Shown here piece after piece: positions 1-36,093 of a stretch of 36,093 nt of DNA. The position numbers were made by a program, and so were the translations under genes. Numbering within the stretch: position 1 is the stretch's first letter; every line of letters begins with the position of its first letter. The notes under the pieces were generated by a model. It was not told where the DNA came from and ran no database searches. It saw only the letters and a list, made by a program, of their open reading frames with translations. The stretch is from Thermoproteota archaeon (lineage in GTDB: Archaea > Thermoproteota > Thermoprotei > Thermoproteales > Thermocladiaceae). Location: contig JAADER010000036.1 in the NCBI GenBank assembly GCA_013153275.1, forward strand, positions 1 to 36,093. The letters are read 5' to 3'.

Positions 1-1286
1 CTCTGTATGAGGTCTCTGTAGTTTCCTAGATAGTTTTCCGGTCTTATTCTCTCTATATCTTCTCTTGTAAGAATCTTACTTATCTCCTCGTCCTCGAGAA
101 GAGCTTCCTGTAGAGATTTACCTTCCATGTATTTTCTCGTTATTCTTCTAAGAATCTCATGGGCTCTCTTTCGGGGAACTCCCCTCTTTATAAGGATGTT
201 CATGACCATCTCTGTGAGTGTGAAGTCTCTCAACAGTCTTAGATTTTTCCGAATATTCTCCTCGTTTACTGCTAGGTTCTTAAGAACCTTCAACATGGAG
301 ATTAACATCTCGTCAAGAATTAGGAAAGCGTGGGGTATAAGTATCCTCTCACAGCTGCTGTTTGTGAGATCTCTCTCATGCCATAGAGGTATGTTCTCTA
401 GTGCAGGTATTACAAGTCCTCTCAGCATTTTTGCAAGCCCAGAAACCTTCTCAGAGGTCACGGGATTCGCCTTATGAGGCATTGCTGAGCTTCCAACTCT
501 CTCAAAGGCCTCATACATCTCACCTATCTCAGGTCTCGAGAGCTCTCTTATCTCAAGTGCAAGCCTATCTAGCTGCGACCCTACTATAGCCATTGTAGCT
601 ATCAGAAGCGCAAAACCATCACGTGGTGCTACCTGGGTCGATATGGCGTGAGGCTCGAGACCCAGCCTCTGTAGCGTCCTTCGTTCAACTTCTAGTCCCT
701 TGCCCTCCCAGGCAGCCATTGTCCCAACAGCTCCTGACATCTTTCCCCTTACTACCATCTCCTCAGCTTTAAGGAGGGCTTCTAGCCCTCTAGATAGCTC
801 GTACACGTAGTTAGCAAATTTGAAACCCAAAGTTATAGGTAGAGCATGCTGTCCATGTGTTCTACCTATCATTATCAGATCAGCATACTTCTCCGCTTTA
901 TTGATTAGCTCTTCTATAAGCTCTATGAGTCTCCTCTTAATTATCTTCAGTGCTTCCCTTATAAGTAGTGCCCAGGCTGTGTCGACTATATCGTAGCTAG
1001 TAGCTCCATAATGTACGAATCTGCATCCAGACTTCTCCTCCAGCAGGAATGCTAGGCCTGCTATGTCATGCCCTATCTTTCTTTCCATTTCGTATACTTC
1101 CTCCGGCTTGACCTCAGCCCTCGTGATCTTCTCGCAGCAGCCTCTCTCTGCTATTCCAAGCTCCTCTAATGTGCATACTAGGGCTCTTTCAACCTCTATG
1201 TACTTCTTCACTATATTTTCAACTCTAAATATATTTCTCATCTCCTCCGACCCATATCGCCAGTCAAGCGGACAGACGTAGTCCAT
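1..1286 (-). CDS. purB: Adenylosuccinate lyase, 3' end cut by the window edge
   Basis: Cleaves adenylosuccinate to AMP plus fumarate, and SAICAR to AICAR plus fumarate, in purine synthesis. The reading frame stays open on the minus strand from ATG at 1286 to the window edge, about 428 residues, so only the extreme C-terminus should be missing. The translation starts MDYVCPLDWRYGSEEM. It carries HYGATSYD near residue 88, GRTHGQHA near residue 140, and the fumarase/aspartase-superfamily signature GSSAMPHKANP near residues 262-272, which holds the catalytic serine loop. The Met is followed directly by the usual PurB N-terminus, and a TATA-like element lies 30-40 bp upstream. purA, the preceding step of AMP synthesis, is 1 kb away on the opposite strand with one gene between them. 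Confident by family signature. Confidence 0.97.
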   Translation of the reverse strand, partial: MDYVCPLDWRYGSEEMRNIFRVENIVKKYIEVERALVCTLEELGIAERGCCEKITRAEVKPEEVYEMERKIGHDIAGLAFLLEEKSGCRFVHYGATSYDIVDTAWALLIREALKIIKRRLIELIEELINKAEKYADLIMIGRTHGQHALPITLGFKFANYVYELSRGLEALLKAEEMVVRGKMSGAVGTMAAWEGKGLEVERRTLQRLGLEPHAISTQVAPRDGFALLIATMAIVGSQLDRLALEIRELSRPEIGEMYEAFERVGSSAMPHKANPVTSEKVSGLAKMLRGLVIPALENIPLWHERDLTNSSCERILIPHAFLILDEMLISMLKVLKNLAVNEENIRKNLRLLRDFTLTEMVMNILIKRGVPRKRAHEILRRITRKYMEGKSLQEALLEDEEISKILTREDIERIRPENYLGNYRDLIQ

Positions 1287-1311
1287 GTGCTATAGTAGCG
1301 AACCTGTACTT

Positions 1312-1326
1312 ATCGGTTTAACTCTT
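1312..1326 (-). promoter_or_regulatory. Putative purB TATA region
   Basis: An AT-rich element read on the minus strand (GAGTTAAACC) lies 30-40 bp upstream of the purB ATG. No other feature is visible between 1287 and 1390. Confidence 0.35.
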
Positions 1327-1392
1327 AAGTTCAAAAGAGAAAGAGATATATACCTTACAAATCAAACAGTAGACCTTGACATGGTTCAACGG

Positions 1393-1410
1393 TTAAATAT
1401 AGTTTAAGAA
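1393..1410 (+). promoter_or_regulatory. Putative TATA box of the HTH fusion gene
   Basis: TTAAATATAGTTTAAGAA lies 20-37 bp upstream of the ATG at 1430. That is the spacing expected for a leaderless archaeal transcript. Confidence 0.5.
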
Positions 1411-1429
1411 GAGATATCCTCGAAGAATC

Positions 1430-2266
1430 ATGTATAGTTGCACGGAACTCAAGACTCCAGACCTGCCTAATTCCGCGCGATATATAGTCACGTACCTCAA
1501 GTACAAGCATCTTGTCGAGTGTGTCGATTCCGTAACATTTAGAGAATTAGTAGAAGGTACAGGTCTGTCTCCTAGAACCGTAAGAAAAGCAATATCCATG
1601 CTACGTGATCTGGGACTCATAAGAATAGTTAGAGACGTCTCACATGGTAGAAGACATCTCTACCAGCTCAACTTCAAGAAGCTGAGATCGTTCGACAATA
1701 ATGGTGATAAGGCAGTTAATGCAGGAGTATACCTCATAGATGTTGGAATAGGTCTTAGAAAATTCATGAATCCTAAGGCTCTCTCTATACTCTTCAGTAG
1801 TGAGATAGTGTTCCATACTGATAACGTTCCGGATCAGGTGCTTGATCTAGTGCCAGAAGGCACAGAGATATATCACGTGTCTAAGCTTCCGAAGATGTTA
1901 TCGATGGTTAATGGTAAGGTGACGACAATCCTCATAGATGGTGTGCTTGACGAAGATTATGCCAGGAAGGTGCCCGATATTGTGAGGTCTCTCTCTATAA
2001 TAACATGTACGTCCCCTATCACGTATGCGGCGGAGCTTCTCAGATGTGGTAGGTCCTGTAGGGTCATATTTAGGAGGACTCCAATACAGCTTCAGATTCT
2101 TTCGAGAAGACCTCTGCGTCAGGTTAATGGTGAGGTTGTTAAGTGTATAAAAGTTGAGCTATGTGGAGATAGTGGTGATAAAATATGTATAGAAGAGTGT
2201 TCTATAGATCAATGTTTCTCTTGTGGGGAGAACGTTGCATATGTGATATATCTGAGGCCTGGCTAG
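1430..2266 (+). CDS. Winged-helix protein fused to a degenerate tetrapyrrole-methylase-like domain
   Basis: No family name is certain. Residues 15-85 form a winged helix-turn-helix: FRELVEGTGLSPRTVRKAIS is the recognition unit and a basic wing follows. Residues 98-215 resemble the N-terminal half of tetrapyrrole (corrin/porphyrin) methylases such as uroporphyrinogen-III C-methyltransferase. VYLIDVGIGL stands where VYLVGAGPGD would be. A run of hydrophobic helix and EIVFHTDNV follows, then VLDLVPEGTEIYHVSK, and TCTSPITYAAELLRCG stands at the usual GVTSAIA segment. The glycine-rich SAM motif is eroded, so catalysis is doubtful. The tail is cysteine-rich (C206, C210, C239, C245, C253, C257, C262, C265) and could bind a metal or cluster. 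It sits between purB and purA. I infer a ligand- or redox-sensing regulator; the fold assignment is by eye. Confidence 0.6.
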   Translation: MYSCTELKTPDLPNSARYIVTYLKYKHLVECVDSVTFRELVEGTGLSPRTVRKAISMLRDLGLIRIVRDVSHGRRHLYQLNFKKLRSFDNNGDKAVNAGVYLIDVGIGLRKFMNPKALSILFSSEIVFHTDNVPDQVLDLVPEGTEIYHVSKLPKMLSMVNGKVTTILIDGVLDEDYARKVPDIVRSLSIITCTSPITYAAELLRCGRSCRVIFRRTPIQLQILSRRPLRQVNGEVVKCIKVELCGDSGDKICIEECSIDQCFSCGENVAYVIYLRPG

Positions 2267-2323
2267 ATCTTCGTAATCTACAAACAATACATACTTTATT
2301 AGTCTGTTACAGAGAAATATTTC

Positions 2324-2335
2324 TTAAAATTCTTC
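2324..2335 (+). promoter_or_regulatory. Putative purA TATA box
   Basis: TTCTTAAAATTC lies about 30 bp upstream of the GTG start of purA. The gap 2267-2360 holds no other recognisable element. Confidence 0.5.
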
Positions 2336-2360
2336 GATACAGAGATACTCAAGGGAGAGA

Positions 2361-3377
2361 GTGCCGGCAACAGTGGTAGTCGGCGGAGCGTTCGGGGACG
2401 AAGGTAAAGGTAAGGTAGTTGCTTATCTCGCCCTTGCTGATAAACCTGCAGGAGCTGTCAGGACAGGCGCGATAAATGCTGGCCATACGGTGATCCATAG
2501 AGGAAAGATGTGGAAGCTCAGGATCGTCCCATCAGCCTTCCTTTCAGAGAGCACTAGACTCTTCATAGCTCCTGGAGCACTAACTAGGATAGATGTCTTT
2601 CTAAAGGAGGTCGAGGAGACTGGAGTTGAAGGTAGGATAATGATAGATGAGAAGACCGGAATAATAGAGGAGAGACATGTCAAGATGGAGAGAGAAAACG
2701 AGTACCTCATGAGGGTCATAGGCTCGACAGGGCAAGGCGTTGGTGCAGCAATGGTGGAGCGTGTTCTGAGAGTTCTCAGACTTGCTAGAGACTTCCCAGA
2801 ATTGAAAAGATACGTTGGAGATACCGTGGCGATAGTGAACGAGATGCTTGATAGAGGAGAGACTGTCCTTATAGAGGGCACTCAGGGCACGTTCTTAAGT
2901 CTGTACCACGGGACGTACCCCTACGTAACGTCGAGAGACGTAACAGCATCGGCAGTGCTCAGCGAGGCTGGCATAGGCCCCAGAAAGGTTGGCGACATAG
3001 TGCTCGTCTTCAAGGCATACTGGACGAGAGTCGGAGCCGGAGAGCTTCCGGGAGAGCTTCCTCCAGAGGAGGCTGCAAAGAGAGGATGGGTAGAGTATGG
3101 AACGGTCACGGGAAGGCCTAGAAGAGTAGCACCATTCAACGTTGAGTGGGCTAGGAGAGCTATAATGCTTAACACACCGACTCAGATAGCGATAACTAAG
3201 CTTGATGCTCTCTTCCCTGAAGCCAAGGGAAAGCGGAGATGGGAGGATCTTCCACCTGATGCTAGAAGATGGATAGAGGATCTTGAAGACAAGTTGAAGG
3301 TTCCCATAACTCTGATAGGTACGGGAGAGGACGCGGAAGACATGGTCGACAGAAGACGAGAGGTGTTTGGCAAATAG
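2361..3377 (+). CDS. purA: Adenylosuccinate synthetase (short archaeal form)
   Basis: Joins IMP and aspartate using GTP to make adenylosuccinate, the first committed step to AMP. The phosphate-binding motif GDEGKGK is at residues 12-18 with catalytic Asp13, and GAINAGHTV places the catalytic His at residue 42. GTQGTFLSLYHGTYPYVTSR follows mid-protein. At 338 residues it matches the short archaeal type (about 340) rather than the roughly 430-residue bacterial enzyme. The start is GTG, preceded by the purine-rich sequence AAGGGAGAGA. An ATG-initiated alternative would lose the P-loop. Its partner purB lies upstream on the other strand. Confidence 0.97.
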   Translation: MPATVVVGGAFGDEGKGKVVAYLALADKPAGAVRTGAINAGHTVIHRGKMWKLRIVPSAFLSESTRLFIAPGALTRIDVFLKEVEETGVEGRIMIDEKTGIIEERHVKMERENEYLMRVIGSTGQGVGAAMVERVLRVLRLARDFPELKRYVGDTVAIVNEMLDRGETVLIEGTQGTFLSLYHGTYPYVTSRDVTASAVLSEAGIGPRKVGDIVLVFKAYWTRVGAGELPGELPPEEAAKRGWVEYGTVTGRPRRVAPFNVEWARRAIMLNTPTQIAITKLDALFPEAKGKRRWEDLPPDARRWIEDLEDKLKVPITLIGTGEDAEDMVDRRREVFGK

Positions 3378-3422
3378 ACTATGCTCTCAGCCTCGCGTTA
3401 ACAGTATGTCACATACACATAC

Positions 3423-3433
3423 TCTTTTTATAG
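3423..3433 (+). promoter_or_regulatory. Putative TATA box of the orphan gene at 3461
   Basis: TCTTTTTATAG is centred about 33 bp before the ATG at 3461. The predicted start site near 3454 lies downstream of the ATG at 3446, which is why the second ATG is preferred. Confidence 0.5.
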
Positions 3434-3460
3434 TTCCTATACCATATGATATTATCAGAC

Positions 3461-4048
3461 ATGGCTCTAGTGGTGTTACGTGGCTCCGCGAAGACCTGCA
3501 TACCCGTAGATTACTTCATTGATATATTGAAGAAACATAATATCGAATGCGTGACCCTATGTAACACCATAATATGTGTTGGTGAGGGAGCATTCATATG
3601 GGCCTCGAATATAGAGAAGATTCTTGAGGAAGATAGATCGTTACCCATATTTGAGGACGAGATATCGAAGGCGGTTCCCCTCATAGTGGACCTTCTAGAG
3701 TCCGTTGCAAGGAGGGACTACTACGGCAACATAAGAGCTGTGAGGGAAATAATAAATCAATGCATTAATAATACAGAAAATGCACTCTTCATGAGCATTC
3801 TGCTGAAGGATCTCGAGAACGTGCTCCGCTCGAGCTATGACTCATGTATTATACTTAAGGTATCGGAGAACAAGTTTCTGAAAATATTAATAAAGAAGTG
3901 TAACAGAGTTAGAAAAATAGACTTCATAATACCTGTAGATCTAAAAGATAGTGATAATACGAAAAGAGAGCTAGAGAAGATAACGAACATATTTAACGAC
4001 CTTGGGATCAGAGAGATTAGATACGTGAGCGTGAGAGCTAGACTGTAG
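3461..4048 (+). CDS. Uncharacterised protein
   Basis: I do not recognise this family. The product is about 195 residues, soluble, with no signal peptide or membrane segment. It alternates beta-like segments (MALVVLRGSAKTCIPV, CIILKVSENKFLKILIKK, IDFIIPVDL) with helices rich in Glu, Asp and Asn. An in-frame ATG at 3446 would add five residues, but the TATA position favours 3461. Codon use resembles its neighbours, so nothing suggests recent transfer. It lies between purA and the FAD dehydrogenase, each of which has its own putative promoter, so an operon link is not indicated. Its length and intact frame support a real gene. Confidence 0.7.
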   Translation: MALVVLRGSAKTCIPVDYFIDILKKHNIECVTLCNTIICVGEGAFIWASNIEKILEEDRSLPIFEDEISKAVPLIVDLLESVARRDYYGNIRAVREIINQCINNTENALFMSILLKDLENVLRSSYDSCIILKVSENKFLKILIKKCNRVRKIDFIIPVDLKDSDNTKRELEKITNIFNDLGIREIRYVSVRARL

Positions 4049-4068
4049 AGATTACACATACGGGAAAC

Positions 4069-4079
4069 CTTAATATTTA
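4069..4079 (+). promoter_or_regulatory. Putative TATA box of the FAD dehydrogenase
   Basis: CTTAATATTTA is centred near 4074, which predicts transcription starting near 4099. That falls on an ATG that opens a three-codon reading frame just before the GTG start. Confidence 0.5.
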
Positions 4080-4110
4080 GATAACACGAGTGCTATCCAT
4101 GGTCGGTTAA

Positions 4111-5568
4111 GTGAAGTATGATGTAGTCATAGTGGGCGCTGGACCGGCTGGTCTCTTCGCAGCGTATGAGCTATGTACGAACCTTGAGAAGTCGCCTAGG
4201 AAGCTCTCTATTCTGCTCATAGACAAGGGTAGAAGAGCCATAGAGAGACAATGTTACCTGAAGATAAAGGGAAAGTGTATGAAGTGTAGACCTTGTAACA
4301 TAATGTGTGGAATAGGTGGTGCCGGAACCCTTAGCAGCGGCACCATAAACCTCAGACCTGACATAGGAGGAGATCTTCATGAGATGATAGGCAGCTGGGA
4401 CGTTGCCGAGAAGCTGGTCTACTATGTGGACTCTATATTTGTGAAGTTTGGGGCTCCAGACAGAATATTTGATCCAAGCTGTGAGGAGTTCAGAGAACTT
4501 CAGAGAAAGTTTGTGAAAGTAGGTGCCCAGCTTGTGAGAATAAAGCAGAGGCATATAGGCACTGATAATACTCCAAGGATAATAGAGAACATGACTAAGT
4601 ACATTGAGGAGCATGATGTTAAGATAGCTACGTTAACGGAGGTATTTGACGTCGAGAAGAGACAGGACACGATAATCGTCAGGACAAGCCGGGGAGACGT
4701 CGAATGTAGCGTGGTGCTGATGGCTCCAGGAAGATCAGGAGCCGAGTGGTTCAAAGAGGTAGCAAAGAAGCTTGGAATACAGCTAGAGCCTAACCCTCTC
4801 GACATAGGTGTCCGTGTTGAAGTCCCGTACTATGTTATGGAGCCTCTAACAAAGTTCTTCTTTGATCCCAAGATTATAGTGTATACTAAGACGTATGATG
4901 ATAAGGTGAGAACCTTCTGTACAAATCCTGGAGGTTTTGTCATAAGAGAGAACTATGATGATGGAACTGTCGGAGTTAACGGAGAGACATACACTGACAG
5001 GAAGTCGAAAAACACGAACTTTGCGTTATTGGTCAGCCTTAGACTGACAGATCCGTTAAGCGACACTATTGAGTATGGTAAGGCTATTGCGAGAATGGTT
5101 ACCAAGCTAGGAGATGGAAGACCTATAATACAGAGGCTAGGAGATCTCAGAGTTGGTAGAAGATCTACATGGGACAGGATTAGGAGAAGCATTGTCGAGC
5201 CAACGCTTAAGGAGGTTGCTCCAGGAGACATAGCCCTGGCGCTACCTCACAGAGTTGTTACTGACTTGTTAGAGGCTCTGGACAGGATAGACGAGGTCAT
5301 TCCTGGAGTTGCATCCAGCCACACGCTTCTATACGCTCCCGAGATAAAGTACTACAGCATGAGAGCGGTCGTCAATAGGTTCATGGAGACCACGGTCGAG
5401 AACGTATTCGCAGCTGGAGATGGTGCCGGTCTCTCTAGAGGTATAAACATTGCTGCTGCTACTGGAGTAATAGCTGCGTGGGGCATATTGAACAAATTTG
5501 GTATAGAGATAACTAATCCGCTATATGACGAATATGAGAAAGTAACGGCAGGTGTAGAGAGGACTTAA
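4111..5568 (+). CDS. FAD-dependent dehydrogenase (COG2509-like) with ferredoxin-type Cys motif
   Basis: A flavoprotein whose physiological substrate is unknown. The N-terminus carries the FAD-binding Rossmann motif GAGPAG at residues 9-14. Soon after comes C56-x2-C59-x2-C62-x3-C66, the spacing of a 4Fe-4S ferredoxin site, followed by [11 protein letters not shown]. The C-terminus has the second FAD motif [22 protein letters not shown], typical of this family. At 485 residues it is normal length. I recall a similar cysteine-rich segment before GGAG in COG2509 proteins, so the motif is probably a family trait. The start is GTG; an ATG at 4099 in the same frame is stopped by TAA at 4108. Candidate electron donors and acceptors are not adjacent. 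Confidence 0.85.
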
Positions 5569-5573
5569 AAACA
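5562..5573 (+). promoter_or_regulatory. Putative L18e TATA box inside the upstream stop region
   Basis: GGACTTAAAAAC overlaps the last codons of the FAD dehydrogenase and lies about 28 bp before the L18e ATG, suggesting an independent leaderless transcript. Confidence 0.45.
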
Positions 5574-5595
5574 CCCGCAGCAACTATCACACGCA

Positions 5596-5970
5596 ATGCC
5601 AAGCTCGAGACCACCAACAGGACCAACAAACGAGAGACTGAGGATGCTGATAAGATTCCTCAGAAAAGCATCAAGAGAGAATAAGGTCAGAATATGGAGA
5701 TACGTTGCAGAGCTGCTAGAGAAGCCTACAAGAAAGAGAGTAGAGGTAAATGTTGGAAAGCTTGAACGCCTTTGTAATGACGGAGACGTGATAGTAGTTC
5801 CCGGAAAGCTTCTCGGTGATGGGGTCCTGACAAAGAAGGTCACAGTAGCAGCATACGCATTCTCGAAGGTAGCATATGAGAAGGTTCTGAGAGCTGGTGG
5901 CAAGCCTATCTCTATTCCTGATCTAGTTAGAGAGAATCCTAAAGGAAGTAATGTTAAAATAATAATATAA
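5596..5970 (+). CDS. rpl18e: Large-subunit ribosomal protein L18e (eL18)
   Basis: A component of the archaeal/eukaryotic 50S/60S ribosomal subunit. The 124-residue sequence shows the family pattern: a basic N-terminus, LIRFLRKASRENKVRIWRYV, the central VNVGKLERLC and DVIVVPGKLLGDG segments, and VTVAAYAFSKVAYEKV. Length is typical. In many archaea L18e heads a cluster with L13 and S9. Here it is followed 13 nt later by a membrane exchanger, so the usual cluster is broken up. The ATG start sits about 23 bp after a TATA-like box. Confident. Confidence 0.96.
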   Translation: MPSSRPPTGPTNERLRMLIRFLRKASRENKVRIWRYVAELLEKPTRKRVEVNVGKLERLCNDGDVIVVPGKLLGDGVLTKKVTVAAYAFSKVAYEKVLRAGGKPISIPDLVRENPKGSNVKIII

Positions 5971-5983
5971 AACTACACGCACA

Positions 5984-6973
5984 GTGTCAATTACATATAT
6001 AATAGCTGGAGCTATAGCAGTAGTAGCTGGTGGCCTTCTCTTTACTAGAGCAATAGAGTACGTAGCATCACGACTCGGACTAACAACATCGCTCGTTGGC
6101 GCCGTAATATCTCCAATATTGACCTCGCTCCCAGAGCTTACGGTCATAGTGATCGCACTCGTTCATGGTGGTGTATCTGGTGCAGAGATAAGTATTGGCA
6201 CTGTGATAGGAGAGCCATTTATGGCTTCTACAATAATATATCCAATGCTCATACTTGCTGCATTACTATCATATCTAAGAAAGAATAGAACAACACCCTA
6301 CCTGTCTCCCGGAAGAGAAGTCATAATACCTTTCACAGTGTTCACTATACTCTTCCCGCTTGTGCTTATTCCTCACTACATTAGAGGATTAATATCTAGA
6401 TACGTTATTGGTTCTCTCCTTATAGGATCATATCTTGCATATGTTGTAACAATGTCTAGAAGAGGGATGCTCATCGAGCAGGAAGAGATTAGCAGCGTTC
6501 TTTTCTCGCGTTTCATAGAGAATGATATTGTAGCATCTATAATACAGCTCGTGATATCTGTAGCGTTAATATACTTTGGATCAGAGTTCCTTGTTAATGG
6601 TGTTATATATGTTTCGAAGCTTCTCAATATCGATCCTCAGCTTCTATCTATAGTCATAGTTCCCTCTGTATCGGCACTTCCGGAATCTGTTGTTGGTCTT
6701 CACTGGGCATATCAGGGAAAGGATACTCTTGCGGTTGAGTCGATAGTTGGTGAGAAGGTTCTATACTCCACGTTTTATCCAGGAATGACTCTGATTGTTA
6801 CTGAGTGGGTTTTGAAGATTAGCGCCGTTTTCTGTGTCATAGTGACTGTCCTTATATCTCTAGCGATGATATATTACATAGCTAGGGGGAGAGTTGGGTA
6901 CGAGATAGCTGGTATAGGCCTTGCAGGATATGTGATCTATATACTTCTAATGTTGCATGTTCTCGCTTTATGA
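5984..6973 (+). CDS. Sodium/calcium exchanger (CaCA) family membrane protein
   Basis: A likely cation antiporter of the cytoplasmic membrane. The 329-residue protein is almost all hydrophobic segments, consistent with about ten membrane helices. The two inverted alpha repeats of the family are visible. The first is near residues 39-60 (GAVISPILTSLPELTVIVIA). The second is near residues 220-240 (VPSVSALPESVVGL). Each contains the S-L/x-P-E ion-site core, with conserved Gly/Glu downstream (IGTVIGEPF and IVGEKVLYS). A middle loop rich in charged residues (SRRGMLIEQEEIS) links the halves. The GTG start is 13 nt after the L18e stop, so the two may be co-transcribed. The transported ion cannot be read from sequence. 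Confidence 0.88.
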   Translation: MSITYIIAGAIAVVAGGLLFTRAIEYVASRLGLTTSLVGAVISPILTSLPELTVIVIALVHGGVSGAEISIGTVIGEPFMASTIIYPMLILAALLSYLRKNRTTPYLSPGREVIIPFTVFTILFPLVLIPHYIRGLISRYVIGSLLIGSYLAYVVTMSRRGMLIEQEEISSVLFSRFIENDIVASIIQLVISVALIYFGSEFLVNGVIYVSKLLNIDPQLLSIVIVPSVSALPESVVGLHWAYQGKDTLAVESIVGEKVLYSTFYPGMTLIVTEWVLKISAVFCVIVTVLISLAMIYYIARGRVGYEIAGIGLAGYVIYILLMLHVLAL

Positions 6974-6983
6974 GTGGAGTTGT

Positions 6984-6996
6984 TGCTTAAATATTT
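6984..6996 (+). promoter_or_regulatory. Putative TATA box of the DUF1611 gene
   Basis: TGCTTAAATATTT is centred near 6990, about 34 bp before the ATG at 7024. A purine run (CGGG) just before the ATG may act as a weak ribosome-binding site. Confidence 0.5.
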
Positions 6997-7023
6997 AACA
7001 GCATCTCTATACTGAGCTTCGGG

Positions 7024-8109
7024 ATGGAGAGGGATGTGTTAAAGAAATTGAAAGCTAGGGCGATAGTGCTCGCAGAAGGCAAGTTCGGAGACCTGACCGG
7101 GAAGACCTGCAACATACTTGTAATGTATAGTGGCTGGAGAAGAGTCCGTGTAGAGTCCGTCATAGATTCGAGGCATGCCGGAAAAGATGCGGGAGAGGTT
7201 CTCAGAGTAGGTAAGCTAGGGATACCGGTTGTGGCTAGTCTAAGAGAGGCGCTTGAGATAGGAGATCCTGACACGCTTATAGTGGGCATATCTCCCGTAG
7301 GTGGCCGGCTTCCACAAGAATATCGTAGAACAATTATAGAAGCTATAGAGCATGGTTTAAATGTGTGGAGTGGTCTTCATATTTTTCTAAGCGAGGACGA
7401 GGAGATATCGAGGATTGCCAGAGCAAGAGGAGTCTCAATAATAGACTTCAGAAAACCACCAAAGAACCTGAGAATATGGTCAGGAGACATACTAAATGTA
7501 AATGCTGTAAGAGTGCTCATCGCAGGTACTGACTGCTCAGTAGGAAAGAACGTGACATCCATAGAGCTCGTAAGAGAGCTTGAGAGAAGGGGGCTGAAGG
7601 TCGGTCTAGTAGGCACAGGACAGACAATGCTCATGGTAGGCGCAGACGCCGGCACTGTCGTAGATGCTGTCCCAGCAGACTTCGTTCCAGGAGAAGTTGA
7701 GAGACACGTCGTTGACCTAGATAAGGAAGGGTTCAACATCATAGTGATCGAGGGCCAAGCATCTCTCCTACATCCAGCATACTCGCAGGTCACTCTAGGA
7801 ATATATTACGGTTGCATGCCCAGTGGGATAGTGCTCTGTCACGACCCTTGGCGAACATATAGAGAGAGCTTTGAACATATTAAACTGAAAGTACCTAGCA
7901 TAGAGGAGGAGATAAACGCTGCAAGAGCTCACCTAGGGAATATAAATGTTCTTGCAATATCAGTAATGGGCAAAGACAGGACAAGGGAAGAGATACTGGA
8001 GACCTGCAGATATCTAGAAGAGAGATACGGTATAACAAGCGCTGATCCCAGAGTAGATATCAGGAGAATAGCTGACAGAGTGGAAGATCTTCTTAGAGCT
8101 CTAACTTGA
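7024..8109 (+). CDS. DUF1611 protein, DgcN-like (putative D-glutamate N-acetyltransferase)
   Basis: A DUF1611-family protein of 361 residues. The N-terminal half is a Rossmann-like domain (DTLIVGISPVGGRLP, residues 84-97). The C-terminal half is a P-loop NTPase-like domain whose phosphate loop GTDCSVGK occupies residues 168-175, followed by GLVGTGQTMLMVGADAG and IIVIEGQASLLHP. From the literature as I recall it, DgcN members N-acetylate D-glutamate and work with DgcA, an enolase-superfamily racemase that turns N-acetyl-D-glutamate into the L-form. The neighbouring convergent gene is exactly such an enolase-superfamily epimerase, overlapping this one by 17 nt at the 3' ends. That pairing supports, but does not prove, a shared acyl-amino-acid pathway. 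The family assignment is firm; the reaction is inferred. Confidence 0.85.
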   Translation: MERDVLKKLKARAIVLAEGKFGDLTGKTCNILVMYSGWRRVRVESVIDSRHAGKDAGEVLRVGKLGIPVVASLREALEIGDPDTLIVGISPVGGRLPQEYRRTIIEAIEHGLNVWSGLHIFLSEDEEISRIARARGVSIIDFRKPPKNLRIWSGDILNVNAVRVLIAGTDCSVGKNVTSIELVRELERRGLKVGLVGTGQTMLMVGADAGTVVDAVPADFVPGEVERHVVDLDKEGFNIIVIEGQASLLHPAYSQVTLGIYYGCMPSGIVLCHDPWRTYRESFEHIKLKVPSIEEEINAARAHLGNINVLAISVMGKDRTREEILETCRYLEERYGITSADPRVDIRRIADRVEDLLRALT

Positions 8110-9175
8110 CACCGAGACCAGGTTCACCCGGAAGAATCATTCTATCGCCCTCATATGTTACACCTCCCTCTGCTCTTACATCTACGGACTCTATAAGCAG
8201 AGGAGAGTCAAGATCAACATAATCTACATCACATGCAGCCGCGATACATGCAGCCGCGGTAATAGCAACCTTGGTCTCTAACATACATCCAACCATCACT
8301 TTCAGACCTAGCTCTCTAGCGAGCTTACATGCACCGTAACCTTCAAATATGTCTCCAAACTTCATGAGCTTCATATTTATCCCATCACAGGCATCGTGAG
8401 ACCACGCTGTGACGAGATCTCTCACGCTCATTATGGTCTCGTCCATTATGACAGGTATAGAAGTAGAGTACTTTATCGATCTATGTTCTCTAATCATCCA
8501 TCTAGGCAAAGGTTGTTCAATAAGTTCAACATTGTCATAACGCTCAAGCATCCTTACAAACCTCTGAGCAGTCTTGAGATCTCTCCAGCCCTGGTTCGAG
8601 TCAATCCTTATCTTAACGTTGCTGGGAACGTTCTCGAACAGAGTCCTTATCCTCTCAGAGTCTCTCTCAGGATCTCCAAGCTTCACCTTGAGTATCCTGA
8701 AGCCTCTGGAGATGTACTCTCTAGCCTCTCTAAGCATGTCATCTGGATCTGATAGGCTGACAGTGATGTCAGTAATAAGCTCTCTCTTCTCTGATCCAAG
8801 GAACCTCCATAGCGGAAGACCGAGCTCTCTACAGGATAAGTCAACAAAAGCCATTTCTATACCAGCTAAAGCATCTTTAGGACTCTTAACGTAGGTGTTG
8901 AAGATCCTCTTGGCCTTCTCTACATCTAGTCCAGTAAGCTCCGACCTTATAGCATACTCAAGAAAGAGTTCCAAAGCATCGACTATGGCTGACGCAGATG
9001 ATCCTACTACGGCTCTGGATGGAGATGATTCGCCATATCCAACATTTCCTCTCTTATCTACAACGCATATATATACAACATCCTCCTGCTCACGTCCTCC
9101 GAGTGCTGTCCTGAAGACCTTTCTCAACTTGACCTTAACCTTTTTAACCTTGATCTCAGATATAGGATAGGACAT
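8093..9175 (-). CDS. Enolase-superfamily dipeptide epimerase / DgcA-like racemase
   Basis: A mandelate-racemase/muconate-lactonizing-type enzyme of 360 residues. All catalytic landmarks of the L-Ala-D/L-Glu epimerase group are present at family positions: the KxK acid/base pair K163 and K165, metal ligands D192, E220 and D245, the opposing lysine K269, and the C-terminal DxD (D321, D323) that binds the substrate amino group in dipeptide epimerases. It inverts the alpha-carbon of a dipeptide or N-acyl amino acid. Next to the DUF1611 gene, N-acetyl-glutamate racemization is the attractive substrate guess. The ATG at 9175 follows a TATA-like box by about 26 bp, so the mRNA is probably leaderless. 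Substrate remains inferred. Confidence 0.9.
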   Translation of the reverse strand: MSYPISEIKVKKVKVKLRKVFRTALGGREQEDVVYICVVDKRGNVGYGESSPSRAVVGSSASAIVDALELFLEYAIRSELTGLDVEKAKRIFNTYVKSPKDALAGIEMAFVDLSCRELGLPLWRFLGSEKRELITDITVSLSDPDDMLREAREYISRGFRILKVKLGDPERDSERIRTLFENVPSNVKIRIDSNQGWRDLKTAQRFVRMLERYDNVELIEQPLPRWMIREHRSIKYSTSIPVIMDETIMSVRDLVTAWSHDACDGINMKLMKFGDIFEGYGACKLARELGLKVMVGCMLETKVAITAAACIAAACDVDYVDLDSPLLIESVDVRAEGGVTYEGDRMILPGEPGLGVKLEL

Positions 9176-9176
9176 A

Positions 9177-9187
9177 GATAAGTATAG
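9177..9187 (+). promoter_or_regulatory. Putative TATA box of the C/D RNA candidate
   Basis: GATAAGTATAG is centred near 9182, which would start transcription near 9206, exactly at the C box. Confidence 0.4.
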
Positions 9188-9195
9188 TACCTACA

Positions 9196-9208
9196 GGTGT
9201 TATTAAAT
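9196..9208 (-). promoter_or_regulatory. Putative TATA box of the epimerase gene
   Basis: On the minus strand the sequence reads CATTTAATAACAC, centred about 27 bp upstream of the ATG at 9175. It overlaps the first bases of the C/D RNA candidate on the other strand. Confidence 0.5.
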
Positions 9209-9269
9209 GATGAGGGTGCGGTCAGTGGACCCGCCTCAGATCGGTGAAGAAGCTAGACTACGCTGAAAC
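9204..9269 (+). ncRNA. Candidate C/D box guide sRNA
   Basis: The gap between the epimerase and the next gene contains ATGATGA at 9207-9213, a perfect C box (RUGAUGA). GTGAAGA at 9244-9250 is a C' box with one mismatch, and CTGA at 9263-9266 is a perfect D box. Exactly 12 nt (9251-9262) separate C' and D, the spacing archaeal guides prefer. The guide is complementary to CGUAGUCUAGCU, which has U and A spaced like tRNA U8 and A14; the fifth base upstream of D would point to G10. No clean D' box is seen, and 9218-9234 can fold into a 6-bp hairpin with one bulge. A TATA-like box sits 25 bp upstream. Judged from sequence only. Confidence 0.6.
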
Positions 9270-10255
9270 TATATAAGAATGCTCTCACACGCATTATCAA
9301 CTACACTTCTAGGAGCATTAAAGAGGCGCAATACGAGTCTCATCTGTCTTCTACTGAACACTTGAACACCTCTATCAGCAAGATAAGACGAGCAAGCCCT
9401 CGATAGAGGACACAAGACAAGACCTTTGATCGGGCAAGCACTGTCTCTCGATCTCGAGTCATCACTAAATAGGCAGAATTTTCTACCTATCACAGAAATA
9501 TATATCGATAACAGTATCTGACTAGTGTTCAGTCGATCTTTCATAATGTTAAACACCTCTAAGCTTCTCCTCCTCAAGACATCCCACACAGTTTTAAAAG
9601 GTTCATCCGGTGCTAACTTAGCACATACGGGCAATATCTTTAGAACATATCTGCTCTCTCCAACATATCTATTCAGGACGTCTCTGACAGGGACCAGGAT
9701 ACCTGTTCTCAGGAAGACCTTGATAACGTGAATATCTATGTGAGGCGGAACCTTCTCAATAGCTCCAAGCTCAAACTCAGTTCCTTTAAGAACATTGTTG
9801 ATCACGTACACGAAGGCTTGAGATATCCTGTCCCGTAGACCTACTCTTCCAGCCTCTTCAAATATCTTGAGACAGCTTCTTGAGGTAATTAACGTCTCGC
9901 TCAGTCTCCTAGAGCTCTCTCTTATAGCCTCAAGTTCTTTTTCTGTTATTTTTCTAGATTTTTCAAGTATTTCACTTAATGTTGTACCTGTGCTCTCTAT
10001 GTCAGATATCTTGTTAATTATATTAAATATCTTTAGAAGCTCCTCTACAAGCTCCCTGACTCCTCTTCTCTTAATAATCTCTATAACAGTGTCCTTATTA
10101 AAGATTTCAGTTATAGATCTTATTAACCTAGCCTCGTTAGAGAGCGTTACTAGGACGTTCATGAGCTTATCCTCGCTCTCAGCGACGTCTCTCCTGACGA
10201 TCTCGCAGACTCTTTCAATTGCTTCCTCATCTATCTTGAACGCGCTGAGCAACAT
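9269..10255 (-). CDS. Divergent HhH-GPD/endonuclease III-like protein with C-terminal Cys cluster (tentative)
   Basis: A 328-residue protein. Its first 130 residues are charged and helical. Residues 143-190 resemble the endonuclease III core: AFVYVINNVLKG, then KVPPHIDIHVIKVFLRTGILVP, comparable to the family's VDTHVxRVxxRLGL. Asp174 would be the catalytic aspartate. Near the C-terminus four cysteines, C261-x12-C274-x7-C282-x5-C288, recall the iron-sulfur cluster of endonuclease III, but that family has x6-x2-x5 spacing. The lysine of bifunctional glycosylases is not obvious. A longer frame to 10498 exists, but that part is Ser/Thr-rich, antisense to hypC, and rejected. The ATG at 10255 lies 22 bp from a TATA-like box shared with hypC. 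A DNA-repair role is inference. Confidence 0.6.
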   Translation of the reverse strand: MLLSAFKIDEEAIERVCEIVRRDVAESEDKLMNVLVTLSNEARLIRSITEIFNKDTVIEIIKRRGVRELVEELLKIFNIINKISDIESTGTTLSEILEKSRKITEKELEAIRESSRRLSETLITSRSCLKIFEEAGRVGLRDRISQAFVYVINNVLKGTEFELGAIEKVPPHIDIHVIKVFLRTGILVPVRDVLNRYVGESRYVLKILPVCAKLAPDEPFKTVWDVLRRRSLEVFNIMKDRLNTSQILLSIYISVIGRKFCLFSDDSRSRDSACPIKGLVLCPLSRACSSYLADRGVQVFSRRQMRLVLRLFNAPRSVVDNACESILI

Positions 10256-10266
10256 AAGTATCGACG

Positions 10267-10281
10267 TACGGTAAATAAAGC
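10267..10281. promoter_or_regulatory. AT box shared by divergent genes (10255 minus and hypC)
   Basis: GGTAAATAAAG lies midway between the two starts (10255 and 10302). It is about 25 bp from each, so one box could drive two leaderless transcripts. Confidence 0.5.
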
Positions 10282-10301
10282 AGACACTTATATTCTCTAG
10301 C

Positions 10302-10574
10302 ATGTGCTGGGCGGTTCCTGGAGTCGTGGTAGAAATTGATAGAGAGAACAATATTGCGACAGTAGACTTCGGAGGAGTACAGAGACAGGTCATAGTCGCT
10401 GTTGAGAACATAAATGTTGGCGACATAGTGCTTGTACATGCTGGACTTATCATATCTAAACTAGATGAGAAAGAGCTTGAAGAGTACAGGAGACTCATGG
10501 AGGAGTTTGAGAGAGCTATCGAATCTCAAGAAGAGCATATGCATCAAGAGTATTTAGTCGAAAGCTCACAATAG
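10302..10574 (+). CDS. hypC: HypC/HupF hydrogenase maturation chaperone
   Basis: HypC binds the Fe(CN)2CO precursor with HypD and delivers it to the large subunit of NiFe hydrogenases. The 90-residue protein begins MCWAVPGVVVEI, matching the family N-terminus MCLAIPGxVxxI with the essential Cys2. The OB-like core follows (ATVDFGGVQRQV, VGDIVLVHAGLIISKLDEKE), and the tail is acidic and helical. No hydrogenase structural gene or other hyp gene is in the window. It is a tail-to-tail neighbour of CooT, overlapping it by 59 nt (10516-10574). The ATG start is about 26 bp from a TATA-like box. Confident in family. Confidence 0.93.
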   Translation: MCWAVPGVVVEIDRENNIATVDFGGVQRQVIVAVENINVGDIVLVHAGLIISKLDEKELEEYRRLMEEFERAIESQEEHMHQEYLVESSQ

Positions 10575-10713
10575 ATGAGCAGTCGATAGAGAACGCCTCT
10601 CTCAGAGAAGTATCTCTTAGGACGAGTCTCCCATTGCTGTACTCTATTATAACTATATCTTTCACGATCTTCTCCTCACCGTTTCTGAGGATCCTTACAG
10701 TCAGGATACACAT
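10516..10713 (-). CDS. cooT: CooT-like nickel-binding small protein
   Basis: A 65-residue protein that begins MCILTVRILRNGEEKIVKDI. The pattern Met-Cys, beta strands, a Gly-Glu turn and a later GRLVLRDTSLRE segment matches the CooT family, small proteins that bind nickel through Cys2 and assist maturation of nickel enzymes such as carbon monoxide dehydrogenase. The start overlaps the end of the upstream cooC by 13 nt, indicating translational coupling in a cooC-cooT operon. Its 3' end overlaps hypC on the other strand by 59 nt. Homologues have also been annotated as RNA-binding (COG1532), so nickel binding is inferred from the Cys2 motif and from cooC linkage. Confidence 0.8.
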   Translation of the reverse strand: MCILTVRILRNGEEKIVKDIVIIEYSNGRLVLRDTSLREAFSIDCSSIVSFRLNTLDAYALLEIR

Positions 10714-11498
10714 CTCTTAACTACCTCTTTCTCTATTAGATCCACAAGCTTCTTAACGTTTTCATAAGCTGTAGAGCTCTCGAGCCTGGTACCTAATAGA
10801 CATGATTGAAACACCTTCTCATCGTAGGGAACTACTACTGTCGGCTCTAAACTTTCTCTCGTAAACAGGTCTCTCACGGCGTTCTCGAGATCTCTAGGAA
10901 CCTTATTTATTACAAGATAGAACCTTCTTCCCAGCTTCTCTGCGACCTTCTTCAGGTTTTTAGCGATGTTCATGCTCTCTCTCGTTGGGTCTGCAACGGT
11001 CACAATGGCGTCAGCATATTCTTCAACTCCCCTCCCAACATGTTCCACTCCAGCATCAGTGTCGACTATAACTACCTCTCTATCCCCCAGCTTAAGGTTC
11101 TTAAGAAGCGTTCTCGTGAATATGTTCAAAGGACATGCGCATCCCTCACCAAGTTCTCGGATCTTTCCTATGACCAGTATTCCGATACCATCATTCGTGT
11201 AAGAGATGTATGGTCTCTCTATCTCGGAGATCTTCAACGTCTTTCTCGAGAGCTCGCTTATAGCCTTAACTAGTCTGTCCTCTCCCTCTCTGAGAGCCTG
11301 CATTACACCTCTCCTACCTCCAAAGTAGTCTGCAAGCGTCATAGGCTTCTCAGCACCTGCTAAGACTGGTAGAAGCTCGTTTGACTCGTCCATGTCCACT
11401 ATATATGACTTGTATCCCTTCTCTCTGAACGCTCTAGCCAGGAGTATGCTAATCACGGTCTTGCCTGATCCCCCCTTACCACAGACCATGATTCTCAT
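10701..11498 (-). CDS. cooC: CooC-type nickel-insertion ATPase
   Basis: A MinD/NifH-like P-loop ATPase of 265 residues that helps insert nickel into the C-cluster of carbon monoxide dehydrogenase. It has the deviant Walker A GKGGSGKT at residues 7-14, the switch I region IVDMDESN (33-40), and Walker B EVVIVDTDAGVEHVGRG (141-157). It also has the diagnostic C-x-C metal site, C120 and C122 in GEGCACPLN. That motif separates CooC from MinD and Mrp proteins. It is the first gene of a cooC-cooT unit. A TATA-like box about 35 bp upstream suggests a promoter between this gene and gapdh. No CODH catalytic subunit is present in the window. Confidence 0.92.
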   Translation of the reverse strand: MRIMVCGKGGSGKTVISILLARAFREKGYKSYIVDMDESNELLPVLAGAEKPMTLADYFGGRRGVMQALREGEDRLVKAISELSRKTLKISEIERPYISYTNDGIGILVIGKIRELGEGCACPLNIFTRTLLKNLKLGDREVVIVDTDAGVEHVGRGVEEYADAIVTVADPTRESMNIAKNLKKVAEKLGRRFYLVINKVPRDLENAVRDLFTRESLEPTVVVPYDEKVFQSCLLGTRLESSTAYENVKKLVDLIEKEVVKRCVS

Positions 11499-11526
11499 GA
11501 ATGTTTGAGTGATAGAGTGGTTTAGA

Positions 11527-11538
11527 ATTATTTAAAGA
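11527..11538 (-). promoter_or_regulatory. Putative cooC TATA box
   Basis: Read on the minus strand the box is CTTTAAATAATT, centred about 35 bp upstream of the cooC ATG. It directly follows a stem-loop that may end the gap transcript. Confidence 0.5.
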
Positions 11539-11557
11539 TTCTTCACTATTGAAGAAT
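11538..11557 (-). terminator. Stem-loop after gap (possible terminator)
   Basis: A 7-bp perfect inverted repeat, ATTCTTC and GAAGAAT, flanks a 6-nt loop just past the gap stop codon on the minus strand and is followed by an AT-rich run. Archaeal termination usually relies on T-runs rather than hairpins, so its role is uncertain. Confidence 0.3.
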
Positions 11558-11561
11558 GGTT

Positions 11562-12608
11562 TTAGAACCTGTACTTCTTACCCTCTGTGACCAGTCCTAG
11601 GGTCTTGTCAGTCTTCTCTATTGATGTCCATTTGTCAGCTAATTTAAACATTGCTCTCAGAGCATCTATGTTCTCAGGAATAACGATGCTTTCCTGATGG
11701 ATGCCCATCATGAGGTAGACCTCTCTACCGTCTATTACTGTGACTGATCCCTCAAATATGCAGTTCTCCATTACATCGTTCCTGTATCTCCCTACATCTC
11801 TTGCCCACTCTATAATATGTGCTAGACTGTCCATTCTCTTTCCATATGGTACAAGCATTATTCTCGGAGTCTCCGATAGTATTCTTATAACGTCTTCTCT
11901 CGTAACTGTGGAGTCAAGCTCTATATTGACCATATGCATGTGCATTATCGTTACAGGGACCGCAACAGCCATCGTGACTATGTCTACCTCGGGGATGACC
12001 GTTCTAACGTCAGGTCCGTGATGGCTTGGGATCGTCACAGGATCGGGCACGACATCGTTTATCGGTCCTCTCTTATGTTCTTTTGGATCCGCTCCTCTTC
12101 TTACGAGGCAGACACGTACTCTCCTTATCTTAAGACCATGTAGCAGAAATGATGACAGCAGTCTACAGAGCCCAGTCGTGTTACAGCTGACAACTCTAAT
12201 ATATCTCGCACCTATCGCCTTATCATAATTTGCGAGCGAGCTGAAGCTGACATCTACTATGTCTGCCTTCTCTCCGCCCTGAAATATTGCTGGCTTGTTC
12301 CTTGGAAGATAGTACCTCTCCTTCATCTCCTTACCTACCTTTGCAGGCGTGGCATCTACTATGACGTCTGCCTTCTCTACGAGCTCGTCTATTGTTCCGG
12401 CGACCGGTATTCCAAGCTTCTCGAAATCTTTCAACTTTTCCTGGTAGGTGTAGACCTTGTATCCTTTTCTTACAGCTATCTCAGCCTCGTAGTCTGGGCT
12501 CGTCTTCGCGACACCGATAAGCTCGAACTCGTCTGGAAACTTCACTACAGCATCAGCTATTCTCTTTCCGATCGTCCCGTAGCCTACTACTCCTACCTTG
12601 ATGGGCAT
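11562..12608 (-). CDS. gap: Archaeal phosphorylating glyceraldehyde-3-phosphate dehydrogenase
   Basis: Interconverts glyceraldehyde-3-phosphate and 1,3-bisphosphoglycerate with NAD(P). The 348-residue protein starts with the nucleotide-binding motif [13 protein letters not shown] (residues 8-20). The active-site cysteine C142 is in SCNTTGLCR, the archaeal type-II context. The PTKVGKEM-like segment ([12 protein letters not shown]) and HHGPDVRT (substrate region) also fit. Length is standard for the archaeal enzyme. It lies 18 nt downstream of pgk on the same strand, so the two consecutive enzymes of lower glycolysis/gluconeogenesis form an operon. Confidence 0.97.
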
Positions 12609-12626
12609 ATCACTATCACCTAACCA

Positions 12627-13904
12627 TTATTTTGCTGTTTTACCCGGCTCGATCATTTTTGAGAAGAGTTCCCTAGATTTTGCGAGAGCTACGAGACCTG
12701 GAAGCTCCTCTCCAGCTAACGTGTAGAGGAACGCCCTACCACCTGTCGATACGTGACTTATCTTCTCCAGTATTCCAAGCTTTCTCGCAATCATCACAGT
12801 GTGTCCTCCTCCTATGGCAGTGAACTTGCACTTTGAGATCATCGTGAGAAGGATCTCCACCGTCCCTCTAGCATACTCTTCGTTCTCTATCCACCCTACA
12901 GGTCCTGTCATTATCACGTTCTCGTACTGTGACACTATGTCCTTGTAGAGGTCAAGGGTCTTTGGTCCTATATCAACTATCTCGTCGTTCACGTTTGTCA
13001 CATCCACGATGTGCGACGTACCGTCTTTTCTCAGAACAACATGATCTAGCGGAGTTACTATTCTACTAGAGTACCTATCAAGAAGCTTTCTCGCTGTCTC
13101 TACCTGCTCATGAAGCTTCTTACGCTCTATGAACTCCTTAATCCAACCTGATGCACCATGTTTAGCAGCAGTGAATACAGTGCTTACAAGTCCTCCAGTA
13201 ACCACCTTATCGGCAATATTTCTCTCAAGTATCTTCGCAATAACCTTCACAGTATCAGGAACCTTCGATCCTCCAGCAATTATCAGAGTGTTGCGAGGGT
13301 CTGACTGAAGAACATATTTCAGAGCATCAATCTCTTTCTGGAGAATGAGACCCATACAGCTCGGAAGCTTACAGGTGAAGCCAACAATGCTTGCATGAGA
13401 CCTATGAATTGCAGCAAACGCATCAAGTATGAACTCGTCAAAGAGGTTTGAAAGCTTCCTGACAAGGAACGAGTTGCTGTGCTCCTCTGGCGTCCTCTCT
13501 AACGTCTCCTCGCTGAGAAACCTGACATTCTCAAGCATGAGGACCTCTCCCTCCTCCAGCTTCCTTATCTCCTCACGTGCTGCCGGTCCAATAATATCAT
13601 CTATGAACTTGACCTCTCGCCCAACATATCGTGACATCAGTTTTGAGTGAGTCTCAAGTGATGAGAACTCCTTATCTCCGGGTCTTCCCTGATGTGCAAT
13701 TATGACTACAGCACAGTTTAGACTCACTAGCCTCCTTATAGTCTGAGCATGAGCGTATATTCTGAAGTCGTCGAGTATCTGGCTCTTTGACTTATCTAGA
13801 GGAACGTTTATGTCGACTCTCACAAGTACCTTCTTTCCCTCATGTTTCAGATCCTCGAACCTGGGTACCTTGGATACGAGCTCGAGAAACTTCGCAACTT
13901 CCAC
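12627..13904 (-). CDS. pgk: Phosphoglycerate kinase
   Basis: Transfers the acyl phosphate of 1,3-bisphosphoglycerate to ADP, or the reverse in gluconeogenesis. The 425-residue protein has the substrate signature VLVRVDINVPLD (residues 27-37), the basic-patch segment IIAHQGRPG, LDAFAAIHRSHAS, the nucleotide-domain hinge MTGPVGWIE, GGGHTV (365-370) and STGGRAFL near 387-394. HQGRPG and SIVGFTC are typical of archaeal PGKs. The start is GTG, 28 bp from a TATA-like box, so the mRNA is likely leaderless. An ATG at 13906 is in another frame. First gene of the pgk-gap unit. Confidence 0.97.
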   Translation of the reverse strand: MEVAKFLELVSKVPRFEDLKHEGKKVLVRVDINVPLDKSKSQILDDFRIYAHAQTIRRLVSLNCAVVIIAHQGRPGDKEFSSLETHSKLMSRYVGREVKFIDDIIGPAAREEIRKLEEGEVLMLENVRFLSEETLERTPEEHSNSFLVRKLSNLFDEFILDAFAAIHRSHASIVGFTCKLPSCMGLILQKEIDALKYVLQSDPRNTLIIAGGSKVPDTVKVIAKILERNIADKVVTGGLVSTVFTAAKHGASGWIKEFIERKKLHEQVETARKLLDRYSSRIVTPLDHVVLRKDGTSHIVDVTNVNDEIVDIGPKTLDLYKDIVSQYENVIMTGPVGWIENEEYARGTVEILLTMISKCKFTAIGGGHTVMIARKLGILEKISHVSTGGRAFLYTLAGEELPGLVALAKSRELFSKMIEPGKTAK

Positions 13905-13925
13905 ATGATATCTAGATTTCGAGAA

Positions 13926-13938
13926 AATATTTAAAAGT
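13926..13938 (-). promoter_or_regulatory. Putative pgk TATA box
   Basis: On the minus strand the box reads ACTTTTAAATATT, centred about 28 bp upstream of the GTG start of pgk. The rest of 13905-14024 is AT-rich with no clear element. Confidence 0.55.
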
Positions 13939-14024
13939 ATTATTACACTACATTTCTCGCTCTATCTCAATAGTCTCCCACATATCATACATAGATATGC
14001 ACATCACCTATATAGACTACATAG

Positions 14025-15032
14025 TCAGGTCCCGACGCTCTGTAGAACAACGTAGCTACCGAGAAGTCTCACATAGCTACACCTGCCCTCAAAATCTCTC
14101 AGAACATCATCAGCAATAGGGCCCTCATACTCAAGATAGAAATAGTAGCTCCACGGCATCTTCCTCAGAGGCCTCGAATATATCATAGTGAGATTTATGC
14201 CCCTTCTCGCAAAACATTCCAAAGCATTATACAAGGAGCCGGGAGTATGACGAACAGTGAATATTATACCAGTCCTATCACCGTTCCTAAACATGACTCG
14301 AGAGACAAGAACAAACCTCGTGTAGCTCTCGAAATCCTCAACATGCTCAAGAAGAATCCTCATCCCCCTCATCCTGGCACCAAGCTTAGATGCAAGACAC
14401 GCACATTTACGACCATCTCTCACAAGATCAAGCGACTTAGAAGTCGAGTCTGTAAATACTATCTCTCTAACCTGTCTGAGCCTCCTATTAACAAAGAAGC
14501 GACACTGTGCAAGAGCGTAAGGCTGTGCATAGAGCACCTCCACATCCTCCAGTCTCTTGACGTCATCGCTAACTACTAGGCACATGTTTATTCTCTTCTC
14601 AATACACAGGTTAACATATAGATTCGATAGACTCTCAAGAGAGTCAAGCGTCTCATGAACTATACCTTCTAAACTATTCTCGAACGGTACTACACCAATC
14701 TCAACGTCCCCCCTACTCACTGCCTTCAGAACATCGCTTATACGATCATAGGACACATAGCTCACATATGAGCCAAAGACCTCAAGAGCGACCTCATGCG
14801 TGAAGGTCCCCTCAGGACCTAGGAACCCTACTCTCGCATTTCCTGACACAGGGAGCGGAAGCATAGATGAGAGAAGCAGTCTCACCTCCCTGCTTTGGAA
14901 CTCTCTTGCCAGCTCTGAGAGGACTTTAAGAGCATCAGCTATCGTCAGTCCTTGAAGAATAGTCTCCATCAGAGCCTTAAGCTCTCTCACATTGTTCTCT
15001 ACGTTTCTAAGCTTCTCCGAGATCTCTTTCAA
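14025..15032 (-). CDS. pheA: Prephenate dehydratase with ACT domain
   Basis: Converts prephenate to phenylpyruvate for phenylalanine synthesis. The catalytic domain begins at GFLGPEGTFTHEVA (residues 69-82) and continues with GVVPFENSLEGIVHETLD and ESYTRFVLVSR, which holds the family Thr-Arg-Phe. An ACT domain (about 256-310, RHTPGSLYNALECFARRGINL) should bind phenylalanine for feedback inhibition. The first 65 residues are helical but lack convincing chorismate-mutase residues, so bifunctionality is not claimed. The start codon is TTG (15032-15030); no ATG or GTG is available in frame nearby, and GGTGAG lies 15 nt upstream. No other aromatic gene is adjacent. Confidence 0.93.
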   Translation of the reverse strand: MKEISEKLRNVENNVRELKALMETILQGLTIADALKVLSELAREFQSREVRLLLSSMLPLPVSGNARVGFLGPEGTFTHEVALEVFGSYVSYVSYDRISDVLKAVSRGDVEIGVVPFENSLEGIVHETLDSLESLSNLYVNLCIEKRINMCLVVSDDVKRLEDVEVLYAQPYALAQCRFFVNRRLRQVREIVFTDSTSKSLDLVRDGRKCACLASKLGARMRGMRILLEHVEDFESYTRFVLVSRVMFRNGDRTGIIFTVRHTPGSLYNALECFARRGINLTMIYSRPLRKMPWSYYFYLEYEGPIADDVLRDFEGRCSYVRLLGSYVVLQSVGT

Positions 15033-15093
15033 AATTGGCTGTACATACTCACCAGTAGATCAGCTTACGATATACCATATTAAGCTATTACCG

Positions 15094-15753
15094 TCAAGGT
15101 CTCTCAACAAGATAGTGAAGAACTACACAGTTTCCACATTCGCATAATCTAACGCTAGTAAGCTTCAACTTTGGACATTCATAAGTAGTTTCGAACCCCT
15201 CTCCATTAAATACTGAGACACCGTTCCCAAACACGTATGGAGTAACAGTAACATATATCTCATCAACGAGACCCTCTCTAAGCAGGTTAAAGTTCAGTGT
15301 ACCTCCACCCTCTACAAGCACCTTCTTTACATTATACTTCCTGTAGAGAATCTCTAATGCTTTTCTCAGATCTACCCTATCTTCACCAGCTATCTCAACA
15401 TGAACACCAAGCTCGCTTAACCTCATAATCTTAGCACCATCAGCAACTCTAGACGTGAACACTATAGTAGGGACTTCTCTGGCAGTCTTAAACAACCTTA
15501 GATCAAGTCTACATGCCAGTCTACCATCAATAACCACCCTCATCGGTTGCCTTTCCGAACGAACTAGTCTCACAGTGAGCATCGGGTCATCTATCTCTGC
15601 GGTTCTTGCTCCAATCATCACAGCATCACACTCTGCTCTATGCATGTGAAGTCTCCTAAGGTCGTGTTCACAGGAGAGTCTTGAATATCCTGTGCGACTT
15701 GCTATCCTGCCATCTATCGTGCATGCAGACACTATACGTACCCAGGGTCTCAT
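15094..15753 (-). CDS. RibD-type reductase (2,5-diamino-6-ribosylamino-pyrimidinone 5'-phosphate reductase)
   Basis: In archaeal riboflavin synthesis this NADPH-dependent enzyme reduces the ribosyl side chain of the GTP-derived pyrimidine before deamination. The 219-residue sequence has the RibD C-terminal fold: VSACTIDGRIAS (8-19), AVMIGARTAEIDDPMLTVR (44-62) and the cofactor motif VLVEGGGTLNFNLLREGLVDEIYVTVTPYVFG (from 146). No deaminase domain is fused, as expected for the archaeal stand-alone reductase (ArfC type). Its ATG overlaps the stop of the upstream dephospho-CoA kinase gene (ATGA), so the two are translationally coupled cofactor-synthesis genes. Confidence 0.92.
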   Translation of the reverse strand: MRPWVRIVSACTIDGRIASRTGYSRLSCEHDLRRLHMHRAECDAVMIGARTAEIDDPMLTVRLVRSERQPMRVVIDGRLACRLDLRLFKTAREVPTIVFTSRVADGAKIMRLSELGVHVEIAGEDRVDLRKALEILYRKYNVKKVLVEGGGTLNFNLLREGLVDEIYVTVTPYVFGNGVSVFNGEGFETTYECPKLKLTSVRLCECGNCVVLHYLVERP

Positions 15754-16283
15754 CTTCTGAACTGTGCCAGAAGCTTGAGTACAGCAAGCTTGTAGAGACC
15801 TACTGTTGGGATAGCTGTGAGACAGTTACGAAAGTAGTTACCATACACGACTAGTCCCCTCTTGAGATTGAGTATAAGCAAGAGTGCTAATATGTCTTCC
15901 TCTCCATCAACTACAAGAAGCACATTCCTACCCTGCTCAACAAGTCTAGTAGCCGTCTCTATAGAGTCAAAGCTCCTGTCACCAATGGTGGACGGTTCAT
16001 TGTGAAGCCTAATGATGTCCTTAAACAGGACAGAGATCGCTGAGAGAGTATCTATCTTCCTATCTCTTAGAGTCCTGTTATCTATTATAGCTATGTTAGG
16101 AACTCTCCAATATTTTATAACATTTAACGTTACAACATCACCTACAGTAGCTAGAACGCCTAGGTCTAACGATTCAGAGACTACTCTCAGCTTCTTTATG
16201 CTCTTAGGTGCCTCATCAAATATGCATATTCCTATAGGCTCACGTAGAAGCTTGACAGCTGGGCTTATTAGCCGGAAAACCAC
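15750..16283 (-). CDS. GTP-dependent dephospho-CoA kinase (DUF359)
   Basis: Phosphorylates the 3'-hydroxyl of dephospho-CoA using GTP, the last step of archaeal CoA synthesis. The 177-residue protein shows the DUF359/COG1909 landmarks in order: VGDVVT (47-52), IIDNRTLR (67-73), HNEPSTI (94-100), LLVVDGEEDILAL (122-134) and the terminal VVYGNYFRNCLTAIP where the family usually has VYGQPGEGVV. The Gly-Glu-Glu-Asp acidic group matches the catalytic residues known for the Thermococcus enzyme. The start is GTG next to a shared AT box about 22 bp away. It overlaps the ribD-type gene by 4 nt. Confidence 0.88.
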   Translation of the reverse strand: MVFRLISPAVKLLREPIGICIFDEAPKSIKKLRVVSESLDLGVLATVGDVVTLNVIKYWRVPNIAIIDNRTLRDRKIDTLSAISVLFKDIIRLHNEPSTIGDRSFDSIETATRLVEQGRNVLLVVDGEEDILALLLILNLKRGLVVYGNYFRNCLTAIPTVGLYKLAVLKLLAQFRR

Positions 16284-16299
16284 ATGTAACAGTAGAATA

Positions 16300-16312
16300 C
16301 TCCTTAAATACT
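16300..16312. promoter_or_regulatory. AT box shared by divergent genes (16283 minus and 16325 plus)
   Basis: CCTTAAATACT lies about 20 bp from both start codons in a 41-bp gap, so it could direct leaderless transcription both ways. Confidence 0.5.
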
Positions 16313-16324
16313 ATTACTCTGAAT

Positions 16325-17281
16325 ATGAGGAACAGGGTACTAATATATCTAGATTATGGGCCATCAAAAAAGATCATAACAAGCATGGAAAAGCTCATAG
16401 ATACAGTAGAAGAGGATAATAGATCGCTAATATCAGCGCTACCATACATAGTAGAGGTAGACTCGGAAACGAGACGGAGAGCAATAATCAGACTTGCAGA
16501 AGCATGGGCAAAACTAACAGGAACAAGCAAGCTCGCAGAGGCGACAGTCGCACTCATAGAGCAGTATCGCTCAAAGATGATAGATGACAGAAAGCTCATT
16601 ACAAAGATAGTGAGAGCATTATCAGAGGCCAAGCATATAGAGGACATCTCCATAATGAACGTGGTCCTGAAGATCGGTCTAGGAAAAGCCTTTCCTGATC
16701 TAGGACTGCTCGCCATTTATGAGGATCCTCTCTCACTCGAGCAGGGACTTAGAATAGGAAGGATAGAGCTGCCTAACACGATACTGAGAAGAAATGTAGC
16801 TCTAGAATATGAGTCAAAAATATTGAAGAAAATTAGAAAAATAGATATCGAGTTTGTCCTTATAAAGAAGAGAACTTTCTCAAATTTAAATATAAAGATC
16901 ATAGATTGGAGATGTCTTGGAGTGTACCCGTATAATGGAATGCTCAGAAGCGTTGGAGAGGACAATGTGGAGCTTGCAGAGCCCACACTATGTGCCTATC
17001 TTAGATATAACGTTGATATTATTACCGAGGTCTCTCCTCAAAGGTCTGTGATAGTTATATATTATAGATTTCCTAGATCTAGCTCTAAGCTCCTAACTAG
17101 ACTGTATGAGATAGGTGAGATATTAGATAAGTGTTACATATTGTGTCTTCCTTCGTCTTTCTCTTCGAGGGATCTCGAATTTGTACTTGAATTCTTAAAG
17201 AGATGCGGCATCGACGTGAAGGCTGTGGTTGATGTTCCTGTTGATGTGTTTCTAGATATGTTTCTTTTGCGTAACAGTTGA
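16325..17281 (+). CDS. Uncharacterised protein
   Basis: I do not recognise this 318-residue protein. It has no membrane segment or signal peptide. Residues 40-120 are helical and charged (ETRRRAIIRLAEAWAKLTG, KLITKIVRALSEAKHIEDIS). A central beta-rich part follows (IDIEFVLIKKRTF, IKIIDWRCLGVYPYNGM). The C-terminal region looks like a small alpha/beta domain (SVIVIYYRFPRSSSKLL, CYILCLPSSFSSRDLEFVLEFLKRCGIDVKAVVDV). The final 40 residues of strands and helices resemble a Rossmann-like half but carry no nucleotide motif. It is divergent from the dephospho-CoA kinase gene and 44 nt upstream of a small zinc-ribbon gene on the same strand. Composition matches neighbours. Confidence 0.72.
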   Translation: MRNRVLIYLDYGPSKKIITSMEKLIDTVEEDNRSLISALPYIVEVDSETRRRAIIRLAEAWAKLTGTSKLAEATVALIEQYRSKMIDDRKLITKIVRALSEAKHIEDISIMNVVLKIGLGKAFPDLGLLAIYEDPLSLEQGLRIGRIELPNTILRRNVALEYESKILKKIRKIDIEFVLIKKRTFSNLNIKIIDWRCLGVYPYNGMLRSVGEDNVELAEPTLCAYLRYNVDIITEVSPQRSVIVIYYRFPRSSSKLLTRLYEIGEILDKCYILCLPSSFSSRDLEFVLEFLKRCGIDVKAVVDVPVDVFLDMFLLRNS

Positions 17282-17288
17282 CTTGATC

Positions 17289-17299
17289 TAATATAAATA
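17289..17299 (+). promoter_or_regulatory. Putative TATA box of the zinc-ribbon gene
   Basis: TAATATAAATA is centred about 32 bp before the ATG at 17326, and GAGG directly precedes that ATG. Confidence 0.45.
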
Positions 17300-17325
17300 T
17301 CTCCTGAGGTAACTTCTACTAGAGG

Positions 17326-17625
17326 ATGAGTAGGAGAAGACCAAAAGTTTCGGGCTCAGTTTTCACCTTAATATCAACAGGATCCTACGTTATAGGAATA
17401 GACGAGGACAGGATTCTCTTTGGAAAAGAAGCCCTAAGAATAGCATCACAATACCTGAGAAATCGTATACACATTCCCTGCAGTATCTGCGGTGGACCCG
17501 TAACGTTAGATACGCTAGGCCTTCTAAAGGTGGTTAATGGCAAGCCCATTATTGTGCTGTGTAGAGAGTGCGTTCTCGAGCAGGTAGACCTAATAGGAGA
17601 GATGATTGAGAAAATATGTTGCTAG
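17326..17625 (+). CDS. Small zinc-ribbon-like protein
   Basis: A 99-residue protein of unknown function. Two CxxC pairs, C52-x2-C55 (PCSICGGPVTL) and C79-x2-C82 (VLCRECVLE), are separated by 23 residues that can form the beta hairpin of a zinc ribbon. A further CC pair ends the protein. The N-terminal 50 residues are basic and contain beta strands (SVFTLISTGSYVIGID). A GAGG sequence precedes the ATG. It ends 4 nt inside the convergent Nob1-like PIN gene, which lacks its own zinc ribbon; whether the two cooperate is speculation. Confidence 0.72.
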   Translation: MSRRRPKVSGSVFTLISTGSYVIGIDEDRILFGKEALRIASQYLRNRIHIPCSICGGPVTLDTLGLLKVVNGKPIIVLCRECVLEQVDLIGEMIEKICC

Positions 17626-18059
17626 AGTTTTCTCCTATACCCTTTATCAGGTGGATAGTAGACTGATACGACCTGTATTCTTCTCTTTCTAAGTGCTTTA
17701 CTCAATCTTATGTCGTCTGTCACTACTATGACTTCTCTGCAGATATTTTTTAACTGTTCGGCACATATTAGTATTGATATGTCAGTTTCTGAGAGGTCTT
17801 TTAGGTCCTGTGTACGTCTTATGTTTTTTGTGTCTATTGTTACTTTTTCTGGGTTTACTATATCTATTATTGCTAGTGCTCTAGGGTCTCTCAATTCTTC
17901 TAACACTTTATCTGTCACGTATATCCTTCCTCGTAGTGATGTTATTATTGAGGGATCTCTTATGTGAAATATTGCTGAGGAGTCGAGTATTATGCATCTC
18001 TCTAGAATTGTACTGTCTCCTCCTTTACTCCTTCTCTCGTTATTATTAGTAGGTCGCAT
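17622..18059 (-). CDS. Nob1-like PIN-domain endoribonuclease without zinc ribbon
   Basis: The PIN domain fits archaeal Nob1, which cleaves the 3' end of precursor 16S rRNA. Acidic metal ligands are visible: D26 (ILDSSAI), E54/E55 (VLEEL), D93 (ETDISIL) and D115/D116 (VVTDDIRLSKAL). Nob1 usually has a C-terminal zinc ribbon. This protein ends with VVSVYYPPDKGYRRKL and has no CxxC pair. The start is uncertain. The ATG at 18059 adds 21 residues encoded within the proteasome gene. The PIN core begins at residue 22, and GGAGGAG lies 8 nt before an ATT codon at 18008, which may be a non-standard start. It follows psmB on the same strand and overlaps its end. Confidence 0.82.
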   Translation of the reverse strand: MRPTNNNERRSKGGDSTILERCIILDSSAIFHIRDPSIITSLRGRIYVTDKVLEELRDPRALAIIDIVNPEKVTIDTKNIRRTQDLKDLSETDISILICAEQLKNICREVIVVTDDIRLSKALRKRRIQVVSVYYPPDKGYRRKL

Positions 18060-18601
18060 CCGTCTCCTGACACTGGATCTCTAGATATTGCCTGTCTTAT
18101 AGCTTTGACTGCCAGGTCCTTTGCCTCGCTAACCTTCATGTCTTTCCTGTACTCGCTCTCGAGTATTCCTATCGCTATCTTAGCTCCTGATCCAAGAGCC
18201 GTATAGTCGTCCTCTATGAGCGATCCTGCTGGGTCTAATACATATATGTGTGGTCCCTCATCATCTACTCCTCCCACGACTACTTCACATATGTAGGGTA
18301 TGAGTCTATGTTCGAAGAGCAGGACTGAGAGTAGTTTTGCGACTGATCTCACCGATGGTGCTCTTCGTGTGCGTAGATAGTACAGGTTCATGTCTGCTCT
18401 CACTATTCTTGCTATTGTTTGCATATCTGCGAGTACTCCCGCAGCTGCTATTCCTACTCTATCATTTATCTTAAATATCTTCCTACCAGACTTGCTTAGC
18501 AGGTAGAACCCGTATGCTACTCTCCTCTCTGATGCTAGAACGATGCCGTCCTCTGCTCTTATGCCTACTGCTGTTCCGGAGAGAAGTTCGTAAAGCTCCA
18601 T
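18002..18601 (-). CDS. psmB: Proteasome beta subunit, probably the non-standard type
   Basis: Forms the inner rings of the 20S proteasome. The 199-residue sequence has a short N-terminus (MELYELLSG) and TAVGIRAEDGIVLASERR. Also present are SGRKIF, where the Lys corresponds to K33, AAAGVLADMQT, and ALGSGAKIAIGILE. Aligned on the VGI motif, the usual Thr1 position of active subunits (GTTTVGI) is occupied here by Gly9, with Thr10 one place late. Glu17 and Lys33 equivalents are kept. Crenarchaea commonly carry two beta genes, one of which has this kind of altered N-terminus, so this is probably the structural or conditionally active type. The ATG is about 26 bp from a TATA-like box. Confidence 0.93.
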   Translation of the reverse strand: MELYELLSGTAVGIRAEDGIVLASERRVAYGFYLLSKSGRKIFKINDRVGIAAAGVLADMQTIARIVRADMNLYYLRTRRAPSVRSVAKLLSVLLFEHRLIPYICEVVVGGVDDEGPHIYVLDPAGSLIEDDYTALGSGAKIAIGILESEYRKDMKVSEAKDLAVKAIRQAISRDPVSGDGCDLLIITREGVKEETVQF

Positions 18602-18620
18602 GTCTCTACGTCACGTGATG

Positions 18621-18634
18621 TCTAAAAAATAACC
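18621..18634 (-). promoter_or_regulatory. Putative psmB TATA box
   Basis: On the minus strand GGTTATTTTTTAG is centred about 26 bp upstream of the psmB ATG. Confidence 0.5.
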
Positions 18635-18664
18635 TTTACTCTAGATTCGGTCTCGCTCTAATAG

Positions 18665-18678
18665 AGTTTTTAAACTAG
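18665..18678 (+). promoter_or_regulatory. Putative leuS TATA box
   Basis: AGTTTTTAAACTAG is centred about 35 bp upstream of the leuS ATG. It is separate from the psmB box, unlike other divergent pairs here. Confidence 0.5.
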
Positions 18679-18706
18679 GTAAAGAGTATCCATAAGCTGT
18701 AGACTG

Positions 18707-21685
18707 ATGAGCGAGTTCTTAAAGATTCTTAGAGAGATAGAGGCAAAGTGGCAGAGAGAGTGGTATGATAACAGGATATTTGAGCCCGTGATCGATGAGG
18801 AGAAGACAAAGTTCTTCGTAACCGTACCCTACCCATACGTCTCGGGTCCTCCACACATTGGACATGGAAGGACGTTCACTATTGCTGACATAATTGCTCG
18901 TTTCAAACGGATGTTAGGATATAACGTCCTATACCCAATAGCATGGCACATAACTGGAACACCAATCCAAGCAGTTGCGGATCTAATAGCTAAAGGAGAC
19001 CCAGATACCGTGAAGAGATATAGAGAGTACGTGATGCTATACATAGACGATCCAAAGGAGGTTGATAAGATAATAGAGGAGTTCAAAGATGGCTGGAAGA
19101 TAGCGATGTTCTTCGCAAAAGCGTACGAGAGAGACTTCAAGAGCGTAGGTCTATCAATGGACTTCTCTAGACAGTTCACCACGGGAGACCCTGACTACAA
19201 CGCTTTCATAATATGGCAGTACCAGAAGCTTCGAGAGAAAGGATACATCACTAGAGGAAGGCATGTAGTGCTCTACGCGCCAGCTGAGGGACATGCAGTA
19301 GGAGAGCACGATATAAAGGGTGGAGACGAGATAGAGGTGAGGATTCAGGAGTTCGTCTTAATAAAGTTCAAGCTCTCAGGGACAGACGAGTATGTTGTAG
19401 CTGCAACACTACGACCAGAGACCATATTTGGCGTGACAAACATATGGATCAGACCAGACGCTCAATACGTTAGAGCACTAGTCAATGGTGAGGTGTGGAT
19501 AGTCTCGAAAGAGTGTGCCTGGAAGCTCCAGTACCAGGATAAGGAGGTCAAGATGCTGGAAGAGTTGAAAGGGGAGAACCTGATAGGAAGGACTGTGATT
19601 GCTCCCCTAGTAAACAGGGAGATTCCAATACTTCCAGCATGGTTCGTGGACCCAGATGTAGGTACGGGAATCGTGTTCAGCGTTCCAGCACACGCACCAT
19701 ATGACTATGCTGCGTTAATAGAGCTGAAATCGATGAGAGATATACTGAAAAAATACAATATCGAGGAAATTGTTGAGAAGATAGAGCCTATAAGTATAAT
19801 TGAGTCTAACCTAGGTACAGAACCTGCAGTTGAGGTCGTCAAGAAGCTTGGGATAACGTCTCAGCTAGATAAGAAGCTTGAAGAAGCTACAAAGATGGTA
19901 TACCAGGTAGAGTTCTATACTGGAAAGATGAGAAATAACACTCCTCTAAGCGGGGTCTCTGTACAGGAGGCGAGAGAGAAGGTGAAGGAGATGTTGAGAG
20001 AGGTCAAAATGCTCGACATAATGTACGAGGTTGAGCCGAAAGGGATAGTCACGCGATCCGGGAACAAGATAATAGCTGCAGTGATAAAGGACCAGTGGTT
20101 CATAGACTATAGAGATCCAAAATGGAAAGAGAGAGCACTGAAGCTTGTCAACGAGATCATGAGAATAGTACCAGACAAGTATAGACAGCAGTTCAATGCA
20201 ACCATAAGATGGCTAGAGCTCAGACCCTGTGCGAGACGTAGAGGTCTAGGCACTAGGCTTCCCTGGGATCCTGAGTGGATAATAGAGTCGCTAAGTGACT
20301 CCACGATATATATGGCATTCTACACAATAGTGAAGAAGTTGAGAAGTAGTGGAATATCGGACAAGCTTGCAGAGCTAGTCAAGAAGGTGTATGAAGGCTC
20401 TGAAGATGCTATAAACACGATAGAGAAGTTCTTCGACTACATATTTCTAGGCATAGGAGACTCAAAAGAAGTGGCAAAACTTTTAGAATGTAGCGAGGAG
20501 ACAGTAGAGGACATACGTAGAGAGTTCCTCTACTGGTACCCTGTAGATCTCAGACATAGTGGAATAGACCTGATACCAAGCCACTTAACGTTCTTCATAA
20601 TGCATCACACAGCTATATTCCCAGAGAACCACTGGCCAAGAGCGATATCGCTCAACGAGAACGTCATAAGAGAAGGAAGAAAGATGAGCAAGACTCTAGG
20701 AAACGTGCTAGAGATAGCCAGACTACCAAGACACTACAGTGCTGACCTGTTCCGCCTATATGTAGCATCTAGCGCTGACCTGGAGAGCATACTCGACTGG
20801 AGAGAGAGCGAGGTGCAGAAGATAGCATCACAGCTTGAGAGGTTCTGGAAGGTATGCAATGCCATACTTGAGCTAGGACCACCATTAGAGGAGTACACGT
20901 TCGAGAGAGTGCATACACTCAGCAAGAAGCTGATAAGTATAGTCAACATGATGACTATAAGAGGCAGAGAGCATCTAGAAAACTTCAGAATAAGAGAGTA
21001 CGTTGTTGATGTGTTCTTTAATCTACTAAATGAGATAGAAGAGTACATGAACGTGTACAAGACATGTAACATCGACGTAGACGAAGCAAGATACGTCCTG
21101 AGCTACGTGATAGAGAGATGGATAAGAATGCTTCAGCCAATAATACCACACATATGTGAGGAGATATGGCATAAGATGGGAAAGCTTACCTACGTGTCCT
21201 GTGAACTATGGCCAAGCCCTGGGCCACTAAACTGGGAGATAATAAACGCGTTCGAGATTCTCGAGCGTACGCTAGAGGACATAAAGAACATCATAAAGAG
21301 CAGAGAGACCAGGCCTAGAAAGATCTACATATATGTTGGACCAAGCATAGAACTATACGATCTAACAAACATGTTGATAGACATGCTTGAGAGAGGTATG
21401 GACATGAGGTCGATAATGAGAGAACTATCAAGACAGGAAAAGTATAGACCAATAATGAACAAGATAAACGATATTCTAAGAAAGATAATATCTGGAGTGA
21501 TCCCAAGAATAAGAACATTCAGAGACGTGGAGTACGAGGTATTCAAGAGCTGTGAGAAATATATCTCATATAGGCTAGGCGGGATAGAGGTCGAAGTTCA
21601 GGACGCTGAGAAGCCCACATATGACCCAGCCGGCAAGGCGAGACAAGCCCTTCCTGGAAGACCTGCAATATATGTAGAGTGGTGA
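18707..21685 (+). CDS. leuS: Leucyl-tRNA synthetase (archaeal type)
   Basis: A class I synthetase that charges tRNA-Leu. At 992 residues it matches the archaeal/eukaryotic form. The HIGH motif is PHIGHG (49-54). WHITGTPI and the CP1 editing region follow (VVAATLRPETIFGVTNIWIRPD, and GTGIVFSVPAHAPYDYAAL with the Thr/Asp-type editing pocket). RPCARRRGLGTRLPWDPEWIIESLSDSTIY marks the archaeal LeuRS core. The signature loop reads KMSKT (659-663) in place of KMSKS. The C-terminal helical anticodon domain and a terminal tRNA-binding domain complete it. The stop is 9 nt from the convergent glutamate-synthase-like gene. Confidence 0.96.
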   Translation: MSEFLKILREIEAKWQREWYDNRIFEPVIDEEKTKFFVTVPYPYVSGPPHIGHGRTFTIADIIARFKRMLGYNVLYPIAWHITGTPIQAVADLIAKGDPDTVKRYREYVMLYIDDPKEVDKIIEEFKDGWKIAMFFAKAYERDFKSVGLSMDFSRQFTTGDPDYNAFIIWQYQKLREKGYITRGRHVVLYAPAEGHAVGEHDIKGGDEIEVRIQEFVLIKFKLSGTDEYVVAATLRPETIFGVTNIWIRPDAQYVRALVNGEVWIVSKECAWKLQYQDKEVKMLEELKGENLIGRTVIAPLVNREIPILPAWFVDPDVGTGIVFSVPAHAPYDYAALIELKSMRDILKKYNIEEIVEKIEPISIIESNLGTEPAVEVVKKLGITSQLDKKLEEATKMVYQVEFYTGKMRNNTPLSGVSVQEAREKVKEMLREVKMLDIMYEVEPKGIVTRSGNKIIAAVIKDQWFIDYRDPKWKERALKLVNEIMRIVPDKYRQQFNATIRWLELRPCARRRGLGTRLPWDPEWIIESLSDSTIYMAFYTIVKKLRSSGISDKLAELVKKVYEGSEDAINTIEKFFDYIFLGIGDSKEVAKLLECSEETVEDIRREFLYWYPVDLRHSGIDLIPSHLTFFIMHHTAIFPENHWPRAISLNENVIREGRKMSKTLGNVLEIARLPRHYSADLFRLYVASSADLESILDWRESEVQKIASQLERFWKVCNAILELGPPLEEYTFERVHTLSKKLISIVNMMTIRGREHLENFRIREYVVDVFFNLLNEIEEYMNVYKTCNIDVDEARYVLSYVIERWIRMLQPIIPHICEEIWHKMGKLTYVSCELWPSPGPLNWEIINAFEILERTLEDIKNIIKSRETRPRKIYIYVGPSIELYDLTNMLIDMLERGMDMRSIMRELSRQEKYRPIMNKINDILRKIISGVIPRIRTFRDVEYEVFKSCEKYISYRLGGIEVEVQDAEKPTYDPAGKARQALPGRPAIYVEW

Positions 21686-21694
21686 TTCTACTCG

Positions 21695-23746
21695 TTACCT
21701 CTTCTGATACCTATAGATTATAGTGTACCTCATCGATAGCACGTTCTCGATATCGTTGTCGGGTATGTATAGTCTCCTCGAGTAGTCCTCAAGAACCGGC
21801 TTAAGCTCCTTAATCTCGCTCTCACTTAGCTCCCTGTACTCGTAGACTACCTTTATCATGTGTTTGCTCTCAAATATGGTCTTAGCTAGACGAAGAGCTA
21901 GCTGAGCTCCATACTTCTCGAGCCTCTCCTCAAGATTCTGAACATCTCCGTACTCGAGATCCTCCACTAATTCTCTTGGTGCAAGACCTTCCTCAATGAG
22001 TCCGCTTACGAAGCTTATGAATTCTGTTTTTGGAGGTCTTAGCCCGATCTTGTGTGGTGATACTCTTCCTCTCACATATATCCTACCACCAACCATTCCT
22101 GTACCAACGTGCTTATCTGTGAGCTCGAGGTCGATGTTTCTTCTACATGCGTCTAGTCCCAGAACCATCACTACTCCTCCAGCCATGTACTCTCCCAGAT
22201 ACTTGTCCACTCTTCCACCAATTATGAGGTATGGTCTCTTATCTGCGTACTCTCTCATCAGTATTCCTACTCTCGTGCCCGCGTTGCCTCGCACATATAT
22301 GTATCCTCCCTGAAATGCTTGGCCAAGCACATCTCGTGCATCACCATGAACTACTATGTATCCACCATGCATTGTATCTCCAACATCGTCCTCAACGTTT
22401 CCATACACTATTATCTCGGTGTCCATGTTCAGGTTACCTAGGCAGTTTCCTGGCACGCCATAGAGCTCTAGGGTGACTCCATGTATCTTATGTCTAGCAA
22501 TGTTTATTCCAATATATCTCTGTCCATATATGTTAAATACTCTTATCCTTCTATGTCCTGCTAGAGCCTTCTCAAGTATCAGCTTGTTTAGCCTCATCGT
22601 TGATAGGTTAGATGCATCTATAACATTATCATCTCTGGGAACGTCCACGCACATGTACTTGCATACTCTCATGTTTACAGGATCGTAGAAGACATCTATA
22701 TCGGCACTAGCTCTACCATATGAGACGACTCCTCTCCTAAACGATGCTATGAAATAGCCTCCGGGCTCGAGACTCCACACTCTGGCGTTAGGACTTATCT
22801 TACGTATCTGGCACTCCTCGCTGGCAACGTAGAAGTAGTCATCGTCCTCACCTATAACTATTGGTCTAAGCTTCTGCTTATCTACAGCCGCTATAAGATA
22901 GAGATCTTCGTTATAGTAAAGTCCTATCGCTATTGCGAACGGTCCGTCAAGACGAACTCCAAGATACTTGATCACGAGGTCCTTATTATCCTCTGACCCT
23001 ACTAGAAGCCTCGCTATAGTCTCAGGACTTCTGAGATCCTCTCTAGCAAGCTTATACGTTATGAAGGCAATACACTCACTATCTGTTCCTACAAATCCCT
23101 CGAAATCTAGAGTATACTGTAGAAAATTCATGTTAGACCCAAACGAGCTTATGTCACCATTATGTACAACTGCTATGTCAGAGAGCGAGAAGGGGTGAGA
23201 CCAGTACGGATAGTAGCCAGGAGAGTTCGTTGGTTGCCTAGTGTGACACACCCATAGATCGCCACTGTACTTGTAGACATCGTATAGGTCTGCTATAGGT
23301 CTCGGATACCCGACACCTTTGAATACCCTTACATGGTGACCCCAGGCATATATTCTACCTATGCGTCCTCTTCTCCATAGCTCATCGTTTATCTTCAAGA
23401 GTGCTCTATCTACAGCCTCATCACTAACATTCTTCTCAAGCTCGATCTCCAGATCGAGTATCTTCTCAGTCTCGACCTTGGTCCTGACATCTCTAACATT
23501 ACCGATCTCTGAGAGTCTATCTATGATGAAGTCCAGAGTCTTTCTCTCCTCTCCGTTCTTCACTATGAACGTCTGTGCTAGGAATGGTCCTTTCTCAAAG
23601 TTAAATAGTGAGTACCCTGACCCGTATCTGGATCCTCTGAAGCGGACTATGTCTAGAGCCTCTACTACCTTATCACCATCTATCTTGGCTGCATGTGGCT
23701 TCCTCAGTATCGCTAATATACCACAGGAGTCTCTGCTAATCTGCAC
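21695..23746 (-). CDS. Fused class II glutamine amidotransferase and GXGXG domain (glutamate synthase-like)
   Basis: Residues 8 to about 350 form a class II glutamine amidotransferase that releases ammonia from glutamine. Cys8 in SRDSCGILAI is the nucleophile and must be exposed by N-terminal processing. HTRQPTNSPGYYPYWSHPF, VVHNGDISSFGSN and VGTDSECIAF carry the binding residues. Residues about 385-600 are the repetitive GXGXG beta helix of glutamate synthase (GNLNMDTEIIVYGNV, GGYIVVHGDARDVLGQAFQGGYIYVRGNAG). The FMN synthase domain that normally lies between or alongside is absent from this protein and window. Separate FMN subunits exist in archaeal and N-methylglutamate synthases, so a partner elsewhere is likely. 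GTG start, leaderless geometry. Confidence 0.88.
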   Translation of the reverse strand: MQISRDSCGILAILRKPHAAKIDGDKVVEALDIVRFRGSRYGSGYSLFNFEKGPFLAQTFIVKNGEERKTLDFIIDRLSEIGNVRDVRTKVETEKILDLEIELEKNVSDEAVDRALLKINDELWRRGRIGRIYAWGHHVRVFKGVGYPRPIADLYDVYKYSGDLWVCHTRQPTNSPGYYPYWSHPFSLSDIAVVHNGDISSFGSNMNFLQYTLDFEGFVGTDSECIAFITYKLAREDLRSPETIARLLVGSEDNKDLVIKYLGVRLDGPFAIAIGLYYNEDLYLIAAVDKQKLRPIVIGEDDDYFYVASEECQIRKISPNARVWSLEPGGYFIASFRRGVVSYGRASADIDVFYDPVNMRVCKYMCVDVPRDDNVIDASNLSTMRLNKLILEKALAGHRRIRVFNIYGQRYIGINIARHKIHGVTLELYGVPGNCLGNLNMDTEIIVYGNVEDDVGDTMHGGYIVVHGDARDVLGQAFQGGYIYVRGNAGTRVGILMREYADKRPYLIIGGRVDKYLGEYMAGGVVMVLGLDACRRNIDLELTDKHVGTGMVGGRIYVRGRVSPHKIGLRPPKTEFISFVSGLIEEGLAPRELVEDLEYGDVQNLEERLEKYGAQLALRLAKTIFESKHMIKVVYEYRELSESEIKELKPVLEDYSRRLYIPDNDIENVLSMRYTIIYRYQKR

Positions 23747-23768
23747 TATCCGATTCTTAACATTGGAA

Positions 23769-23781
23769 AGTATTTAATTAT
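23769..23781 (-). promoter_or_regulatory. Putative TATA box of the GATase-GXGXG gene
   Basis: On the minus strand AATTAAATACTT is centred about 28 bp before the GTG at 23746. Confidence 0.5.
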
Positions 23782-23788
23782 TATACTG

Positions 23789-24187
23789 TCATGTTCTAAG
23801 TTCGTAACAGAGCTTCTCGTCAACTATCCTGCGTACTATAACTTTCCTCTTAGTAAGCTCTTCTACCGCTTTCATCAAAGTTGAGAGCTTTATCCCCCTC
23901 GTCTTCGCCCATGTCACGAGCTCGTCTCTGCTTATCAGACCTCCTCTCTTCTTTATCAGCTCAACTATCTTCTCTGCTATGGCTTCAACATCCTCCTCTG
24001 TCTTTGCAGGCTGTGTAGCGCTCTTCGTGACGCTCTTCTCTGCTGTCTTCTCCTCCGTCTTCTGCTGTGTCGTGCTTTCGGTAGGCTTCTCTTCTTTCTT
24101 GGACTCTTCTTCTCCTAGAAGGAATGCTGTTATTCCCAGACTACTAGGTTTCTCCTCGCTCTTCTTCTTTCTCGAGCGTGTAGGCAA
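23789..24187 (-). CDS. Small charged protein with C-terminal winged helix
   Basis: A 132-residue protein of unknown function. The first 65 residues are low complexity, rich in Lys, Glu, Thr and Ser (two stretches of alternating KE/TE), and are probably disordered. Residues 66-132 resemble a winged helix: VEAIAEKIVELIKKRGGLISRDELVTWAKTRGIKLSTLMKAVEELTKRKVIVRRIV, with a wing ending CYEL. It may bind DNA or RNA. The start is TTG at 24187, supported by GGTGAGGA 2-9 nt before it. It is divergent from metG and shares an AT box with it. Confidence 0.75.
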   Translation of the reverse strand: MPTRSRKKKSEEKPSSLGITAFLLGEEESKKEEKPTESTTQQKTEEKTAEKSVTKSATQPAKTEEDVEAIAEKIVELIKKRGGLISRDELVTWAKTRGIKLSTLMKAVEELTKRKVIVRRIVDEKLCYELRT

Positions 24188-24198
24188 ATCCTCACCTT

Positions 24199-24209
24199 AC
24201 CTAGTAGGT
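24199..24209. promoter_or_regulatory. ACCTAGTAGGT inverted repeat at the start of the small winged-helix gene
   Basis: A 5-1-5 perfect inverted repeat sits at the predicted transcription start of the minus-strand gene, 12 bp upstream of its TTG. It could be an operator; this is inferred from position only. Confidence 0.3.
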
Positions 24210-24214
24210 GACAG

Positions 24215-24227
24215 AATCCTATATAAG
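24215..24227. promoter_or_regulatory. AT box shared by metG and the winged-helix gene
   Basis: CCTATATAAG is about 37 bp from each start codon and is a near-palindromic TATA, so it may drive both genes. Confidence 0.5.
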
Positions 24228-24259
24228 TATGTACTCTATAACTGAAACTGTCACAGCTC

Positions 24260-25993
24260 ATGAGCAGCGAGGTGTGGATAATAGGCTCAGCATGGCCATA
24301 TGTGAACTACATTCCTCACCTAGGAAACCTGATAGGCTCAGCACTGAGTGCAGACGTATATGCTAGATACCTACGTCTCAGAGGAGAGAAAGTAATATTC
24401 GTAAGCGGGAGTGATGTCCACGGTACGCCAATAGAGGTCGAGGCGAGAAAGCTCGGGGTTGATCCCCAGGAGTACTCCGAGATCATGCATAAGATAGTTA
24501 GCGAGCTCTTCAGGAGATGGAACATTAGTTACGATAACTATACATCGACGGAGTCTAAGATCCATATAAAATATGTCCAGGAGTTCTTCCTGAAATTGTA
24601 CGAGAGAGGACTCATATTTGAGAAGGAAGATGAGCTACCATACTGTCCAAAAGATAGGATCTTTCTCCCGGACAGGTTCATAGTCGGAACCTGCCCCTAC
24701 TGTGGATACTGGCCAGCGAGAGGCGACCAGTGCGAGAAGTGTGGTGCTCTGTTAGAGCCTAGACAGCTGATAGATCCTAGATGCGCGATATGTGGCTCTG
24801 TCCCAGAGTGGCGTAAGACTAAGCACTGGTATCTTGACCTAAAGAAGTTAGAACAAGATGTGTTAAGATACATCGAGTCTAATGATAGGTTGCCAGAAAA
24901 TGTGAAGACAATGAGCCTGTCGATACTTAAGGCAGGTCTCAAGCCGAGAGCTGTGACGAGAGATAACCGGTGGGGAATACCGGCACCCTTTCCAGGAGCG
25001 GAAGGGAAGACGATATATGTGTGGTTTGAGGCTGTCCTAGGGTACATATCTGCGACCATGGAGTACATGGAGAGGATAGGTAGGGATGTTAATGAAGGTT
25101 TAAAACTGTGGAAAAATAGTAGTACTAGGGTAGTGTTCTTCATAGGCAAGGACAACATACCTTTCCACTCTATAATCCTCCCCGCACTTCTGATAGGTTC
25201 AGGAGAAGGATATGTGCTTCCTTACACTATATCGGCTACAGAGTACTTGATGTATGAGGGACAGAAATTCAGCAAAAGCAACAGAATCGGTATATGGATC
25301 GACGAGGCGTTGAAAATAATAGAGAACGTGGACTACTGGAGGTTCATTTTGATATATATCAGACCCGAGACGAAGGACTCGAACTTCAGCTGGGACCAGG
25401 CGATAGATATAATAAACTCCATACTTAACGATACTATTGGAAACTTTATCCATAGAGTACTGACTCTAATAAAGAGAAAGCTGGAAGGAAGAACGCCGAG
25501 AGTATGCAAGCTTGAAAGCTGTGATGAGAAGGTTAGAGATGATGCATTAAAAACGTTTAAAGAGGTCGAGAATCTGTACCATAGTATTAAGTTAAGAGAA
25601 GCCGTGCATAAAGCTGTTGACATAGCGAGGATAGGGAACAAGTACTTCAACGAACGAAGACCGTGGGACGTCCTCAAGTTTGATAGAGAGCTTGGGGAAT
25701 CAGTGCTTGGTGTAGGTCTCCACCTAGTTAAGATGATAGCTCTATCGCTATATCCTGTGATTCCTGACAGCATGAGCAGGCTCTGGAGAATGATGGGATA
25801 TAGTAGAGACATTCTTGAGGAAGGATGGAGATCAGGGTATGAACCAGTTCCAGCTGGCCTCACTATAGGAGATGTTAGTCCACTGTTCTCGAAGGTTGAT
25901 AGAGATGAGATAAGGAGGAGACTTGACGCTCTGATGAAGGATAGGGCTGTGAGATGGAGTAGAAAGTTCCCGTGGGAGCAGGTCATTCTCTAG
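24260..25993 (+). CDS. metG: Methionyl-tRNA synthetase
   Basis: Charges tRNA-Met, both initiator and elongator. The 577-residue protein has the class I HIGH variant in AWPYVNYIPHLGNL (residues 11-24) and KFSKS at 336-340. A double zinc knuckle lies between them (GTCPYCGYWPARGDQCEKCGALL then DPRCAICG). The tRNA-binding C-terminal EMAP-like domain is absent, as in many archaea where it is a separate protein. The ATG lies 37 bp from the AT box. Its stop overlaps the convergent HTH gene by 4 nt. Confidence 0.96.
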   Translation: MSSEVWIIGSAWPYVNYIPHLGNLIGSALSADVYARYLRLRGEKVIFVSGSDVHGTPIEVEARKLGVDPQEYSEIMHKIVSELFRRWNISYDNYTSTESKIHIKYVQEFFLKLYERGLIFEKEDELPYCPKDRIFLPDRFIVGTCPYCGYWPARGDQCEKCGALLEPRQLIDPRCAICGSVPEWRKTKHWYLDLKKLEQDVLRYIESNDRLPENVKTMSLSILKAGLKPRAVTRDNRWGIPAPFPGAEGKTIYVWFEAVLGYISATMEYMERIGRDVNEGLKLWKNSSTRVVFFIGKDNIPFHSIILPALLIGSGEGYVLPYTISATEYLMYEGQKFSKSNRIGIWIDEALKIIENVDYWRFILIYIRPETKDSNFSWDQAIDIINSILNDTIGNFIHRVLTLIKRKLEGRTPRVCKLESCDEKVRDDALKTFKEVENLYHSIKLREAVHKAVDIARIGNKYFNERRPWDVLKFDRELGESVLGVGLHLVKMIALSLYPVIPDSMSRLWRMMGYSRDILEEGWRSGYEPVPAGLTIGDVSPLFSKVDRDEIRRRLDALMKDRAVRWSRKFPWEQVIL

Positions 25994-26592
25994 GTGCTCT
26001 CAAGCATCTCGTTCCTGGTCTTCAGCTCTATGTATGTCTGTGCGAGGCCTCTCTGAAGAATTCTCCTTGCTATACATGTCATTATCTCTACGAATGCTTC
26101 AGCTGGTGTTAGAGACCTAAGTTTCAGGCCTATACTTTTTGCAACGTTTTTAGCTATTTCTGTACATTTTTGAAGTTCTCTACATCTCATACAGTTTACA
26201 GGTGGCTGTCTTCCTGTAACTATGATGAGGCCTGTCCTCTTGTCTATGAATGCTCCCTTATTATTGACTATGGTTATCATCACGTTCTCATCGTTTGCAA
26301 GTATCTTATATACGAGAAATATGTTAGAGGCAAGAACGTAGTCTCCATCTCCTTTTCGTTCTATCCATCCTGCTCTCATTAGCGTGTTCAGATGTCTATA
26401 GAGCGTTGATTTAGGAATATGAAGCTTCTCTGAGAGCACTGATGCTCGTGTTACGCCAAATACTATGAGTTTAAGTATTGGAAGTCTCTCACGTACTAGA
26501 GCGACGTCGAACATGTCTTCTCTTAAGAGCCTTATTCTGCCGTTAGACGCTACAGGGGGGAGTGTCGGAAAACTTATTATCTCTGCCTCCAT
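25990..26592 (-). CDS. Winged-helix transcriptional regulator with Cys triad
   Basis: A predicted DNA-binding protein of 200 residues. Residues 35-90 form an ArsR/TrmB-like winged helix (LIVFGVTRASVLSEKLHIPKSTLYRHLNTLMRAGWIER). The remainder starts with a strand-rich part (NVMITIVNNKGAFIDKRTGLIIVTG). Then comes C134-x2-C137-x5-C143, which could hold a metal or respond to redox state, and a final helical segment. Its own TATA-like box is about 29 bp from the ATG. Target genes cannot be read from sequence; the small membrane gene lies just upstream on the same strand. Confidence 0.85.
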   Translation of the reverse strand: MEAEIISFPTLPPVASNGRIRLLREDMFDVALVRERLPILKLIVFGVTRASVLSEKLHIPKSTLYRHLNTLMRAGWIERKGDGDYVLASNIFLVYKILANDENVMITIVNNKGAFIDKRTGLIIVTGRQPPVNCMRCRELQKCTEIAKNVAKSIGLKLRSLTPAEAFVEIMTCIARRILQRGLAQTYIELKTRNEMLEST

Positions 26593-26614
26593 CTTCCTGC
26601 AATATTACGCTCTT

Positions 26615-26627
26615 ACGAAATGTTTAA
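26615..26627 (-). promoter_or_regulatory. Putative TATA box of the HTH regulator
   Basis: On the minus strand GCTTAAACATT is centred about 29 bp before the ATG at 26592. Confidence 0.45.
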
Positions 26628-26642
26628 GCACTACACTCTGAC

Positions 26643-26984
26643 CTATTTTCTGAGAAGCGCTATGACAACTCCAACAACAACTCCCGCAAGTACTGGCCCT
26701 ATCATGACTATGCTTAATCCCGTGATTATCATGTTTATTAGGGACCATAGTTTATCCATGTTACCGACAAATAGGAGTATAAGCTTCTGAAGAGAGAGAC
26801 CTACAGACCATACTCCGAGAAATGTTCCAAGAATTATCAATACTATCAGTGCAAGAATATATTTCGCCGCTTTTGTAGCAGCATATCCAATTCCTATTCC
26901 TAGAAGGAACTCTACAAACATGACTAGGTAAGTACTGTAGTGACTCATCATTGTTGAAAAAACCTGAGATACGGCTACGTTCAT
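26643..26984 (-). CDS. Small membrane protein, FUN14-like
   Basis: A 113-residue protein with about three hydrophobic helices (FVEFLLGIGIGYAATKAAKYILALIVLIILGTFLGVW, IINMIITGLSIVMIG and GPVLAGVVVGVVIALLRK). The glycine-zipper first helix followed by a Lys/Tyr turn resembles FUN14-domain proteins, which are membrane proteins of unsettled role in archaea. The start is ATG 26984, chosen because a TATA-like box lies about 31 bp upstream. A longer frame to 27074 would overlap the divergent radical-SAM gene and add an unlikely N-terminus. FUN14 membership is a guess by eye. Confidence 0.65.
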   Translation of the reverse strand: MNVAVSQVFSTMMSHYSTYLVMFVEFLLGIGIGYAATKAAKYILALIVLIILGTFLGVWSVGLSLQKLILLFVGNMDKLWSLINMIITGLSIVMIGPVLAGVVVGVVIALLRK

Positions 26985-27008
26985 CTGACCATCTATATTT
27001 TCCAATGC

Positions 27009-27021
27009 TTGGTATTTAAAG
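27009..27021. promoter_or_regulatory. AT box between the membrane protein and radical-SAM genes
   Basis: CTTTAAATACC (minus strand) is about 31 bp before the ATG at 26984. The same palindromic core is 43 bp before the plus-strand ATG at 27058. Confidence 0.4.
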
Positions 27022-27057
27022 CATGTCTTCAGTCGTTCAAAGAGAATTGAATAAGAT

Positions 27058-28254
27058 ATGCTTAATAGGGACATCTGCCGATTTATCTCGAGAGTGAGTA
27101 AGACACAGGGCAGAGCTCCAGTAGACAGATGTGTAGTATGTGGAAGAGAGCACTATCCTCTCTCGAGAGTGCTACCTGTGTGCCCAGACTGTATCCGCGA
27201 AAGATTTGAAGAGTGCAAGCATCTGATCTATAGAGCACATGAGACCAGTAGATCCAGATTCAGACTCCCGTACCCTCAGCCATCTTCGGAGAGAGGCGTG
27301 AGATGTATATTCTGTGCTAGAGAATGTAGACTCTCTAAGGGTGAGGTCGGTTACTGTGGGTTAACAATAGTAGATGAGAATGGTAAACTAAGAAGGATCG
27401 CTGGTAATGGTAGATGGGGGTTACTAGACTGGTACTATGATCCATTACCTACGAACTGTGTTGCAGAGTGGTTCTGTCCAGCATCTACCGGCATCGGATA
27501 TCCAACGTATTCCGTGTCTGAGAGAGGTCCCGAGATAGGATACTACAATCTTGCTGTCTTCTACGGGTCCTGTAATCTTGATTGTCTGTATTGTCAGAAC
27601 TGGCAGTACAGGGAGTATCATCTTAACCTTGTGAGCAAGCTCGTACATGTTGACGAGCTAGTGAAGGCTGCAGAGAGTCCTCGTGTCACATGTGTATGCT
27701 ATTTCGGTGGCGATCCGAGCAGCCAGATAGTTCACGCGTTGATCGCCTCTAAGAGAATGTTTGACAACGCTAGGAAGAGAGGTAGAGTGTTTAGAATATG
27801 TTGGGAGACTAATGGTCAGATAAATCCGATATTTCTCAGAGAAGTTATAGAGCTGAGCCTGAGGTCGGGAGGAATAATTAAGGTTGACATAAAGGCGGGA
27901 ACAGGAAACGTCTATAGGGCACTCACTGATGGAGAGTACAGGAACGTCATTAGAACTATTAGGGAAGTTGCTAAGAGAGTTAAAGAGAGACCTGAGATCC
28001 CGCTACTAACTATAAGTCTCTTAGTTGTGCCTGGATATGTTGATCAAGTTGAGATAGAGAACGTATGTAAGTTCATAAGTGAGCTAGGTGTAGATGTTCC
28101 ACTGTCGTTTCTAGCGTTCCATCCTGACTATCTGATGAGCGATCTTCCGCCAACTAGTAGAAATCATATGGATCTTGCATTAAAGATAGCGAGAGAGTAT
28201 GGTATAGAGATGTTGAATGTTGGCAACAAGTGGCTTTTAGGAGACTACTACTAG
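27058..28254 (+). CDS. Radical-SAM enzyme (COG1180, pyruvate-formate-lyase-activating-like) with two zinc-binding modules
   Basis: A radical S-adenosylmethionine protein of 398 residues; its target is unknown. The cluster motif CNLDCLYC (C172-x3-C176-x2-C179) binds the catalytic 4Fe-4S cluster. Upstream lie two further cysteine groups: C25, C28, C42, C45, a zinc-ribbon spacing, and C83, C86, C90, C100 (CIFCAREC...GYC), typical of the archaeal PflA-like group. The glycine-rich SAM motif is CYFGGDPSSQ. The start is uncertain. ATG 27058 overlaps divergent regulatory DNA, and a GTG at 27094 in frame (13th codon) fits a TATA-like CTTAATAGG better. The related AMMECR1-linked subgroup cannot be excluded. 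Confidence 0.88.
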   Translation: MLNRDICRFISRVSKTQGRAPVDRCVVCGREHYPLSRVLPVCPDCIRERFEECKHLIYRAHETSRSRFRLPYPQPSSERGVRCIFCARECRLSKGEVGYCGLTIVDENGKLRRIAGNGRWGLLDWYYDPLPTNCVAEWFCPASTGIGYPTYSVSERGPEIGYYNLAVFYGSCNLDCLYCQNWQYREYHLNLVSKLVHVDELVKAAESPRVTCVCYFGGDPSSQIVHALIASKRMFDNARKRGRVFRICWETNGQINPIFLREVIELSLRSGGIIKVDIKAGTGNVYRALTDGEYRNVIRTIREVAKRVKERPEIPLLTISLLVVPGYVDQVEIENVCKFISELGVDVPLSFLAFHPDYLMSDLPPTSRNHMDLALKIAREYGIEMLNVGNKWLLGDYY

Positions 28255-28261
28255 TGAGATG

Positions 28262-28273
28262 ATTAACGTTAAT
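28262..28273. repeat. Perfect 12-bp palindrome upstream of atpI
   Basis: ATTAACGTTAAT is a perfect 12-bp inverted repeat directly upstream of the atpI TATA box, where a transcription factor could overlap the TFB-binding element. This is inferred from position. Confidence 0.4.
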
Positions 28274-28285
28274 TCTTAAAATACT
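28273..28285 (+). promoter_or_regulatory. Putative atpI TATA box
   Basis: TTCTTAAAATAC is centred about 26 bp before the GTG start, giving leaderless geometry. Confidence 0.5.
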
Positions 28286-28303
28286 TAGATAAGGACTGTA
28301 GGT

Positions 28304-31165
28304 GTGCCTCTTGAGCGCATTGCGGAGTATAGGATTGCATTGCCAGCTAAGCAGGCATTTGACGTTATAGCCAAACTTGGAGAGCTTGGATATGTAATGT
28401 TGCCACCAAGACCAGCAGAGCTCCCTGCACCTCACATACCATCTGAGATAGCTGATGCTGCTAGGAGATGTGATGAGGTTGCTAGAGAGCTCTCTAAGGT
28501 GCTCTCAACATATAATGTTCCTCCTCCAGAGGCTCCCATAGAGATAGCGTTCACAAGCTTTCTCGACATGGCTCAGAAAGCCTCAGATGAGGGCTCAGAG
28601 ATACTTACAAGAGTTAATCAGTATATTAATGCGATAAACGAGGTCTCTCAGGAACTTACAACTCTCAAGAGATATCTAGAGGTTCTCGAGAGAGTTGGTC
28701 CTGTCGGACTTCCCGAGTTCAGACACTTCAGAGTAGATCTTGTGCTCCTAGAGCCTACAGAGGTTGCCGACTTCAGAAAGTCTCTAGAGCTTCACAATGT
28801 TGAGGTGATAGTTTACGAGGGTGAGAAGCCTCTAGCAATAGTAATATATCCTACCTGGCTCAAGGAGACCGTAGAGAGCATATATAGGGTCTTCAACAAG
28901 AGTCCAATAGAGCTTCCTAGAGAACAAGCATCACCCTCAGCTCTCAAGGAGAGAGTATCACAGCTTGAGCATAGGTTGCAGGAGCTGAATAATGAGCTCA
29001 GTAGATACCTCTTAAGCATAAGAGATAGACTGTATCGCGTAACTGAGGCAGCAAATGCAGTAATGCAGATTATTAGACAGTATACCGACACTGTGATACC
29101 TGAAGGAGAGGAGGTCAGAACCAGACTAAGTGAGTTGAGAAAGAGCATTGAGGAATCTAAGAGGAGGCTCGAGGAGGTGGAGGCGCTCCTCATAGCCGTA
29201 TCATCCATGGTAAAGAGAAAGATAGAGAAGATAGAGGTCACGACGCTGAAAGTCCGCGTATTCGCAGTCAAGGGTAGTCTGAGAAGCGAGATCTTGTCAA
29301 AGTATCCTAACATAGTTGAGGATGCTGGAGAGGGTGTGAAGATAGTCATGATCTTCGAGGCTCCTCCAGAGCTGTCACCACAGGATCTAGTTACCTCTGG
29401 TGTGTGTGTTGAGATACCTAAGGAGTATCTTCTGGACCTTAAGAGTGCTCTCAACGTGATAGCGAGGGAGAGAGACGAGCTCAAGAACAGGATAAAGGAT
29501 CTTGAGAGAGAACTCGACGCGTTTATAAAGCAGTTCAATAAGGTCTCAGTATACGGAATAGAGAATCTCGACAAGGCAGGTCCTGACACGGTCACGGTCA
29601 TAGCACAGTTAAGGTTGAAAGATGTCAGAGAGTTCGAGAGAGCGCTAGCAGACATATTGACAAAGCTTGCAGTGCATGCAGAGGTCAGAAGATACAGCAA
29701 GTACGCATACATACCTGAGGTGCCTAAGGACAGGGCACCAACATACGAGACCTATCCTAGACCTGTCGACGTTCTCAAGAGGATAGTATACTGGTACGGC
29801 ATTCCGAAGTATGGAGAGGTATCGCCAGTACCAATAGCATGGTGGTTCTTCCCAATGTTCTATGGCTGGATGTTCCCCGATGTTGGACATGGAATACTGA
29901 TATTTATACTTGGCCTACTTCTAGCATGTTGGAGATATAAGGGAGACAACAAGGTTCTCAAGGCGATATTTGACGGGAAGAGGTTTGTTGACTGGGGAGT
30001 CATATTCATGCAGTGTGGTATCTGGAGCATAATCTTCGGTTTCATAGAGGCAGGTGACTTCTTTGGAGTGCCACTGCGCATGCTTGGGATACCGTCACTC
30101 TACGAGCTGATGGAGCCAACACCTCTACGACTAGTGGAGGAGCATAAGGCGCTAACGTTGCAGAACCTGTTAGAGGCAATAAAGGCCGAGGGAGGATTCG
30201 TGCCACTGATGCATTCCATATTCATAACGCTAGGATGGTCAATAATAATTGGAATATTCATACTAGCAGCATCAGCATATCTGAAGGTAGTGAACTACGT
30301 GAGACTAGGCTACAAGTATGATGCCAAGTACTATGCAATATTTGGAACAATAGTGCTAATATTCGCATTCTGTCTATCATCACTAGGACTAGTACCACTG
30401 AGACCACTAGGACTAACAATAGCACAGCAGATACATGCACATCCAGAGATCGCTACACCACTAGACTGGGCATATCTAGGATTCGTCCAGCTAGTCACTG
30501 GACCACTATACTATAGTGGAGGATGGCACATGTACGCACCAATGTCGTATAGAGTAGCGTGGGCAGTGGCTACGATAATAATGGTACTAATAGTCATTGC
30601 AGTAGCATTATCGGACAAGAAGAAGCATACTCACCTACATGAACCACTCATGACATATGGAGTAGAGGCAGCAGAATCATACTTCGCATGGGGATTCGCA
30701 AACGTGATATCGTTCATGAGACTCGGAATAGTAGCAATAGTCCACGCAGTCCTAACAGCACTAGTGGTATGGGGAACATATGCCATAGCCGTCTACGCGA
30801 TGCACTCATGGGTAGCAGGACTAGCATACCTGGTAGCACTACTGCCCGGCGGAATAATAGGATTCCTAGTGTTCAGAGTGTTTGGAAAGAAGTTCGCAAG
30901 CGGGTTCCTAGCGTTCTGTCTGCTAGGCGTGGTCACAGGACTTGCAGGAGCATTCGCACACTCGATGAGCCTGATAATGATAGCAGTATGGATATGTGCA
31001 ATACTTGGCAACATATGTGTAGTAATATTTGAAGGCCTAGTAGCATTCATACAAAGCCTCAGATTGCACTTCTACGAGATGTTCACAAAGTTCTTCATAG
31101 ACGGAGGAATACTGTTCCAGCCGTTTAAGATAGGGTCACCAGTAGTCAGAATACGCATAGCGTAA
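28304..31165 (+). CDS. atpI: A/V-type ATP synthase subunit I (a subunit)
   Basis: The membrane stator subunit that carries the proton (or sodium) half-channels. The protein is 953 residues, long for archaea (commonly about 650-700). The first about 500 residues are the soluble arm with coiled coils (LKERVSQLEHRLQELNNEL near 210 and RDELKNRIKDLERELDAF near 390). The first membrane helix begins near residue 510 at WWFFPMFYGWMFPDVGHG. The essential arginine helix is ISFMRLGIVAIVHAVLT, and VAFIQSLRLHFYEMFTKFF ends the membrane part. Codon endings change markedly from about 30180 on, to A-ending codons. GTG start after a TATA-like box. No other ATPase subunits are adjacent. Confidence 0.94.
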   Translation: MPLERIAEYRIALPAKQAFDVIAKLGELGYVMLPPRPAELPAPHIPSEIADAARRCDEVARELSKVLSTYNVPPPEAPIEIAFTSFLDMAQKASDEGSEILTRVNQYINAINEVSQELTTLKRYLEVLERVGPVGLPEFRHFRVDLVLLEPTEVADFRKSLELHNVEVIVYEGEKPLAIVIYPTWLKETVESIYRVFNKSPIELPREQASPSALKERVSQLEHRLQELNNELSRYLLSIRDRLYRVTEAANAVMQIIRQYTDTVIPEGEEVRTRLSELRKSIEESKRRLEEVEALLIAVSSMVKRKIEKIEVTTLKVRVFAVKGSLRSEILSKYPNIVEDAGEGVKIVMIFEAPPELSPQDLVTSGVCVEIPKEYLLDLKSALNVIARERDELKNRIKDLERELDAFIKQFNKVSVYGIENLDKAGPDTVTVIAQLRLKDVREFERALADILTKLAVHAEVRRYSKYAYIPEVPKDRAPTYETYPRPVDVLKRIVYWYGIPKYGEVSPVPIAWWFFPMFYGWMFPDVGHGILIFILGLLLACWRYKGDNKVLKAIFDGKRFVDWGVIFMQCGIWSIIFGFIEAGDFFGVPLRMLGIPSLYELMEPTPLRLVEEHKALTLQNLLEAIKAEGGFVPLMHSIFITLGWSIIIGIFILAASAYLKVVNYVRLGYKYDAKYYAIFGTIVLIFAFCLSSLGLVPLRPLGLTIAQQIHAHPEIATPLDWAYLGFVQLVTGPLYYSGGWHMYAPMSYRVAWAVATIIMVLIVIAVALSDKKKHTHLHEPLMTYGVEAAESYFAWGFANVISFMRLGIVAIVHAVLTALVVWGTYAIAVYAMHSWVAGLAYLVALLPGGIIGFLVFRVFGKKFASGFLAFCLLGVVTGLAGAFAHSMSLIMIAVWICAILGNICVVIFEGLVAFIQSLRLHFYEMFTKFFIDGGILFQPFKIGSPVVRIRIA

Positions 31166-31352
31166 CAGCAGAGACAGGACACACTAAAAGACAGGTACCA
31201 CAGAGAGAACATATTTCAACATCTATCTTAACCTTCTTTCCATTACTTTTCTCAACTATTATAGCACCCTTCTGACAATTATCAACACATAACTCACACC
31301 TTACACATTTCTCATCTATTATTTTCACTATCTTTCTCTCCAATCTATACAT
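31146..31352 (-). CDS. 2[4Fe-4S] ferredoxin
   Basis: A small electron carrier of 68 residues. It has two complete cluster motifs: C16-x2-C19-x2-C22-x3-C26, then C48-x2-C51-x2-C54-x3-C58. The second is followed by Pro as in classic ferredoxins; the first is followed by Gln rather than Pro. The ATG at 31352 is preferred over 31370 because the TATA-like box is centred near 31385. Its end overlaps atpI by 20 nt on the opposite strand. It may serve the nearby flavin or radical-SAM enzymes, which is speculation. Confidence 0.85.
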   Translation of the reverse strand: MYRLERKIVKIIDEKCVRCELCVDNCQKGAIIVEKSNGKKVKIDVEICSLCGTCLLVCPVSAVTLCVF

Positions 31353-31378
31353 CAGACAGTCAAGTAGCATACAGCGTT

Positions 31379-31390
31379 ATAGTTTAAGAC
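31379..31390. promoter_or_regulatory. AT box shared by the ferredoxin and nadM
   Basis: TTAGTTTAAGAC-like sequence lies about 30 bp from each start codon (31352 and 31415), so it can be read as a TATA box in both directions. Confidence 0.45.
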
Positions 31391-31414
31391 TATTTCTTAC
31401 TAATGAGAGAGATC

Positions 31415-31942
31415 ATGCGTGGATTGTTCATAGGAAGATTCCAACCATTTCACTTAGGACATCTTAAAGCACTTGAATGGATACTTAACCAAGTAGAGGA
31501 AGTAACTATAGCAATCGGCTCCGCAAATGTAGCATTAACATTTAGGAATCCATTCACAGTCGGTGAGAGAATTGAGATGATACATAGAGTCCTGAAAGAA
31601 CTGGGACTACTCGATAGAGCATATATATGCTCCGTACCTGATACATGCGGAGAAATGCACACAATATGGCCAGCATATCTTAGACACTGGTGCCCCAAAT
31701 TCGACATAGTGTTCACAAACGACCCCCTATCTGAGCTGTGTCTAGATTATGCAAATATTAAACATGTTGGGATACCATTCTTCGATAGGAACCAGCTCTC
31801 TGGTACATATATTAGAAAGTTAATGGCTGTAAAAGATGATAGATGGCGAGAACTAGTCCCACGTCAGGTCGAGCGGTTCATCGACGAGATAAATGGGGTT
31901 GATCGTGTAGTGAAGCTGGCAAGGATAGAAAAGATAATATAG
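31415..31942 (+). CDS. nadM: Nicotinamide-mononucleotide adenylyltransferase (archaeal)
   Basis: Makes NAD from NMN and ATP. The 175-residue protein has the nucleotidyltransferase motif GRFQPFHLGH (residues 7-16), ATP-binding GSAN, and RNPFTVGERIEMI, all typical of archaeal NadM. SGTYIRKLM is the second adenylate motif (ISGTxIR). ATG 31415 is chosen over 31403 because the predicted transcription start is near 31410. It is divergent from the ferredoxin and 24 nt upstream of rpoP. Confidence 0.95.
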   Translation: MRGLFIGRFQPFHLGHLKALEWILNQVEEVTIAIGSANVALTFRNPFTVGERIEMIHRVLKELGLLDRAYICSVPDTCGEMHTIWPAYLRHWCPKFDIVFTNDPLSELCLDYANIKHVGIPFFDRNQLSGTYIRKLMAVKDDRWRELVPRQVERFIDEINGVDRVVKLARIEKII

Positions 31943-31966
31943 GACCTACACAGATGTGACTAAGGG

Positions 31967-32128
31967 ATGTCGTCGAGAAAGTTATACACCTGTCTACGTT
32001 GCGGAAAATCGTTTTCAAAAGAGGATTTAGACACCCTCTCAGGAATGGGAGTCAAGTGTCCCTTCTGTGGATACAGAATAATAATGAAGAACAGGTCCCC
32101 GTCAGCAAAGAGGATAAAGGCTAGATAA
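31967..32128 (+). CDS. rpoP: DNA-directed RNA polymerase subunit P (Rpb12-like)
   Basis: A small zinc subunit of the archaeal RNA polymerase. Too short for many gene callers, it translates to 53 residues: TCLRCGKSF (C9, C12), then GVKCPFCGYRIIMKNRS (C31, C34), ending KRIKAR. The pattern CxxCG...CPxCGYRIIxKxR is the Rpb12/RpoP signature. The ATG directly follows AAGGG, and TAATATAGG about 28 bp upstream may be a TATA box overlapping the nadM stop. The 3' end overlaps the convergent ureohydrolase by 8 nt. Confidence 0.93.
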   Translation: MSSRKLYTCLRCGKSFSKEDLDTLSGMGVKCPFCGYRIIMKNRSPSAKRIKAR

Positions 32129-33035
32129 GGTAGAGACCCATAAGATCTAGAATAAGCTTGATCACTACAGTACAATATGTTAAGGAAGGGTCTGCAGTTG
32201 GACAATATTCAACTACGTCACATATCTTACATCTGGCCTCATGCACTTGCAAGCAAGAAATCATCTCTAGAAGCTTTAACAGCTCATCGAAGCTCAGTCC
32301 TCCATATCCTTCAGGATTAGATACGGCCGGCATAGTGGAGATATCTAGAACATCTAGATCGACTGATATATATAACGTATCTATCTTCGGAGTAGTTGAT
32401 AGAAAATCCCTAATAATTCTACTGAGGGTCCCTCGATTAAGATCTCTGAGGACATTTATGTCTAGCATTACTAGTCTCTCTTTCATGTTTCTTGCAAACA
32501 CTATCTCCTCATTATCAAACGCTCTTGCTCCGATATGTAGCATGTACAGGTTCTCTTTCTCCTCTAGAAGCCTTCTGAGATGTGTAGCATGTGAAAGTCT
32601 CTGCCCGAGAGGCCACTCGTCCCTCATGTCAAGATGTGCGTCAAATACTACTAGCAGTATATTATCGTTTATTCCGGTACACGATGCATATGTTATTGTA
32701 TGTTCTCCACCTATTATGAGCATTTTCTTCAGACCCAGCGACACAAGCTCTCTTATCGATCTTCTTATTCTCTCAACGTTCTCTCTAATATCTCCGTGGA
32801 TGAGTGCTATATCTCCAATGTCTCTGATATTACTGTTGTCTATGTTTCTCATTTTTGAGGTAGTTGCCTCTGTGAGAGGTGATAGCTGTCTTATGACTGT
32901 TGGTGCGTATCTGGTTCCTTGTCTGAAGCTTGTAGTATCTTCAAGCGGTACTCCTATGACATGTATCTGTTCTTTCTCCCCTATACCTGTTCTAGATTGC
33001 AAAAAAGTTGATACTGGCTCAAATATATATGACAC
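32121..33035 (-). CDS. speB: Ureohydrolase (agmatinase-like)
   Basis: A dinuclear manganese hydrolase of the arginase/agmatinase family, probably making putrescine and urea from agmatine. All six metal ligands are in place in the 304-residue protein: H112 (GGEHTIT), D132, H134 and D136 (FDAHLDMRD), D226 and D228 (SVDLDVLD). LEDTTSFRQGTRYAP and SHATHLRR fit agmatinase better than arginase. The start is GTG at 33035, 25 bp from an AT box shared with glyS. The substrate is inferred from family. Confidence 0.88.
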   Translation of the reverse strand: MSYIFEPVSTFLQSRTGIGEKEQIHVIGVPLEDTTSFRQGTRYAPTVIRQLSPLTEATTSKMRNIDNSNIRDIGDIALIHGDIRENVERIRRSIRELVSLGLKKMLIIGGEHTITYASCTGINDNILLVVFDAHLDMRDEWPLGQRLSHATHLRRLLEEKENLYMLHIGARAFDNEEIVFARNMKERLVMLDINVLRDLNRGTLSRIIRDFLSTTPKIDTLYISVDLDVLDISTMPAVSNPEGYGGLSFDELLKLLEMISCLQVHEARCKICDVVEYCPTADPSLTYCTVVIKLILDLMGLYLI

Positions 33036-33052
33036 ATCTCTGTGCTATGAAA

Positions 33053-33068
33053 GCATAATTTATAAGTT
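33053..33068. promoter_or_regulatory. AT box shared by the ureohydrolase and glyS
   Basis: AATTTATAAGTTAAAT lies about 25 bp from the minus GTG (33035) and about 35 bp from the plus ATG (33096), so either direction could use it. Confidence 0.5.
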
Positions 33069-33095
33069 AAATCGTCCAGTAGTCTCTAGTCAGCG

Positions 33096-34898
33096 ATGAG
33101 CAAGGACAGAAGCGAGGTACTTATGGAGTACCTGCTAACGAGAGGCTTCGTATGGCCTAGCTTTGAGATCTACAGGAGCATGGTTGAGGTCGGAGGGTTC
33201 TACGATTATGGTCCTCTCGGAGTCGAGGTTAAGAGGAACATAGTTGAAAAGTGGAGAAGGATATTTGTGTATCCTTATCAGGATATCATTTTTGAGATAG
33301 AGACTCCAATAATAATGCCTGAGATAGTTTTCCAAGCTAGCGGGCATCTCGAACATTTTACAGACTACATAGTCGAGTGTATGAAGTGTGGTAGAAAGTA
33401 CAGGGCAGACCATCTTGTCGAGGAGGAGTTGAAGAAGAGGGGAATAAATATCAGGACTGAGGGTCTCTCAGAGAGAGATATAGAGAAACTCATAATCGAA
33501 CATGAGATCAAGTGTCCTCAATGCGGTGGTGAGCTCAGCAAGGTCTACAAGTTCAATCTCCTATTTAGAACAACGATAGGACCATACAGCAACAATGTTG
33601 GCTACATAAGACCTGAGACTGCGCAGGGAATGTTTGTCACGTTTCCAAGAATATTCGATCTGGCCGGCAGGAAGCTTCCCTTTGGAGTAGCTCAGATAGG
33701 CAGAGTTGGGCGAAACGAGATATCTCCAAGACAGGGCCTGATAAGGCTGAGAGAGTTCTCTCAGATGGAGATAGAGCTCTTCTTCGATCCTAAGGATCCT
33801 AGATGTCCGTTCCTAGACGATGTCCGTGACGTCAAGATCAGACTTACGACGGAGGACGAGGTCAAGAAAGCGGTCAAGGAGGGACGAGATCCCACTCCTA
33901 TGGAGCTCACTCCTAGAGAGATCGTTGACAGAAAGATTGTTCCTAACGAGTGGATGGCATTCTACATGGCTCTCGCAATGACTTTCATGAACGAGCTTGG
34001 CATACCTGTAGATCATCAGTACTTTCTCGCTAAGCTTCCCGAAGAGAGAGCACATTATGCAGCATGCGCGTTTGATCAGATGGTTCTCTCAGAGAGGTTC
34101 GGATGGATCGAGGTCAGCGGTCTAGCATACAGGACAGACTACGACTTATCTAGACATGAGAAGTTCAGCGGTAGAGAGCTCAGAGCTGAGCGCAGGTTAG
34201 ATAGGCCTGTTGAGATAGAGGTCGTTAGAGTGTACCCTAATCCTCAGAAGATTAGAGAGGTCTTTCGGGACAAGGCCAGGGAGGTCATGAAGCTTATAGC
34301 AGGACTACGCGAGGAGGATGCAAGAAGGCTGGCACGTGGGGAGAAGATAAGGATAGGTGAGTATGAGATCACTCCAGAGCTAGTGTTTCTCAAGGTCGAG
34401 AGAAAGAAGATAACGAAGGAGAAGTTCGTGCCACATGTGGTTGAGCCCTCATTTGGAATAGACAGGATAGTGTACGTAACTCTAGAACATGCGTTCACGT
34501 TGGTTGATAGCGACAAGATACTTCTCAGACTTCCCCCAGACATCGCACCGATCAAAGTTGCTGTGCTTCCTCTCGTACGTAGAGAGCCTCTCACCAGTAT
34601 TGGAGCAAGCATAGCGAGAGAGCTAGCTAGAAGGGGGCTGAAGGTTCTCTACGATGATGATGGGAGCATAGGAAGCAGGTACTCGAGATGTGACGAGCTC
34701 GGAGTACCTATAGCTGTGACAGTCGATGATAGGACTGTAGAAGACGGCACCGTTACGTTAAGAGATAGAGACACTAGAATACAGATTCGAGCAAAGATCA
34801 GCGACATATATAGCATAGTTCGATCAGTAATAGAGGAGAAGCGAGACCTAGTGAATGTCGGAAGAGAGCTAGGGCTAGAAGTCATCGAGAGGACTTAG
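33096..34898 (+). CDS. glyS: Glycyl-tRNA synthetase (alpha2 type)
   Basis: A class II synthetase of 600 residues, the homodimeric archaeal/eukaryotic form. Motif-1 region GGFYDYGPLGVEVKRN (33-48) is followed by a zinc-like insertion (C95-x2-C98 and C140-x2-C143). RPETAQGMF (172-180) is the family signature, and motif 3 is at VVEPSFGIDRIVYVTLEHAF. The C-terminal anticodon domain is present (IAPIKVAVLPLVRREPL...). It lies divergent from the ureohydrolase and just upstream of the small beta-barrel gene on the same strand. Confidence 0.96.
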   Translation: MSKDRSEVLMEYLLTRGFVWPSFEIYRSMVEVGGFYDYGPLGVEVKRNIVEKWRRIFVYPYQDIIFEIETPIIMPEIVFQASGHLEHFTDYIVECMKCGRKYRADHLVEEELKKRGINIRTEGLSERDIEKLIIEHEIKCPQCGGELSKVYKFNLLFRTTIGPYSNNVGYIRPETAQGMFVTFPRIFDLAGRKLPFGVAQIGRVGRNEISPRQGLIRLREFSQMEIELFFDPKDPRCPFLDDVRDVKIRLTTEDEVKKAVKEGRDPTPMELTPREIVDRKIVPNEWMAFYMALAMTFMNELGIPVDHQYFLAKLPEERAHYAACAFDQMVLSERFGWIEVSGLAYRTDYDLSRHEKFSGRELRAERRLDRPVEIEVVRVYPNPQKIREVFRDKAREVMKLIAGLREEDARRLARGEKIRIGEYEITPELVFLKVERKKITKEKFVPHVVEPSFGIDRIVYVTLEHAFTLVDSDKILLRLPPDIAPIKVAVLPLVRREPLTSIGASIARELARRGLKVLYDDDGSIGSRYSRCDELGVPIAVTVDDRTVEDGTVTLRDRDTRIQIRAKISDIYSIVRSVIEEKRDLVNVGRELGLEVIERT

Positions 34899-34902
34899 TC
34901 AC

Positions 34903-34915
34903 ATATTTTTAAACC
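34903..34915 (+). promoter_or_regulatory. Putative TATA box of the beta-barrel gene
   Basis: ATATTTTTAAACC is centred about 33 bp before ATG 34943, which favours that start over GTG 34931. Confidence 0.45.
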
Positions 34916-34942
34916 TTTGAGAGAAATATAGTGCCGGTAGCT

Positions 34943-35353
34943 ATGTCAAAGGAGGAGAGAAGAAACACGGAGCATACCGCGACCAGCAGTGAGGAGACAA
35001 GGATCGAGAGCGAGCCTCAGCCAAAGCTGATAATACCATCCTTCCTGAGACCTGACATGTTCAGAAAGGAGGAGAAGAGGGAAAGAAAGGAGAAGAGGAT
35101 ACGTCTAAGAAGAAGCAAAGATGTTGACGAAGGCAAGGCGAAGATAAATCCAGAGCTAGCCCAGGAGCTCGAGATAAGAGACAAGGTTGAGGTCGTGGTT
35201 GTTGGAGGCGGATCTAGAGAGAGAAGGTACGTCTTTGCAGTGATATTCGACGTGAAGGTGCCGAAGAATGAGATCTGGTGTAATGAAAACGAGATGAGAA
35301 AGCTCGGGATCGCGGATAACACGATGGCAACAGTGAGAGCTTACAAAATATGA
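34943..35353 (+). CDS. Small protein with charged N-terminus and double-psi-barrel-like C-terminus
   Basis: I do not recognise the family. The N-terminal half (about 75 residues) is charged and probably disordered, with a basic helix rich in KRKE. The C-terminal 60 residues look like a small beta barrel: INPELAQELEIRDKVEVVVVGGG, RRYVFAVIFDVKVPKNEIWCNENEMRKLGI, ADNTMATVRA. The Asp/Lys-Val-Glu-Val and N-E-I-W-x-N repeats recall the double-psi barrel of CDC48-type N-domains. Its stop overlaps the tRNA endonuclease start by 4 nt (ATGA), so the two are translationally coupled. The fold is inferred by eye. Confidence 0.75.
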   Translation: MSKEERRNTEHTATSSEETRIESEPQPKLIIPSFLRPDMFRKEEKRERKEKRIRLRRSKDVDEGKAKINPELAQELEIRDKVEVVVVGGGSRERRYVFAVIFDVKVPKNEIWCNENEMRKLGIADNTMATVRAYKI

Positions 35354-35910
35354 GGAGGATAAGGGCAGTCCTGTTAGATAGGGGTGTGATAGTACCTGAC
35401 GTAGAGTCCGCAAGAACGTTATATAGGTCCGGGTTCTATGGCAAGTTCATAGGGCATGAGAAAGTGAAGCTTCAGGAAGTAGAGAACATAGTAGCACCTC
35501 TTCAGCTGTCTCTTGTAGAGGCTCTCTACCTAGTGGAGAAGGGGGTCATAGAGGTCTACCGGCCTGACGGTTCTCCCGTAAGTGTTGAGGAGTTAAGAGA
35601 GATCGGCAGACGTCTCATAAGGAACTTCGACTTCATATACAGGATATATAGAGAACTGAGAGAGAGAGGACTTGTGGTGAAGAGCGGTCTCAAGTTTGGT
35701 GCCCTGTTCGCAGTATATGAGAAAGGTCCAGGTATAGATCATGCACCAATGCTGGTGCACTTCATAGAACCTGACAGAGACATAAACGCTCTAGACATAA
35801 CGAGAGCTGCACGACTCTCACATAGTGTCAACAAGAGGTTCGTGCTTGCAACATGGAACAAGATTGAGAACAGGGTAGACTACGTGGCGTTCGAATGGTG
35901 GACCCCATGA
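35350..35910 (+). CDS. endA: tRNA-splicing endonuclease subunit
   Basis: Cuts introns from precursor tRNA and rRNA. The 186-residue subunit carries the catalytic triad in family context: Y123 (FAVYEKGPG), H131 (IDHAPMLVH) and K162 (SVNKRFVLA). Length matches the single-module archaeal catalytic subunit. In crenarchaea the enzyme is usually a heterotetramer with a second, non-catalytic subunit encoded elsewhere, not seen here. It is coupled to the beta-barrel gene by an ATGA overlap and followed 33 nt later by ileS. Confidence 0.95.
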   Translation: MRRIRAVLLDRGVIVPDVESARTLYRSGFYGKFIGHEKVKLQEVENIVAPLQLSLVEALYLVEKGVIEVYRPDGSPVSVEELREIGRRLIRNFDFIYRIYRELRERGLVVKSGLKFGALFAVYEKGPGIDHAPMLVHFIEPDRDINALDITRAARLSHSVNKRFVLATWNKIENRVDYVAFEWWTP

Positions 35911-35914
35911 TAGT

Positions 35915-35926
35915 AATGTTTATAAC
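35915..35926 (+). promoter_or_regulatory. Putative ileS TATA box
   Basis: ATGTTTATAACA is centred about 23 bp upstream of the ileS ATG. Confidence 0.45.
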
Positions 35927-35943
35927 ATGCACAACGTGAAGAG

Positions 35944-36093
35944 ATGGCTCAGGTGGTTTCTATTGATCTATTCACCCTAGAGCAGAGATTCGACGTAAAG
36001 AGAGTTGAGGATCTCGTAAGAAAGTTCTGGAGTGAGCATCAGATTCCTAAGAAGTGGAGAGAGATAACATGGACGAGACCACTATTCACGTTC
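35944..36093 (+). CDS. ileS: Isoleucyl-tRNA synthetase, N-terminal fragment cut by the window edge
   Basis: Only the first 50 residues are in the window: MAQVVSIDLFTLEQRF, then VEDLVRKFWSEHQIPKKWRE and TRPLFTF, at which point the window ends. In archaeal IleRS a segment like this (FWxEHxIxxK...PLFxF) directly precedes LEGPPTxNGxxHVGH, the class I HIGH region. Assignment rests on this short match. A ValRS-like start cannot be fully excluded, but PLFTF after the FW helix is the IleRS pattern. Confidence 0.75.
   Translation, partial: MAQVVSIDLFTLEQRFDVKRVEDLVRKFWSEHQIPKKWREITWTRPLFTF

Follow-up and report, generated by a model that had tools for sequence, protein, structure and literature searches.

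A gene for a DUF1611 protein and one for a dipeptide-epimerase homologue meet tail to tail in the archaeal contig analyzed here (36,093 nucleotides from a member of Thermoproteota, called the window below), and the question raised by this locus is whether the two proteins form the D-glutamate pathway of DgcN and DgcA, as had been suggested, or another route built from the same families. A Shewanella paper (PMC10845958) cites DgcN-DgcA as a route that leads from D-Glu to L-Glu. The Pfam label of DUF1611 is still "unknown function", and DgcN is the sole named case found in the present study.

The gene pair and its conservation within the order

Features of the locus are listed in Table 1. The two convergent open reading frames with their overlapping ends, the P-loop motif in a protein matched by the Pfam DUF1611 model, and the complete catalytic set of the epimerase homologue (by residue alignment to B. 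subtilis AEE) were all found as originally predicted. Both are real genes under purifying selection, more than chance ORFs. The proteins of the two nearest congeners are 80-81% identical to DUF1611 and 73-74% identical to the epimerase, variation between congeners is concentrated at third codon positions in both genes, and NG86 dN/dS values against the congeners are about 0.04-0.07 and 0.13-0.14, respectively, with dS near saturation.

Table 1. Coordinates of the gene pair and of associated features in the window
Feature	Position	Strand	Basis
DUF1611 protein (361 aa, ATG)	7024..8109	+	DUF1611_N Rossmann-like and P-loop domain; related to DgcN but distinct from it
Dipeptide-epimerase-type enolase-superfamily protein (360 aa, ATG)	8093..9175	-	Pfam, NCBIfam, PDB 1jpm best, residue table
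Convergent overlap of both coding 3' ends, 17 nt	8093..8109	.	ORF coordinates; overlaps in five relatives
P-loop GTDCSVGK, DUF1611 residues 168-175	7525..7548	+	Translation; invariant GTD, G174, K175
TATA-like CTTAAATATTTAA, ~30 nt upstream of DUF1611 start, likely own promoter	6986..6998	+	Read from sequence
TATA-like TTTAATAA, ~25 nt upstream of epimerase start, likely leaderless transcript	9200..9207	-	Read from sequence

Since a TATA-like element lies about 25-30 nt upstream of each start, independent transcription is likely, and separate promoters for the two genes are probable; coordination would then occur via linkage and regulation, with no single transcript. In the two nearest species, CTTAAATAT is conserved at the DUF1611 element and CTTATATA is read at the epimerase position. 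The interval from the epimerase start to the following ORF holds a likely C/D-box sRNA gene (9203-9268, + strand; C box ATGATGA, D box CTGA), which is nearly unchanged in two related species and gives a weak match to Rfam sR2 (17.2 bits against a gathering score of 42). That next ORF (9269-10498, - strand, 409 aa) is without Pfam or NCBIfam match, and its homologue has about 328-329 aa in two congeners.

The tail-to-tail pair was found in all six pair-bearing genomes of the order, i.e., five of five of the window genus and one of a different family (G026), with convergent overlaps of 17, 17, 17, 9, 4, and 6 nt, and the layout is probably older than the split of the two families. Throughout the genus the same genes stand upstream of DUF1611 (for a Na/Ca-exchanger-like protein, ribosomal L18e, and a FAD enzyme), and the epimerase-side neighbors vary among species; between the genus and G026 most flanking genes differ, the immediate neighbors on both sides among them. 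The Na/Ca-exchanger-like gene (5984-6973, + strand) is directly upstream of DUF1611 in 5/5 genus genomes and overlaps it by 4 nt in one congener (L033). A scan of genome contigs gave a single locus, and among the genomes compared, complete ones included, DUF1611 is absent from the remaining genera of the order.

Linkage and co-occurrence in other lineages

A deep Thermoproteota lineage (G145) has a same-strand operon of DUF1611, epimerase, and PmbA/TldD genes; the two genes are divergent neighbors in G098 and G272 and one gene apart in G257, and a M14 peptidase gene is beside the pair in G222. On haloarchaeal plasmids, a non-DgcN DUF1611 gene is directly followed on the same strand by a gene annotated as "dipeptide epimerase"; several of these plasmids also have D-aminoacylase, NlpC/P60, or DacB genes in the vicinity (both NlpC/P60 and DacB in Halorussus), and one haloarchaeal DUF1611 locus has no adjacent epimerase gene. 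On a Haladaptatus plasmid (L083:2115-7069), a D-aminoacylase, a divergent epimerase without DxD (T/I at 321/323), DUF1611, and a second epimerase with DxD form one operon. Thermofilaceae-like genomes have both genes tens of kilobases apart.

In the class (81 genomes), DUF1611 is present in 23, the epimerase clade, counted at E < 1e-40, in 27, and both in 20. The epimerase clade thus occurs in 20/23 genomes with DUF1611 and in 7/58 without it (Fisher p = 2e-10), and collapse by genus gives 9/10 against 6/20 (p = 0.005); both tests control only partly for phylogeny. Since seven class genomes have the epimerase without DUF1611, the epimerase can stand alone.

Because the convergent pair is kept in the order, and other orientations as well as co-occurrence are found elsewhere, a functional linkage of DUF1611 and the epimerase is well supported. 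The neighborhood comparison proposed with the original prediction therefore shows the pair linked in relatives and, additionally, in same-strand operons of haloarchaea and of another Thermoproteota lineage. The convergent orientation had been called unusual; it is real and long-conserved, but it is confined so far to this order, and the same families form same-strand operons elsewhere. Unrelated genes might have stayed adjacent simply because overlapping 3' ends resist separation, and such an overlap is inherently difficult to break and the six convergent cases have one common ancestry. We consider this chance inheritance of a neighborhood very unlikely, as the pair stays while most flanks change between the genus and G026, the other orientations in G145, G098, G272, and haloarchaea point to repeated association, and the two families co-occur genome-wide.

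Relationship to DgcN, DgcA, and dipeptide epimerases

The DUF1611 protein belongs to its family by both Pfam domains (PF07755 DUF1611, 204.5 bits, and PF17396 DUF1611_N, 96.2 bits, both above gathering), by its P-loop, and by conserved columns: in an alignment of 29 rows, two DgcN among them, every invariant column is present in the window protein, and GTD, G174, and K175 are invariant throughout. Its best PDB match is 2g0t from T. maritima (211 bits), with 7xrj and 2obn also found, and its top NCBIfam match is DgcN (NF041892), at 194.1 bits against a cut-off of 480. In the DUF1611 tree it falls within a nine-row archaeal clade (window, its genus, G026, G047, G048, and G060; support 100/95) adjoining an epimerase-linked clade of family f29, and outside the branch of DgcN and 2obn, which is separate from the archaeal clades at a point where long branches meet.

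The epimerase gave Pfam matches to MR_MLE_C (132.6 bits) and MR_MLE_N (32.6 bits). Its residues K163, K165, D192, E220, D245, K269, D321, and D323 align with K160, K162, D191, E219, D244, K268, D321, and D323 of B. subtilis AEE, so that the dipeptide-epimerase signature (KxK, D, E, D, K, and the dipeptide-binding DxD at 321/323) is complete. The best PDB match is 1jpm, a L-Ala-D/L-Glu epimerase; the best NCBIfam match is NF041118 of the same activity, at 172.8 bits against a cut-off of 500 and with Gly in the Arg24 column, which places the protein outside that family. DgcA (NF042940) comes second, at 159.4 bits against a cut-off of 400, and for a congener's epimerase it is the top-scoring model (186 bits). 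The epimerase tree unites DgcA, 4gfi, and E. coli YcjG in a clade (100/100) to which the window epimerase does not belong. AlphaFold models from two-row alignments were of low confidence for both proteins (mean pLDDT 41 and 49).

For comparison, the same NCBIfam models give 551.4 bits (DgcN) and 507.9 bits (DgcA) for the pair of Ruegeria TM1040, which has a DgcN almost identical to PDB 7xrj. Differences extend to the 20s loop, which is Leu-Gly or Leu-Ser in the window epimerase and its orthologues; a Leu-Gly-type loop is also found in the E. faecalis and C. hutchinsonii dipeptide epimerases. DgcA and YcjG have an Arg in this loop, as does B. subtilis AEE (Arg24), where it anchors the glutamate side chain. 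The DgcA loop Arg, Tyr54, and Gly299 are replaced in the window epimerase by Leu, Val, and Glu, respectively.

The D-glutamate pathway as such was rejected, as the pair scores below both NCBIfam cut-offs, is placed apart from DgcN and DgcA in both trees, and does not have the expected loop residue. By its sequences the pair is homologous to DgcN/DgcA, but it is a variant and not a member of that system. Of the original prediction, the likeness to DgcN/DgcA therefore holds as homology within the same families and not as identity, given scores below the cut-offs and separate clades; D-glutamate specificity is not supported, given the same scores, far under both cut-offs, the clades, and Leu/Gly in place of the loop Arg; and the evidence agrees with the softer alternative, a related route for acyl-amino acids. 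A D-glutamate pathway that still functions, but whose sequences have diverged too far for the family models, would explain why both families appear with complete motifs and why DgcN is the top and DgcA the second-best NCBIfam match, or even the best in the congener. With 194/480 and 159/400 bits, a DgcA and YcjG clade that excludes all archaeal epimerases, and none of the three DgcA residues kept, we judge such drift improbable.

Partners of DUF1611 and a proposed function

DUF1611 subclades differ in their partners. The window and f29 proteins (motifs GTDC..GKN, TGQTM, and EGQA) and the haloarchaeal ones (EGQA) are paired with an enolase-type epimerase, those of the DgcN subclade (EGQG) with DgcA, and those of Phaeobacter and Ruegeria (EGQG) with an ornithine-racemase-like PLP enzyme (269 bits, cut-off 480). 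In Thermofilaceae and others, a DUF1611 gene with GTDS and mostly PGQG stands with a threonine-synthase-like PLP gene and a gene for an unassigned protein of about 480 aa. The alanine of EGQA is common to DUF1611 proteins paired with non-DgcA enolase epimerases, and KGQA is found in a Streptomyces protein. The distribution of partners over subclades points, more strongly than does the one pair, to DUF1611 as the supplier of a substrate for an enzyme that works at the alpha carbon. We tentatively propose a general role for DUF1611 as a partner that N-acylates amino acids and that has been joined, on four or more occasions, to unrelated or distantly related alpha-carbon enzymes (DgcA/YcjG-type, other enolase-type epimerases, ornithine-racemase-like PLP, and threonine-synthase-like PLP), each subclade having its own partner and the crenarchaeal pair being a non-glutamate branch.

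Several observations were made on these loci. On the Phaeobacter and Ruegeria plasmids (L086:4941-7192 and L087:4911-7228), DUF1611 overlaps by 4 nt the gene of a non-homologous PLP enzyme of the alanine/ornithine racemase family, which stands in the epimerase's place. The three-gene operon was found in L036, L046-L049, L051, L052, and L099-L104 (e.g., L047:5896-9376); its threonine-synthase-like gene in L036 scores 404.6 bits with NF004996, over the cut-off of 266, and the relative in the window's own genome is below it (149.6/266). The third protein has SSGGKES and CGxCxKC motifs, is PP-loop-like, and occurs in 12 of the 81 class genomes, every one DUF1611-positive, sometimes unlinked; it gave no match in Pfam, NCBIfam, PDB, or plasmid searches. 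SSGGKES is suggestive of MurL, an ATP-dependent, AMP-forming enzyme without known domains (PMC5808125), but homology to it was rejected for want of support from these searches.

For the window pair, our preferred reading, held with moderate confidence, is a two-enzyme stereo-inversion module, in which DUF1611 acts first, N-acylating an amino acid, and the epimerase then inverts the acylated center. Homology, complete motifs, conserved linkage, and co-occurrence were observed; acyl-transfer chemistry, substrate, direction, and third step are inferred. By analogy to DgcN, DUF1611 would N-acylate a free amino acid, most likely from acyl-CoA; for DgcN itself, N-acetylation reportedly precedes racemization (a 2023 report), and acyl-CoA is said to be used. 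The epimerase would then turn the D and L forms of this product into each other by removing a proton from the alpha carbon and adding one back, in a Mg2+-dependent two-base mechanism of Lys165 and Lys269 (K162 and K268 in B. subtilis numbering), as described for the Lys pair of YkfB (PMC5808125). An unlinked M20-type amidohydrolase or peptidase could free the L-amino acid, which would then be catabolized; the same genome has four M20 matches, which count for the module. Against it count that no deacylase gene is linked to the pair in the window, that the epimerase is present without DUF1611 in seven class genomes, and that, to our knowledge, acyltransferase activity has been reported for no DUF1611 protein outside DgcN. 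The substrate amino acid is probably not glutamate, the candidate with the least support, and a small or hydrophobic amino acid, or a dipeptide residue, would fit the loop better.

Dipeptide epimerases also use DxD, as their ammonium-binding motif, and the natural substrate may therefore be a dipeptide; since DgcA also keeps DxD, the motif cannot separate dipeptide from N-acyl substrates. An ordinary peptide-salvage epimerase (L-Xaa-D/L-Xaa), with DUF1611 acting on its dipeptide to modify or activate it in a reaction that depends on CoA or ATP and is unrelated to N-acetylation, would agree with 1jpm as best PDB match, with the L-G loop shared with the E. faecalis and C. hutchinsonii enzymes, and with the peptidase genes adjoining the pair in G145, G222, and Halorussus. 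The intact DxD and the repeated presence of peptidase genes close to the pair in other lineages make this a serious rival, though we regard it as less likely than the module, as DgcA has DxD too and the sole characterized DUF1611 relative carries the name of an N-acetyltransferase.

If DUF1611 is indeed a general N-acylating partner and the window pair its non-glutamate branch, inversion of D-amino acids or N-acyl-amino acids operates in hyperthermophilic Thermoproteota. The switching of partners gives a testable prediction, i.e., that the substrate of a DUF1611 subclade should match that of its partner racemase, and would also show how D-amino acids or epimerized peptides are dealt with where bacterial-type murein is absent. 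It is also a caution that not every DUF1611-epimerase pair is a D-glutamate pathway.

Among known systems, DgcN-DgcA of Pseudoalteromonas and Ruegeria likewise places DUF1611 beside an enolase-superfamily racemase, with the identical P-loop GTDCSVGK, and its catalytic lysines and DxD are also in the window pair. In contrast to it, the window DUF1611 has a longer N-terminus and EGQA for EGQG, the genes are convergent instead of same-strand, and the epimerase is without the loop Arg. B. subtilis AEE (1jpm/1tkk) and the E. faecalis epimerase (3jva), the best structural relatives by sequence, share all catalytic and DxD residues, but Arg24 of AEE is Gly in the window epimerase, whose loop is nearer to the E. 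faecalis and C. hutchinsonii enzymes. T. maritima provides the best PDB and NCBIfam matches of the pair (DUF1611 2g0t and epimerase family NF041118), but the window epimerase is far under the NF041118 cut-off, and 2g0t has EGQG and no functional assignment. Haloarchaeal operons on Haladaptatus, Halorussus, and Natrinema plasmids combine, as here, a non-DgcN DUF1611 with EGQA (about 41-44% identity to the window protein) and a non-DgcA epimerase; these are same-strand, often with D-aminoacylase or peptidases, and fall in separate clades in both trees.
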